Shown here one piece after another: positions 1 to 36,661 of a stretch of DNA of 36,661 nucleotides. The notes under the pieces are model-generated. The model did no database searches. It was given only the letters and a program-made list of their open reading frames with translations, and had not been told where the DNA came from. The DNA lies in the NCBI GenBank assembly GCA_031290135.1, contig JAITOE010000131.1, forward strand, positions 1-36,661, given 5' to 3'. The stretch comes from Eubacteriales Family XIII. Incertae Sedis bacterium (lineage in GTDB: Bacteria > Bacillota > Clostridia > Peptostreptococcales > Anaerovoracaceae). Every line of letters begins with the position of its first letter. Position 1 is the first letter of the stretch. The translations under genes were made by a program, and so were the position numbers.

Positions 1-314
1 TTTCCGCGCTTATGTTCAAGAAGCCCTGACAAATGCTGTTTGAGATACGCAAAAGCCGCAAACCAGTCTTTCGCGGCAGGAAGGTTTTTCCGGCCCGCTT
101 CGGAAACCGCGCCGGTGAATGTTTCAAGCTGGCGCGCGGTTTTTCCGCCGAGGATCCCGGTCGCGTAAAAATCGAAGCGGTCCCGGAAAGTCTCCTTGAT
201 CAAGTAGGTTTTCCCGACGCGCCTTCTGCCATAGACTGCGACAAACTCCGGACGCCCCGATTCATAACATTCCAGAAGCGCGCTTTGTTCCGCGTTTCTC
301 CCTATGATGTCCAT
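1..314 (-). CDS. AAA ATPase of the DUF234/AAA_14-type family, N-terminal part only
   Basis: Reading the minus strand from ATG at 314 gives about 104 residues before the window edge, so the C-terminal part is missing. The start opens with MDIIGRNAEQSALLECYESG and soon reaches a P-loop, AVYGRRRVGKTYLIKETF (residues about 27-44), whose GRRRVGKT Walker A form is typical of the standalone ATP-binding proteins related to archaeal ATPase and AAA_14. These predicted NTPases usually carry a C-terminal DUF234 or nuclease-like domain and have no settled cellular role. A GGGAGGAAG ribosome site lies just upstream of the ATG, and a good promoter lies at 381-409. Confident for the family, not for function. 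Confidence 0.8.
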   Translation of the reverse strand, partial: MDIIGRNAEQSALLECYESGRPEFVAVYGRRRVGKTYLIKETFRDRFDFYATGILGGKTARQLETFTGAVSEAGRKNLPAAKDWFAAFAYLKQHLSGLLEHKRG

Positions 315-380
315 ATCTGTCTTCCTCCCACATTATTTTCAGCTTTAAATGCTATTTTTTATATAGATAAGGCTGATAAT

Positions 381-409
381 ATTTTATAATAACATTGAAA
401 TAATGTCAA
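381..409 (-). promoter_or_regulatory. Sigma-A type promoter for the AAA ATPase gene
   Basis: On the minus strand TTGACA (409-404) is separated by 17 bases from TAAAAT (386-381). A TATAAA lies two bases earlier and could serve instead. The box pair sits about 65 bases upstream of the ATPase start in an AT-rich stretch. Confidence 0.6.
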
Positions 410-430
410 CCAGTATCGATTGCAAGGATT

Positions 431-476
431 ATTTCCAGCCTTATCTCCGTAAAAATCATGTGATAAGGCCGGAAAT
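431..476. repeat. Inverted repeat, 14-bp arms, between divergent promoters
   Basis: ATTTCCAGCCTTAT (431-444) and ATAAGGCCGGAAAT (463-476) are inverted copies with one mismatch and an 18-base spacer. The core GATAAGGC appears a third time at about 367-374, next to the -10 box of the ATPase promoter. No T-run follows, so an operator or mobile-element scar is more likely than a terminator. The rest of 315-673 shows no gene. Confidence 0.55.
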
Positions 477-591
477 ATATTTGGATAACTGCTGCTTGAG
501 CCGTTTTCATGGTTTGCTTTTACCACGGGGGCGTAAGCGTGAAATTGAATTTTGTTGAATTTTGTTTAAGCTTGTTAACTGGTAGATTTTG

Positions 592-620
592 TTGCCATAT
601 TTGACTGCGCGTGATATAAT
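592..620 (+). promoter_or_regulatory. Promoter for the DUF3990/DUF3791 cassette
   Basis: TTGCCA (592-597), 17 bases, TATAAT (615-620). The first gene starts at 674. A short direct repeat of GAATTTTGTT lies just upstream (about 547-566). Confidence 0.65.
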
Positions 621-673
621 GAAAAATGAAGAAAAGAAGATGTATTTGACTTGTCGGAATGCAGGGGAATGCA

Positions 674-1216
674 ATGGGTGCCATCACGCTCTATCATGGG
701 TCATCTTACAACTTTGGTGCAATAGATTTGCAGCAAGGCAGGCCTTACAAGGACTTCGGCCAAGGATTCTACGCATCCGCCGACATCGTCCATGCAAAGT
801 CTATGGCTGAGAGAAACGCCCAGATGCGAAAATCGAAGTTGCAGCGGTTTCATTCCGAACATGAACTCATCGGGAAATGGTTGTACCAGTACCAATTCGA
901 TGCTGATAAAGCCGCAGATTTGTCGGTCATGGAATTCGCCGCGGCCGACAGGGAATGGGGGCGGTTTATCACGCTCAACCGGAACGGCAAAGGCGTCCCG
1001 CATAAATATGACGTTGTCATCGGCCCGACCGCGAACGACTATACTAACCCGACTATCCAGTTTTACCTGTCCGGCGGCGTCGGTGAAGTTGGGAGTGACG
1101 CGGCGATTGACGAACTGGTGCGGCTCCTTTTGCCATACCAGCTGCCATCACAATATTTCTTCGCAACCCAGCGGGCGGTTGACTGCTTGACGTTAATCAC
1201 GAAGGAGGGGTTTTGA
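674..1216 (+). CDS. DUF3990 protein, likely ADP-ribosyltransferase-fold toxin
   Basis: 180 residues. The N-terminus ITLYHGSSYNF (4-14) and RPYKDFGQGFYAS (23-35) match the hallmark of DUF3990, a family whose fold I recall being grouped with ADP-ribosyltransferases: a YHGS motif, then a DFGxGFY strand. A C-terminal PSQYFFATQRAVDCL (158-172) fits the family's last conserved block. ATG 674 is preferred over ATG 659 because AGGGGA sits five bases before it, whereas 659 has no ribosome site. The stop overlaps the next start by one base (TGATG), so the genes are translationally coupled. The promoter is at 592-620. The toxin role is inferred from fold and partners; the modified target is unknown. Confidence 0.78.
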   Translation: MGAITLYHGSSYNFGAIDLQQGRPYKDFGQGFYASADIVHAKSMAERNAQMRKSKLQRFHSEHELIGKWLYQYQFDADKAADLSVMEFAAADREWGRFITLNRNGKGVPHKYDVVIGPTANDYTNPTIQFYLSGGVGEVGSDAAIDELVRLLLPYQLPSQYFFATQRAVDCLTLITKEGF

Positions 1217-1458
1217 TGTCTGTCGAACCCCAAAAAGCGCAATACTGCGCGGACATCGTGGCCACCGCCGTGGTGTCCCGGTATGCGAAAGAAAAAGAAT
1301 TGCCGGCGACGGAAGCCTTGCGCATAATAATGGAGACGAAGACTTATGATTTGCTTCAAGACCCGGAGTCCCGTCTTTGTTTTGAAAGCGCCGAGAGCAT
1401 ACTGGACATGCTCCGCGCCGAGGAACAGGGCGACTGGGATGAATGGACGAAAGTATAG
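1216..1458 (+). CDS. Small acidic protein of the DUF3990 cassette, possible antitoxin component
   Basis: 80 residues, middle gene of a three-gene operon. It starts at ATG 1216, which shares its A with the upstream TGA stop, and has GGAGGGG five bases before it. The sequence is predicted helical and ends acidic (EEQGDWDEWTKV). The stretch KTYDLLQDPESRLCFESAES (residues about 42-61) resembles small hypothetical proteins I have seen beside DUF3990/DUF3791 genes, but I cannot name the family. It may act with the downstream DUF3791 protein to neutralise the DUF3990 enzyme; that is inference from position only. Confidence 0.65.
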   Translation: MSVEPQKAQYCADIVATAVVSRYAKEKELPATEALRIIMETKTYDLLQDPESRLCFESAESILDMLRAEEQGDWDEWTKV

Positions 1459-1472
1459 CCGGGAGGACAGCG

Positions 1473-1691
1473 ATGCCTTTTGAGAATTTTGACCATATAT
1501 TATATATGCAAATCCATGTCGCCAACCTTTACCGTAAAGCGCATGACATGACGATTGAGGATTTCCTGGAACTTGACCGCAAGACAGGTCTGCTGCCGTT
1601 CGTGGCCGATGCCTACGAACCGTTCCACCTAACCGGAGACCCTGGCATACTTGAGGAAGTTGACGACTATGTGCGCGGAGCGCTTGCCTGA
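1473..1691 (+). CDS. DUF3791 protein, putative antitoxin partner of DUF3990
   Basis: 72 residues. The block HDMTIEDFLELDRKTGLLPF followed by VADAYEPFHLTGDPGILEEVDDYV is the DUF3791 pattern: a helix, a hydrophobic turn, Y-E-x-x-H, then an acidic helix ending DDYV. Start 1473 is chosen because GGGAGGA at 1461-1467 sits five bases upstream; the earlier in-frame ATG at 1443 lies inside the previous gene and lacks a ribosome site. It is 14 bases after the previous stop, so it belongs to the same operon. DUF3791 genes commonly flank DUF3990 genes, which supports a toxin-antitoxin reading, though I cannot verify activity. Confidence 0.75.
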   Translation: MPFENFDHILYMQIHVANLYRKAHDMTIEDFLELDRKTGLLPFVADAYEPFHLTGDPGILEEVDDYVRGALA

Positions 1692-1820
1692 ACCCGCCGC
1701 CTTGCCCGGCGAAAAAAATCCTCGCCGCTTTGTCCAATGTTTAATTGTCGGAGCAATAACAAACAGAGCTTTCGTATATATTCGATTTTGGCTCTGTCGT
1801 TCAAAGCGAGGGAACAACAA

Positions 1821-2061
1821 TGCGCAGGTCAAAGGCGCTCGACCCTAAACGGCTCAAAAATGGATTCATGGGACATCGGACGACTATTATTTCAGACTAA
1901 AAGAGGCTGTGGGCTCCCGTTATCCGGAATACAAAACGTTGGTGACCCGTTACAAAAACGGCGGGACGGGGACCAGCGGGGATTTCGTCGCGCAATATAA
2001 ACTGCCTCGCGGCAGAGACCGCGAGGTATCTGTGGATACGTCCGCGGGCAGTTTGTTATGA
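1821..2061 (+). pseudogene. Small gene broken by a frameshift, unrecognised
   Basis: ATG 1821 with GCGAGGGA upstream reads MRRSKALDPKRLKNGF and then stops soon after. From about 1868 a neighbouring frame continues with protein-like sequence, GTSDDYYFRLKEAVGSRYPE, then YKTLVTRYKNGGTGTSGDF, down to a stop at 2059-2061. The two parts join naturally at about 1865-1870 if the frame is shifted, so this looks like one gene of about 80 residues with an indel. I do not recognise the family. An inverted repeat ACAGAGC/GCTCTGT lies upstream at 1763-1797. Confidence 0.45.
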
Positions 2062-2294
2062 GAGGAAGTTATTAGGAGTGGGTTCAATACCTGCGGCAGG
2101 AAGATGAACACCTACCGCAACGAGGGCGGCGAGCAGCTGAGCGACATAACGACCGCGATTTTCATCGACCTCACGCAGGCGGCCGGGATTGCGAAAAAGC
2201 AGGTCCCTGAGATGACCGCGGTCGAGCAGTGGGCGGTGTTCCTCGCGAAGGCGAACGACCCAGGGCACCGGGAACTGATAAACGAAATTTTTGA

Positions 2295-2372
2295 GCACCT
2301 AACCCGATTTCTGAAAGAAATCGTTGGTAGGTGCCATGCAAGGCTCTCCAAAATCTATGATTTTGTGAGAGC
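2295..2372 (+). repeat. Two tandem hairpins inserted in the Rpn remnant
   Basis: Hairpin 1 (2295-2334, 40 nt) pairs GCACCTA with TAGGTGC, has a small internal loop, then GATTTCT pairs with AGAAATC around a GAA loop. Hairpin 2 (2343-2372) pairs GCTCTC-CAAAATC with GATTTTG-GAGAGC around TAT. Hairpin 1 has a same-length inverted relative at 29068-29107. Neither hairpin is followed by a T-run, so they are not simple terminators. Confidence 0.7.
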
Positions 2373-2401
2373 TACTGCGGAAACGTAAGGAGGGAATTTC
2401 C

Positions 2402-2620
2402 GTGGCGTATGAAATGCTGACATCAATCAGCACGGACGAGGACGAACGCGCCCGTTTCCGCTCCCGCCGCATGTGGGAAATGGACAGGGCGCACGAAAAA
2501 GCCGCGCGCGAGATTGAGCTGAATGAAATGAAAAAGCAATTAGCCGACAAGGACAAGACGCTTGCCGACAAGGACGCTCGCATCGCTGAATTAGAACGCA
2601 TGCTCAACGCGGGCCGGTAG
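2402..2620 (+). CDS. Possible free-standing C-terminal Rpn peptide
   Basis: GTG at 2402 follows GGAGGG at a plausible distance and opens 72 residues: AYEMLTSISTDEDERARFRS, then a coiled-coil-like tail with repeated LADKDKTLADKDARIAELER. This is exactly the C-terminal segment of Rpn proteins. Short C-terminal Rpn products made from an internal start have been described as antitoxins of the full-length nuclease in enterobacteria, so an expressed stub is conceivable. It could equally be dead sequence. Translation is inferred only from the ribosome site. Confidence 0.4.
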   Translation: MAYEMLTSISTDEDERARFRSRRMWEMDRAHEKAAREIELNEMKKQLADKDKTLADKDARIAELERMLNAGR

Positions 2621-2935
2621 CTTGCATAGGAGGGATTCGCGAATACGCGCAAGATTGACGTCTATAAAACTCGCGTTTTCACGCGCCTTGCGCCAACCGC
2701 CAAAAACCTCGTTACAGATGCGGCGAGAATCCGGCGTACAATTTGAAGCGGTATGTATCATCGCGGGATAACTGCGCCCAAAACGCAGAAACGGGAAGAC
2801 CTGGTGATGAAAATGGGTCCGTGATGACGCAAAAACCCGTGTTTTGAAGCGCTAAAAAGCTATAACTTGCAATTTTCTGAAAATTTTATGCCGTTTAACT
2901 GGTATTTAAGCGGGTTCTCGGAGGTTGCATTAGTA
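2621..2935. other. Gene-poor stretch without recognisable features
   Basis: I see an isolated AGGAGGG at about 2629 with no convincing reading frame after it, and no repeats or RNA gene. The sequence is probably decayed accessory DNA between the Rpn remnant and the RelB/DinJ remnant. Confidence 0.4.
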
Positions 2936-3049
2936 AACCGGATAGTTTTTCAACAAAATAGTTTTTCAACAAATTTGAGCATACGGATAGACCGTGACCT
3001 GAAAAACGAGGCTGACCAAATTTTCAATTTTGGTTTCGTCCAAAATTGA
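2936..3049 (+). pseudogene. RelB/DinJ antitoxin N-terminal remnant
   Basis: The frame reads FSTNLSIRIDRDLKNEADQI, which is the ribbon-helix-helix N-terminus of RelB/DinJ antitoxins (usual form 'TNLSIRiDrDLKaEAD'). It then leaves the family pattern and stops after FNFGFVQN. The helix-turn and toxin-binding parts are missing. Just upstream the 14-mer AGTTTTTCAACAAA is tandemly duplicated (2944-2957 and 2960-2973), replacing the expected start. No toxin gene follows. Confidence 0.55.
3025..3048. repeat. Perfect 9-bp inverted repeat at the end of the antitoxin remnant
   Basis: CAATTTTGG and CCAAAATTG flank TTTCGT. It coincides with the point where the antitoxin remnant loses similarity, suggesting a deletion or insertion scar. 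No T-run follows on either strand. Confidence 0.55.
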
Positions 3050-3149
3050 AGCGCACAAACGCACTTAAATTGTTGGACGGACGGTTTGAGGACGGTTCCG
3101 CAGGAATAGCAATTTTTGCCATTGCAGTTACAGCGAGCAGTTGGATATC

Positions 3150-3980
3150 CTAAAAACCATCTACATCTTCGACAATAATATCCGAAAAATCAATATCGAT
3201 AACAGCCTCATCATTATCGTAGGATTTTCTATAGAAATCCACGCTCGCCATTGGCAAAGCAATAAGATGTTTTTGAAGCCGCTTTGCCATGGGCCTAAAA
3301 CCAAGGAAAGTGATTCCACCCGAAACAACAGCTCCAACAACAGGAATTGTTTTTCCGACGCCCTTTGCGAATATTTGTTTTGTCATTTCTACGCCTATTA
3401 ATTTTGCCACTTGTTTCACAGCAGGATAGATCGCTCCTTTCATCAACGCCTTTTGAACCAATGCTTTCTCCATTTTTATTGCCGCAGCATCAGCAATTCT
3501 TGCTATTGCGGCATTTGCGGCATTAACTCCGAACATTACGCCTATGAATAATATAAGTTGATTGAACATTTCATCATCAAGCCCATCTTCGTCGCCGTGA
3601 AACATTTCTTGCCAACCGTAAAGGTAAACGAGTTTCTGAAGAACCCTAATGACACATCCGAAAAATTGAGCAATATCCAAAGGAACTGTAGCCAACATTG
3701 CCAAACCGCCCGGTATCCCTGCGGCGGCAGACATAGCTGTTGCTTTTGCCGTTTCAGAATCAATGCATGCTTTTGCGATTTTCTCAAGACTCTCAATACT
3801 TAGCCCCGCTTGTGCAGGATTCGTTTCTATTGCCCTTTTCACAACATCTTCATCAAAATACTTTGATAGTTCTTTTCGTAAAAAACGCGTCCGGTTAATC
3901 TTTACTCCCGGCAATTCCATAGCCGCATGAAGAACCATTTCAAAATTACCGTTTTCTGCGGGTGTTATTTGTTTTTGCAT
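3150..3980 (-). CDS. EcsC family protein
   Basis: 276 residues. The central block AAAGIPGGLAMLATVPLDIA (85-104), followed by QFFGCVIRVLQKLVYLYGW, is the EcsC family signature: a glycine/proline-rich hydrophobic turn followed by a helix ending LAYLYGW. More hydrophobic stretches follow (141-165, 190-240), and the tail is acidic (DNDEAVIDIDFSDIIVEDVD). The start has AGAGGTAGCTT before the ATG. The family is membrane-associated and of unknown biochemistry; the name comes from Bacillus EcsC, next to the EcsAB transporter, which is not present here. Base composition is visibly AT-richer than the core genes, suggesting acquisition. Two micro membrane proteins precede it in the same direction. Confidence 0.85.
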   Translation of the reverse strand: MQKQITPAENGNFEMVLHAAMELPGVKINRTRFLRKELSKYFDEDVVKRAIETNPAQAGLSIESLEKIAKACIDSETAKATAMSAAAGIPGGLAMLATVPLDIAQFFGCVIRVLQKLVYLYGWQEMFHGDEDGLDDEMFNQLILFIGVMFGVNAANAAIARIADAAAIKMEKALVQKALMKGAIYPAVKQVAKLIGVEMTKQIFAKGVGKTIPVVGAVVSGGITFLGFRPMAKRLQKHLIALPMASVDFYRKSYDNDEAVIDIDFSDIIVEDVDGF

Positions 3981-4022
3981 AAGCTACCTCTTCCCTGACA
4001 TCGTTCAACCACAGCACCGTAC

Positions 4023-4136
4023 TCATCTGGAGTTGGACCTCAAATACCGGATAAGTATCCAAATGAGCCATAGTCCGCCGGTGAAAATCACCAAAATGAA
4101 ATCGAACAGAGTGCCCAGGCATCCTGCGTTGCGCAT
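4023..4136 (-). CDS. 37-residue single-span membrane protein
   Basis: From ATG 4136 the minus strand reads MRNAGCLGTLFDFILVIFTG then GLWLIWILIRYLRSNSR. A hydrophobic helix rich in I, L, W and F is followed by a basic tail, so it should sit in the membrane with the C-terminus inside. GAAGGGA lies about 11 bases upstream. It is 42 bases before the EcsC start, in the same direction. I recall similar 'GGLWLIW-LIRYLRSN' micro proteins in Gram-positive accessory regions, with no function assigned. The downstream part of its reading frame is partly duplicated at 4146-4193. Confidence 0.65.
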   Translation of the reverse strand: MRNAGCLGTLFDFILVIFTGGLWLIWILIRYLRSNSR

Positions 4137-4145
4137 AATTATGAC

Positions 4146-4193
4146 CATCCCTTCAAAATATACTCGAATACGTATCCAGATGACCCATAGGTT
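4146..4193 (-). pseudogene. Diverged partial copy of the 37-residue membrane gene
   Basis: In one minus frame the DNA reads NLWVIWIRIRVYFEG, which parallels GLWLIWILIRYLRSN of the adjacent gene. The DNA similarity (CTATGG-TCAT-TGGATAC-TAT-CG) covers about 35 bases. The fragment lacks the N-terminal half, so it is the tail of a tandemly duplicated gene. Confidence 0.5.
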
Positions 4194-4201
4194 CCTCTAT
4201 G

Positions 4202-4369
4202 TCAAACCAAACCCGTTTTAATAAACTTAACTATGTCGTTAAATATAGTAATCACTCCTTTTGCCGTGCATATCAACATTAATGATATTATTCCAGCCGG
4301 TAAAAGTTTTGATATAGCGATCATCAAACGATTATAAACCATCCCATGCGTCTTTTTTGGTTTTCCCAT
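4202..4369 (-). CDS. 55-residue small membrane protein
   Basis: Starts at ATG 4369 with AAGGAAG seven bases upstream. The sequence has a basic head MGKPKKTHGMVYNRL, then a hydrophobic span IAISKLLPAGIISLMLICTA, and a second amphipathic stretch GVITIFNDIVKFIKTGLV. It precedes the 37-residue gene and EcsC on the same strand with gaps of 65 and 42 bases, so a small operon is likely. I do not recognise the family. Confidence 0.55.
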   Translation of the reverse strand: MGKPKKTHGMVYNRLMIAISKLLPAGIISLMLICTAKGVITIFNDIVKFIKTGLV

Positions 4370-4406
4370 CTTTGTTCTTCCTTAATTTCCATAAAGGCGT
4401 ACCTTT

Positions 4407-4484
4407 TTAGAAAATCAGATGCGGCGGCCAGATGCCGAAAAACTGGCCCAAGCTCGATACGCGGATGTATATAAACTGTGCCAT
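4407..4484 (-). pseudogene. 25-codon open frame resembling a serine recombinase N-terminus
   Basis: ATG 4484 follows GAAGGAG at good spacing. The first residues, AQFIYIRVSSLGQ, match the start of resolvase/invertase proteins ('Y-RVS--Q', containing the catalytic serine), but the frame then leaves the family and stops. It may be the stump of a deleted recombinase. It might instead be a leader peptide for the EcsC operon. Confidence 0.3.
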
Positions 4485-4560
4485 ATTCGGTCGCTCCTTC
4501 CGTTTCATGATAGTTGGTCCGATAATTACCCTTTTATCACCTTGGATTTTTCAAAATTCC

Positions 4561-4589
4561 TTGCTAAAACCCCTTGATTGGTTTATCAT
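4561..4589 (+). promoter_or_regulatory. Promoter of the paaK-ACT-lit operon
   Basis: TTGCTA (4561-4566), 17 bases, TATCAT (4584-4589), about 37 bases before the paaK start. Confidence 0.5.
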
Positions 4590-4625
4590 GAAACATAGGA
4601 AATCATTATCATGAGGAGGTTGCCT

Positions 4626-5924
4626 ATGATTTGGAATGAACCCCGCGAATGCATGGGGCGCGACGAAATGCATCATCTGCAGAGCTGCCGCCTTCAGTCG
4701 GTCGTCAAGAAAGTGTATCATAACGTGCCTTTCTACCGGACGAAAATGCAAGCTTTGGGACTGGAACCGGACGACATAAAGGGCGTGGAGGACATCGCGA
4801 AGCTCCCTTTCACGACCAAACAGGATCTTAGGGACTCTTACCCCTTCGGGCTTGCCGCGACGCCCGCCAGCGAATTTGTCCGCGTACACGCCTCTTCAGG
4901 AACCACGGGGAAGCCTACCGCCGTCCCCCATTCAAGGAAAGATCTGGAGATGTTCGCGGAATGCGTCGCCCGGGCGCTCTGCTGCACCGGCGCGACCAAA
5001 AACGACGTGATCCAGGTGTCCTACGGCTACGGCCTCTTCACCGGCGGCCTCGGCCTCCATGACGGCGCCACAAAATTGGGCGCCACCGTCATTCCCGCTT
5101 CCGGCGGGAACACGCGGAACCAGCTGACCCTGCTGCAGGATTTCGGCAGCACCGTCCTGGCGTGCACCCCCTCCTACGCCCTGTTCCTTTCGGAGGCGCT
5201 GGCGGAGGCGGGCATAGATTCCGCGAAGCTGCCCCTGCGCATCGGCGTGTTCGGCGCGGAACCGTGGACAGCGGAAATGCGTGAGAAAATCGAAACCGGC
5301 CTGCAGATAAAAGCCTACGACATATATGGCCTCAGCGAAGTGATGGGGCCCGGCATGTCCGACAGCTGCGAGGCGCGAAACGGCCTGCACATCGCCGAGG
5401 ATCATTTTTACCCCGAGGCGCTGGATCCCGACACACTCACGGCCGTGCCGGACGGCGTGGTCGGCGAACTCGTGTTCACGCACCTGACCAAGGAGGCGAT
5501 GCCGCTTCTTCGCTACCGCACGCGGGATCTGAGCAGCCTGCACCACGAGGCCTGCGCCTGCGGCCGGACGAACGTCCGGATGGACCGCGTCAAAGGACGC
5601 TCCGACGACATGCTCATCATTCGCGGCGTCAACGTTTTCCCTTCCCAGGTCGAAAGCGTCCTGCTTGAAATCCCGGAAGCGAAGCCCCACTACATGATCA
5701 TCGTTGACCGGGAAGGCACCTTGGATACTTTGGAGATTCAGGTGGAGATCGGCGAACGCTATTTCTCGGATGAAATGGCGCAGCTGAGCACCCTTAAAAA
5801 CAAGATCAAACACGCTTTGGACAACGCGCTGCGGGTCAGCGTCATTGTCAGCCTTGTGGAACACAAGACCATCCAGCGGAGCGAGGGGAAAGCCAAGCGC
5901 GTCATAGACAGGCGCAAATTGTAG
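4626..5924 (+). CDS. paaK: Phenylacetate-CoA ligase (PaaK type)
   Basis: 432 residues, the usual length for the family. It activates aryl-acetic acids (phenylacetate, indoleacetate) to CoA thioesters with ATP in the cytoplasm. The adenylation motif HASSGTTGKPTAVPHSRKDL begins near residue 88; YDIYGLSEVMGPG (about 235) is the second core motif; YRTRDL (about 305) and GRSDDMLIIRGVNVFPSQVE (about 330) lead into the C-terminal domain, which ends with the catalytic-lysine region EGKAKRVIDRR. ATG 4626 is chosen because GAGGAGG ends about six bases before it; an in-frame ATG at 4611 overlaps that ribosome site. The ACT-domain gene follows after 15 bases. In anaerobes this pair often accompanies indolepyruvate:ferredoxin oxidoreductase, which is not in the window. 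Confidence 0.93.
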   Translation: MIWNEPRECMGRDEMHHLQSCRLQSVVKKVYHNVPFYRTKMQALGLEPDDIKGVEDIAKLPFTTKQDLRDSYPFGLAATPASEFVRVHASSGTTGKPTAVPHSRKDLEMFAECVARALCCTGATKNDVIQVSYGYGLFTGGLGLHDGATKLGATVIPASGGNTRNQLTLLQDFGSTVLACTPSYALFLSEALAEAGIDSAKLPLRIGVFGAEPWTAEMREKIETGLQIKAYDIYGLSEVMGPGMSDSCEARNGLHIAEDHFYPEALDPDTLTAVPDGVVGELVFTHLTKEAMPLLRYRTRDLSSLHHEACACGRTNVRMDRVKGRSDDMLIIRGVNVFPSQVESVLLEIPEAKPHYMIIVDREGTLDTLEIQVEIGERYFSDEMAQLSTLKNKIKHALDNALRVSVIVSLVEHKTIQRSEGKAKRVIDRRKL

Positions 5925-5939
5925 GAAGGGGCCATGGCT

Positions 5940-6329
5940 ATGGTTGTCAAACAGATTTCGGTTTTTTTAGAAAATGAAGCGGGGCATTTCCTGGAGCTTT
6001 CCCGTGTCATCGGCGGAGCCGGCGTCAACATCACCGCGCTCAGCCTTGCGGAGACTGCGGATTACGGCATTGCCCGCATGATCGTGGACGACGTGGACCA
6101 GGGCGTCCGGGCGCTGCATGAAGCGGGGTACTCCGTGAACCTGACAGACGTCCTGCGCGTGGAGGTTCCCGACGGACCCGGCGCGCTGGCGCGCATTCTG
6201 GCTTCCTTTGCGGAAAGCGGCGTCAATGTTTCGTATATTTACGGCTATTCCAGCGGCGGCACGGCCTTTCTCATCATAAAAGCCGGGGATCCGCAAAAGG
6301 CGGCGGAATTGTTAAAACCGCGCGTTTAA
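5940..6329 (+). CDS. Tandem ACT-domain protein, amino-acid sensor of the paaK operon
   Basis: 129 residues forming two ACT domains: residues 1-65 (KQISVFLENEAGHFLELSRV, then IGGAGVNITALSLAE) and 68-129 (DVLRVEVPDGPGALARILAS, then SGVNVSYIYGYSS). Both have the Gly-Val-Asn-hydrophobic turn where ACT domains bind amino acids. The start at 5940 has GGAAGGGG about eight bases before it; ATG 5934, six bases earlier, is too close to that site. It probably senses an aromatic or branched amino acid and modulates the ligase or the operon; this is inferred from context. Confidence 0.85.
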   Translation: MVVKQISVFLENEAGHFLELSRVIGGAGVNITALSLAETADYGIARMIVDDVDQGVRALHEAGYSVNLTDVLRVEVPDGPGALARILASFAESGVNVSYIYGYSSGGTAFLIIKAGDPQKAAELLKPRV

Positions 6330-6365
6330 AGCTGCAATCCGGTTAAATCAGCGCTAAGAGGTCTT

Positions 6366-7022
6366 ATGAAAATAATCAACCGCAGCCTTTTTGTTTTGTT
6401 GATACTGGTTCTTCCCGTCATCTGCATCCTCGCCGCGGCAAACCTTACGTTCAGGCTGCCTGACGTCTACCGGTATGAATTCAGCCGGAGCGAAGTCACC
6501 AAGGAAATCGGGCTGGACCTGTCCCAGGACGAACTGGCGGATTTTTTCTCCGCGTACATGTTCGGCGACGGGGATTTTCAGAAAACCGCATGGTATATGG
6601 GGCGGGAACGCCCTGTTTTCGGGCGCGGGGAAGGGACTGTCATGGGGCAGTTCCGGAATTTGCTGAACCTGAGCGCCCGCGTTCTTGCTGCGGCGTTCCT
6701 GCTGGCCCTGTTCAGCTTCTGGTTTTTGCTGCGGCAGGACAAAAAAGAAGCGCTTAGGATTGCCTGGCGCGCGGCTTCGGTGCTGTACGCGGCCTGCATC
6801 GTCGCGCTGTTCGCGCTTTTTTCTTTTGAAGAGTTGCATACGCAGCTGTACGAATGGTATTTTGTCTATTCTTTTGACGAAGCGGATATCCTGCCCCTGC
6901 TTTTGTCGCGTGCTTTTTTTCTGGAAAACGCGGTCGTCGTCACCGTGCTTTCGCTCATCATCCTGGCCGTGGGCTATTCCGTGACAAAACGCCTGACGCG
7001 CCCGGACCGGATGTTTTATTGA
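6366..7022 (+). CDS. lit: DUF1461/TIGR01906 integral membrane protein, Lit-like lipoprotein transacylase
   Basis: 218 residues with four predicted membrane spans: 6-27, 100-122, 133-155 and 188-207. A large extracytoplasmic loop between spans 1 and 2 carries DLSQDELADFFSAYMFGDGD and FGRGEGTVMGQFRNL, the latter resembling the conserved 'F-E-H--DV' loop of the family in position. Between spans 3 and 4, FEELHTQLYEWYF matches the conserved His-containing segment. Lit enzymes move an acyl chain within bacterial lipoproteins to form the lyso form in several Firmicutes. AAGAGG lies before the ATG, and the gene follows the ACT gene by 36 bases. Family call good, enzymatic activity inferred. Confidence 0.7.
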   Translation: MKIINRSLFVLLILVLPVICILAAANLTFRLPDVYRYEFSRSEVTKEIGLDLSQDELADFFSAYMFGDGDFQKTAWYMGRERPVFGRGEGTVMGQFRNLLNLSARVLAAAFLLALFSFWFLLRQDKKEALRIAWRAASVLYAACIVALFALFSFEELHTQLYEWYFVYSFDEADILPLLLSRAFFLENAVVVTVLSLIILAVGYSVTKRLTRPDRMFY

Positions 7023-7058
7023 ACGAGAATGTGTGCGTGATTTTGCTGCGCGTTTTGT

Positions 7059-7090
7059 TCACAAACATGGTCACAAACATTCACAAACAT
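7059..7090 (+). repeat. Three direct copies of TCACAAACAT
   Basis: Copies at 7059-7068, 7071-7080 and 7081-7090, just upstream of a TATACT (7115-7120) that could be the -10 box for the methylase remnant. The arrangement suggests a regulator-binding array. The -35 box is weak. Confidence 0.5.
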
Positions 7091-7164
7091 CTTCCTTTCG
7101 AATTGTTATTCTGATATACTGTTGCTGTGCATAAGTTGGATGGCTATGAAAGGAATGCGATGAG

Positions 7165-7781
7165 ATGAACGGTAGAATCCCGCATATTGTCCAGTATCAA
7201 GGATCGAAGCGTATGTTGGCGCCACAAATCATGCAATACATGCCGCAGCGGTTTAAAAGGCTGGTTGAACCTTTTTCGGGCATGGCGGCTATCAGTATCG
7301 CGGCGGCATCAGAAAACCGTGCTGAAACATATTATATCAACGATTTGAACGCGCCCATTATCGGCTTGCTAAGGAATGCAATAAACACTCCTGATGAGTT
7401 GATAGAGAAATATTCCGATATTTGGAATGAACAGTTTTCTTTTCCTGCTGGTCATCTTGAACACTATTACCATGTACGGAACCGCTACAATGAGGGCGAA
7501 CATTCACCGGAAATCATGCTGTATTTGTTAGCGCGATGCGTCAAGGGCGCGGTGCGGTACGGGCGCAACGGTAATTTCAATCAATCTCCCGACAAACGCC
7601 GAAACGGTACAAACCCACAAAATGTTTCCAAAAACGTACGCCAGATATCCGCAATTCTGAAAGGGAGCGTCCTGTTTTCAGCAGTCGATTACAAGATGAT
7701 TTTCCAATCGGCGGAACCGGGTTAATACCGCTTATCAATGAAATACCCCGCCAAATTAGCATGTGGGAACAAGCAGTATGA
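7165..7781 (+). pseudogene. D12-class DNA adenine methylase, internally deleted
   Basis: The first 186 residues are a good N-terminal half of a D12-class N6-adenine methyltransferase: YQGSKRMLAPQIMQYMP (about 10-26), the SAM-binding motif VEPFSGMAAISIAAA (about 35-49), and INDLNAPIIGLLRNA. The frame stops at 7725 after FSAVDYKMIFQSAEPG, exactly before the expected catalytic DPPY motif, which is absent. A neighbouring frame then supplies a plausible tail, IPLINEIPRQISMWEQAV, ending in TGA at 7779-7781, which overlaps the next ATG by four bases (ATGA). So the gene once ran into its partner in coupled fashion and has lost its catalytic centre. Not expected to methylate. Confidence 0.75.
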
Positions 7782-7996
7782 ATGGAGATTATCCAAAAGA
7801 ATTCTTGGATATACTGGACTCCGTTAAGGCAAAACGCCCACGCACCGTGATTCAACATATCTTGGAACATGGTCTTATTACATCGCAAGAGTTGAAAGAT
7901 ACTTATGGTTACAATCATCCGCCGCGCGCGGTTAGAGATGTGCGCGAATATGAAACAAAAGATCATCACGATTATTTTCACGGGAGACGAGATTGA
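7778..7996 (+). pseudogene. Restriction endonuclease N-terminal fragment, partner of the methylase remnant
   Basis: ATG 7778 overlaps the methylase tail stop. The residues KAKRPRTVIQHILEHGLITS and ELKDTYGYNHPPRAVRDVRE form a winged-helix-like segment I recognise from the N-terminus of HNH-type restriction endonucleases that sit beside D12 methylases. After RDVRE the family pattern is lost (YETKDHHDYFHGRRD) and the frame ends, so the nuclease domain is gone. Likely removed in the same decay that gutted the methylase. Confidence 0.6.
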
Positions 7997-8087
7997 TGAT
8001 TTTAACCGGTTAGTCGAGATGTCGGGTATTCATGGTGCGCAAGATACAATAAAGAATATTATTCATGAGTATTTGAAAGATAAGTAG
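7950..8087 (+). CDS. 45-residue protein, ribbon-helix-helix-like
   Basis: ATG 7950 opens a beta-strand-like stretch KQKIITIIFTGDEI, then two helical parts, DDFNRLVEMSGIHGA and QDTIKNIIHEYLKDK. This strand-helix-helix order fits a CopG/Arc type fold, but no strong ribosome site precedes it. It starts where the endonuclease fragment loses similarity. It might be an intact small regulator or the tail of a deleted gene. Confidence 0.4.
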   Translation: MKQKIITIIFTGDEIDDFNRLVEMSGIHGAQDTIKNIIHEYLKDK

Positions 8088-8145
8088 CAAGTGATATGGG
8101 TATTGTCTGTTGCGAAATTGCAAGAATGAAAGGATGGAAAAAGTC

Positions 8146-8685
8146 ATGGTTTATGTCCACTTGGCAGACGGCTTCGAAGAAATCGAAGCGCTCACCGTCG
8201 TTGACGTTCTCCGGCGCGCCGGCGTAAACGTCCGGACCGTGTCCATCATGAAAGACCTGACCGTCACGGGCGCCCACGGCGTACCCGTCGTCGCGGACGC
8301 CTTGTTTGAAGACGCGGGCTATGAACCGTGCGAGATGCTGATTTTGCCCGGCGGAGGGCCCGGTACGAAGCGGCTTTTGGAGCATGAGGGGCTGAAGAAG
8401 GCGCTGCTGGATTTTGCCGCCGCCGGAAAATGGATCGCCGCCATATGCGCGGCGCCGATGGTGCTGGCGCGAAACGGCCTGCTCGACGGAAGGAACGCCA
8501 CGGTTTACGACGGGATGGAGGGGGAGCTGGCGAAAGCGCGTTACACGAAAGAACCCGTTGTCCGGGACGGGAATTTCATCACCTCACGCGGCCCCGGCAC
8601 CGCCATTCCCTTTGCCTTGGCGCTGGCAGAAATCTTAGCCGGCAAGGAAGCGGCGGACAAAGTGAAGGGTGATCTTTTGTGTTGA
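8146..8685 (+). CDS. DJ-1/PfpI family protein (YajL/ThiJ-like)
   Basis: 179 residues. LADGFEEIEALTVVDVLRRA (6-25) contains the conserved Glu of the DJ-1 active site. MLILPGGGPG (64-73) and WIAAICAAPMVLARNGLL (96-113) provide the nucleophile elbow with Cys101. TSRGPGTAIPFALALAEIL is the C-terminal helix block. ATG 8146 is preferred because AAAGGATGG lies about ten bases upstream; in-frame ATGs at 8110 and 8134 lack a spaced ribosome site. DJ-1 proteins are cytosolic stress-related chaperones, with glyoxalase or deglycase activity debated. A palindromic repeat lies immediately downstream. Confidence 0.9.
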   Translation: MVYVHLADGFEEIEALTVVDVLRRAGVNVRTVSIMKDLTVTGAHGVPVVADALFEDAGYEPCEMLILPGGGPGTKRLLEHEGLKKALLDFAAAGKWIAAICAAPMVLARNGLLDGRNATVYDGMEGELAKARYTKEPVVRDGNFITSRGPGTAIPFALALAEILAGKEAADKVKGDLLC

Positions 8686-8706
8686 ACGCCGCCGGGCGAT
8701 AACCTG

Positions 8707-8773
8707 CGTCATTGCAAAGTGTGCCGAAGCAATCCACCTCCTCTGGATTGCTTCGCTTCGCTCGCAACGACGG
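8707..8773. repeat. Dispersed palindromic repeat, CGTCATTGC type, copy 1
   Basis: CGTCATTGC...GAAGCAATCCA is mirrored by TGGATTGCTTCGCTTCGCT followed by CGCAACGACG. The same ends recur at about 32771-32848 and, in part, near 28937-29137, 32749-32763 and 36210-36261. Elements of this kind are widespread non-autonomous palindromes in GC-rich Firmicutes. Confidence 0.75.
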
Positions 8774-8827
8774 AGAATATGCGACCTGCAAGGCGGAATT
8801 AACCTGATTTTACAAGGAGGACACGCC

Positions 8828-9319
8828 ATGTACAAAGCCGCCATCCTCGTCGCCAGCGACTCCTCTTCCGAGGGGCGCCGGTCGGATCTTTCCGGCGCGG
8901 CAATACGGGATATATTGCTAAAATATGAAAATTTTACCGCGTCAGACCCGGTCATCCTGCCCGACGACCGGCCGGTTCTGGCCGCGAAGATGAGGCAGCT
9001 CGCCGACGAGGAAGCTTTTGACCTGATCCTCACCACCGGCGGCACGGGCTTTTCCAAAAGAGACGTCACGCCGGAAGCCACGCTGGACGTCGTGGAACGG
9101 CGCGCACCCGGCATTGCCGAGGCAATGCGCCAGCTGTCGCTCCAAATTACGCCCAGGGCCATGCTTTCCCGCGCCGAGGCCGGCATTCGCGGCGACACGC
9201 TGATCGTCAACCTGCCCGGCAGCCCCAAAGCCGTGCAGGAAACCCTCGACTACATTCTGCCCTCCGTCGAACACGGCCTAGACATCCTGCAGGGCCGGGA
9301 CGCCGACTGCGCCCGCTGA
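8828..9319 (+). CDS. MogA/MoaB family molybdenum cofactor protein
   Basis: 163 residues. The MoCF-binding core is clear: LILTTGGTGFSKRDVTPEAT (66-85), with the GGTG loop and conserved Asp and Pro-Glu, then RRAPGIAEAMR (91-101) and a late RGDTLIVNLPGSPKAVQETL. The family adenylylates molybdopterin before molybdate insertion. A canonical AAGGAGG precedes ATG 8828. No other molybdenum cofactor genes are nearby, so the choice between MogA and MoaB is open. The gene converges on the chemotaxis receptor at 9560. Confidence 0.88.
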   Translation: MYKAAILVASDSSSEGRRSDLSGAAIRDILLKYENFTASDPVILPDDRPVLAAKMRQLADEEAFDLILTTGGTGFSKRDVTPEATLDVVERRAPGIAEAMRQLSLQITPRAMLSRAEAGIRGDTLIVNLPGSPKAVQETLDYILPSVEHGLDILQGRDADCAR

Positions 9320-9357
9320 ACCACCGGCCGCCCCCGTGTTCACGGGTCACACAGCCA

Positions 9358-9537
9358 CAGGGCGGGCGCAACCCGGAGGCGGGATTGCGGGCATACAAGG
9401 CGCTCTGCGCCGCCCGCATAGGTGTCAGCCGCCCCGACCGGAGGGTTGCGCCCGCCCTGCGGCGGCGATCCATATAACCTGCGCCCGCTAAACCCCTGTC
9501 CTGCGCCCGCCCTGCGGCGCCGGTCTATATAACCTGC
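9358..9537. repeat. GC-rich inverted and direct repeats between convergent genes
   Basis: An inverted pair, CAGGGCGGGCGCAACCC at about 9358-9374 and GGGTTGCGCCCGCCCTG at about 9444-9460, spans 9358-9460. Within and after the right arm a unit of about 36 bases, beginning TGCGCCCGCCCTGCGGCG and ending ATATAACCTGC, occurs twice (about 9447-9482 and 9502-9537). No gene was seen in 9320-9559. Confidence 0.6.
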
Positions 9538-9559
9538 CTTTCTTGCCCTGCACTACGCC

Positions 9560-11305
9560 CTAATACCGCCCCAGATCCATCATCCCGGCATCCACAGCCG
9601 CCCCCGCAATCCTTTCGCCTTGCGCGGCATAGCTCATTTTCCCCGTCTCCCCGAGCCTGAACCGTGACAGGATCTCTTTCAGAATTTCCGCCTGCGCCGA
9701 CATCTCCTCCGCCGCCGCGGCCGCCTCCTGCGCCGTGGCCGAAGTCGCCTGCACCACCGAGGAAATCTGCGAAAGCCCCCTGTTGATCTCCGATATCGCC
9801 GTGACCTGGTCCTTTGACAGGCCGCTGATCGACTGCAGCGCCAGCGCGTTCCGCCCCGCAATCTCATCGACCGCCTTCAGCCCCTCCCCCGTGGACACCA
9901 CCAGGACGCCGCCCTCGGAGACCTTGGCGGAACTGGTTTCGATTAAGACCGCCGTCTCCTTGGCGGCCTCCGCCGATTTCGACGCCAGGTTCCTGACCTC
10001 ATCCGCCACCACCGCGAAACCCTTGCCGTGCACCCCCGCCCTGGCAGCTTCCACCGCGGCGTTCAGCGCCAGAATATTGGTCTGGAACGCAATGTCGTCG
10101 ATCACCTTTATGATTTGCCGGATGTTCTCCGAACTCTCACGGATCTCCTCCATTGCCGCCGTCGCCCGGTTCATGGAGCCCGTGCTTCTCTCCATGTGCT
10201 TCCCCGCCTCCCGGACGTCTTCGTAAGCGATGCCGGACTGCTCCATGTTGTTCTCCGCGCCGATGAGCACCTCCGAAACCGTCGCCGAAAATTCTTCCAG
10301 CGCCGCCGCCTGCTGGCTGGAACCGGAAGCCAGCGACTGCGCGCCGACGGCGATCTGCGAGGCGGCCGACGCGACCTGGCTTGCTGTTTCCGAAATTTCG
10401 TTCAGCATCCGGGCATTTTTTTCAATCACCGTATTGACGGACCGGTTCATGACGTCCTTGTCCGAACGGACGCGGATCTGCTCCCGGTAATCCCCGCCCG
10501 CCACCAGGCGAAGCACCCGCGCCTGTTCATGGACGGCTTCCACCATGTTTCCGAACGAACGCGCCAGCTTCCCGATTTCATCCCGCGTGTCGATGGCGAG
10601 CGAAAGGTCTATGTCCCCCTCCGCCAGGGCGTCGGCGGCTTTCGCCAGGCTCTCTATCGGCCTTGCGATTAATTTTTCGATATAAAAACCGATTACAACC
10701 GCCACGCCTATGCCTGCGGCCACCACGGCCAGCATCACGGCCTCCAGCACGGATGCCTTCGTCCCCGCCTCGCCGGCGACCTGTTCCGCCGTATCGGCGA
10801 TATACGCCTGCAGCGCGTCCAGCGCCTCTTTCAGGGCGCCCGCGGCAGCCGCAGCCGCTGTCATCGTTTCCGTGAAGCGCCCGTCGTCGCGCTGCGCGAT
10901 CACAGACGCAAAATCATCCCGCGCGGCAGCGAACGCCTCGTAAGCGGCCGCGACGCCGCCCGCCCGCGCTTTCCCGGCTTCTAAAACAAAACTTCCCGTA
11001 AAGCGCGCGATCAGGTCCCGGCATTCCGCGTCCTTTTCTTTTAGCTCGGCAAGGTTGGACAGCGCCTCGTCGCGTGCGCCTGTGTTGGACCGCGTCGCCG
11101 CCGCCCAGTACAATGCCCGCTGCGCCTGTATGTTCGTCTCCAGCTCGCCGACGTTTATGCTGTCCACCTCAATGCCGCTCATCTGCTTCGTGTCCCTGAC
11201 AATCGTCTGTACGCCGAAAACGCCCGTCAGCCCGACGACGCCCATAATCAGCCCGACCGTCAGAAAACCAACCAGCAGCTTCATCTTAATCCGTAAATTT
11301 TTCAT
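9560..11305 (-). CDS. Methyl-accepting chemotaxis protein
   Basis: 581 residues. Membrane span 1 (10-31), an extracytoplasmic four-helix sensor domain (about 35-185), span 2 (190-210), a HAMP domain (about 212-265, containing [20 protein letters not shown]), and a cytoplasmic signalling domain. The hairpin tip that binds CheA/CheW is intact: [20 protein letters not shown] (402-421) followed by [20 protein letters not shown]. The protein transmits ligand binding to CheA. The ribosome site AAAAGGGGAGGG precedes the ATG. No chemotaxis or flagellar genes lie nearby, so it is an orphan receptor. It is divergent from the LuxR regulator, sharing a 415-base intergenic region. Confidence 0.95.
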
Positions 11306-11477
11306 GCGTCCCTCCCCTTTTATAGGCCATTTTTGTTTTTCAACTGCCTCCGCCAGAGATCATTTACGGTAAATATACCGGATAAATTTGTCCAAAACAC
11401 CGCCCAAATGGTTTTTTTGTATTTATGCGCGTCACACACCCCTGTTTTAAATAATAGTACCAATATGTAAATAATAA

Positions 11478-11507
11478 TTGACAAGCGGTCGCTCGGTAGT
11501 TTATAAT
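11478..11507 (+). promoter_or_regulatory. Consensus promoter of the LuxR-family regulator
   Basis: TTGACA (11478-11483), 18 bases, TATAAT (11502-11507). It lies about 215 bases before the proposed start at 11721, predicting a long leader. The upstream AATAGTACCAA (11453-11463) is shared with the giant-gene promoter. Confidence 0.75.
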
Positions 11508-11513
11508 CGAGAT

Positions 11514-11720
11514 ACAAAATTCCTCGCGAAGGGGAATATTGGAGCTATCGTAACGATAGATTATCAAAAGGGGTTTTGATAAAAGCACCATGCTTTTGCC
11601 GGTGTGGCGGGATCTTTCCGGATACGTTCCGGCGCGTCAGGGGAGACGCGCCTTTTCAAAAGGGGTTTTGACAACGTGTTCCGGCGCCGTCACACCGGCA
11701 ATCGTAGCAGGGGGATTGCC
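11514..11720 (+). promoter_or_regulatory. Structured 5' leader of the LuxR-family regulator
   Basis: The predicted leader contains a row of perfect or near-perfect hairpins: CTATCGT/ACGATAG (about 11543-11557), TTATCAAAA-GGGG-TTTTGATAA (about 11560-11581), AAAAGC/GCTTTT (about 11581-11597), CCGGA/TCCGG, GGCGCGTC/GACGCGCC (11631-11652) and TCAAAA-GGGG-TTTTGA (about 11657-11672). In addition GCCGGTGTG (11598-11606) is complementary to CACACCGGC (about 11691-11699), just before the ribosome site AGGGGG. This would allow alternative foldings that hide or free the start. It does not match a riboswitch class I know. Confidence 0.55.
11631..11656 (+). terminator. Possible intrinsic attenuator inside the LuxR leader
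   Basis: An 8-bp perfect GC-rich stem GGCGCGTC/GACGCGCC with loop AGGGGA is followed directly by TTTT. The T-run is short, so termination would be partial. Position before the coding region suits attenuation. Confidence 0.45.
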
Positions 11721-14261
11721 ATGGAAAAAATACCGGCGCTTCCGGTGAAACAGGGACTGCTTGACAGGCCCCGCATCGACGCGCTGCTTACATGTGCTGT
11801 CCGCGACGCGCTTGTCACCGTGGTCGCGGGACCGGGTTACGGAAAAACACAGGCCGTAGCTTCTTTTATGGCAAATACGCCGGCCCGGCGCATCTGGATC
11901 AACAGCAGCCATCTGAAAAATACGCCTGCCCATTTCTGGGCGGGCTTTATGGGCGCGGCGTCCGAAACGCTCCCCGGCAGGGCGGAGCGCCTGGCGTCCA
12001 TCGGTTTTCCCGGCACGCCGGCGCGCCTTGCCTCGTTCCTGCAGCTTCTGGAAGAAGAAAGCCGTTCCGGCGCGCCGCTCTATTTCATCGCGGACGACTA
12101 TGGACGCATAACGCACCCTAAGATTTTGCGCCTGTTTGAACACATTGTCGAAGCCGGGCTGAAAAATTTCTGTCTGGTGGTGATCAGCAGCACAAAAACG
12201 AACATCGGTGTCATCGGCCTGCGAAACGGCGGGCTGTCCCAGATCACCGCCGAAGATCTGCGCTTCACCGAAGAAGAGGCCCGGCGGCTTTTTTTACAAA
12301 GCGGCCTGTCCTTTTCCGCAAGCCGCCTGAAAGAACTCCTGCGCCGCACGGACGGATGGCCCCTTGCCTTGCATCTTCTTTCCGTGCAGCCGGCAGGGTC
12401 CGGTGCGGGACTGCCCGCGCCCGATGCCTGCGTGAACCCTGAAATCATCCGTGCTTTGTTCCAGGAAGCGTTTTTCTCCGCCTATAGCCCGGAGGTACGG
12501 CATCTGGGCGTCAAACTGGCGCTTTTGCCGGCTTTTTCACTTGAAATTGTCAAGGCGGCGGGCAATTTTGACATGGACGAAGCGAACGCCCTCCTGCGCT
12601 CCAACCTGTTCATCCGTTTCGACCCCGCGTCGCGGCTTTATTCCTGCCAAAATATGTACCGCGCTTTCCTCGCGGAACGCGCCGCCGTTTTGGAACAAAA
12701 GGAAAAAGAAGATTTTTACTCCATGGCGGGCGATGTCTTCCTTGCGCGCGGCGATATGCCCGAAGCCATGGACTGTTTTGAGAAATGCGGCCGCCACGAA
12801 GCCCTGTTTCTTGCCGTCAAACGCTATTCCGGCGAGCGGCCCGGCCTGCTGCAGGAACGCGCGGACTATATCCTGGAAAAATTAGAAGCGCTCCCTGCCG
12901 GGTTTTCCGGGCGGCATCCCTATGCCGACTACATCAAAGCCGCGGTTTATTTCTGTAAAATGGAGTTCGGCCGCTGCCGCGCGTTTTTGGCGCAACTCGA
13001 AACGCGTCTCCAAAAGGCGGGGACGCCGGAAGCTTTCGAACTGCTGGGCGAGGTGTATGTCCTCATGGGCGCGGTCCGCATGTTCTGCTTTAAAGAAGAT
13101 TTCGCGGATTATTTCAAGAAGGCGGTCCGCTGTCTGCCGCAGGGCATGCCTGCCGGACGCCCCAAGCTGCTGTATGTGGGCAACCGCACGGTCATGGGGA
13201 TGGACGGCAGCCTGCCCGGCGCGCTTTCGCGCATGGAAAAAGCCATGCACGGGGCGGCGCCCTATTACCGGCAGGCCGCCCGCGGCGACGCCGGCGGGCT
13301 GGCGCAGCTTTTTTCCGCCGAAGCCCATTTCTTCACCATGAATTTCAGCGCGTCCAAACAGCACGCCTTTCTTGCCATAAAAGAGGGCGCGGAAAACCGG
13401 CAGCACGACATCGTCTGCAACGCCTGCTATATCTTGGCGCGCGTCGCCCTCATGCAGGGCGATTTCAACGAGATGGCCGGGCAAATCAACCTGCTGCAAA
13501 ACCACATAGACGAACATAAAATCGAAGCGCTTTACGCGCTGCGGGACTGCGCCGCCGGCTGGATGCACCTGAAGATGGGCGCGCCCGGGAAAATCAGCCC
13601 CTGGATCCTGTCCCCTGACTTTGACGCCCGGCAATGGAGCGTCGTCACGCACGGGCGGGATCTGCTTCTGTATCTCCAGTATCTGCTGCACAACGGGAAA
13701 TACGACGAACTCATGCTGCGGCTCGATCAAACGGAGCAGATTTACGCCGCGCACGGGAACTGGGCGGCGAAACTGACCCTGCACATCCTGCGCGCCATAT
13801 GTTATATGCGCAGGCGCGAACTTCCGGCTGCCATGGACGCGTTCCGGAAGGCCTACGGCATGTCTCATCAGAACCATGTCATCCAGCCATTCGTGGAGTT
13901 TTTCCCTTACCTGCGCGGGCTCATGGAAACGGCGAAGGATCCCGGCAGCCCCATCGAACCCGAATGGGCGGACCGGATCGGGAAGAAAGCGTCCAGTTTC
14001 AGCAAGCGCCTTTCGGCTGTCGTCAAGGAATACCGCGCGCATGACGCCGGCGCGCCGAGATCCTCCGTGTGCCTGTCGAAGCGGGAGAAAGAAGTTTTGC
14101 ATGATTTGTCGCAGGGTTTCACGCGGGAGGAGATCGCCAGCTCCAATTATGTTTCCATCAATACCGTCAAGAGCGAAATCCGGAATATTTACAATAAGCT
14201 GGGCGCGGTGAACCGGGCGGACGCGGTCCGGATTTCCACGGTGCTGGGGATATTGAAATAG
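11721..14261 (+). CDS. MalT-like LuxR-family (LAL-type) transcriptional regulator
   Basis: 846 residues, typical of large ATP-binding LuxR regulators. An N-terminal STAND-type ATPase has Walker A VVAGPGYGKTQAVASFM (34-50) and a Walker B-like LYFIADDYGRI (120-130). A helical, TPR-like middle (about 380-760) is followed by a C-terminal LuxR helix-turn-helix beginning LSKREKEVLHDLSQGFTREE, with VSINTVKSEIRNIYNKLGAV as recognition helix. ATG 11721 with AGGGGG upstream is preferred over the longer upstream frame, which runs through the hairpin leader. Such proteins bind an inducer in the TPR region and activate sugar, surface or secondary-metabolite genes. The giant surface gene just downstream (convergent) is a candidate target. 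Confidence 0.92.
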   Translation: MEKIPALPVKQGLLDRPRIDALLTCAVRDALVTVVAGPGYGKTQAVASFMANTPARRIWINSSHLKNTPAHFWAGFMGAASETLPGRAERLASIGFPGTPARLASFLQLLEEESRSGAPLYFIADDYGRITHPKILRLFEHIVEAGLKNFCLVVISSTKTNIGVIGLRNGGLSQITAEDLRFTEEEARRLFLQSGLSFSASRLKELLRRTDGWPLALHLLSVQPAGSGAGLPAPDACVNPEIIRALFQEAFFSAYSPEVRHLGVKLALLPAFSLEIVKAAGNFDMDEANALLRSNLFIRFDPASRLYSCQNMYRAFLAERAAVLEQKEKEDFYSMAGDVFLARGDMPEAMDCFEKCGRHEALFLAVKRYSGERPGLLQERADYILEKLEALPAGFSGRHPYADYIKAAVYFCKMEFGRCRAFLAQLETRLQKAGTPEAFELLGEVYVLMGAVRMFCFKEDFADYFKKAVRCLPQGMPAGRPKLLYVGNRTVMGMDGSLPGALSRMEKAMHGAAPYYRQAARGDAGGLAQLFSAEAHFFTMNFSASKQHAFLAIKEGAENRQHDIVCNACYILARVALMQGDFNEMAGQINLLQNHIDEHKIEALYALRDCAAGWMHLKMGAPGKISPWILSPDFDARQWSVVTHGRDLLLYLQYLLHNGKYDELMLRLDQTEQIYAAHGNWAAKLTLHILRAICYMRRRELPAAMDAFRKAYGMSHQNHVIQPFVEFFPYLRGLMETAKDPGSPIEPEWADRIGKKASSFSKRLSAVVKEYRAHDAGAPRSSVCLSKREKEVLHDLSQGFTREEIASSNYVSINTVKSEIRNIYNKLGAVNRADAVRISTVLGILK

Positions 14262-14285
14262 GCGGTTTGCCGCAGGGCGAAATGA

Positions 14286-14322
14286 AACAGCGCTTCGGGC
14301 CAAGTTGGCCCGAAGCGCTGTT
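14286..14322. terminator. Strong bidirectional terminator
   Basis: AACAGCGCTTCGGGCCAA and TTGGCCCGAAGCGCTGTT form an 18-bp perfect stem around one central base. T-rich sequence follows on the plus strand. It separates the LuxR gene from the convergent giant gene, whose stop is 15 bases away. Confidence 0.9.
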
Positions 14323-14336
14323 CTTGTTTTGTTTAT

Positions 14337-17300
14337 TTACTTGCCTTCCTGCTCCTTCCGGCGCCGGGCGAACGCGTAGAACGCCGCCAGCAGGATGAGG
14401 AGCAGCAGGATGCCGGAGGCGACCACCGGGGCGGCGGGGAACCCGCCGTTTTTCGCCCCGTCCTCCAGGGCGTCCCCGGGCAGTGCGCCCGCGCCGCCCG
14501 CAAGTCCGTCCGCAAGGTCCGCCGGGCCGTCCGGCGGCGCGTCCGCCGGGAATCCGGGCGCGGCGCCCAGCGGAGTCGGGTACTCCTCGAAGACCCATTC
14601 CGCCAGGGGCTCATCCCAGTGCCACACGCCGAGGGGCACCCCGTCCTCGCCGATCTCCACGAAGAAGCCTTCTTCTTCGCCCGCGACCAGCGTGCTGTCC
14701 GGGGCGGACAGCGCCGGGGGCGTTTCCTGCCCTGCGGGGGGCCGCGAAGCCCCGGCGTTCCCGGCCTGGCTCCCGCCCGTGCCGTCGCCGCTTCCGTTCC
14801 CGGGCTGTGTGCTGTTGCCGTTGCCGCCGTTGCCGCCGTTCTGTCCGCCGCCGGGCGCCGCCGGCGGGTCAACGGACGGGTCAGCCGGAGGATCCGCGGG
14901 CGGGTCAGCCGGGGGATCCGCAGGCGGGTCAGCCGGCGGCGTCACGGGCGGGTCGGACGGGGGGTCAGCGGGCGGGTCGGCAGGCGGCGTGTAGCCGTTG
15001 CCGTCCCCCCCGGAACCCCATATGGCGTACACTGTCAGGTCGCCCGCCAGGACCGTGGTTGCCGTGAACGGGTTCCCGCCGCCGTTCGCCGCGGTGTTCC
15101 AGCCGGAGAAGGAATAACCGACGCGGACCGGGTTCGCGGGCATGGCGGCGCCCAGGGTGTTTTCCGGCGCGTGGACGGTGCGGGACGCGTCCCCCGCCGC
15201 CAGCGTGACGCCGTTCCCGTCAAAGGTGACTGTGTGGCGCCGCGTCCACTTCGCGTAAATTGTCAGGTCCGCGTCGGGCATGGCGCTGAGGGCCGTCACG
15301 GGATCCGTGAGGGCGGCGTTCAGGTGCCAGCCGTCGAAGCGGTGGCCGTCCCGGACGGGAGTCCCGTAGCCGGGCGCCGCGCTGACCGGGCTGCCCCAGG
15401 CCGCTGCGGCGGGCGCTATGATCCCGCCGGCCGGGTCGGTGACGGGATATTCCGCGCTGCCCCCCAGGTCGAAGGTCAGCGTCCAGGTGTTCAGCGTGTA
15501 CAGGGCCTCCAGGGTCAGGTCGCCGTAAATTCCTTCCGGGATGCGGTCCGCGGCGGCGCGGGAGGGGTCGCTGCGTTCCATGGTGAAAGCTTCCCCGGAG
15601 GCGTCCCGGGCGCCCGCCCACCCGGTGAACGTGTACCCCGTCCTCGCCGGCGGATCCGGGACGTCCAGGGGCAGGCCGTTGATGAAGTACGAGCCGCTGC
15701 CGGGCGCGCCGTCCGGGTAGACGTAGGTGATGCCGTAGGGAACGGCGGAGACCGCCCATTTTGCGTAGACCGTCAGGGGCGCGGCCGGCATGAGGGCGTC
15801 TGCGACCGGCTGCGTGAGGCCGCTGTCAAGATGCCAGCCCAGGAAGTCGTGGCCGGGGCGGACGGGGGCTATGCCGTAGTGCGCCGCGCCGTCGATCCGT
15901 TCCCCGGCGTCCAGGACGTCCCCGGAATCCCCGCCGGCTCCGGGAGCCGCCGGGTAGAGATCCGCGCGGTACACGCCCGCGCCCGCGTCGCCCATGTCAT
16001 ATGTCAGGGCATCCGTGTGGATCAGCCATTTCGCCTGCAGGACCAGGGTGTTCCCGTTCACGCCGTTCGCTTCCGTGAGCGGCGTGCCGCCCGGGCCGAA
16101 GACCCAGGGCGCGCCGGAGGGATCCGGCTCCGCGTGCCAGCCCAGGAAAGCATGGTCCGCCCGGACGGGATCCGGGTCCGGGGCGGCGGCGACCGTGCCG
16201 TCGTAATCCCCCGCGGGTGTCCTGCTCGCGGACGTTCCGCCGGCGTTCTGGTCGGTGTAGAACACGCCCGGCAGGTAGCGGTAGAGGATGCCGATGCTCT
16301 TGGGTGTCCATTGTGCGTACAGGGTGTGGTCCTCCGCCGCGGCCACCGCGGTGGACGCTTCCACCAGGCTGCCGCCCGCGGCTTCGGTGCGCCAGCCCGC
16401 GAAGTCGTAGCCCGTGCGGCTCATGGAAGGCAGCGCCCCGTAGGCTTGCCCGAAGACCGCGCTCTGGCTGTCCGGCGCCGCGGCGGAGGGGTCGCCCCCC
16501 GCGTTTGCGTCAAAGCTTACGGTGTAGCTTTTTCCCCGCCATATGGCGTAAAGGATGGCGCCGCCCGTCGTGTCGCCGTCCGTCAGGTCGTTGATGGCCG
16601 CCGCGTCCAAGGTGAAAGCATCCCCGCTGTAAGCCGCCTCGGCGGCCGTGTCGGATGCCGCCCGGGAGAAGCCCTGCAGGCCGTAACCCGTGCGGGACAG
16701 GTTTGTCTTTTCCGCCAGGGAAACCGAGTCCCCGATGTTCGCGGTCCGGTCCGCCATGCTCCCCGCCCCGCCGTTGGCGCCGAAGCGTATGGTGTAGGTC
16801 CTCTCCGTCCAGACGGCGTAGACGGTCACGCTGTCCCCCTGGAGGATCGCTGCTTCATCGATGAGGAGCTGCCCGTTCGTTCCGCCCGTCAGGGCGGGGC
16901 CGTCCGGGGTCTCCGACCAGCCCGCGAAGGCGTGGCCGGTGCGGCGCAGGCTTCCCGTGTTCCCCATCAGGTTCGCGGTGTTGCCGTCGTTGTAGACCGT
17001 CCCGTCCCAGGGGACGGTCCCGCCGTCGTTCCCGTTGCCGTCGTAGAGCACGTAATACGGGAGGGGCGGGGTCGCCCACACGGCGGTGAGCGTGACGGCG
17101 CTGTTCGCGTCGCCGGCCATCAGGGTGTTTATCGCCGCCGCGTCCAGGGTGAATCCGTCGCCGCCGTAGACGGGGGCGGATTCAAGCGCCGGGGACCCGG
17201 GGGAGAATCCCTTGAGCAGGTAGCGCTGCGACAGGACCGGGTTTCCGGTCAGGCCGCTCTTCCCGGCGAAGGAGACCGTCTCGCCGATCCGGGCTGTCAC

Positions 17301-20300
17301 GTCCGCCATGTTCCCCGTGCCGTAGCTGCCCGCGGAGAAGCTGAACGTGTAGGTCTTTTTCGTCCAGACGGCGTAGACTGTCTTCCGGGGGACGCCCGCG
17401 TCTTCCGCGAAGTCTATGACATGGCCGACGGAAAAGTCTGCATCGTTGCCCGCGCCGCTGTACGTGCTCCAGCCCGCGAGGCTGTATCCCGTCCGCGAGG
17501 GGCCCTCGGACGCCGAGGGGAAGTCCGCGGCCGTGAGCGCTGTCCCGTAGGTCAGGTTTATGGTGTTCGTCTTGCTTCCGTTCGTCCCGCCGTTGGCGTC
17601 GAAGGTGAGCGCCGCGTTGGCCTTCGGCGTCCACCGGGCTTTCAGCGTGACAGACGCCGTGAGGTCGTTTGCGGCCAGGTCCAGGTAGGCGTCGCCGCTT
17701 GTGACCCCGGTCTTCGTCCCGCCGGCGGTGACGTCCCAGCCCGCGAACGTATAGCCGTTCCTGGCGGGATTGGCGGCGGGCAGGAGGTTCGCGTCGTCCC
17801 ACTTCACGCCTGTCTTCGCGGAGATGGCGGAGGGGTTCCCGCCGTCGGTGTCATAGTTCACCGTGTAGACGTTCTGGTTCCACTTGGCGTATAAATTCAC
17901 GGTTTCCGTGCGGATGGCGTCCGTGCCGAAGGTCCAGGGGACGGATGCCGCCCGGTCCGTGTGCCAGCCCGCGAAGTTATAGCCCGTGCGGGACGGGTTC
18001 GCGGGTTCCGTGAGCTTGTCGCCGAACTTCTTGGCGGCGTTGGCGCTGTTCCCCGCCGCGTACTGGGTACTGTCCGCGCCGTCGTAATTCAGGTAGAACG
18101 CCACCGCCGCGTCCTTGACCGTCCAGCGGGCATAGAGGCTGTGGGGCGCCGCGTCGGCGACGTTGCTTTCGCCCGTCACAAGGCTGCCGGACGCGGGGGC
18201 GGTGTACCAGCCCGCGAAGTTATATCCGTAGCGGACGGGGTTCACGGACGACAGCGCGGTTCCGTAGGTCCTGCCGTAGCTCACCATGACGGAAGCCGGT
18301 ATCCCGCTCACGGTGCTGTCGCCGCCGGCATTGGGTTCAAGGGTCACGGCCAGCGCGGTCTTCTTGAATTTCAGGGTGACGGGAGCGGAGGCGTTGCCGG
18401 CCTTGTCCGTCACGGTTATGCTCACGCTGTATTCTTTCGACGGCGTGAACGGGGCGCTGTCTACGTTTATGGTAACAGTTCCTTCCGTGCCGCGGTCCAC
18501 GTGGTAGCCCGGCGGGAGGACGGTGAAAGCGCCGCCGCCGGTGACGGGCACGGCTTCCGCGGCTCCCGTGGTAAGGTCGTCCGCGGTGATCGCCACGCTG
18601 ACGTTGTTCGCGGCGGTTGAGGTATAGTCAAGGGGCGTGCCGGCGTCGGTGAAAGAGAAAACCAGGTTGCCCAGGGGGTTCTCCAGGGCTGATCCTACCG
18701 TGTCCGTCCGCACTACCGAGGGCGCGTTCGTGTCTTTGTAGCGCATGTAGGGGTTTTCGCCCCGCAGGTTTTCGTTGCCGGTCACCGTGACGCCCACGCC
18801 GGCGAGGTGCACCTTCAGGCCGTTCACGTCGGCCGGGTCATACAGCACATAGGGGTCTGCGGCGGTTCCGGCGGGCCTGCCGGAAAACAGCAGGACGAAG
18901 TCGCCCGACGTAATGTTCAGGCCGCCGTCGAAATAGAAGCTGCCGTCCGCGCCCACCTCGGCGACGGCGTCCAGCAGGGAATTGTCCGCGTCCGCCACCG
19001 CCGCGTTGCCGTCGCGGATGCCGTCTTTATTTGCGTCCGGGTACAGCTTGGCCGTGTAGCCCTGCGTGTAGGTGTAGTCCGTGAGGGGGGTCCCGTCGCT
19101 CTTCAGGAGCACCGCCTGCCCCTCCAAGGGGGTGGTGGCGGCGAAAGGCAGGTCGAAGCCCGTCAGGTCTTTCCGGGACGCGGCCGTGCCCAGGCTCCCC
19201 CCGCTGGTTCCGTTTATGAAGACGGCGGTGCTGTCCGCGGTCGCCCCGCTGCCGCCGAAGTCCACGAAGACACGGTCCGTGCCTCCCACGTCCACCACCT
19301 TGTACAGGCCGCCTGTCACGGAAGCGTTCAGGGGCTTGACGTGGCGGTCCTCCGGCATCAGCACCTCCAGCCGGTAGTAATGGCCGGCGTCGAAGTCGAT
19401 GTCCGTGATGTCAAAGCGGCCGGTCTTGGCGGGCTGGTCTATGTCGTAGGTGGTGACTACGGCTGTGGTGGGCGCCCAGCCGCCCGCGATGTCGCCCGTG
19501 TCGCTCTTCCAGAGGCGGAGGGCCACGCGCGCCAGGGGCTTGAAGCCGGCTTTCTGGTCGGGCGTGGCCGTGTTGCCCAGGCCGTCGCTGTCTAAGTAGA
19601 CGTAGCCGCCTATGCTGCCGGCGTCGTCTTTGGCGGCCGCCATCTGCAGGATGACCCGCCCGGTCTCCCGCAGCACGGACTGGTTCGCGTTATCCAGGGC
19701 GCTGTAGCCCATGGTGTTGTACGCCGCCCGCAGGGGAGGCGCGCTTGTGCGCGGGTAGCCGGGGGCTTCCTGCACGGCGGCGCTGAACTGCAGGTAGGCG
19801 ACCTGGCCGGGTTCAAGGGGGGCATTCAGCGTCACCTGCACCGCCCGCACCGCGGTGCCGGGGCTCTCCGTCCAGGCGCCGCTTCCGGAGGATCCGAGCC
19901 GCGCGGGGTCCGGGGATTCGGAAAATTTCAGGCTGTACCCGTTGGTCGGGACGGGCGGGGCGCCCATGTTGCGCCGGTCGCCGATCAGGACCTTGAAGTT
20001 GGAGGCGGCCGCCTGGGGCACGAGGCTGAACTGGGAGCCGCGCGGGTTGTCGCTTGTCACGTATTTGTCGCCGGCTCCCGGCATCAGGGCGGTCATCACG
20101 AAGCTGCGATAGCGCTGGGTGCCCATGTTCATCACGCCCATGCGGAAGTCCGCCGAGTAGCCCGGGATGATGGGGTCTATGATCTGCGGGTTCCCGGACG
20201 CGTCTACGGAGGAACGCCAGGCGTCCTCTCCCGTCAGGGAGGGGCGCACCATCAGCACGCTGTCCGCGCTGGCGTTTCCGGGTACGGTCATGATGCTTTT

Positions 20301-23300
20301 TCTGAGGTAGACGTCACTGTTTTCAAGCCCCAGCTGCTCTTCCAGGTCAAGATCCACGACCTGGCTGAGGTTATCGAACACTTCGTCCGCGAAATCCGTC
20401 TCCAGCTGGGTTTTCGCCGTTTTTGCCAGCACGGTGCTTCCGACGAGAACCGGCGTGAGCTTGCTCAGGTCCTGCGCCGCGTCAAGGCTGCCCATGCCCG
20501 CGTAAATGGGGTAATCGCCCGCGGCGATGCCGCTTTCAAGGGTGAAGGTGTTCTGGACGATGAGCGCCTCCGCTTGGAAGCCGCCCAGCCCCTGGCCCAG
20601 AAGACGGCTGCCCGGCGCCTTGAAGTAGAGCAGCTTGTAGCCGCCCCCTATGGAAATCTCCCCCGTCTCCTCGGGCGCCTGGGGGGAGGCGGGGTACTCC
20701 CGGTAGAGGGGATAGTTGTACCGGTAGGGAAAGTCGTTCTGAAAGTCGGTCTTCTGCATCCCCGTCAGATAAGGATAGTTTCCGAAGCGCTCCACTTTTA
20801 TCTGCTCCGGCAGCAGGTAGAAGACGTAAGGGGAGGAAAAGCTCCCATTCCCCGCGGACACCCCTATGTGGGAGCTGGTCTGCCAGACGCTGCCCGGTTC
20901 TTTCTCGCCGGAGAAGTAGGGGGTGCCGCCCAGGCCCTTGGGGGCTTCGTACATCCACGGGCTGAAGGTGTCCGTGGCGTTCCTGGCGGCGCCGACGGTG
21001 TAGGCGACTTCCCAGTCCGTGAGATACCCGGACGACCAGGGCACGGGGATGTCCGGGTTTCCCTCTGTGGCCGCGGCCGTGTTCTGGGTGCGGTAGGTGA
21101 ACGAGTCAAAGCCGAAAGAGAGCTTACCGGACGCGCTTCCCAGCACCTTGCCGTTGAGCGTAAGCCCTCCCCGGTAAACGAGGATGCCCGTGGCATAGTC
21201 CCGGAAGACAAGTTTCAGTTTTTCTATGTTGTTTTGATCCGCCGCCGGTATGCGAAAACCGAGGATGACCGGGCCGGAGGTTTCCCGGGTAGCCTGGCGG
21301 AGGGGCGCGTCCGGGGCGTCAGAGCGCAGCCGGTAGTACAGCGAGAGCAAATCGAAGTTGGACTGGGGCATGACGCTCTCCACGGATACCCCGGCGGGGA
21401 CGTCCAGCATCCCCGTCATGTCGTAGATGGGCGAGTCCACGCCGATGAAGCCTAAATAGACGCTCCAGTTGTCCCCCGCGCCGACGGTCTCTCCCGGGGA
21501 ATCCGCGCTTTTCAGGGTTCCGGGGGCTTCGAGCCCCTTGAATGTCATTGAACTCACACGCAGGTTCTGGGTCGTGAGGTTCACCTTGTAAGTCTTCGGG
21601 CCGTACGACACGGTGCCGCCGGACTGCAGGTCTTTCACCGTCACGTTCACCTCGTATGTGAATCCCTCGTGAACCGCCGTCAGGTTCAGGCCGGTACGAG
21701 TTGTGTAGTATCCATCAATAAAATACACCTGGTAGATGTCGTTGCCGTTGACGGGGCCTATGTCATAGTAGGCGCCTTTTCGCTCCGGATCTCCCATGTT
21801 TTCCAGGGGGCTTACCCGGGCAGTAAGCGCGTCCGCGTTGGAGGAACCGGGCACTTTCTTGGTGCCTATCTCGGCCGTGGACGCCAGGCCCGTGCCGGAG
21901 GTGCCGTAAAAACCCATGAGGCGAAGCACCTGCCAGGGCGCGAGCTGCGCCGCCGCGATCTCATCCGGGGTTTTGCTGTCCGGCTCCGTCGGCACCCCGG
22001 GGGTAACTTCCGCTTCCACGACCAGATGGGCGAAGCTGCGGCGGGCGGAGGGGTCGGCGTAGCCATTTTCAATGACATAACCCACGTTGCCGTTGTTGAC
22101 GCCCACGCCCACGCTGACGGAAGTCGTCCCATTGAAGCGCCAGACGTTGTCGCCCTGCACCACCAAGGGGACGTTTCCCGTGAAGCCGTAGGTCAGCGCA
22201 AACTCCCCGTCCACTGTCTGGGACGGAGAGACGGCGGAGGCGGCCAGGGTGACGGTATGCTGCGAATTCGAGACGGCGGTCGCCCCCAGCGCCTGCGCCA
22301 CCAGGATGTCCAGCTGGTATTCCGCCTGGGGGTTCATGGGGCTGGGCAGGGTGTAGGTCATCTCCGGGTTTCCGGCGGTGTACGCCACCGTCCCCGCCAC
22401 GGGCACGGGCTTCGTGGCGTAGGTGAACGCGGCGTCCGGCAAAGCGACGACCACCTTGCCGCCCAGCAGCGCCGCGTCGAAAGAGGTGTTCTTCACGGTA
22501 AGGCGCAGGCGGGCGGAGGGATTTGTTTCATCGAGGGTCGTGACGTCGCTGGCGACGGAAATGACCAGAATGTCATCCGCCAGGGAGATCATGAGGTTTT
22601 CTATGGCTTCTTCTTCCTCTTCGGGAAGGGGCTGTTCCCCGGGAATGGGTTCTTCTTCGCCCGGAAGGGTCTCTCCGGGGCTGTCCCCCGGGGCAGGCGC
22701 CACGGTGAAGTTCAGGACGGCGACCGGTTCGCCGGGGGATGTGCCGCCACCGGGGGCCGTGTCGTCACCGGAAGTCGGGGCGGGGGATGTACCGTCACCG
22801 GAAGTCGGGGCGGAAGCATCGGAACCTGAGGCCGGGGATGTGCCGGAACCGGAGGCCGGGGCGGGGGATGTGCCGTCACCGGAGGCCGGGGATGTGCCGG
22901 AGGCATCGTCACCGGAGGCCGGTGCGGGATCGCCGGAACCGCCGTCACCGGAGGCCGGGGCGGGGTCCGCAGCGCCGGAGGCCGTGCCGGAACCGGAGGC
23001 CGGGGGCGCGTACCCGTGGGAAAGCAGCGTCAGGCTGTAGTCGCCCGCCGCCGCAGTGAAGCTCAGGACGGCGGACCCGCTGACGGTGAGCGTCCGCGCC
23101 GCGCTGTCATACGCCGCGCCCGATCCGGTGCAGCTCCAGGCCATCCGGGATCTCCATGTAGGTCCGGGGCGCCTCCGGCGGGTTGTCGGCCCGGATCTGG
23201 AATACGGCGTCCTCCGCCGGACTTTCCCCAAGGAGCTGCAGCACGTCCGGGTTCTCCCCGGCCGCGGCGAACGCCGCGGCTCCCGTGCCGTCAGCAGGGG

Positions 23301-23490
23301 CAGGCGCGCCCGGAAACGCTCCCGTGTCGGTTGGCTGGCTGGTTGGCAGGCCGGCGGCAAAGGCACCCGTCCCGGTGCCGCAGACCAGCCCCAGGACCAG
23401 GACGAAGGACAGCAGCCGCGCCCATGCGCGCCGCTTCATTCCGCGGGTCCCGTTCCCGCCGTTCGTTTTATTCTTCGTTTTATTCTTCAT
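14337..23490 (-). CDS. Giant surface protein with Flg_new/InlB-like repeats; frameshift near the N-terminus
   Basis: About 3050 residues if one surplus base near 23110-23140 is ignored. The start ATG 23490 (site GGAGG) opens a signal peptide with a basic head and LLSFVLVLGLVCGTGTGAFA. That frame continues to RTYMEIPDGLELHR and hits a stop at 23107. The long frame takes over at AAYDSAARTLTVSGSAVLSF and runs to 14337. Order after the signal: a Pro/Ala/Ser/Gly/Asp linker (22735-23005), an acidic stretch, several beta-rich domains of DUF11-like character, an SdrD_B/Cna_B-like domain (GSIGGYVYLDSDGLG, about 19600), an Ig-like domain (about 18370-18680), 13 repeats with GY-F-GW...LYAKW (about 15015-18360), a PADP-rich wall-spanning stalk, and a C-terminal hydrophobic helix with RRRKEQEGK. 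No LPXTG is visible. Probable adhesin; frameshift could be decay, phase switching or assembly error. Confidence 0.85.
14863..14994 (-). repeat. Short tandem repeat coding for a PADP-rich stalk
   Basis: Units of 12 bases (GGGTCAGCCGGC-like on the plus strand) encode repeated PPADP, with variants PPSDP and PPVTP. This kind of proline stalk typically spans the cell wall. Repeat number is prone to change by slippage. Confidence 0.75.
22735..23005 (-). repeat. Degenerate tandem repeat coding for a PASGDG-type linker
   Basis: Units related to CCGGAGGCCGGGG (plus strand) encode repeated PASGDG, ASGSG and TSPASG. It forms a low-complexity linker behind the signal peptide and is a site for length variation. 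Confidence 0.75.
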
Positions 23491-23690
23491 TTCTTGCCTC
23501 CGTTTCATTATGTAGCCCGTAACCGTGCCGCCGCGGCGTTCGAAGTCCTGAAGCTGCGGCGGCGGATCCTCGGGCGGCCGCGCGGTTTGTGCGCGGACCG
23601 CCTGCCGTGCCGCCCCTCCCGTGCGCACGCTGTCATTGCGGGGGCGGGCGGCGGCGCGCCGGGATTCTGCCCATGGCACCTTTGTGTTGA

Positions 23691-23719
23691 ATAGTACCAA
23701 AAATAATTTGGAAAAGCAA
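23691..23719 (-). promoter_or_regulatory. Promoter of the giant surface gene with a palindrome in the spacer
   Basis: On the minus strand TTGCTT (23719-23714), 17 bases, TACTAT (23696-23691). The spacer contains the inverted repeat CCAAA-TTATT-TTTGG. The -10 region lies in AATAGTACCAA (23690-23700), also found at 11453-11463. The leader to ATG 23490 would be about 195 bases. Confidence 0.5.
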
Positions 23720-24200
23720 GAAAAAAATGAAGAAAATATGAAATATGGTCAAAGATACCAGAATTCTGTGATTTTTGAACATTTTTGCATCCGTTCCGGC
23801 GCCGCCGGAAGACCCGCTGCGGAAGCCCTCGGGCGACCCGGATATTTTCGCCTGTTTCAGATTTTCTTTTGACAGTCCCCCCCGCGTGCACGGACGCGGG
23901 GCGCCGCCGCAGGCGGGACAACCCGGCGCGTCCCAATTACGTTGTGCGCACATAGAGCGCACATTTGGAACCTCAGGAGGGCGGATGCAACGCGGAGACG
24001 CTTCTGCTTGAGCCCGGCGGCGAAAATAGCCTTTGCGTTTTTGCCGGGGAGTTTGCCGGAGTGGTTTTTTGCCGTTTTTTGTTTTTTACGTAAGCGTCAA
24101 ATAAATTTTTTACCCGTTTTTTGCCGGGTAAAAAAGTGCAATTCACGGTAAAAAAGTGCTTACTTAAAAAAGTGCTTAAAAAAGTGCTGTAAAAAAAGTG
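23720..24200. repeat. Gene-free stretch with palindromes and an AAAAAGTGC repeat array
   Basis: No convincing gene. It holds an inverted repeat TGTGCGC/GCGCACA (23943-23963), a hairpin TTTTTTACCCG/CGGGTAAAAAA (24106-24135), and five copies of AAAAAGTGC (about 24131, 24151, 24167, 24179 and 24192) leading directly into the first antitoxin promoter. Confidence 0.6.
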
Positions 24201-24201
24201 C

Positions 24202-24230
24202 TTGCGGAAAAGGGCGGAAGATGGTATCAT
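24202..24230 (+). promoter_or_regulatory. Promoter of antitoxin RNA A
   Basis: TTGCGG (24202-24207), 17 bases, TATCAT (24225-24230). The same arrangement recurs at 24639-24667 and 24853-24881. Confidence 0.6.
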
Positions 24231-24236
24231 GAAAGC

Positions 24237-24326
24237 AGTGAAGGACTGCCGCTCTTAGTCTGGCGGTTGTCCTCTAACTTGTGGTTAGGGAAAACCGCTT
24301 TCTAACGAAGGCGGTTTTCCTTTTTC
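24237..24326 (+). ncRNA. Predicted antisense RNA antitoxin A
   Basis: About 90 nt from the promoter to an intrinsic terminator. Three hairpins can be drawn: GGAC-GCCGC/GGCGG-GTCC near the 5' end, CTAAC-TTGTG-GTTAG in the middle, and the terminator GAAAACCGC/GCGGTTTTC followed by CCTTTTT. Its 3' part is complementary to the end of the toxin gene at 24302-24412, the layout of Firmicutes type I systems with overlapping 3' ends. RNA ends are predicted, not observed. Confidence 0.6.
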
Positions 24327-24412
24327 CGGCCCTCCGTCCAGACGTAAATCTGGAAAACGAGGGCCGCGGCCGTAACCAAGAGCGTCAAAGCGCCGATGAT
24401 GATCGCAGCCAT
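24302..24412 (-). CDS. Type I toxin, 36-residue membrane peptide (copy A)
   Basis: ATG 24412 reads MAAIIIGALTLLVTAAALVF then QIYVWTEGRKKENRLR: one hydrophobic helix followed by a strongly basic tail, the form of Fst/TxpA/holin-like type I toxins. AAGGAGG lies nine bases before this ATG; an ATG six bases earlier would sit too close. A consensus promoter lies at 24500-24528, giving a leader of about 80 bases. The stop codon lies inside the terminator loop of the antisense RNA, so the two transcripts overlap tail to tail. Such peptides insert in the membrane and depolarise it if the RNA antitoxin is lost. Confidence 0.65.
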   Translation of the reverse strand: MAAIIIGALTLLVTAAALVFQIYVWTEGRKKENRLR

Positions 24413-24499
24413 AGGCATCCGCCTCCTTTCCTGTGTATTTCCCGCTTGGGGATCCAGGGGGCAGGCAGACAACCGCCGAACGACAGTCCTTCGCGTACC

Positions 24500-24528
24500 A
24501 TTATACCGCGGGCCGCGGAGGAAGGCAA
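24500..24528 (-). promoter_or_regulatory. Promoter of toxin A mRNA
   Basis: On the minus strand TTGCCT (24528-24523), 17 bases, TATAAT (24505-24500). Confidence 0.6.
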
Positions 24529-24638
24529 TCGTCAGATTTTTCATTTTTTTGGTGTTTTTTGCAGTAACTGGCGTGGATTGCGAAAGTCGGCTGCGCCGTT
24601 CCGGAGGCGGGCGGTTTTTTGCCGGGGTGAAAAAGTTC

Positions 24639-24667
24639 TTGCGGAAAAGGGCGGAAAGTGGTATCAT
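24639..24667 (+). promoter_or_regulatory. Promoter of antitoxin RNA B
   Basis: TTGCGG (24639-24644), 17 bases, TATCAT (24662-24667), part of a 194-base duplication of 24201-24394. Confidence 0.6.
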
Positions 24668-24673
24668 GAAAGC

Positions 24674-24763
24674 AGTGAAAGACTGCCGCTCTTAGTCTGG
24701 CGGTTGTCCTCTAACGAATTGTTAGCGAAAACCGCTTTCTAACGAAGGCGGTTTTCCTTTTTC
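24674..24763 (+). ncRNA. Predicted antisense RNA antitoxin B (duplicate)
   Basis: Nearly identical to RNA A, with the same promoter spacing and terminator (GAAAACCGC 24727-24735, GCGGTTTTC 24748-24756, then T-run). The main difference is in the middle hairpin: both have CTAAC/GTTAG arms, but the five-base loop is GAATT here and TTGTG in A. Its own toxin frame lacks a start, so it would be an orphan antitoxin or decoy. Confidence 0.55.
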
Positions 24764-24831
24764 CGGCCCTCCGTCCAGACGTAAATCTGGAAAACGAGGG
24801 CCGCGGCCGTAACCAAGAGCGTCAAAGCGCC
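24739..24831 (-). pseudogene. Type I toxin copy B, start region lost
   Basis: The frame encodes ALTLLVTAAALVFQIYVW and the basic tail identical to toxin A. The duplication ends at 24831, so the first residues, ribosome site and promoter are missing, and unrelated GC-rich sequence replaces them. Confidence 0.6.
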
Positions 24832-24852
24832 GTCCCCCTTCCGGATGGAGGC

Positions 24853-24881
24853 TTGCGGAAAAGAGGAGAAGGTGGTATTAT
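24853..24881 (+). promoter_or_regulatory. Third copy of the antitoxin promoter, placed before the TraB gene
   Basis: TTGCGG (24853-24858), 17 bases, TATTAT (24876-24881), then AAAAGCAATGA, resembling GAAAGCAGTGA of the antitoxin RNAs. After about 12 bases similarity stops and the TraB gene begins at 24923. Confidence 0.6.
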
Positions 24882-24922
24882 AAAAGCAATGACCATTATA
24901 CGTAAGCGGAAGGGGCTTTGTT

Positions 24923-26134
24923 TTGACTACGAATGATTTTTTTGAAAACGTGCCGGGCGGGCTTGACGCGCCGCTTGCGCAGGAACACGTGATCCGGCTG
25001 GACTATCACGGCAAGGAACTGATCCTAATCTCCACCGCCCACGTTTCAAGGCAGAGCGTGGAGCTGGTGAAGCGCGTGGTGGCGGAGGAACAGCCTGACA
25101 GCGTATGCGTCGAACTGGACGAAGACCGGTACAAGAACCTCCAGGATCCGGATTCCTGGAAAAAAACCGACATCGTGAAAGTGATCAAGTCAAAAAAAGT
25201 CGGCTTTCTGCTTGCAAACCTGATCCTCAGCTCGTATCAGAAAAAAATGGCGGAAAAATTGGACACCAAAGTGGGCCAGGAAATGATCCAGGGCATCGCG
25301 AGCGCACAGGAGACCGGCGCGGAGCTGGTTTTGGCAGACCGGAAAATCCAGGTTACTTTTTTGCGGATTTGGCGAAAGCTCGGCTTCATCGAAAAAAGCA
25401 AACTCCTGTTCAGCCTCGTCTTCTCTTTTGACGACGGCGACGAACTGACAGAGACGGATCTGCAGAACATGCTGCAGGACGACATGCTGGAGGCCGCGCT
25501 GGGAGACATCCGCCGGCAGTTCCCCAAAATCGGGGAGATTCTCATCAGCGAGCGCGACCAGTACCTCGCCGACAAGATTAAAAACGCGCCCGGAAAAAAG
25601 GTGGTCGCCATCCTCGGAGGCGCCCATGTGCCCGGCGTCAAGGCGGAGATCTTCAAGGATCATGACATGGAAGAAATCGCCCAGTCCCCGCCGAGTTCCC
25701 GCGTGACAAAGATCCTGGGCTGGATCATTCCCCTTCTGATCGTTGCGCTCATCGTCTACGCTTTTGTGGACAGCATCTCCGCCGGGCTTGAACAGGTTCA
25801 GACCTGGCTGATCTGGACGAGCGCGCTGGCGGGCATCTTCACCGCCCTCTCGCTGGGACACCCGCTGACCATCCTGACCGCGCTTGTGGTCGCGCCTTTC
25901 ACCGCGCTCCACCCGCTTCTGGCCTGCGGCTGGTTTGCGGGCCTCATGGAGGCGTACATCCGAAAACCCACCGTCGCGGACGTGGAAAATGTCCCCGAGG
26001 TGATCCTTTCTCTGAAAGGCTTCTTCAAAAATCGCTTCCTGCGCATCATCCTCGTCGTGATCATGGCAAACATCGGCGCCTCCATCGGAACCATCGTGGC
26101 AGGGATGGGCATCATCAAGAGCATCTTTAGCTGA
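24923..26134 (+). CDS. TraB family membrane protein (PrgY/TIKI-like)
   Basis: 403 residues. The N-terminal TraB domain has ISTAHVSRQSVELVKRVV (36-53) with the conserved His, CVELDEDRYKNL with conserved Glu and Arg, and a late GGAHVPGVK (about 232). The C-terminal part has hydrophobic spans at about 263-285, 295-345 and 370-400. Family members are predicted metalloproteases or pheromone-shutdown proteins; enterococcal PrgY limits self-induction by a peptide pheromone. The start is TTG 24923, with GGAAGGGG upstream; the first ATG is too far inside the domain. The promoter derives from the neighbouring type I antitoxin. Confidence 0.88.
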   Translation: MTTNDFFENVPGGLDAPLAQEHVIRLDYHGKELILISTAHVSRQSVELVKRVVAEEQPDSVCVELDEDRYKNLQDPDSWKKTDIVKVIKSKKVGFLLANLILSSYQKKMAEKLDTKVGQEMIQGIASAQETGAELVLADRKIQVTFLRIWRKLGFIEKSKLLFSLVFSFDDGDELTETDLQNMLQDDMLEAALGDIRRQFPKIGEILISERDQYLADKIKNAPGKKVVAILGGAHVPGVKAEIFKDHDMEEIAQSPPSSRVTKILGWIIPLLIVALIVYAFVDSISAGLEQVQTWLIWTSALAGIFTALSLGHPLTILTALVVAPFTALHPLLACGWFAGLMEAYIRKPTVADVENVPEVILSLKGFFKNRFLRIILVVIMANIGASIGTIVAGMGIIKSIFS

Positions 26135-26198
26135 GGGTTTGCCCGTCCGCTTGGCTGTTTCCCGCCTTGCCGGCAGACAGCGGCAAGAAGCAGGGTGA

Positions 26199-27155
26199 TT
26201 ACCTGAACCCCCGGCACAGCGGTTCGAGGAAGGTCACGGCGTATTTCTCCACGAGCATGGCGGGCTTATAGGACAGCTTGGCTTTTCTGAGCCCCGGTAT
26301 GCCCATGTCTTCTTCCCGGTTGATCCGTTTGACGTCTTTTGCCACATGCCGGCAAAATTCATTGTTGATTGCCTGATACAGCCCGCGGAATTCCGTGTTC
26401 GCCTTTTCCACATGCACCGTGACCGTCTTTTTCCCGAGGCGCCCGCCGATGCTGAGGGCTTCTATCCTGCCGTTGATGCGGATGGCGCCCGTCAGGTAGC
26501 CGACAAGCTCCAGATTCCGGAAAACGTCGCGCATGGCGCGCTCTTCCATGAGCAGCAGCTCCTTTTCATGGGGATCCGTAAGGTTTTTGCGCGCGTTGAA
26601 CGCTTCGATAAAGGCCATGGCCTCGCCCGCCATGGCGGACGTCAGGTTGACGTATTCGTATGGGTAATGGCTCAGGAAATAATTCAGGTGGTTTTTTTTC
26701 GCGTGGTAGTCCCTGCCTTTCAGCTCGATCAGATCCTGCGTGTTGTACACATAGTCGAAATTCGGCCGGTCCGCCTCAAATCGCAGCTTCCCCGGCAGCG
26801 CCCCGGAAAGCAGGTCCGTCATGTGGAACGGCACCAGCATCATGCTGAACGCATAGCCCGCCCTTTCAAAGATCTGCTTTGCCTCGCAGACTGTTTCCGC
26901 GAGTTTCCGCGGATCGTAGGCGCCTGTCCGGGTCAGGGGCGGGAACAGGAAAGGGATGTCCATCTCCATCTCCAGGTTGTTCACGGCGGCGATGCACAGG
27001 TAATCGCCCACGATTTCCCAGCTGAATTTGTTGATCTCCCGCCACATGTACAGCGACGTAAACGACATCCCGGATGCCTTGTATTCGAAACTGCCCAGAA
27101 ATTCCTCCAGCAGCTCCCTGGCTTCGATGGTAATTTCATTTTTAAAGATGCGCAT
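26199..27155 (-). CDS. DUF2156 protein (GNAT-fold, phosphatidylglycerol lysyltransferase-like C-terminal domain)
   Basis: 318 residues of the COG4866-like DUF2156 group. The N-terminus has SFTSLYMWREINKFSWEIVG, then a central DLIELKGRDYHAKKNHLNYF (about 141-160), the most conserved part of the family. The C-terminal acyltransferase-like block contains GAIRINGRIEALSIGGRLG and GLYQAINNEFCRHV, ending with GIPGLRKAKLSYKPAMLVEKY. Activity is unknown; the fold suggests transfer of an aminoacyl or acyl group. ATG 27155 follows the upstream TAG with no gap and has no clear ribosome site, so translation is probably coupled to the isochorismatase-family gene. Confidence 0.88.
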   Translation of the reverse strand: MRIFKNEITIEARELLEEFLGSFEYKASGMSFTSLYMWREINKFSWEIVGDYLCIAAVNNLEMEMDIPFLFPPLTRTGAYDPRKLAETVCEAKQIFERAGYAFSMMLVPFHMTDLLSGALPGKLRFEADRPNFDYVYNTQDLIELKGRDYHAKKNHLNYFLSHYPYEYVNLTSAMAGEAMAFIEAFNARKNLTDPHEKELLLMEERAMRDVFRNLELVGYLTGAIRINGRIEALSIGGRLGKKTVTVHVEKANTEFRGLYQAINNEFCRHVAKDVKRINREEDMGIPGLRKAKLSYKPAMLVEKYAVTFLEPLCRGFR

Positions 27156-27740
27156 CTATTTTACCAAATTGGAAATCTGCTTGAAGCCCGACTCCTCTGC
27201 TCCTTTTAAAATTTCAAATAATATCGCTTCGACGCTGCTGACGGCCGCGCCCTCCGCCGAAAGCCTTCGCAGGGCGGTCTTTTTGTCGGAACGTTTTCTG
27301 GAAGAAACGGCGTCGGCGGCGACAAACACCTTGTAGCCCCGCTCCAGCAAATCCAGCCCCGTCTGCGCCACGCACACATGCGACTCCGTCCCGCAGAGGA
27401 TCACGCTCTTCCGCCCGGAAGCTTCCAGCTGCCGCATGAATTCATCCGCGCCCGCGGCGCTGAAACAGCGCTTTTCTATCGGCGCGAAAACGGCGGGGGC
27501 GGTACCCGCGCCGAGTTCTTCCGTGCAGGCGGAAACCGTTTCCGCCACGGTCTCGCCCAGGCCTTTCGTATACTGCTGCGTGACGAGAAGCGGGACGCCC
27601 AGGATCCGGCATCCGCGGATCAGGCGGTTTGACGCGGCCACGGTGTTTTCGCTGTCGTCTATGGCAGACAGCATGCGCCCCTGCAGGTCGATCACCGCCA
27701 GAACGGCTTCTTCCCGTTTCACTCTTTTGATTTCGCTCAT
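27156..27740 (-). CDS. Isochorismatase-family cysteine hydrolase
   Basis: 194 residues. The Asp-Lys-Cys triad of the family is visible: Asp18 in LAVIDLQGRM, Lys90 in APIEKRCFSA and Cys123 in ILCGTESHVCVAQTGLDLL. Related enzymes hydrolyse amides such as nicotinamide or small carbamoyl compounds; the substrate here cannot be told. AAAGGAGAAATAAA precedes the ATG. It is the second gene of a surE-hydrolase-DUF2156 operon, with a 71-base gap to surE. Confidence 0.9.
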   Translation of the reverse strand: MSEIKRVKREEAVLAVIDLQGRMLSAIDDSENTVAASNRLIRGCRILGVPLLVTQQYTKGLGETVAETVSACTEELGAGTAPAVFAPIEKRCFSAAGADEFMRQLEASGRKSVILCGTESHVCVAQTGLDLLERGYKVFVAADAVSSRKRSDKKTALRRLSAEGAAVSSVEAILFEILKGAEESGFKQISNLVK

Positions 27741-27811
27741 TTTATTTCTCCTTTGCTGTTATGAATGCCCGACGACGACGGGCAGATCAGCGGGGGACCG
27801 ACGCCGTCCGT

Positions 27812-28567
27812 TCAACAATCGTTATCCAGGCCCCATTTTTTTACTTCTTCTATGCGTTCCAGGTCTGTCAGGTCGTAGTGCAGCGGTGTTATGGTGGCGT
27901 AGCCCTTGGCGCTGGCGGCCACGTCGCAGTCTTCTGACAGGCTCTCCCGAAGAAGCGGCCGGCTGCTGTAGCGGTATCCGCCCGGCGCTTCCTGAAACCA
28001 TTCTTCATATTCCCGCAGGCCCAGGCGCGTAACCCGCACGCCCTTGACCCGGTCCGGCGGCAAATCCGGCGCATTGATGTTCAGCGCCGTGCCGGCGCCC
28101 TGGGTTCCGGGCGGCAGGCGTCCCGCTTTCACCGCGAGCCTGCAGGCTGTCTCGTAATGCTTCGGCTCCCTGGCATCCACCGAAACCGCCACGGCGGGTT
28201 TGCCGCAAAGCAGCCCTTCTATGGCCGCCGACACGGTGCCTGAATAGAGGGTGTCCGTCCCCAGGTTCCCGCCCTGGTTGACGCCCGAATAAACGATGTC
28301 GATCTGTACGCCCGCTTCATGCAGCAATTTGAGCCCGATTTTCACGCAGTCCGTCGGCGTGCCGCCCACCGCCGCCGCCCGGACCGCGCCCGGAAATTCC
28401 GTCTCCTTGACGGTGATCGGGGCGGTCAGGGTCAGCCCGTGGCCGCAGCCGCTTTTCTGTTCCGACGGCGCGAATACGTAAAGGTTCCCTATCTCTTGCA
28501 GGGCTTCCGCCAGTTTGCGGATGCCTTCCGCGTGGATGCCGTCGTCGTTTGTAAGTAGTATGTTCAT
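27812..28567 (-). CDS. surE: 5'/3'-nucleotidase SurE
   Basis: 251 residues, normal for SurE. The metal-binding MNILLTNDDGIHAEGI has Asp8 and Asp9; Ser39 in APSEQKSGCGHG and Asn97 in YSGVNQGGNLGTDTLYSGTV complete the site. VGGTPTDCVKIGL is also conserved. SurE dephosphorylates nucleoside monophosphates and is linked to stationary-phase survival. AAAGGTGA lies before the ATG. It appears to lead the operon with the isochorismatase-family and DUF2156 genes. Confidence 0.95.
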   Translation of the reverse strand: MNILLTNDDGIHAEGIRKLAEALQEIGNLYVFAPSEQKSGCGHGLTLTAPITVKETEFPGAVRAAAVGGTPTDCVKIGLKLLHEAGVQIDIVYSGVNQGGNLGTDTLYSGTVSAAIEGLLCGKPAVAVSVDAREPKHYETACRLAVKAGRLPPGTQGAGTALNINAPDLPPDRVKGVRVTRLGLREYEEWFQEAPGGYRYSSRPLLRESLSEDCDVAASAKGYATITPLHYDLTDLERIEEVKKWGLDNDC

Positions 28568-28622
28568 GCTTCACCTTTCAGTTGTAGTATTATGGATTTT
28601 AGGTAATGTGGTTATTTCAATA

Positions 28623-28744
28623 CGTATAATAGCCGCCCCTTGGCTGTCATACCATAAATGCTTGCATTTATGGTACTGCCATCTCCGGCTGTAGCCGGAG
28701 GGCACTCTAATCCGGTATAATAGCCGCCCCTTGGCTATTATACC
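28623..28744. repeat. Palindrome cluster upstream of surE
   Basis: The unit GTATAATAGCCGCCCCTTGG occurs twice (from 28624 and 28715). The second copy is a perfect palindrome, GGTATAATAGCC/GGCTATTATACC. Between them lie two more perfect stems: ACCATAAATGC/GCATTTATGGT (28651-28674) and CTCCGGCT/AGCCGGAG (28683-28700). The last stem core recurs at 28962-28977. Confidence 0.7.
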
Positions 28745-28803
28745 ATAAAACAAACCTTGCGAAAGACATTTTTTTGCGGCATTTTTTGTTACGCATGGTG
28801 CCA

Positions 28804-28849
28804 GATTGTGTACAGGATTGTGTATAATGAAAGGATTGTGTATAATGAA
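28804..28849 (+). repeat. Threefold GATTGTGTA repeat with duplicated TATAAT
   Basis: GATTGTGTA occurs three times, at about 28804, 28816 and 28834. The last two are in an 18-base tandem duplication (AGGATTGTGTATAATGAA). It abuts the -35 box of the surface-gene promoter. Confidence 0.6.
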
Positions 28850-28878
28850 TTGACAATCTGTGTAAGGCGGTTTATACT
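28850..28878 (+). promoter_or_regulatory. Consensus promoter of the SLH surface gene
   Basis: TTGACA (28850-28855), 17 bases, TATACT (28873-28878). The leader to ATG 29146 would be about 260 bases and is full of hairpins. Confidence 0.7.
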
Positions 28879-28936
28879 ACAAAAAGAAGCAAGAAATTTA
28901 AAAATCCATGGTTTCGGATGGATATGGGGCAGGGGC

Positions 28937-29137
28937 TGGATTGCTTCGGCGGTGAACTCTTATCCGGCTAAAGCCGGAGAGTTCTGCGGCAGCAAAGCTG
29001 CCCGCATAAGGTTCGCTTAGCTATTTCCTGCCTACGGCATGAAATAGAGCGAAACCATTATCGCACGGCACCTACCATCCATTTGCTGTGCAAATGGGGT
29101 TAGGTGCGCGTCGCTTCGCTCCTCGCAATGACGGAGG
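28937..29137 (+). repeat. Dispersed repeat half, interrupted by a 162-base multi-hairpin insertion
   Basis: TGGATTGCTTCG (28937-28948) and TCGCTTCGCTCCTCGCAATG (29111-29130) are contiguous in the copy at 32812-32845 but are separated here by 162 bases. The insert forms successive stems: GAACTCT..TCCGGCT/AGCCGGA-GAGTTC (28954-28985), GCGGCAGC/GCTGCC-GC (28986-29005), a long stem closed by GGTTCGCT/AGCGAAACC (29010-29056), and the 40-nt hairpin GCACCTA/TAGGTGC (29068-29107). Confidence 0.65.
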
Positions 29138-29145
29138 TTACGAAA

Positions 29146-32100
29146 ATGAGTGACAGAACAAACCGCGAGAGGAAATCTGGCGGCCGGGCGGGCAGAAATT
29201 CGGCGCATGACAGGCTTTTGTCCGCGTTTTTGGTGTTCATCCTGTTCCTTTCCCTCGGCGAATTCGGTTTCCCCGGCGCGGACGTGCGCGCGGCCTCGCC
29301 CGCGTCCGCCCCCGCAATCTCGCACCAGCCGGGAAACGCAACCTTCGCGCGAAGCGCGACGCTGCGGCTCTACGTCAACGCCAGCAGCGTGGACGGCGGC
29401 TATCTGACCTACCAGTGGTACCGATCCGCGATGTACGGATCCCCCGTCGCGGGACAGGGCGGCGACGGCGGCCTGACGGACGGGCAGAAGGACACCATCG
29501 CGGCGGGCGCGGCTGCGATTCCGGATGCGGCGGACGCGACGCTGACGGTGACCTCGCCCGCAGCGGAGGGCTTTTACTATTATTGGTGCGAAATCACAAA
29601 CCATCTCGACATTGACGGCGACAGCCGCGCGGACGGAGCGGACGAAACTGCGGCAATCCGGAGCGCTTTCGCGGCGGCGAAGATCATCAGCCGCGCAAGC
29701 AAGGCCGCCGCGGAAAAATACGACACCTACCAATATCTGTATCCCTCCCTGCAAAACGGGGATTTCTCCATACTGAACCAGACAGCGGGATTGGCCGTTG
29801 ACATCGTGGCTGACGGCACCGGCTTTCCGGGATATGGCTGGCAGACAACGCATTACCATGCAACGCCCGGCGGACGCGACATTGAAGTCCGGGGCAACGC
29901 GAACCTTACCGACGTTTACCCAACCAATGCTTATACCGGCTACGGTTTTCGCGAACAGGACGAGCTATTGCCGAGCCAGCACGGCGTGTTCTGCGAGCTT
30001 TCCGCATTCGCCTACTCCAGTATTTTTCAGGAAATTTCCACGGTTCCCGGCAAGATATACGAGTGGAGCATAGACCATATCACCAGACCGCCGTACCCGG
30101 ATGCCAGCGGCAACAACCCTGACGTTCTGGCCGTGGTCGTCGGGGCAAGCATTAACGAGGCAGCCGACTACGGAAGCACGGTCTCGTATTATAACAAAGA
30201 CTCCGCAAGCACGGATATCGGCGCCGCCGCGACAACCATCCCAAAAGGCGGTCCTTACGTATACGGCGTGAACCAGTACTCCTATTTTAACGCCATCGTC
30301 AACCAGGTGATGACGGAGAACGGCATTACGGCGGGAACATCTGCCTCCACCAACCCCGATCATTACTTCGGCGCACTTTTTAACAGCGTGGACAGATCCT
30401 ATACGACAAGCTATAACGGCAGCGTCTATTACGTATTCCTCTCCTCAGCCACACGTGACACGGCGGAGGTCACCGTGAACGGAAGTCGCTGGCGGCACCG
30501 GAGCGGCGTGTACACCGTGCCGGCGGGGCAGGGCACGTCGGTGTTCGCGTTCGTGAACATACACTCGACCAATCCCGGATCCGGCAACGTTCTCGACAAT
30601 ATTGCCTTTGACACCGGCTCGCCCGTCAATCCCGGCACGGACATCACCTACACGGCGGACACGAGCCTGTCGGCCTACACAAAAGAGGGCTACGCCTACG
30701 GCCTCGCGGAGGTGCGCGGCAGCTCGGTGATCCGCCTGGCGGGATTAGATGCGTACTACAACAGCAGCGCGGCCAGCCCGGACAGCGCGCTCGGCGCGGG
30801 CTGCTGGTACGACGGCTTCGGGGACGGCGGCCTGATTGAGTTTAAGAGCCTCACGCCCGGCAAAACCTACCGCATCATAGGCATTCCCGCCAAGGCGGTG
30901 AATCCGGGGCTGCACACGAACGAAAGCGTGAACAACGTCTTAGACGAGGGCTATTATCTCGACCTGCAAATTTTGCCGGCGGCGGCGGAGGGAAGCTCCA
31001 CGGCCGCCAGCCTCTCCGCAGAGCTGTACGACAGCGGTTCCAAGGGGCGCGTGGTTCTCGCCAACGCGCGGAACGACGTGCAGTACGCGCTGCTCGCGGG
31101 CGACGCAAGCGATCCGGATACTGACGGCCCCGCGCTGCCGGGAGCCGCGCCCGGCGGGTCGGCATGGTCGTCAGACGCAGGGGGGGATCTGGTGTTCAAC
31201 GGCCTTGCGCCGGGGGCATATTACTATTTAGTCGCGCGCCCGCTGGGGTATACAGAAGTAACCTACGCCGGCGCGGCGTATCTGGATGACGGCGTGACGC
31301 CTGCGTATGTCCGCATTTACATACCATCTTCCACAGAGGCGGAGGACATTGACCCCGCGGACGTTTCGCGCGCCGCAGACAACCCAACCACCGACTCGAT
31401 TACGGTTCAAACGGACACAGGCTATGTATACGCCGTGTATGACATTGCCACGGGCGCCTTTGCGGACGGAGTGACGCACGCGGGCGACGGCAGCCCGCTG
31501 ACCGTCGCGGGGCTTGACCCGGCCAAGGCGTATCAAGTGGCGCGCAGGCTGACGGCCGGCGACACGTGGCTTCGCGGCATACGCGTGTACCCGCTGCCCG
31601 AAGCATGGACCATAGACTACCTGAACGCCACCCTTGGCAGCGGCATGGCACACGATCCGCCGCCAAGCAACGTCGAGTTCCGCATACAGGCATCTGACGG
31701 AACGTGGCTCATCGGCAACGACAATGACGGGGGAACGTGGCGCCGCGCCATGGGTTCCGCCATCATCAACCTCGCGGCCACCGATGAAAATCTGCTGAAC
31801 ATGCTTGAAACGCTGGGCGCGACCGGCATGACCGTATCCTGCCGCACGGCGGCGGGCTTGGACGGCTACAGCGGCAAGTCGGTATCCATGCCGTCGTCCC
31901 TGTGGGTTCCCGCCCGTCCCGACCCGCCCGAAGAGGGCGCCGCGAAGGACTTCACGCGGGATTACAGCGATGAGAATTTCGCGCCGGCGGCCGGCCGCGT
32001 CGTGGCCTATCGCAACACATCGGGGACGTATGTGCCGGTGGACGGGGATCTTTCGGAAACATGGTCGTTTGAGGACGCGGGCTGGAGCGGCAACGCCGAG

Positions 32101-32726
32101 GTTGAGTTCCGGGTGCAGATCCCTGCGGAGGCGGATGTTTCGTTTGCGTCGCGCTCCGCGCAGTGTACGATTCCGAAGCGTCCCCCCGCGCCGGAACTTT
32201 CGGGCGCGGCGCTGTCAGGCGGAGACATTATCCTCAGCGGCCTCAGTCCCGGCGCGTACTGCCAGTTCCGGATCGTCAACGCGCCGGCTTGGGATTCGAC
32301 CCAGCTGCTCGTTGACGGAGGCGGCCAGGCGACCATCCCCAGCGTCGGCAGCAATAAATATGAAATACGCTATGCCGCCACAAGCAGCGATCCCGCGTCG
32401 TTCCCGCTGGAAATTTCATCGCCGCTGGGCGTCAGCCCGGTGAACCTGGGCAGCATGGTTTACGGCAGCGACGCAGACGGCATCGAAACGCCCGTGACGG
32501 TCAGCAATCTCATCCGGACTACGCCATCTCGCGCGCGGAGGCGATCAAAGTAATCAACGCGTTCCTCGGCCGGCGGAACTTCGAGGGAGGGTTCGCGGAG
32601 CTGCATGAATCGCCGTTCGCCGATCTCATGCCGTCGCACTGGGCTTATGCGGACGTGCTTGAGGCGGGCGTCGGACACCAGTACACGGTAGAGAATGCCG
32701 TTGAGATCTGGAGCGCATCCACTTAG
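29146..32726 (+). CDS. Large secreted surface protein with a C-terminal SLH remnant; frameshift near the end
   Basis: The main frame runs from ATG 29146 to 32553 (1135 residues). A signal peptide (basic head, then LLSAFLVFILFLSLGEFGF) is followed by an Ig-like segment (ISHQPGNATFARSATLRLYV) and long beta-rich, Ser/Thr/Gly-rich regions without recognised enzymes. At about 32520 the frame runs out, while the adjacent frame continues YAISRAEAIKVINAFLGRRN and SPFADLMPSHWAYADVLEAG to a stop at 32724-32726. That is an S-layer homology motif, so the real protein probably ended with SLH anchoring. Only one partial SLH copy remains. The ribosome site ACGGAGG lies within a dispersed repeat. Neighbouring DUF1538 gene starts at 32908. 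Confidence 0.75.
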
Positions 32727-32744
32727 CTGCGGGGCGGGCGTCAC

Positions 32745-32848
32745 CCCTCCGTCATTGCGAGCGTACTCCCTCCGTCATTGCGAGCGCAGCGAAGCAATCC
32801 AGAGCGCAGTATGGATTGCTTCGTCGCTTCGCTCCTCGCAACGACAAA
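32745..32848. repeat. Dispersed palindromic repeat, full copy plus a partial copy
   Basis: CCCTCCGTCATTGCGAGCG (32745-32763) is a truncated end. The full element follows: TCCGTCATTGCGAGCGCAGC, GAAGCAATCCA, then TGGATTGCTTCGTCGCTTCG and CTCCTCGCAACGAC. It lies between the SLH gene and the DUF1538 gene. Confidence 0.75.
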
Positions 32849-32907
32849 GGAAGCGCGTCGGTTCTACACATACCCAAGTTTCATAACAGTATCAGGGAGG
32901 AGTGCCT

Positions 32908-34518
32908 GTGCCGCATAACAGCATACTTTTGCAAAAAAAACTGTTTTATAAAACAAAAGAATCGCTTTCTTCCGTCCTGCCGATTACCCTTATCGTACTT
33001 ATGCTGAACTTCACCGTCACGCCCATGCCGTTCAGCATCCGGGGGCTTTTCCTCATCGGCTCCTTCCTGCTGATCATCGGCATGGGCTTGTTCACCCTGG
33101 GCGCGGACATGGCCATGCTCCCCATGGGCGAGCATATGGGCAGCCACCTGACCAAAAGCCGGAAGTTTCTCCTGATGCTGGCCACGGCGCTCATCATGGG
33201 AACGATGGTCACCTTCGCGGAGCCCGACCTGCAGGTTCTGGCGGAGCTGACGCCTGGGATCCCCAACATGACGCTGGTGCTGACGGTCGCAGTCGGCGTG
33301 GGCGTGTTTTTGATGATTGCCGTGCTGCGGATCCTGTTCCAGTGGCGGCTCTCTTACCTGTTGATCGGGCTTTATCTCGCGGTTTTTGTGATCGGCGCCT
33401 TTGTGCCGGCGGAATATTTAGCCGTCGCCTACGATTCAGGGGGCGTGACCACGGGACCCATCACCGTCCCTTTCATTTTGGCGTTCGGCATCGGCATCTC
33501 GTCGGTACGCGGCGGGAAAAGCTCCCACGACGACAGTTTCGGCCTCGTAGCCATGTGTTCCGTCGGCCCGATCATGGCCGTTTTGATCCTCGGCATATTT
33601 TTTGATTCAGGCGCCGCCGCTTCGGAAGCGCAGTCCTTTGCCGAAGCATCGAACGTGCGGGAGCTGTTTCACCTGTTTCGCGGGGCGCTGCCCTTTTACT
33701 TCCGGGAGGTTGCGGGGGCGCTGGCACCCATCGTGATTTTTTTCCTGCTGTTTCAGCTGATTGCGCTGCGGCTGCCCGTCACGAAGCTGATCCGGATGGG
33801 CATAGGGATCGCGTATACCTTCTTCGGGCTGGTGCTGTTTCTGACGGGCGTCAACGTGGGCTTCCTGCCTGCGGGAACGTACATCGGCGAATATATGGGG
33901 AGCCTGTCCTGGTCCTGGGCGCTGATCCCCCTGGGGATTGTCATGGGCTACTTCGTCGTCGCGGCGGAACCGGCGGTCCATGTGCTGAACGAGCAGGTGG
34001 AGGACATCACGGGCGGCGCCATTTCCAAGGACGCGATGCTTCTGGCGCTTTCTTCCGGCGTGGCGATTTCCGTCGGGCTGGCGATGTGCCGGATCGTGTT
34101 TGACGTCAGCCTTTTGTATTTCCTGATTCCGGGCTACGGCATTGCGCTCGCGCTGACCTTTTTCGTGCCGAAGATTTTCAGCGCCGTCGCTTTTGACTCC
34201 GGCGGGGTCGCTTCCGGCGCCATGACCGCCACCTTCCTGCTTCCCTTCGCCCTGGGCGCCTGCCGGAGTTCCGGCGGGGACATGATGCGGGACGCGTTCG
34301 GCATTGTGGCGCTGATCGCGATGACGCCGCTTGTGACCATCCAGGTCATGGGGCTCGTCTACAAGTTCAAGGTGCGCGTGACGGAAGACGAGGAAACAGA
34401 GGCGCTGGGCGGCGTCATCGATTTCGAAGAAGACTATCTGGACTGGGACGTCGAAGAGGACTATGTGGACTGGGACGTTTCGCCGGGGGACGGCGGGAGC
34501 GGGAACCGGGACGTATAA
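32908..34518 (+). CDS. Duplicated DUF1538 membrane transporter
   Basis: 536 residues with about 12 predicted spans in two homologous halves. Each half carries the same signature: AYDSGGVTTGPITVPFILAF in the first and AFDSGGVASGAMTATFLLPF in the second. DUF1538 proteins are predicted inner-membrane transporters of unknown substrate. The C-terminus is an acidic cytoplasmic tail (FEEDYLDWDVEEDYVDWDV) with an internal repeat. The start is taken as GTG 32908, seven bases after GGGAGG. The next gene, a PII-like protein, starts 12 bases after the stop, suggesting that PII regulates the transporter. Confidence 0.85.
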   Translation: MPHNSILLQKKLFYKTKESLSSVLPITLIVLMLNFTVTPMPFSIRGLFLIGSFLLIIGMGLFTLGADMAMLPMGEHMGSHLTKSRKFLLMLATALIMGTMVTFAEPDLQVLAELTPGIPNMTLVLTVAVGVGVFLMIAVLRILFQWRLSYLLIGLYLAVFVIGAFVPAEYLAVAYDSGGVTTGPITVPFILAFGIGISSVRGGKSSHDDSFGLVAMCSVGPIMAVLILGIFFDSGAAASEAQSFAEASNVRELFHLFRGALPFYFREVAGALAPIVIFFLLFQLIALRLPVTKLIRMGIGIAYTFFGLVLFLTGVNVGFLPAGTYIGEYMGSLSWSWALIPLGIVMGYFVVAAEPAVHVLNEQVEDITGGAISKDAMLLALSSGVAISVGLAMCRIVFDVSLLYFLIPGYGIALALTFFVPKIFSAVAFDSGGVASGAMTATFLLPFALGACRSSGGDMMRDAFGIVALIAMTPLVTIQVMGLVYKFKVRVTEDEETEALGGVIDFEEDYLDWDVEEDYVDWDVSPGDGGSGNRDV

Positions 34519-34530
34519 GGAGGGCTGTAA

Positions 34531-35268
34531 TTGGACAATGTTTGCGGCAATATGGCGGCTCCCATGAAGCGCGTGGCGCTGGTCTTCAGCATCGTGGACC
34601 GCGGGCGCGGGGACGACGTTTGCAGGCTGCTTCGCGAAAACGGGGTCACGTTCAACCTGATTTCCGTCGGCTACGGCGCTTCCGGCCTGGGCTTGGTTGA
34701 CTATCTGGGCCTTACGGACTTTGAGCGGGACATCACTCTCAGCGTGGTCCAGGCGGACAGGGCACGGGGTCTTTTGCAAAAATTGCTTTATAAATTGGAT
34801 TTGGACGAGCCGTATAACGGCATCGCCTTTGCGGTTCCCATTTCAGGGGTGAGCGGCGGCTTGGCGCTCCGTTACATCTCCGGAAATGCGACGGGGAACT
34901 GCGATGCACAGCTGTCGTCAGGAGGTGCCGCCGTGACAGGTGAACAGGAGTTTAGTTTGATTCTGACCGTGGTGAACAGAGGTTTTGCCGACGTCGTGAT
35001 TGAGGCCGCCAAAGAGGCCGGCGCCCGGGGCGGCACGGTTTATTACGCGCGCGGCACGGGCGTCCATGAGGTGGAAAAATTCTTTGCCATCTCCATCCAG
35101 CCGGAGAAAGAAGTGGTCATGACGCTGGTGAAAAAGGCGCATGTGCAGACGATCATGCGGGAGATCGTCCGCGCCGCCGGCCTGAAAACAGAAGGCCGCG
35201 GCCTGGCGTTCGCCCTGCCGGTCACGGACGTGGTGGGCGTCAGCGTGTTTCAGGACGAAGACGCGTGA
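34531..35268 (+). CDS. Tandem PII-like regulatory protein
   Basis: 245 residues containing two PII-type (GlnB-like) domains. Domain 1 (13-108) begins KRVALVFSIVDRGRGDDVCR and ends GIAFAVPISGVSG. Domain 2 (138-240) begins EFSLILTVVNRGFADVVIEA, has GARGGTVYYARGTG, the usual PII T-loop entry, and ends GRGLAFALPVTDVVGV. Canonical PII proteins are single-domain trimers that bind ATP/ADP and 2-oxoglutarate and control transporters. The T-loop is short and no uridylylated Tyr context is recognisable. TTG 34531 with GGAGGG six bases before it is the likely start. The tail overlaps the convergent sirtuin by 19 bases. Confidence 0.82.
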   Translation: MDNVCGNMAAPMKRVALVFSIVDRGRGDDVCRLLRENGVTFNLISVGYGASGLGLVDYLGLTDFERDITLSVVQADRARGLLQKLLYKLDLDEPYNGIAFAVPISGVSGGLALRYISGNATGNCDAQLSSGGAAVTGEQEFSLILTVVNRGFADVVIEAAKEAGARGGTVYYARGTGVHEVEKFFAISIQPEKEVVMTLVKKAHVQTIMREIVRAAGLKTEGRGLAFALPVTDVVGVSVFQDEDA

Positions 35269-36023
35269 GATACGGCGCTTAGGACTTCCCCTATCGCCTC
35301 GTGTATCACAAGGCCGGCGCGGCGGTCGTATTCCGTCTGCGATTTGTTGATCAGCACAAGACGTTCGCCCTTGAAGTAGTTCAGGAAGCCGGCGGCGGGA
35401 TAGACCACCAGCGAGGTACCCCCCACGATCAGCATGTCCGCCTCCCGTATGGCCGCTTCCGCCTTGTTCATGACGCTCCCGTCCAGCGGTTCTTCATACA
35501 GCACCACGTCGGGCTTGACCATGCCGCCGCATTTTTCGCACCAGGGCACGCTGCCCGCTTTCCCTTTCTTGTCCGTGCAGTGCGCGGGATCCAGCAAATA
35601 TGCCAGGCCGTAGGCGGCGCCGCAGTCCATGCAGAAGTTCCGCAGCACCGATCCGTGCAGTTCGTGGACGGTCTTGCTTCCGCCCAGCTGGTGAAGCCCG
35701 TCGATGTTCTGCGTGACGACGGCGCGCAATTTCCCCGCCGCTTCAAGCTCCGCAAGTTTCAGGTGCGCCGCGTTGGGCTTCGCGCCGGGGTAAAGCAGGT
35801 TTTCTTTGTAATACGCGTAGAACGTCTCCGGATCCCGGATAAAAAACGAACGGGATATGATTTCCTCCGGAGAACGCCCATACTTCGCCTTGGCGTTGTA
35901 AAGACCCGATTCCGAGCGAAAATCAGGAATCCCGCTTTCGGTGGACACGCCCGCCCCGCCAAAGAATACGACCTTGTCGCTTTTCTCGATCCACGCCGCC
36001 AGTTTTTCAATTTGCGCCTGCAT
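35250..36023 (-). CDS. Sir2-family NAD-dependent protein deacylase
   Basis: 257 residues. NAD site GAGVSTESGIPDFRSESGLY (23-42), TQNIDGLHQLGG (104-115), catalytic His123 in VHELHGS, and zinc ligands Cys131, Cys134, Cys162 and Cys165 are all present, followed by KPDVVLYEEPLD and VGGTSLVVYPAAGF. It removes acyl groups from lysines in the cytoplasm. ATG 36023 is chosen over ATG 36035, which directly touches the AAAGGA site. A consensus promoter lies at 36152-36180. The gene ends inside the last codons of the convergent PII-like gene. Confidence 0.93.
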   Translation of the reverse strand: MQAQIEKLAAWIEKSDKVVFFGGAGVSTESGIPDFRSESGLYNAKAKYGRSPEEIISRSFFIRDPETFYAYYKENLLYPGAKPNAAHLKLAELEAAGKLRAVVTQNIDGLHQLGGSKTVHELHGSVLRNFCMDCGAAYGLAYLLDPAHCTDKKGKAGSVPWCEKCGGMVKPDVVLYEEPLDGSVMNKAEAAIREADMLIVGGTSLVVYPAAGFLNYFKGERLVLINKSQTEYDRRAGLVIHEAIGEVLSAVSHASSS

Positions 36024-36151
36024 TGTTATGACCATTCCTTTCCGCGAAAGGCATGAAGCCGGGTGCCTTCGCACGATAATTGCTGTATGCTGTCAGGTGA
36101 GGATACGGCACGCTGCAAAGCGCCTCCGCCATCACGGCTGCCTTTACTTTG

Positions 36152-36180
36152 TTTATATACGCTTTGGCGGGCTTTGTCAA
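36152..36180 (-). promoter_or_regulatory. Promoter of the sirtuin gene
   Basis: On the minus strand TTGACA (36180-36175), 17 bases, TATAAA (36157-36152). The leader to 36023 would be about 120 bases. Confidence 0.6.
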
Positions 36181-36209
36181 TGGCATATCCGCATATTGCA
36201 CGTTATTGC

Positions 36210-36261
36210 GAGCGAGCGACGTTACAAGCGAAATTGCGGTCAAAGCGATGCAATCCGGCGG
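36210..36261. repeat. Degenerate copy of the dispersed palindromic repeat
   Basis: GTTATTGCGAGCGAGCGACG and, further on, AAGCGATGCAATCCGG resemble the ends of the complete element at 32771-32848, with several changes. No gene was found in 36024-36301. Confidence 0.4.
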
Positions 36262-36301
36262 CAGTTTCCTGCCGCGCGGAACGAATCGCCCGGCTGCGGC
36301 C

Positions 36302-36661
36302 CTATGAAAATTCAGTTAAATTTTTCCAGTACCGCGCTGGCATGAAGCGGCGCTGGCAGGCGGGGTTGTTCCGTTCCTTTATGGCTACCGCGCCGAAATA
36401 TTCTTTCCACAGTTTTCTGTAAGCGGCCTCCGCCCCTGTCTGCGTCAGGGCGTCCGCGTCCCGAAAATCCGTTATGTACCATTCACCCGCCGCCGACACG
36501 AGCGCCTTGCTTCTTTTTTGGTCATGGATGATGAACGCCTCTTGTTTGAAACGGTCGCAAAAATGGGGCGCCAGGAATTCCACGACATCGTGATCCGGGT
36601 CTACGGGGGCGTAGAGAATGCTTTTCGCCGGATCCGCGCCGGGGCGGCCGGCGAAGCCGGG
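36302..36661 (-). CDS. DUF4130/TIGR03915 putative DNA repair protein, C-terminal part
   Basis: The window holds the last 119 residues; the N-terminus lies beyond the edge. Conserved tail motifs are clear: FLAPHFCDRFKQEAFIIHDQ, AAGEWYITDF, YRKLWKEYFGAVAIKERNNP, and RRFMPARYWKNLTEFS at the end. This family usually sits beside a radical SAM protein of the TIGR03916 family and is proposed to work in DNA repair or modification. The partner is expected outside the window. Confidence 0.82.
   Translation of the reverse strand, partial: PGFAGRPGADPAKSILYAPVDPDHDVVEFLAPHFCDRFKQEAFIIHDQKRSKALVSAAGEWYITDFRDADALTQTGAEAAYRKLWKEYFGAVAIKERNNPACQRRFMPARYWKNLTEFS

Follow-up and report, generated by a model that had tools for sequence, protein, structure and literature searches.

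The analysed stretch of DNA (the window; 36,661 nt, contig JAITOE010000131.1) originates from a bacterium of Eubacteriales Family XIII. Incertae Sedis. It contains two copies of a 40-nt hairpin (designated hp1), one on each strand, whose positions are presented in Table 1 together with those of the adjoining features. Copy 1 separates the two parts of a split reading frame, and copy 2 is located within a repeat resembling the CGTC-tagged REPs. Both hairpins, their agreement at 31 of 40 positions and three compensated base pairs of the inner stem had been described in the initial annotation, and were confirmed in the sequence. The closing motif with the spacing of hp1 occurs twice in the window, compared with a mean of 0.03 in shuffled sequences, none of which (0 of 100) reached two. 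The same annotation had named the split frame a broken Rpn gene. Copy 1 does lie between the two halves, but the pieces are not recognized as Rpn by Pfam or NCBIfam, and the genome of the window yielded no intact paralogue of the gene; the label is plausible, although unconfirmed.

The window also carries (i) copies or fragments of a CGTCATTGCGAG...GAAGCAATCCA repeat, which resembles CGTC-tagged REPs, at four places, (ii) the hairpins CCATAAATGCTTGCATTTATGG and GGTATAATAGCC-GCCCCTT-GGCTATTATACC beside copy 2, possibly representing another repeat family, (iii) two direct repeats of 203 nt, 96% identical and 437 nt apart, which contain the hairpin GGAAAACCGCTTTCTAACGAAGGCGGTTTTC, and (iv) a repeat-rich open reading frame of 3009 aa, probably encoding a surface protein.

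Table 1. Positions of the two hairpin units and of other features in the window.
Feature	Position	Strand	Remarks
Split reading frame, 5′ part	2104-2293	+	interrupted by copy 1 (2294-2378)
Copy 1, target-side dinucleotide TG	2292-2293	+	complementary to linker CA
Copy 1, single bulged A	2294	+	separates target dinucleotide from hp1; regarded as base 1 of the inserted unit
Copy 1, hp1 (subtype A)	2295-2334	+	stem segments of 6, 3 and 8 bp, separated by a bulged A and by a 2-nt bulge in the 3′ arm; loop of 3 nt
Copy 1, linker CAT	2335-2337	+	CA (2335-2336) is the putative guide
Copy 1, hp2	2338-2378	+	closing GCA/TGC, AG/TAC internal loop, 7 bp, inner stem
Copy 1, right-end dinucleotide position	2379-2380	+	GG in this copy; mostly TG or another NG elsewhere
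Split reading frame, 3′ part	2402-2617	+	only weak coiled-coil matches, below Pfam cut-offs
CGTCATTGCGAG...GAAGCAATCCA repeat copies or fragments	8741-8775; 32770-32804; 36190-36215; 28932-29131
Repeat-rich open reading frame	14337-23366	-
203-nt direct repeats	24193-24395; 24630-24832
Hairpins beside copy 2	28600-28760
Copy 2, rest of hp2	28949-28984	-	resumes past the nested element
Nested element of a second two-hairpin family	28986-29060	-	TAATGGTTTCGCT...AGCGAACCTTATG...; GG flank, CC linker
Copy 2, GCGA	29061-29064	-	first four bases of hp2, ahead of the nested insertion
Copy 2, linker CGT	29065-29067	-
Copy 2, hp1 (subtype B)	29068-29107	-
Copy 2, target-side dinucleotide CG	29109-29110	-	complementary to linker CG
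CGTC-REP-like repeat, upstream part	29111-29131	-	..TCATTGCGAGGAGCGAAGCGA; interrupted by copy 2, resumes at 28948-28932

Inspection of the copies revealed that hp1 is the left part, about half, of a two-hairpin unit of 86 nt (subtype B) or 87 nt (subtype A). The unit is composed of one bulged base, hp1 (40 nt), a 3-nt linker, a second hairpin designated hp2 (40-41 nt) and an end dinucleotide. Downstream of every intact copy of hp1 in the genome of the window lie C[AGC]T and hp2, oriented in the same way, and in tandem copies the period of 86-87 nt equals the length of the unit. Both ends are hairpins, each of them backed by covariation, and no inverted repeats between the ends of the unit were detected by inspection. 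Folding yielded z scores of -7.6 as RNA and -6.3 as DNA.

A second hairpin had previously been noted downstream of both copies of hp1. In copy 1 it is indeed part of the unit. Copy 2 (29108 down to 28949), which lies within the CGTC-REP-like repeat, is itself split: after CGTGCGA its hp2 is interrupted by an element of a second two-hairpin family, with the layout TAATGGTTTCGCT...AGCGAACCTTATG followed by GCGGGCAGC TTT GCTGCCGC and the same design of flank and linker (GG/CC). The hp1 pattern of this nested element has one other exact match in the genome (G000, contig C5:3398-3454). Three points had escaped the initial annotation: the double length of the element, the pairing of its linker with the flank and the second element nested in copy 2.

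The proposal that the fold, and not the sequence, is maintained was borne out very strongly. In an alignment of 40 diverse hp1 sequences, 98.2% of 760 cells pair, and 132 cells carry double changes, compared with 36 in shuffles; sliding the partner columns by 1-3 positions destroys the signal. Within the whole unit, 31 of the 32 stem pairs show double changes (588 cells vs 141 in shuffles; 124 matches, 102 of them distinct), although these figures lean towards the model, since the alignment was fitted to it. None of the 40 hp1 sequences deviates in the bulged A or in the CC/GG steps, and the asymmetric 2-nt bulge is also kept. The pair beside the bulge covaries (A-T / T-A) and the bulged base is therefore the A of CCTA. 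Very few wobble pairs occur in hp1 (about 10 of 746 paired cells), and in both hairpins G-U pairs are scarce, with the exception of one closing pair in hp2. This scarcity points weakly to a constraint on DNA pairing rather than on RNA.

Covariation might also arise if the fold were not selected at all, by quasi-palindrome correction, in which one arm of a decaying repeat is copied from the other. In three cases hp1 has become a perfect palindrome with its bulges removed (L014, 1501-1539; L022, 1005-1043; and the second unit of L094), as expected from such correction. As a general explanation it is nevertheless quite improbable, since it would erase the asymmetry that is invariant in the alignment and conserved, as regards the bulge, across genera. 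Nor would it account for a match between flank and linker (see below) that crosses the border between host and element and extends over exactly two bases.

The motif GCACCTA-N(16-40)-TAGGTGC is found at 26 places in the 2.76-Mb genome of the window. Using a covariance model of the whole unit, built from 13 subtype-B copies, we detected approximately 70 dispersed copies in this genome (E < 1e-3), while a model of hp1 only revealed related units in 42 of 297 genomes sampled from the order of the window, representing 27 of 136 genera. The further covarying copies that the initial annotation proposed to look for, and whose lack would have refuted it, are clearly abundant, and they continue to pair. 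The carriers named by a pattern scan include Emergencia, Peptoniphilus, Anaerococcus and Bacilliculturomica, as well as related metagenome-assembled genomes; the same type of scan detected no element in viral contigs. The two hairpins of the window are therefore members of a large, undescribed family of repeats of about 86 bases in gut anaerobes, which are presumably mobile. Literature searches returned no description of the family. The copies are dispersed and short, and arrays consist of identical non-coding units.

Copies are located just after stop codons or terminators, in rRNA spacers and within genes. Spacers of rRNA operons (16S-23S, 23S-5S) hold elements in G150 (L194-L196, L214-L221) and in Anaerococcus (L173, L176, L179). 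In two operons of G150 the 16S-23S spacer is of another type and has a different hairpin in the corresponding position; the rRNA spacers of this genome therefore provided no clean empty site. Longer copies in Anaerococcus, for which a HEARO/omega-RNA nature was considered, proved to be 23S-5S spacers with no Rfam RNA match, and this idea was also abandoned.

The initial annotation had left open whether the hairpins represent a mobile palindromic element or a structured RNA. As an RNA (the 3′ end of an mRNA, or an rRNA spacer or processing element), the unit would have proliferated through ordinary duplication and been retained because of its fold, which would suit the strong covariation of both hairpins and the positions past stop codons or terminators and in rRNA spacers. 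The copies occur, however, in both orientations relative to the neighboring genes (both genes in the direction of hp1 in 20 cases, both in the opposite direction in 9, convergent in 7 and divergent in 3), they contain very few G-U pairs apart from the hp2 closing pair, and they are nested in other repeats and in genes. No Rfam match was obtained in the window at the gathering score, or at hp1 in eight carrier loci with E up to 1. We regard an RNA as improbable, having found no positive support for it, and favor a mobile element because of the dispersed, nested and tandem copies and of pairs of filled and empty sites that differ by one unit.

Most copies share a further feature, which is new: a two-base linker word matches the DNA beside the landing site. 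The first two bases of the linker are the exact reverse complement of the host dinucleotide upstream of hp1, from which it is separated by one bulged base, in 99 of 113 unique contexts. Among 129 solo or first copies, pairing at the two positions reaches 0.89 and 0.93, compared with 0.15-0.22 at the next three and 0.09-0.50 in slid controls. Nine pairs of flank and linker words were observed (TG/CA, TT/AA, GG/CC, CG/CG, TA/TA, GA/TC, AC/GT, GC/GC and TC/GA). At junctions inside tandem arrays the match is exact in only 6 of 16 cases (Fisher p 3e-5), and it is therefore mainly a property of the host-element border. The main subfamily in the genome of the window has a constant guide (TG/CA). In G200, otherwise near-identical hp1 bodies carry different matched words (TT/AA and TA/TA), and in G020 the words are GG/CC, AC/GT, AG/CT and GC/GC.

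Empty target sites, the existence of which had been suggested as a check, were identified among the CGTC-REP-like repeats of the window's genome, which serve as landing sites and are also present in empty versions. The filled and empty forms differ by 86 nt at four sites (91 vs 5 nt once, 86 vs 0 nt three times), by 85 nt at a repeat site whose copy is itself one base shorter, and by 85 nt at the GTCGCTGACGCTTG site. The gain is thus one unit (85-86 nt; gaps of 86 vs 0, 91 vs 5 and 85 vs 0 nt), apparently without further duplication of the target, at five or six repeat sites of the same genome. Insertions are located at various points of another repeat, within other elements and, in G245, in the hp2 loop of other copies. 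We also considered that the flank word might be borne by the element, as L044 and L083 have TG on the left where the common repeat has CG. This idea was weakened by the presence of empty CTTTG-variant repeats: as empty repeats of the CTT[C/T]G site with TTTG exist, the host DNA may have supplied the TG found upstream of inserted copies.

In 27 of 52 contexts (3 expected), at least the first two bases of the unit recur in the right flank, with an identity to the start of the unit ranging from 0 to 24 or more nt. This repetition seems to reflect partly tandem remnants and partly target choice, and possibly duplication. At an orthologous locus of a G200 congener, which lacks the element exactly at a stop codon, the filled form in G200 has TTTG on both sides, explicable by microhomology due to chance, by an end word or by a short duplication (4-6 nt). 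The absence of target duplication is hence not certain everywhere, in view of the 27 of 52 right flanks and of this one orthologous empty site.

These flanks bear on the reading of the unit as a classic MITE of 83-84 nt, mobilized by a double-strand (DDE-type) transposase, whose di- or trinucleotide flanks would be target-site duplications. The repeated right flanks, the paired TTTG of the G200 locus and a gain of 86 nt, which equals 83 nt plus a 3-nt duplication, would all fit. The duplications would, however, vary in length from 0 to 7 nt, several sites have unlike left and right words (e.g. TG and CG in L044), the ends are not inverted repeats of each other, as judged by inspection, and the complementarity of linker and flank would be left unexplained. 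We consider a MITE of this type fairly unlikely.

We also searched for an enzyme that could mobilize the unit. Y1 transposases are absent from many multi-copy carriers (G302, G191, G132, G194, G161, G242, G115, G206, G307, G092, G020, G025 and G030), including G302, a single contig that is 98% complete, and G191 with 16 hp1 matches; G011 encodes 11 Y1 genes and has none of the elements. No match to the hp1, hp2 or whole-unit models was found within the flanks (about 1.5 kb) of the Y1 genes examined, near which no autonomous parent with tnpA and matching ends was detected either. A general association with Y1 transposases was therefore rejected. A pair of hp1 copies 3.09 kb apart, present twice in G150, was considered as an autonomous parent and dismissed, as the two copies lie in the 16S-23S and 23S-distal rRNA spacers. 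The RAYT-like Y1 genes of the window's genome (L151, 526-1296, and L153, 315-1178, both on the minus strand) have no hp1 in their vicinity; they are instead surrounded by repeats of a different REP-like unit, one frame of which encodes RTNEPSPF. Reverse transcriptases (RVT_1) are missing from this genome and from most of the carriers tested, and their association as a general rule was likewise rejected. Any single absence is weak evidence, since some of the genomes are incomplete, but taken together the absences argue against a dedicated partner, be it Y1 or a reverse transcriptase, that resides in these genomes.

The lack of RVT_1 also makes very improbable a retro-type or rolling-circle copying of a multimeric or circular template, which would yield tandem and partial units and in which the linker would be a fold-back copy of the target. 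Such copying would agree with second units truncated at variable points (L004, L034, L038, L091, L116), with the TTTG duplicated around L242 and with near-identical hairpins that carry different matched guides in one genome, but not with the guide of the main subfamily in the window's genome, which is constant (TG/CA) instead of being re-copied at each site.

The unit is repeated, structurally conserved, inserted whole and adjoins a dinucleotide complementary to its linker; from this we infer its mobility. Our preferred explanation, to which we assign about even chances, is a non-autonomous mobile DNA element of 86-87 nt, which is handled as folded DNA and whose linker acts as a target guide in the manner of IS200 and REP elements. 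The bulged hairpins of the unit, its short guide-like word and the gain of whole units agree with the logic of the IS200/IS605 and REP systems. According to this model, a single-strand DNA transposase or recombinase acting in trans would recognize the bulged hairpins, and the linker would pair with the host dinucleotide across the foot of hp1, so that the end of the target abuts the start of the element. One or more units could then be joined at the target without its duplication, and a single central word could be used twice, for the target at the hp1 foot and for the end dinucleotide that follows hp2. The absence of Y1 from many carriers and the location of IS200/IS605 guides 5′ of each hairpin, and not between them, count against this mechanism. 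The enzyme may be rare, lost or of a different class.

It is also conceivable, but rather unlikely, that the units form a class of their own of guide-carrying mobile DNA: a minimal two-hairpin unit in which a central two-base word, differing from copy to copy in one genome, picks or copies the target, and whose enzyme is neither Y1 nor a reverse transcriptase. If no Y1 enzyme is involved, the system would point to an unrecognized DNA-mobilizing enzyme in Clostridia. Orphan palindromic repeats are common and, to our knowledge, their movement and choice of sites are mostly unknown. In the elements described here, the target word is readable in each copy and matched by the element, and empty sites are available in the genome and in congeners; the rule that the linker selects the target is therefore directly testable, with named carriers such as Emergencia, Peptoniphilus and Anaerococcus as starting material.

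The two-hairpin unit can be compared with several known systems. The BOX elements of streptococci are modular hairpin repeats with tandem units and without a transposase of their own. By description, they comprise other modules and occur in other hosts, and we know of no flank-complementary linker in them. The attC sites of integrons are imperfect hairpins acting as folded single strands, but they have R and L boxes with extrahelical bases and are arranged in cassette arrays next to intI, in contrast to the 40-nt hp1, which has its own fixed bulge and is dispersed singly. Unlike DDE-type MITEs, the unit shows no terminal inverted repeats on inspection and no target duplication of fixed length.

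The CGTC-tagged REPs (RPE-4, RPE-6, dRS3) are also orphan repeats, without a dedicated transposase, and a survey from 2013 recorded them in five phyla, the Firmicutes not being among them (PMC3733652). Repeats of a CGTC-like type share the genome of the window with the two-hairpin units and serve as their landing sites. CGTC-tagged REPs have, however, one hairpin per unit and a constant tag, and their hairpins and ends are different.

The greatest similarity is to REP/REPIN/BIME elements with TnpA-REP (RAYT) and to the ends of IS200/IS605 elements and the palindromic elements derived from them. Bulged hairpins and guide-selected cleavage dinucleotides have been documented for TnpA-REP and IS608, and in the IS200/IS605 and REP systems the word at the foot of the hairpin, which selects the cleavage dinucleotide, is reprogrammable (PMC8266576, PMC6006769). 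Like REPs, the units are short imperfect bulged palindromes, mostly intergenic and present in tens of copies, with a conserved irregularity of the stem (the invariant bulged A and asymmetric 2-nt bulge of hp1) and a guide-like word comparable to that which selects the cleavage dinucleotide beside the REP hairpin (PMC8266576). They differ in having (i) a pair of unlike hairpins, always in the same order, that share one central guide, (ii) no constant GTAG or CGTC tag, the flank words being variable (TG, TT, GG, CG, TA, GA, AC, GC, TC), and (iii) no RAYT/TnpA-REP gene flanked by their palindromes among the Y1 genes examined, some carriers being devoid of any Y1. As compared with IS200/IS605, the guide is placed 3′ of hp1 (i.e. 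5′ of hp2) instead of 5′ of each hairpin, the target is limited to two bases, which are not the same in all copies of a genome, and no autonomous parent was found near the Y1 genes examined. Because the constant tag and the linked transposase are missing, the unit was assigned neither to the REP nor to the IS200/IS605 elements. With the latter it nevertheless shares two terminal hairpins and, apparently, a pairing of guide and target and a mode of insertion in which whole units are added 3′ of a short target word.

What the first reader, a model, noticed from the sequence alone, without database searches (positions are those of the whole stretch)
11478..11720. Hairpin-packed leader with an alternative-pairing option before a LuxR regulator
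A consensus promoter drives about 207 nt containing at least six hairpins, two of them with the same core CAAAA-GGGG-TTTTG, an attenuator-like stem with TTTT, and a 9-base complement (GCCGGTGTG with CACACCGGC) linking the middle of the leader to the region before the ribosome site. This is more structure than an ordinary leader and fits no riboswitch I recognise.
Basis: partly seen in the sequence, partly recalled or inferred. Interest (0 to 1): 0.6.

Follow-up and report, generated by a model that had tools for sequence, protein, structure and literature searches.

The report
Leader RNA matched to small RNA
The stretch before this regulator gene makes a heavily folded RNA whose G-rich hairpin tips look built to be grabbed by a small C-rich RNA that is widespread in this group of gut bacteria, which would let that small RNA control how much regulator is made.

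Summary
In detail: a 12/12 consensus promoter precedes about 207 nt that fold far better than shuffles (z about -6) and lead into a MalT-like LuxR gene (11721-14261). The 9-base complement is part of a 15-bp helix, P1. Folding alone means little here: 11 of 106 intergenic regions sampled in this genome reach z < -5.

The sister LuxR gene in another genus (G185, 40% identity) has the same plan: P1 (15/15 pairs, two compensatory changes), an AGGGG-loop hairpin and an exact 17-nt TTCAAAAGGGGTTTTGA hairpin. Twenty-two other relatives examined lack it.

A likely partner emerged: a C-rich small RNA (LhrC-like plan, no Rfam match) with blastn matches in 276 of 349 family genomes. Its invariant ACCCCUUUUGAA is the perfect antisense of the conserved hairpin; its other C-rich parts match the remaining G-rich hairpin and the Shine-Dalgarno (runs of 11, 8, 12, 8; 0 of 2000 shuffles reach the sum).

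Best reading: an sRNA-receiving leader, probably repressed by the sRNA. Pairing, expression and sign are untested, and net binding energies do not beat shuffles. Attenuator, riboswitch and ANTAR readings are not supported.

The parts
11478..11507 (+). sigma-70-type promoter TTGACA-18-TATAAT
   Evidence: 12 of 12 matches
11515..11541 (+). hairpin H1 (contains AGGGGA, 6-bp match to the sRNA terminator loop)
11545..11559 (+). hairpin H2
11561..11582 (+). hairpin H3 TTATCAAAA-GGGG-TTTTGATAA; 11564-11574 is an 11-nt perfect complement of the sRNA linker
11596..11610 (+). P1 helix, 5' arm
   Evidence: 15 of 15 pairs kept in G185
11687..11701 (+). P1 helix, 3' arm
11618..11684 (+). P2 helix (11618-11628 with 11673-11684), not evidently conserved in G185
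11631..11652 (+). hairpin H6 GGCGCGTC-AGGGGA-GACGCGCC; 11638-11645 is an 8-nt complement of the sRNA terminator loop
   Evidence: (85% block with G185)
11655..11671 (+). hairpin H7 (T)TCAAAA-GGGG-TTTTGA, identical 17 of 17 in G185; 11655-11666 is the 12-nt perfect antisense of the invariant sRNA seed
11697..11720 (+). ribosome-site hairpin GGCAATC/GATTGCC, exclusive with P1
11709..11716 (+). Shine-Dalgarno AGGGGG(AT), 8-nt complement of the sRNA 5' hairpin loop ATCCCCCT
11721..14261 (+). MalT-like LuxR-family regulator, 846 aa

Best explanation
The leader is an sRNA-responsive 5' untranslated region. A long helix (P1) frames hairpins that present G-rich loops, and the ribosome site itself is a further G-rich element. 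A small C-rich RNA encoded elsewhere (G000 contig C67, minus strand; C-rich loop in a 5' hairpin, C-rich single-stranded linker, C-rich terminator loop) docks on these hairpins: linker on H7 (or H3), terminator loop on H6, 5' loop on the Shine-Dalgarno. The most likely result is lower translation of the LuxR regulator. Shown by computation: the leader and its conservation in the sister gene, the sRNA gene's wide conservation and invariant seed, and perfect complementarity in two species. Inferred: that both RNAs are made together, that they pair, and that pairing represses.
For: Leader conservation: colinear blocks P1-5', H6, H7, P1-3' between window and G185; P1 15 of 15 pairs in both, 2 two-sided and 2 one-sided changes, none breaking (one bulged base left out of the G185 arm); random placement of the 4 arm substitutions keeps 15/15 in 189 of 200,000 trials. 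TCAAAAGGGGTTTTGA occurs in 2 of 349 family genomes and 2 of 393 order genomes, a set that overlaps the family set: the same two, in these leaders only, GGGG always on the coding strand. The two LuxR proteins are sisters, support 100/99. Partner: blastn matches (E <= 0.1) in 276 of 349 family genomes; ACCCCTTTTGAA in 55 of 55 copies fetched, chosen from the best matches; terminator stem with two-sided changes (8 of 22 pairs overall); found in 14 of 24 genomes of other families of the order and in 0 of 22 genomes of other LuxR carriers, 7 of 7 Synergistaceae included. Pairing: runs of 11, 8, 12 and 8 Watson-Crick pairs at H3, H6, H7 and SD; 0 of 2000 dinucleotide shuffles of the sRNA reach the sum, 2 of 2000 give 8 or more at all four, 9 of 2000 give a run of 12; same 12-mer in G185 (4 of 2000); 2 of 2000 shuffled leaders reach 12; 2 of 5530 other 207-nt pieces of this genome do. 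Listeria LhrC has the same three-site plan and binds the G-rich ribosome-site region (PMC4132741, passages).
Against: The sRNA was noticed because it resembles the complement of the leader, so the shuffle figures are not corrected for that search. Accessibility-corrected net energies are not better than shuffles: 35 of 60 shuffled sRNAs bind the window leader as well and 26 of 60 the G185 leader; the cofold gain is matched by 4 of 60 shuffles. H7 is closed as a hairpin in the predicted fold (probability 0.99). Only two leaders are known. The start codon and promoter of the G185 gene are uncertain, and its putative ribosome site (ACAGG) does not match the sRNA 5' loop. No expression data.
Confidence: 0.6

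Rival explanations
1. Sponge: the LuxR leader mainly captures the sRNA (several docking sites) and so relieves its other targets, as RosA does for RoxS.
For: Four matching sites in one leader; Gram-positive sponge precedent RosA (PMC8216469, abstract).
Against: One of the sites is the gene's own Shine-Dalgarno, which suggests control of the gene itself; abundance unknown.
Confidence: 0.12
2. Activation: sRNA pairing at H7/H3 opens P1 and its extension over the ribosome site, letting the ribosome in.
For: P1 and a lower extension partly mask the SD; blocking P1 leaves most SD bases in a hairpin loop; C. difficile SpoX raises spo0A translation from an upstream site (PMC10267692, passages).
Against: H7 lies inside P1 but is not part of it; the sRNA also matches the SD.
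Confidence: 0.15
3. The G-loop hairpins are read by a protein (ANTAR regulator or CsrA), not by an sRNA.
For: Read as hexaloops AGGGGA and AGGGGU, H6-H7 have A1 and G4 like ANTAR targets; each genome has one ANTAR gene and one csrA.
Against: H6-H7 linker is 3 nt and the G185 pair 2 nt; in E. faecalis eut linkers are 5-12 nt and 3 nt failed (PMC3369931 section 7). No terminator overlaps in a conserved way. H7 holds no GGA for CsrA. Neither explains the exact antisense match to the sRNA.
Confidence: 0.1
4. Ordinary hairpin clutter: this genome is full of palindromic repeats and the leader is one more, with no regulatory role.
For: 11 of 106 intergenic regions have z < -5, many dispersed repeats, including the leader of the LuxR paralog on C260.
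Against: This leader is single-copy and its P1, H6 and H7 are conserved in another genus with compensatory changes.
Confidence: 0.08
5. TCAAAA-GGGG-TTTTGA is a DNA operator for a dimeric regulator.
For: Inverted repeat, exact in three copies.
Against: Both window copies lie downstream of the promoter; the GGGG centre and strand are fixed in 3 of 3; it would not explain P1 co-variation.
Confidence: 0.05

Closest known systems
LhrC sRNAs of Listeria and their lapB target (PMC4132741, passages read)
   Same: sRNA with CU-rich motif in a 5' loop, in the single-stranded stretch and in the terminator loop, binding a G-rich stretch before the start codon.
   Different: No sequence membership: Rfam LhrC scores 20 bits against a gathering score of 110. 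Single copy found by model R1 in G000, where Listeria has several. Target here is a multi-hairpin leader, not one G-rich stretch.
RsaA and mgrA of Staphylococcus aureus (PMC3961350, abstract and outline)
   Same: C-rich sRNA pairs with the SD and makes a second, loop-loop contact on the mRNA of a regulator.
   Different: Second contact is in the coding region there, in the leader here.
RosA sponge of RoxS/FsrA in Bacillus subtilis (PMC8216469, abstract)
   Same: An RNA that captures sRNAs in a Gram-positive bacterium.
   Different: RosA is an sRNA, not an mRNA leader.
ANTAR dual-hairpin targets (PMC3369931, sections 7, 10 part 1 and 20)
   Same: Tandem hairpins with A1/G4 hexaloops can be drawn.
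   Different: Linker too short, no conserved terminator overlap.

Membership tests
[quoted passage not shown]
   sequence and consensus fold; conserved core runs from the -10 box to the terminator; the transcript itself was not observed
LhrC family (Rfam RF00616) | score at or above gathering | tested here: not met
   20 bits against 110; no family above gathering in 12 loci
sRNA-target leader | conserved complementarity in more than one species | tested here: met
   12-nt run in window and G185, two species only
sRNA-target leader | net binding energy beyond shuffled sRNAs | tested here: not met
   35 of 60 and 26 of 60 shuffles as good
sRNA-target leader | binding and effect in the cell | not testable with these tools
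   needs gel shift and reporter
ANTAR target | two hexaloop hairpins, A at 1 and G at 4 | tested here: met
   (AGGGGA, AGGGGT at 11631-11671)
ANTAR target | linker of about 5-12 nt | tested here: not met
   3 nt; 2 nt in G185 by reading
ANTAR target | second hairpin overlaps a terminator | tested here: not met
   no terminator on + strand
CsrA target | GGA in the conserved hairpin loop | tested here: inconclusive
   absent from H3/H7, present in H6 (sequence)
known riboswitch or Rfam leader | match to an Rfam family | tested here: not met
   window; G185
transcription attenuator | conserved terminator hairpin with U-tract | tested here: not met
   TTTTC only; GAGG follows the equivalent hairpin in G185

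The most novel reading that the evidence does not exclude
The leader is a purpose-built receiver array: a LuxR gene of a clade shared with Synergistaceae entered this Clostridia family and gained a leader whose separate G-loop hairpins each fit a different C-rich module of the order-wide sRNA, wiring a foreign regulator into a native sRNA network (as target, sponge, or both).
Probability: 0.35. Interest if true: 0.75.

Novelty: new variant of a known kind. Interest (0 to 1): 0.6.

Why it matters
It would give a rare case where a likely horizontally acquired regulator was plugged into a host small-RNA network through an array of docking hairpins, module for module. It also exposes a deeply conserved C-rich sRNA, in 276 of 349 genomes of the family and 14 of 24 genomes of other families of the order, for which I found no Rfam match. 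Exact-string paper searches for its core found nothing, though such strings are rarely printed in text, so it may be known under a name I did not search.

Tried and rejected
Rfam families for leader, G185 leader and sRNA: none above gathering. Dispersed-repeat origin: leader single-copy; short-word search found only 11-20-nt matches. C83 hits of the hairpin lie at the scpA/scpB coding region. LuxR relatives up to about 31% identity and the 39-45% Synergistaceae ones: no comparable leader. Coding potential of the leader: no conserved peptide (best E 0.067). GGGG-loop hairpins are not enriched genome-wide (its CCCC column is no control, since both strands were counted). ANTAR dual-hexaloop scan: 8 hits against 4 in shuffles. 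I first set the C67 match aside as chance (note) and came back to it after reading about C-rich sRNAs; its control with random 95-nt pieces is invalid (absurd energies) and is not used. The MAFFT alignments of the two leaders misplace H6 or P1 in part, so P1 was compared arm by arm. First genome-contig scan found nothing.

Full report
What is there. The window (G000 contig C214) carries a consensus promoter at 11478-11507, about 207 nt of leader, and a gene for an 846-residue LuxR-family protein with a C-terminal GerE domain and a MalT-like N-terminal part below the MalT cut-off. A methyl-accepting chemotaxis gene is divergent (9560-11305). The leader folds with z -5.99. Folding strength alone is weak evidence here: 11 of 106 intergenic regions in a 242,694-base sample score below -5, many through dispersed palindromes.

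Conservation. A blastn search of the leader found it once in its own genome and in 0 of 60 relatives. A protein search over 349 genomes of the family gave one close relative, G185 contig C120 (40% identity, E 2.3e-174). Its upstream region holds the same hairpin. Local comparison shows colinear blocks: 11593-11610 with 2722-2739 (P1 5' arm), 11632-11651 with 2762-2781 (H6), 11655-11671 with 2839-2855 (H7, 17 of 17). The 3' arm of P1 follows in both. P1 was found independently in each MFE fold. Fifteen of 15 pairs stand in both, with C-G to G-C and U-A to C-G changes and two one-sided changes, one bulged base being left out of the G185 arm; sliding the arms by 1 to 5 gives at most 10 pairs. The G185 region also folds below shuffles (z -4.17).

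Distribution. TCAAAAGGGGTTTTGA is in 2 of 349 family genomes and 2 of 393 order genomes, overlapping sets, only at these leaders. Of the 24 upstream stretches printed, hairpins with a GGGG tetraloop or AGGGG loop occur only in L161 (one weak 4-bp stem in L173; L171 had only 126 nt upstream). In a 30-row tree the window and G185 proteins are sisters (100/99), next to seven Synergistaceae. The leader was therefore probably gained on the branch to these two.

The partner. The G-loop hairpin scan of 585,495 bases of this genome pointed to contig C67, whose minus strand carries GGTTAT-CCCCC-TAATAACC, then AATCCCAATACCCCTTTTGAACAA, then a 15-bp stem with loop TCCCCT and a T-run. By eye a -10 TATAAT lies just upstream; one search did not list a minus-strand promoter. 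I first dismissed this. Searching it as DNA gave matches at E <= 0.1 in 276 of 349 family genomes, most of those listed spanning from the -10 box to the terminator. In 55 copies, taken from the best matches, ACCCCTTTTGAA is invariant. The terminator stem changes on both sides in many copies (48 of the 55 aligned). Model R1 found it in G000, G185 and 14 of 24 genomes of other families of the order, not in G190, and not in any of 22 genomes of other LuxR carriers (stricter filters, some genomes may be incomplete). Where shown, the copies of other families keep CCCAAUACCCCUUUU while the terminator differs.

Pairing. The 12-nt seed is the exact antisense of 11655-11666 and of 2839-2850 in G185. 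H3 offers 11 nt, H6 eight, the Shine-Dalgarno eight. No dinucleotide shuffle of the sRNA in 2000 reaches the sum of 39. In 585,495 bases three places outside the sRNA gene have 12 nt or more. Against this, net energies after paying for opening both RNAs are ordinary (-8.6 kcal/mol at H7; 35 of 60 shuffles do as well), because any C-rich RNA finds G-rich loops; and the sRNA was found by its likeness to the leader, so these counts are not corrected for that. The support rests on the length of the perfect runs, the module-by-module fit and conservation, not on energy.

Mechanism. Most likely the sRNA docks on the hairpin loops and covers the Shine-Dalgarno, lowering translation. P1 and the ribosome-site hairpin exclude each other, so opening of P1 could instead raise translation; the sign is not settled. 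In G185 P1 extends over ACAGG before the likely start, but that start is uncertain. A sponge role is possible.

Relation to known systems. The partner is built like LhrC (three C-rich sites) but is not a member by Rfam score. ANTAR targets resemble H6-H7 in loop letters, but the linker is too short by the published test and no terminator overlaps. Terminator attenuation is not conserved. Literature statements rest on: PMC3369931 sections 7, 10 (part 1) and 20; PMC4132741 passages; PMC3961350 abstract and outline; PMC8216469 abstract and outline; PMC10267692 passages. That the named host MAGs come from termite and cockroach guts is recalled, not from a call.

Noticed in passing
G000 contig C67, L054:4957-5048 minus strand: Highly conserved C-rich sRNA gene, with matches in 276 of 349 family genomes and 14 of 24 genomes of other families in the order, not in Rfam 15.
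   Followed up: yes
11397-11405 and 11436-11442; upstream of LuxR relatives: ACACCC motif (often AAAATACACCC) stands upstream of 17 of 50 LuxR genes examined, against 1.5 in shuffles and 3 for the reverse complement: a likely LuxR operator.
   Followed up: partly
L069:6541-6648 (G000 contig C260): Leader of the LuxR paralog is also highly structured but contains a dispersed palindromic repeat seen in L055, L063 and window 29021-29103.
   Followed up: partly
window 28568-28756: Intergenic block with three long hairpins and a repeated TATAATAGCCGCCCCTTGGCT unit on both sides.
   Followed up: no
L056:3403-3540 (G000 contig C83): Three copies of a TTTCAAAAGCGGATT unit at the scpA/scpB junction (gene names recalled from the protein sequences).
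   Followed up: no
window 14337-23366, minus strand: 3009-residue protein with List_Bact repeats (TIGR02543), likely a surface protein.
   Followed up: no
L154-L178: Close relatives of this MalT-like LuxR occur across several phyla, suggesting transfer between gut bacteria.
   Followed up: partly
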